From: Acidimicrobiales bacterium
GTDB lineage: Bacteria; Actinomycetota; Acidimicrobiia; Acidimicrobiales; Poriferisodaliceae
DNA: 7,215 nucleotides
Direction: 5' to 3'
NCBI GenBank assembly: GCA_020631315.1
Contig: JAHDHM010000183.1
Location: 1-7,215, forward strand
Made by a program: the position numbers and the translations under genes. Below are positions 1-7,215 of the stretch, piece by piece. How positions within the stretch are numbered: the first letter of the stretch is position 1; the number at the start of each line of letters is the position of its first letter. The notes under the pieces were generated by a model that was not told where the DNA came from, ran no database searches, and saw nothing but the letters and a program-made list of their open reading frames with translations.

Positions 1-878
<878 letters not shown>

Positions 879-884
879 GGCGTG

Positions 885-889
885 CTCCT
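885..889 (-). promoter_or_regulatory. Shine-Dalgarno site of ettA
   Basis: AGGAG on the minus strand, six bases before the ATG at 878. This supports the chosen start. It is one of only two good ribosome-binding sites seen in the window; the other is at 6682-6689. Confidence 0.7.
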
Positions 890-909
890 GCGGCGGGGGA
901 CGACCGGCC

Positions 910-915
910 AAGCTA
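910..915 (-). promoter_or_regulatory. Candidate -10 box for ettA (TAGCTT)
   Basis: The minus strand reads TAGCTT, a match to the actinobacterial TANNNT -10 pattern. Transcription would begin near 903, giving a leader of about 25 nt that includes the Shine-Dalgarno site. I see no convincing -35 element. The pattern is short, so this rests mainly on position within the 89-bp divergent spacer. Confidence 0.35.
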
Positions 916-954
916 TCGGCCGACCCGACACCGCGGCGCGGAAGCCCGGCCCGT

Positions 955-960
955 TACCAT
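955..960 (+). promoter_or_regulatory. Candidate -10 box for kgd (TACCAT) implying a leaderless mRNA
   Basis: TACCAT fits TANNNT and ends seven bases before the GTG at 968, so transcription would start at or next to the first base of the start codon. No Shine-Dalgarno sequence precedes that GTG. Both facts are what a leaderless transcript predicts. No clear -35 element is visible. Confidence 0.5.
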
Positions 961-967
961 CTGCGGT

Positions 968-3900
968 GTGACCGACTCCCCTGCACACCTGGGTCCGAAC
1001 TCCTGGCTCGCCGACGAGATGTACGAGACCTACCGGGCCAATCCCGCAGCCGTCTCGGCCGAATGGCGAGCCTTCTTCGAGTCGGGAGGTGAGCAGCTCG
1101 GTACCGCCGACGAGGCACCGGCCCTCAACGCGCCCGTCAACGCGCCCGCGAACGGCGCTGGTTCCACTGGCGCTGGGTCCAACGTCACCGCGTGGCCGTC
1201 GCCACTTGGCAACGGCTCGAACGGCGCTGCTCCGCCACCGGTTCAATCGCCTGCTGCACCGGCGCCCGCCGCTCCTGGTCCGGCGCCCGCACCTGCAGCT
1301 CCGGCAGCTGCCGCTCCGGCGCCCGCACCTGCCGCCCCCGCACCTGCCGCCCCCGCACCTGCCGCGCCGGCCGAGGAGCCGGGTGAGGTGATCCGCGGCG
1401 TCGGTGCCCGGATCGTCGAGAACATGGAGGCCTCGCTCGAGGTCCCGACCGCCACCTCCTATCGACAGGTGCCGGCGAAGCTGCTCGAGGTCAACCGCAA
1501 GATCATCAACGGCCACCTCGGCCGGACCGGCCAGGGCAAGCTCTCGTTCACCCATCTCATCGCGTACGCCTTGGTCGAGGCGCTGAAGGACGCGCCGTCC
1601 ATGACCACCACGTACGCGGCGGGCGAGGACGGCAAGCCGCGGCTCATCCGCCACGACGGCGTCGGCCTGGGTCTGGCGGTCGATGTCGAGAAGCGCGACG
1701 GCTCGCGCACGCTGATGGTCCCGTGCGTCAAGAACGCCGACTCGATGAACTTCCGCGAGTTCGTCGACGTCTACGACGACCTCATCTCCCGGACCCTCGG
1801 CGGCAAGATCACCCCGGACGACTTCGCCGGGACCACCATCTCGCTCACGAACGTCGGCGGCATCGGCACCCTCCAGTCGGTGCCGCGGTTGATGCCGGGC
1901 CAGGCGGCCATCATCGGCGTCGGCGCCATCGACTACCCCGCCGAGTTCAGCGGCAGCGATCCGTCGACCCTCGCCGAGATCGGTGTCTCGAAGGTCATCA
2001 CGATCTCGAACACCTACGACCACCGCATCATCCAGGGTGCCGAGTCGGGTCGTTTCCTGCGCCGTCTGCATCAGCTGCTGCTCGGCGAGGATGAGTTCTA
2101 CGAGCGGATCTTCGCCGACCTCCACATCCCGTACTCGACGGTCAAGTGGCGCCAGGACGTCAACAAGCACCGCGGTGACGCCACGCTGCTGCAGAAGCAG
2201 ATGCAGGTCCGCAAGCTGATCCAGATGTATCGAGTGCGCGGTCACCTCATCGCCGACCTCGACCCGCTCGGCCTGCAGGACCGGTCGATGCCCGACGAGC
2301 TCGATCCTGCGGCGTACGGTCTCACCATCTGGGACCTCGACCGTGAGTTCCTCACCGACGACCTCGAGGGGCCGGACTGGATGGCGCTCGGCGACATCCT
2401 CGGCGTGCTGCGTGACGCCTACAGCCGCACGATCGGCATCGAGTACATGCACATCCAGGACGCCGACGAGAAGGCCTGGATCCAGTCGCGTGTCGAGAAG
2501 AAGAAGGCACCGTTCGGCGAGAACGACCAGCGCCACGTGCTGTTCCGCCTGAGCCAGGCCGAGGCGTTCGAGCACTTCCTCGGCAAGCGCTACGTCGGTC
2601 ACAAGCGGTTCGGCATCGAAGGCGCGGAGGCGGCCATCCCGCTCATCGACGCCGTGCTCGAATCCGCGGCCGACGCCGGCCAGGCACATTGCGTCGTCGG
2701 CATGGCGCATCGCGGTCGCCTCAACGTGCTCGCCAACATCATGGGCCAGTCGTACGAGGAGATGTTCCGGCAGTTCGAGGGGTACATCAGTCCCGATGCC
2801 GTGCAGGGCACCGGCGACGTCAAGTACCACCTCGGTGCCGAGACGGTGTTCACCTCGCGCAGCGGCGCATCGATGCCGGTGACCTTGGCACCGAACCCGT
2901 CGCACCTCGAAGCCGTCGATCCCGTCGTCATCGGCATGGTCCGGGCGCTCCAGGACGAAACCGAACCACAGGGCTCGTTCCCGGTGCTGCCGCTGCTCAT
3001 CCACGGCGACGCCGCGTTCGCCGGTCAAGGAGTGGTGGCCGAGACACTCAACACGTCCCGCATCCCCGGTTTCCGCGTCGGCGGCACGGTGCACATCGTC
3101 ATCAACAACCAGGTCGGGTACACCACGTCGCCGGAGCAGTCCCGCTCCGGCCAGTACGCCACCGAGGTGGCGAAGATGGTGCAGGCGCCGATCTTCCACG
3201 TGAACGGCGATGATCCAGAGGCAGTCGTGCGGGCCGCTCGCTGGGCCTTCGACTACCGCCAGGCGTTCCACAAGGACGTCGTGATCGACATGATCTGCTA
3301 CCGCCGCCAGGGGCACAACGAGGGCGACGAGCCGTCGTACACCCAGCCGGTCATGTATCGCCACATCGAGGAACACCCGGGCGTGCGTGCCCGTTATGTG
3401 GCGAACCTCGTTCGTCGTGGCGACATCACCGAGGAACAGGCCCAGGCCGAGTACGCGAACTTCGAGGCGTGGATGCAGAGCATCCTCGACGAGACCCGTG
3501 CGTCGGCACCGACCGCGGTGACCCGAGCTGCAGCGCCGGTGAAGTTCAGCGAGGTGCCCTCCGTCATGGAGACGGGCGTTGAGCGTGCGGTGCTCGACCG
3601 CGTGCACGCTCGTCTCTACGACTATCCCGAGGACTTCACGCCGCATCCGAAGCTGGCTCGCCAGTTCGAGACGCGTCGCAAGATGTACGACGAGGGTGGC
3701 GAGGTCGACTGGGGCCTGGCGGAGACGCTCGCCTACGGCAGCCTCATGCTCGAGGGCGTCGCGATCCGGATCTCGGGCCAGGACACGCGACGTGGCACGT
3801 TCGCCCACCGCCATGCGGTCATGGTCGACCACAACGACGAGCACGAGTTCAAGCCGCTGAGTGATCTCGACCCCGACCAGGGCACGTTCTGGATCTACGA

Positions 3901-4732
3901 CTCGATGTTGTCCGAGTACGCCGGCCTCGGCTTCGAGTACGGCTACTCGTTGGTGAACCGCGACGCCCTCGTGGCATGGGAGGCCCAGTTCGGCGACTTC
4001 GTCAACGGCGCCCAGATCATCATCGACCAGTACCTCGCGGCTGCCTACGACAAGTGGCAGCAAAAGAGCGGTCTGGTGATGCTCCTGCCTCACGGCTACG
4101 AGGGCCAGGGTCCCGAGCACAGCTCGGCACGCCTGGAGCGGTTCCTGACGTTGTGCGCCGAGGGCAACATGACGGTCGCCAACGCCACGACGTCGGCGCA
4201 GTTCTTCCATCTGCTGCGCCAGCAGGTGGCCAGGGGCAACCAGCGTCCGCTCGTCGTGTTCACGCCCAAGTCGCTGCTGCGTGCCAAGTCGGCGCGTTCA
4301 CCGATCAGTGACCTGGTGTCGGGAGGATGGCATCCCGTGCTCGACGACACCGTCGCCGACCCTGCGTCGGTCCGCCGAGTGATCCTGTGCAGCGGCAAGG
4401 TCGGTTACGACGCCATGGCCCATCGCGACGCCACCGGAGCACCGATTGCGGTCGTGCGGGTCGAGCAGCTCTATCCGTGGCCCGCCGAGATGATCGAGGA
4501 GATACTCGGTCGCTACTCCAACGCCGAGTCGATCGTCTGGCTCCAGGAGGAACCGGCGAACATGGGCGGTTGGTCGTTCGTGCGCGGCAAGTGGGCCGAG
4601 CGTCATCCGTCGCGTCCACCGCTGTCGCTCGTCGGTCGACCGGAGTCGGGCAGCCCCGCGTGTGGCTCGCTCGGGGTCCACCAGCAAGAGTTCGAGCAGC
4701 TGATGAGCGAGACGATCAGCGGGCTCGCGTGA
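968..4732 (+). CDS. kgd: Multifunctional 2-oxoglutarate dehydrogenase, fused E2-type succinyltransferase and E1 component (Kgd/OdhA type)
   Basis: This TCA-cycle enzyme decarboxylates 2-oxoglutarate with thiamine diphosphate (ThDP) and passes the succinyl group toward CoA. The protein has 1254 residues, near the size of mycobacterial Kgd. Residues 1-39 (LGPNSWLADEMYETY...WRAFF) are the E1 N-terminal helix region. Residues about 85-139 are a Pro-Ala linker. Residues about 140-380 are an E2 catalytic domain, with the active-site region TYDHRIIQGAESG and His352. The E1 part runs from about 395 to the end: MAHRGRLNVLANIMGQ around His581, the ThDP/Mg motif from Gly680-Asp681 (GDAAFAGQG) to Asn713-Asn714, LLPHGYEGQGPEHSSAR with His1042 and His1051, and the C-terminal EEPANMGGWSFVR. 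There is no lipoyl domain, as in this family, where the lipoyl group is supplied by the E2 of the pyruvate dehydrogenase complex. The GTG start follows a -10-like box directly. In relatives activity is inhibited by the FHA protein GarA/OdhI; that partner is not in the window. Confidence 0.97.
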   Translation: MTDSPAHLGPNSWLADEMYETYRANPAAVSAEWRAFFESGGEQLGTADEAPALNAPVNAPANGAGSTGAGSNVTAWPSPLGNGSNGAAPPPVQSPAAPAPAAPGPAPAPAAPAAAAPAPAPAAPAPAAPAPAAPAEEPGEVIRGVGARIVENMEASLEVPTATSYRQVPAKLLEVNRKIINGHLGRTGQGKLSFTHLIAYALVEALKDAPSMTTTYAAGEDGKPRLIRHDGVGLGLAVDVEKRDGSRTLMVPCVKNADSMNFREFVDVYDDLISRTLGGKITPDDFAGTTISLTNVGGIGTLQSVPRLMPGQAAIIGVGAIDYPAEFSGSDPSTLAEIGVSKVITISNTYDHRIIQGAESGRFLRRLHQLLLGEDEFYERIFADLHIPYSTVKWRQDVNKHRGDATLLQKQMQVRKLIQMYRVRGHLIADLDPLGLQDRSMPDELDPAAYGLTIWDLDREFLTDDLEGPDWMALGDILGVLRDAYSRTIGIEYMHIQDADEKAWIQSRVEKKKAPFGENDQRHVLFRLSQAEAFEHFLGKRYVGHKRFGIEGAEAAIPLIDAVLESAADAGQAHCVVGMAHRGRLNVLANIMGQSYEEMFRQFEGYISPDAVQGTGDVKYHLGAETVFTSRSGASMPVTLAPNPSHLEAVDPVVIGMVRALQDETEPQGSFPVLPLLIHGDAAFAGQGVVAETLNTSRIPGFRVGGTVHIVINNQVGYTTSPEQSRSGQYATEVAKMVQAPIFHVNGDDPEAVVRAARWAFDYRQAFHKDVVIDMICYRRQGHNEGDEPSYTQPVMYRHIEEHPGVRARYVANLVRRGDITEEQAQAEYANFEAWMQSILDETRASAPTAVTRAAAPVKFSEVPSVMETGVERAVLDRVHARLYDYPEDFTPHPKLARQFETRRKMYDEGGEVDWGLAETLAYGSLMLEGVAIRISGQDTRRGTFAHRHAVMVDHNDEHEFKPLSDLDPDQGTFWIYDSMLSEYAGLGFEYGYSLVNRDALVAWEAQFGDFVNGAQIIIDQYLAAAYDKWQQKSGLVMLLPHGYEGQGPEHSSARLERFLTLCAEGNMTVANATTSAQFFHLLRQQVARGNQRPLVVFTPKSLLRAKSARSPISDLVSGGWHPVLDDTVADPASVRRVILCSGKVGYDAMAHRDATGAPIAVVRVEQLYPWPAEMIEEILGRYSNAESIVWLQEEPANMGGWSFVRGKWAERHPSRPPLSLVGRPESGSPACGSLGVHQQEFEQLMSETISGLA
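1322..1366 (+). repeat. Three 15-bp tandem repeats encoding PAPAA in the kgd linker
   Basis: The unit CCCGCACCTGCCGCC occurs at 1322-1336 and 1337-1351, and with one final change at 1352-1366. It is in frame and encodes PAPAA (residues 119-133), within a longer Ala-Pro stretch (about residues 92-136). Such linkers are flexible tethers between domains in 2-oxoacid dehydrogenases. The near-identical DNA copies suggest recent slippage expansion. Confidence 0.85.
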
Positions 4733-4785
4733 TGTGACAGCGGGCTCGCGTGATGTGACAGCGGGCTCGCGTGATGTGACAGCGG
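4717..4785 (+). repeat. 21-bp direct repeat, three full copies plus a 6-bp remnant, spanning the kgd stop codon
   Basis: The unit starts CAGCGGGCTCGCG and ends TGATGTGA. Identical copies lie at 4717-4737, 4738-4758 and 4759-4779, followed by CAGCGG at 4780-4785. Copy 1 encodes the C-terminal SGLA and the stop of kgd. Because 21 is a multiple of three, each copy repeats an in-frame TGA (4730, 4751, 4772), so readthrough would add only CDSGLA before the next stop. The simplest reading is slippage duplication of the gene end. The rest of the spacer to the HAD gene is short and holds only a weak hairpin. Confidence 0.95.
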
Positions 4786-4793
4786 CCTGAGCT

Positions 4794-4809
4794 GAACCTC
4801 GTTCGGTTC
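4794..4809. terminator. Weak hairpin between the convergent kgd and HAD genes
   Basis: GAACC (4794-4798) and GGTTC (4805-4809) can pair across a six-base loop. The position suits a bidirectional terminator for two convergent genes. The stem is only five pairs and no T-tract follows, so it may be chance. Confidence 0.2.
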
Positions 4810-4821
4810 CGTCGATCCTCG

Positions 4822-5469
4822 TCAGCCCATCTGCACGCCCGTCACCTCGGCGAGCTCGCCGAGCGCGACGTCGGGGTCCACGACCTTGATGGCGTGCATG
4901 CCGAGCAGATGTGCGGCCTTGCAGTTGATGCCGAGGTCGTCGAGGTAGACGGCATCGGACGGCGCAACCTCCATCGCCTCGCAGGCGAGTTCGTAGATGC
5001 GAGGGTCCGGTTTGCGCACGCCGACGACCGACGACTCGATGACCACCTCGAATCGGTCCATCACGGCAGCGATCTCGGCGGCGCGTGAGCCGTCTCGTGC
5101 CATGCCGGCCCCTTCACCGGCTCGGACGTTGTTCGTGATGCACCCGATGCGCACACCCGCTGTGGTGAGGCGGTCGAGCGCGTCGATCATCTTCGGACGC
5201 AGATCGCCGCTCAGGCACGCCAACACACGGGCGCCGTCGACCTCGAGGCCGAGTGCCGTTCCCTCGGCGCCGAAGCGTTCCACGAAACCGTCGACGTCGA
5301 TCTCGGATCGTTCGAACTGCGCCCACGCGTTCGTGTCCGGGTTGGTCGAGTTGATCCGACGCACGGTGTCGGCCGGCAGGCCCGCTTCGGCCTCGTAGCG
5401 GGCGAAGGCCTCGAAGGGACTCGTGGTGATCACGCCACCGAAGTCGAACAGGACGGTCGTTCTGGTCAC
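4822..5469 (-). CDS. HAD-superfamily (subfamily IA-like) hydrolase, putative phosphatase
   Basis: HAD enzymes use an aspartate nucleophile to hydrolyse phosphate esters or related bonds; the substrate here is unknown. With the GTG at 5469 the protein has 215 residues, a normal size. The motifs occur in order: motif I FDFGGVITTSP with Asp9; a helical cap at about residues 20-90; motif II ITNN with Thr112; motif III KPDPRIY with Lys153; motif IV YLDDLGINCKAA with Asp177 and Asp178. In motif I the usual second Asp (DxD, the general acid/base) is Gly11. The same DxGGV form is known in HAD domains related to the N-terminal domain of soluble epoxide hydrolase, so this need not mean inactivity. The GTG start fits the family N-terminus and lies eight bases after a TANNNT box. 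An upstream ATG at 5562 would add 31 Pro/Arg-rich residues and run over the neighbouring start, so it was not used. The gene is convergent with kgd. Confidence 0.88.
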   Translation of the reverse strand: MTRTTVLFDFGGVITTSPFEAFARYEAEAGLPADTVRRINSTNPDTNAWAQFERSEIDVDGFVERFGAEGTALGLEVDGARVLACLSGDLRPKMIDALDRLTTAGVRIGCITNNVRAGEGAGMARDGSRAAEIAAVMDRFEVVIESSVVGVRKPDPRIYELACEAMEVAPSDAVYLDDLGINCKAAHLLGMHAIKVVDPDVALGELAEVTGVQMG

Positions 5470-5477
5470 GTCGGGTG

Positions 5478-5483
5478 ACCGTA
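5478..5483 (-). promoter_or_regulatory. Candidate -10 box for the HAD gene (TACGGT), leaderless type
   Basis: On the minus strand TACGGT ends eight bases before the GTG at 5469, so transcription would start at or within a base or two of the start codon. No Shine-Dalgarno sequence is present. The spacing resembles that at kgd and xthA. Confidence 0.45.
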
Positions 5484-5487
5484 TCGT
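5482..5487 (+). promoter_or_regulatory. Candidate -10 box for the NYN/S1 gene (TATCGT), overlapping the opposite box
   Basis: TATCGT on the plus strand shares two bases with the minus-strand TACGGT. Transcription from it would start near 5494 and give a leader of about 67 nt. That leader contains a small hairpin, CCCCG (5520-5524) with CGGGG (5528-5532). A second possible start signal closer to the gene (TTCACT, 5545-5550) does not fit TANNNT. Confidence 0.3.
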
Positions 5488-5560
5488 CCCGGCGGATCCG
5501 AGTCCCCAACGCCATGGGTCCCCGCTGCGGGGAGTGTCGGGTGGTTCACTGTGCGGAGCC

Positions 5561-6943
5561 ATGATCTCTCATCTCGTCGTCGACGGCTCCAACATCGCCA
5601 CAGAGGGTCGGTCCCTTCCATCGCTCGCGCAGCTCGAGCAGGCCGTCGCCGACCTCTCCGCCGACCGCCACATCGAGAACATCATCGTCATCGTCGATGC
5701 GACGTTCCCGAACCGGATCGAGAAGTCCGAATCGGACCGGTACGAGGAGCTGCTCGCCGACGGTTGGCTGCTGACGCCACCGGCCGGAGCGATCGGGCGT
5801 GGCGATGCGTTCATCCTGCAGGTGGCCGACCGCGTCGACGCCGTCATCTTGTCCAACGACTCGTTCCAGGAGTTCCACGGCTCAACCCCGTGGCTGTTCG
5901 ACGAAGGTCGCCTGGTCGGTGGCAAGCCCGTGCCCGCGGTCGGCTGGGTGTTCGTCGACCGTTCCCCGGTGCGTGGACCCACCAGTCGTCGTGCGGTACG
6001 CGATGCCAAGAAGGCTGCCGATGGAGGTGACGCGCCACAGCCACGCCGAACCCGTCGGGCGACTGCGACCGAACAGCCCGCCGCCACGGCGCCCGCCGCT
6101 CCGACACGTCGCCGTCGTCGGTCGGTCGCGTCGGCCGAGCCGACTCCTGAACCCTCCGCCGACGCCACGACGAGCACCCCCGAACAGGCGGCCACCCCGA
6201 CGGTGCGGAAGCGCACTCGCCGGCCAGCGCAGGAAGCGCCGACCGAACCGGTGTCGCCTGCCGCGGTCACCGACGAAGCGGCCGGCGCCGAGGACATCGA
6301 TGCCGCAGCAGAGTCGAGCTCGGGTGCCCGACGCCGTCGCCGCCGAGGGGGGAGCACGAAGCCGATGATGAACGAGCCGGCGCCCTTCGTGGCGTTCGTC
6401 GCGGAGAACCTCCCGGGCTCGATCGTCACCGCCACCATCACGTCGTTCACCTCCCACGGCGCCTACGCGTCGGTCGGGGAAGTGACCTGCTACGTGCCGA
6501 ACCGATTGCTCGGCGATCCGCCGCCGCGATCGGCCAAGCAGGTCGTGAAGATCGGCGAAGACGTTCAACTCGAAGTCGAATCGGTCGACTCGACTTCGCG
6601 AGGAATCGACCTCGCTCTACCAGGTCTCGCGGGTCAGTCCCCGAGCAACACGACAGCTACCGGGCGCGATGCCCGCGTCACGGAGGTGACAGCCGACATG
6701 GCAACCAAGAAGAAGGCCCCGGCCAAGAAGAAGGCTCCGGCCAAGAAGGCTGCTCCGGCGAAGAAGGCTCCGGCGAAGAAGGCTGCTCCGGCGAAGAAGG
6801 CTCCGGCGAAGAAGGCTCCGGCGAAGAAGGCTGCTCCGGCGAAGAAGGCCCCCGCCAAGAAGGCTCCGGCGAAGAAGGCTGCTCCGGCCAAGAAGGCTCC
6901 GGCGAAGAAGGCCCCTGCCAAGAAGGCTGCCGCTCGTCGCTGA
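5561..6943 (+). CDS. Regnase-1-like (Zc3h12a-like) NYN ribonuclease with Arg-rich linker, S1-like domain and histone H1-like KKAPA tail
   Basis: The 460-residue product is predicted to bind and cleave RNA in the cytoplasm; its targets are unknown. Residues 4-135 resemble the NYN/PIN-like nuclease of Regnase-1: VVDGSN (Asp8, Asn11), IIVIVDATF (Asp46), LLTPPAGAIGRGDAFIL (Asp82), VILSNDSFQEF (Asp100), then GWVFVDR. These acids are placed as expected for a metal-dependent RNase. Residues about 140-275 are low-complexity Pro/Ala/Glu with basic patches (RRTRR 162-166, RRRRR 183-187, RKRTRR 216-221, RRRRRR 257-262), likely disordered and nucleic-acid binding. Residues 286-355 (GSIVTATITSFTSHGAYASVG...) look like an S1-type RNA-binding fold. 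Residues 380-460 are a Lys-Ala-Pro tail like histone H1. I chose the ATG at 5561 because the nuclease fold begins right after it; the frame is open back to 5423, but that extension is unlike the family. GGAG at 5555-5558 is too close to the ATG for a strong ribosome-binding site. The gene diverges from the HAD gene. Confidence 0.85.
   Translation: MISHLVVDGSNIATEGRSLPSLAQLEQAVADLSADRHIENIIVIVDATFPNRIEKSESDRYEELLADGWLLTPPAGAIGRGDAFILQVADRVDAVILSNDSFQEFHGSTPWLFDEGRLVGGKPVPAVGWVFVDRSPVRGPTSRRAVRDAKKAADGGDAPQPRRTRRATATEQPAATAPAAPTRRRRRSVASAEPTPEPSADATTSTPEQAATPTVRKRTRRPAQEAPTEPVSPAAVTDEAAGAEDIDAAAESSSGARRRRRRGGSTKPMMNEPAPFVAFVAENLPGSIVTATITSFTSHGAYASVGEVTCYVPNRLLGDPPPRSAKQVVKIGEDVQLEVESVDSTSRGIDLALPGLAGQSPSNTTATGRDARVTEVTADMATKKKAPAKKKAPAKKAAPAKKAPAKKAAPAKKAPAKKAPAKKAAPAKKAPAKKAPAKKAAPAKKAPAKKAPAKKAAARR
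6682..6689 (+). promoter_or_regulatory. Strong internal Shine-Dalgarno sequence (GGAGGTGA) inside the NYN/S1 reading frame
   Basis: GGAGGTGA is fully complementary to the usual anti-Shine-Dalgarno end of 16S rRNA. It lies eight bases before an in-frame ATG at 6698 that opens the lysine-rich tail. It is the strongest ribosome-binding site in the window, stronger than that of the gene containing it. Confidence 0.6.
6698..6943 (+). CDS. Candidate nested gene: free histone H1-like KKAPA-repeat protein from an internal start
   Basis: Translation from the ATG at 6698 would give an 81-residue, very basic protein, MATKKKAPAKKK...KKAAARR, the same frame and stop as the tail of the upstream ORF. It contains only Lys, Ala, Pro, Arg, Thr and Met. 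Such proteins resemble the C-terminal domains of histone H1 and of actinobacterial HupB and would be expected to bind DNA or RNA through charge, without a folded domain. The evidence for a separate product is the strong Shine-Dalgarno sequence, a start codon exactly at the domain border, and a MATKKK opening typical of stand-alone proteins of this kind. Against it, the upstream frame stays open through the junction, so the sequence may be used only as a C-terminal tail. Both products may be made. Confidence 0.45.
   Translation: MATKKKAPAKKKAPAKKAAPAKKAPAKKAAPAKKAPAKKAPAKKAAPAKKAPAKKAPAKKAAPAKKAPAKKAPAKKAAARR
6707..6919 (+). repeat. KKAPA/KKAAPA tandem repeat with a 48-bp higher-order period
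   Basis: Thirteen in-frame units of 15 or 18 bp encode KKAPA, KKAAPA or KKKAPA. The last nine form three copies of a 16-residue block (KKAAPA-KKAPA-KKAPA) at 6776-6823, 6824-6871 and 6872-6919. They differ from each other only at synonymous sites such as GCG/GCC and CCG/CCC. The repeat ends in KKAAARR and the stop. All lysines use AAG. The near identity at DNA level points to expansion by slippage or recombination. Confidence 0.95.
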
Positions 6944-6997
6944 GCTCGACATCGAGCTTCCGGACACTGCCCGTCGTTGCGTGCGGCGGGCAGTGTC
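6943..6997 (+). terminator. Two successive hairpins after the NYN/S1 gene, probable terminator
   Basis: The main stem is perfect over 11 pairs: GACACTGCCCG (6963-6973) with CGGGCAGTGTC (6987-6997). It can extend inward by four more pairs, two of them G-T. Just upstream, AGCTCGA (6943-6949) and TCGAGCT (6952-6958) form a short palindrome that begins at the last base of the stop codon. No T-tract follows, which is common for terminators in GC-rich Actinobacteria. The location between two same-strand genes supports the call. Confidence 0.7.
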
Positions 6998-7014
6998 GCG
7001 TCCGGACCCGTCGA

Positions 7015-7020
7015 TAGGGT
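7015..7020 (+). promoter_or_regulatory. Candidate -10 box for xthA (TAGGGT), leaderless type
   Basis: TAGGGT fits TANNNT and ends six bases before the GTG at 7027, with no Shine-Dalgarno sequence between. It follows the hairpin directly, which suggests xthA has its own promoter. Confidence 0.5.
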
Positions 7021-7026
7021 GACCCG

Positions 7027-7215
7027 GTGCGCATCGCCACGTGGAACGTCAACTCCCTGAACGCTCGCATGGATCGAGTCGACGAGTGGCTTGCACTCGC
7101 TCGCCCCGACGTCGTCTGCATGCAGGAGACGAAGATGTCCGACGAGCAGTTCCCACACGACCACTTCTCGGAACTGGGCTATCAGTCGGCACACTCGGGC
7201 GAGGGCCGCTGGAAC
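7027..7215 (+). CDS. xthA: Exodeoxyribonuclease III (AP endonuclease family), N-terminal fragment
   Basis: ExoIII cuts DNA at abasic sites and removes 3' blocking groups in base-excision repair. The visible 63 residues begin MRIATWNVNSLNARMDRVDEWL and continue with RPDVVCMQETKMSDEQFP. Asn7 and the metal-binding Glu34 in QETK fall at the same positions as in E. coli ExoIII, which supports the GTG start at 7027. The Asp/Asn and His active-site residues of the C-terminal half lie beyond the window. The gene runs in the same direction as the NYN/S1 gene but is separated by a terminator-like hairpin and a promoter-like box. Confidence 0.93.
   Translation, partial: MRIATWNVNSLNARMDRVDEWLALARPDVVCMQETKMSDEQFPHDHFSELGYQSAHSGEGRWN

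Follow-up and report, generated by a model that had tools for sequence, protein, structure and literature searches.

The 7,215-nt stretch of DNA that we analyzed (hereafter, the window) is an Acidimicrobiia-like chromosome segment carrying a kgd-like gene, a HAD-like gene, a ribonuclease gene with a candidate second start site, and the beginning of a further gene that, judged by its first residues, we take to be exonuclease III-like (Table 1). By domain match, the ribonuclease gene product is an NYN / Zc3h12a-like RNase, its NYN domain scoring above the curated Pfam cut-off (34.9 bits vs 23) and its S1 domain having ribosomal protein S1 as the nearest solved sequences. The lysine-rich tail stays under the curated cut-offs of both HC2 (PF07382; 25 bits vs 40) and NF038053 (34.5 vs 80), and a search with the tail alone returned 23 matches—HU- and SWIB-domain proteins among them—none of which was usable. 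Its composition suggests that the tail may bind and compact DNA. Of 16 long loci, 14 carry a kgd-like gene, recognized by simple motifs, upstream in the same orientation; an exonuclease III-like motif follows on that strand in seven and stands elsewhere in four more. A terminator was looked for near the gene and not found. The minus-strand HAD ORF (first ATG at 5562) and the plus-strand NYN ORF (5561) would start from one common CATG; the real HAD start probably lies further in.

Table 1 Features of the window, with the energies of predicted pairing to the 16S 3′ end.
Feature	Position	Strand	Score or remark
kgd-like gene	968–4732		
HAD-like gene		−	
Full ORF, 460 aa: NYN (Zc3h12a-like) RNase, S1, linker, lysine-rich HC2-like tail	5561..6943	+	
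Translation start of the full-length protein (ATG 5561)	5541..5563	+	weak RBS, −2.6 kcal/mol
NYN / RNase_Zc3h12a (PF11977), residues 4–108	5570..5884	+	E 1.5e-8
S1 RNA-binding domain (PF00575), residues 286–352	6416..6616	+	E 1.8e-9
27-codon S1-to-tail linker holding the internal RBS	6617..6697	+	variable and in-frame open in relatives
Internal Shine-Dalgarno GGAGGTGA, 8 nt 5′ of the ATG	6682..6689	+	−13.8 kcal/mol; functional equivalents in relatives
Internal in-frame ATG, followed by GCA (Ala)	6698..6700	+	GTG/TTG in most relatives
Predicted free H1-like protein, 81 aa (MATKKKAPAKK...)	6698..6943	+	HC2-like (PF07382), sub-cut-off; 15-bp-period tandem array
Exonuclease III-like gene (presumed), beginning only	7027 on		

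An earlier note on this DNA had proposed that one frame could yield two proteins, pointing to a strong internal ribosome-binding site (RBS) eight bases before an in-frame ATG. The signal is indeed there: GGAGGTGA is followed by eight bases (6690–6697) and an ATG in frame with 5561, from which an 81-residue product would be read. The contrast drawn with a poor RBS at 5561 likewise held, with predicted 16S pairing of only −2.6 kcal/mol there versus −13.8 kcal/mol at 6698. The internal RBS is the strongest among the 17 in-frame start codons of the ORF—the best of the 15 others reaches −8.4 kcal/mol—and among 250 ATG/GTG/TTG triplets on the plus strand, one other (4337, in a different gene) reaches −11.0 kcal/mol and none is lower. 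Since GGAGGTGA occurs three times on that strand (1085, 6023, and 6682), the 8-mer alone is not decisive; what decides is its spacing to a start codon at the tail. The window thereby offers an in-frame start codon with its own RBS, as is asked of an in-frame intragenic gene (iTIS). The placement of the ATG precisely at the S1/tail junction stood in part: it does lie at the onset of the tail, but the S1 match ends at residue 352 (~6616), which leaves a 27-codon linker between the two. Around this internal start in the window, the RNA is predicted to fold only modestly more weakly than the ORF does on average (z 0.7).

To place this signal among relatives, we drew on both proteins and DNA. A protein search gave 4417 homologues from 7998 scored candidates, of which the best 120 were examined. 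At the junction, these show EEA-x-V/L-A, EEAPSM-AV, RRTTPV-AT, and similar sequences, and 64 of these 120 fit the pattern EE[AED]x-X-[ATS], with X being Val in 51, Leu in 12, Ala in one, and Ile in none, although Ile makes up 13% of V/L/I/M in residues 100–330. Inspected by eye, a good part of the other 56 had a Met slightly offset, and some had no clear site. The nearest protein relative of the window (P0001, 58%) has V rather than M near the tail at the protein level.

The DNA sources comprised 30 loci from genome contigs together with whole genomes, and collapsing copies with a common 40-residue stretch left 113 distinct NYN ORFs. A site was called by rule where a Shine-Dalgarno sequence (SD) with ΔG ≤ −6.5 kcal/mol preceded an in-frame start at the onset of a K/R-rich stretch. 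Thus sorted, 46 ORFs had a site, 26 a lysine tail without one, 35 lacked such a tail, and six lacked a recognized S1 domain. Four rule sites were removed by hand (L064, L084, L125, and L118, the last because it lies away from the beginning of the tail), so that a strong SD and an in-frame start directly before a lysine tail were retained in 42 of the 113 ORFs. The start codon is GTG in 32 of these, ATG in six, and TTG in four, and residue 2 is Ala in 39, Thr in two, and Ser in one; linkers span 24–85 codons. Tails are composed of 36% K, 36% A, and 12% P, and the complete ones (27 of 42) measure 65–206 aa with a median of 104. The longest (206 aa, L055) departs from the lysine-rich pattern partway, which makes a late frameshift likely. 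The SDs comprise GAGGAGGCANNN and close variants, AAGGAG (mostly 10 nt from GTG), and the window's own; in L120, ACAAGGAGAACCACACCC is followed by GTG and then GCAACC. They sit in differing registers over differing peptides (EEA, KEA, TRR/TRS, TEVTAD, QVREN), and since SD sequences and peptides vary alike, the conserved thing is initiation and not a peptide. The earlier note had held that orthologues with a fused tail lacking both GGAGGTGA and the ATG would speak against its proposal. Taken to the letter, this is partly what we found, with GGAGGTGA at none of the other 41 sites and ATG at five of them; the function is kept, through another SD with GTG, TTG, or ATG. In seven further ORFs (L007, L008, L014, L019, L020, L025, and L027), the C-terminal tail is missing and a K/A-rich segment with 13–22% Lys lies between NYN and S1; the lysine-rich part seems to have moved place among relatives.

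In a quick maximum-likelihood tree of NYN and S1 (107 rows, SH-aLRT), all 42 site ORFs fell into one 56-row group with a support of 97, which also holds L118, 12 tail-bearing rows without a site, and the frameshifted L110; the three other removed sites lie outside, and 18 rows of the group run off a contig end. The window is a lone branch on this tree (0.71 changes per column, no starred set). Over all 46 rule sites, including the four dropped, the site label changes 14 times on the tree versus 34.8 times when shuffled, and among the 42, start codon and SD type each change at least five times. The 12 tail-bearing rows without a site by rule mean that the site is not kept everywhere; in two of them (L070, L114), a weak site of about −5.9 kcal/mol is present. 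We searched one family (that of genome G001) completely: of its 33 genomes, 31 had a match at E ≤ 0.001, and not counting three with weak matches only (G019, G096, G100), 28 bear the gene. An SD and a start in frame with the RNase were present in 26 of these 28. Genome G004 has neither at the site, and G099 (copy L110) keeps the SD and GTG before the tail, but its gene is frameshifted in several places, which may reflect assembly error or decay. One locus, L006, deposited as Bifidobacterium breve, shows kgd-like, HAD-like, and NYN genes in the window's order together with the internal site; it is probably a mislabelled bin.

That evolution constrains an in-frame internal start is difficult to demonstrate, since its codons already serve a protein. 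Here, the homologous position shows three start codons, several SDs, and varied peptides, by which the two constraints can be told apart, making for a clean natural test case. A protein-only rule assigned the site residue in 46 rows of the 56-row group, ten being unassignable; rows in which it chose residues upstream of the evident site (L030, L056, L124) or a GTC (L070) were retained. The assigned residue was Val in 32 rows (GTG 31, GTC 1), Leu in seven (TTG 4; CTA, CTT, and CTC one each), and Met in seven, against same-ORF backgrounds of 38.5% GTG among 1321 Val and 11.6% TTG among Leu. The Ala that follows is encoded by GCA in 31 of 39 cases versus a background of 14.2%, and third-position GC content (GC3) drops to 0.11 at this second codon. 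In VAV peptides, the second Val is GTG in four of nine cases (GTC 3, GTA 2). After thinning to below 70% identity (27 rows), p was 3.7e-6 for Val, 8e-10 for GCA, and 0.13 for Leu; below 65% (13 rows), the corresponding values were 0.03, 6e-6, and 0.5, the Val and Leu tests being weak there. When codons were redrawn from each ORF's own synonymous codons (300 draws), an SD plus start arose in a mean of 11.2 and a maximum of 18 of the 46 rows; observed were 41. Predicted folding at the site is weaker than over the rest of the ORF in all 42 (mean −9.3 vs −14.6 kcal/mol). The internal site also outscores the main start in 41 of 41 ORFs, a comparison that is partly circular since the sites were picked by SD strength. 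As expected for an iTIS, the signal is conserved beyond protein demand.

A P[ST]EETVEAEI-type peptide is conserved after S1 in lineages without an internal start, e.g. L003, L062, L065, and L089. As a negative control, we took this motif in 26 ORFs outside the group, where GTG encodes 7 of 23 Val and Ile occurs in three ORFs. The control bears on the possibility that the internal signal arises as a side effect of high GAG usage and of a conserved peptide in which an acidic EE patch adjoins a hydrophobic residue and the tail, and that no internal initiation takes place. That 33 of the 42 sites have an SD of the EE/KE/QE type would fit, as would the frequent GAG GAG of the control motif itself (17 of 26). 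However, synonymous reshuffling fell far short of the observed count, GTG and GCA prevail at the site whereas the genuine EE-T-V motif outside the group shows no GTG bias, and other lineages reach an SD via different peptides. We rejected this reading on the codon bias, the reshuffling, and the control motif, and regard it as very unlikely. Were the fusion all that mattered, the site codons would drift like those of the control motif; conversely, if the separate proteins alone mattered, the variable linker would gain stops and frame changes, yet tail and RNase share one open frame in 55 of the 56 group rows, all but L110 with its multiple frameshifts. This bears equally on the other option of the earlier note, by which two genes were recently fused through loss of a stop codon and the RBS is a relic. 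Free H1-like genes occur in bacteria generally, which lends such an origin some plausibility; since the reading frame runs on unbroken from the RNase and the signal has persisted across deep divergence, a recent fusion fails. It is already contradicted by the sequences of the 56-row group, and we give it hardly any credence.

Two further readings accept a separately made tail. The main functional rival is an Rpn-like regulatory role, in which the free tail would mainly control the full-length nuclease by competing for nucleic acid or by binding, as RpnS acts on RpnL. As reported for Rpn (PMC10327210) and proposed here, a nuclease gene has a repetitive, length-variable C-terminus that is also translated from an in-frame internal start. 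In the gene studied here, fusion and predicted free form are retained together. Unlike Rpn, a PD-(D/E)XK nuclease, the enzyme here is of the NYN-S1 type; the Rpn nuclease N-terminal domain is absent, as Pfam gives only NYN (PF11977), S1, and a sub-threshold HC2 match. The internal product is here a lysine-rich H1-like tail, for which an inhibitory role would be hypothetical. Consisting nearly entirely of K, A, and P, this tail does not suggest a folded oligomerization domain; PADLOC models gave no match, and the kgd-like neighbor in most long loci points to a settled genomic position and not to a mobile island. We rate a regulatory role as unlikely, though not negligible. Still less probable is that the internal start lies on a separate internal transcript, which would make the free tail a transcription unit by itself: GC3 also dips at codons −15 to −9 (0.46–0.65), a possible place for a promoter, but no sigma-70-like site was found in 5400–7060 in a scan of one promoter type.

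Very probably, then, the locus is a gene within a gene, encoding an NYN-S1-H1 fusion and a free H1-like protein—the first proposal of the earlier note, for which comparative DNA, the 42 ORFs, and codons unexplained by the peptide provide strong support. The comparison supports both a conserved initiation signal and a conserved fusion. Weighing against this reading are the isolated branch of the window, the V in its nearest protein relative, the modest folding difference at its own site, the tail-bearing rows without a site, the weaker codon tests after thinning, and the low HC2 score of the tail. In the two-product model, ribosomes would start at 5561 to make the 460-residue NYN-S1 ribonuclease with its lysine-rich H1-like C-terminal tail, and would also bind the internal SD at 6682, initiating from ATG 6698 to make the free 81-residue H1-like protein, whose initiator Met is probably removed given Ala at position 2. 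SD strength and the weaker local folding suggest that the free form may be abundant, perhaps the more abundant of the two, as the earlier note supposed. Selection would act on both products, as the internal start persists despite changing codons and SDs while the linker frame stays open. By analogy with the mycobacterial HupB tail, the free tail may serve as a nucleic-acid-compacting, nucleoid-associated protein, and the fused tail may tether the RNase to the nucleoid or to RNA.

Streptomyces HupS carries an H1-like lysine-rich tail fused to HU. It offers a further actinobacterial comparison (PMC11229371) beside mycobacterial HupB, whose PAKK/KAAK tails of this type are reported to be needed for nucleoid binding (PMC5676037). 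The product studied here resembles HupB in its H1-like lysine-rich tail and its actinobacterial host; unlike in HupB and HupS, where the tail sits on HU, it is here on an RNase and presumably also free. In composition and repeat type, the free product is like HC2 and H1-like proteins (PF07382, NF038053), but it falls under both curated cut-offs and is not a separate gene. In-frame internal starts with a second product are established for Rpn (PMC10327210) and Cas11 (PMC11899642, PMC10327210). Cas11 is likewise small and is read from an in-frame start within cas8/cas10, the gene of a larger nucleic-acid-binding protein, whereas the product here is low-complexity and basic and has no PADLOC defense-system match. 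Among the literature matches listed (title and start of abstract), none reported an internal in-frame start yielding an H1-like protein. The product type—an H1-like protein from an internal start—thus looks new, while the kind of arrangement itself is known.

Among the 24 genomes searched, four had HU proteins with H1-like tails (L167, L170, L176, L178, L180); the internal site is absent from three of the four. By genome class, every HU found lacks such a tail in 14 of the 15 site-bearing genomes searched; only G033 departs from this, through its second HU (L178). In the nine other genomes, HU had a tail in three (G039, G105, G140) and no tail in five; G041 gave no HU match. The pattern is suggestive of a trade of tailed HU for an RNase-derived free H1-like protein, these genomes being too few to prove it. 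Tentatively, and as a less likely than not reading, one may go further and suppose that in this Acidimicrobiia branch the free H1-like chromatin protein is not encoded by a separate gene and comes only from the RNase-internal start, replacing the H1-like tail that HU carries in other actinobacteria. If true, one mRNA would fix the proportion between RNase bound to the nucleoid and free linker-histone-like protein. And if the internal product is real, an actinobacterial branch makes a linker-histone-like protein tied to an RNase, hidden by its annotation as a single fused gene.
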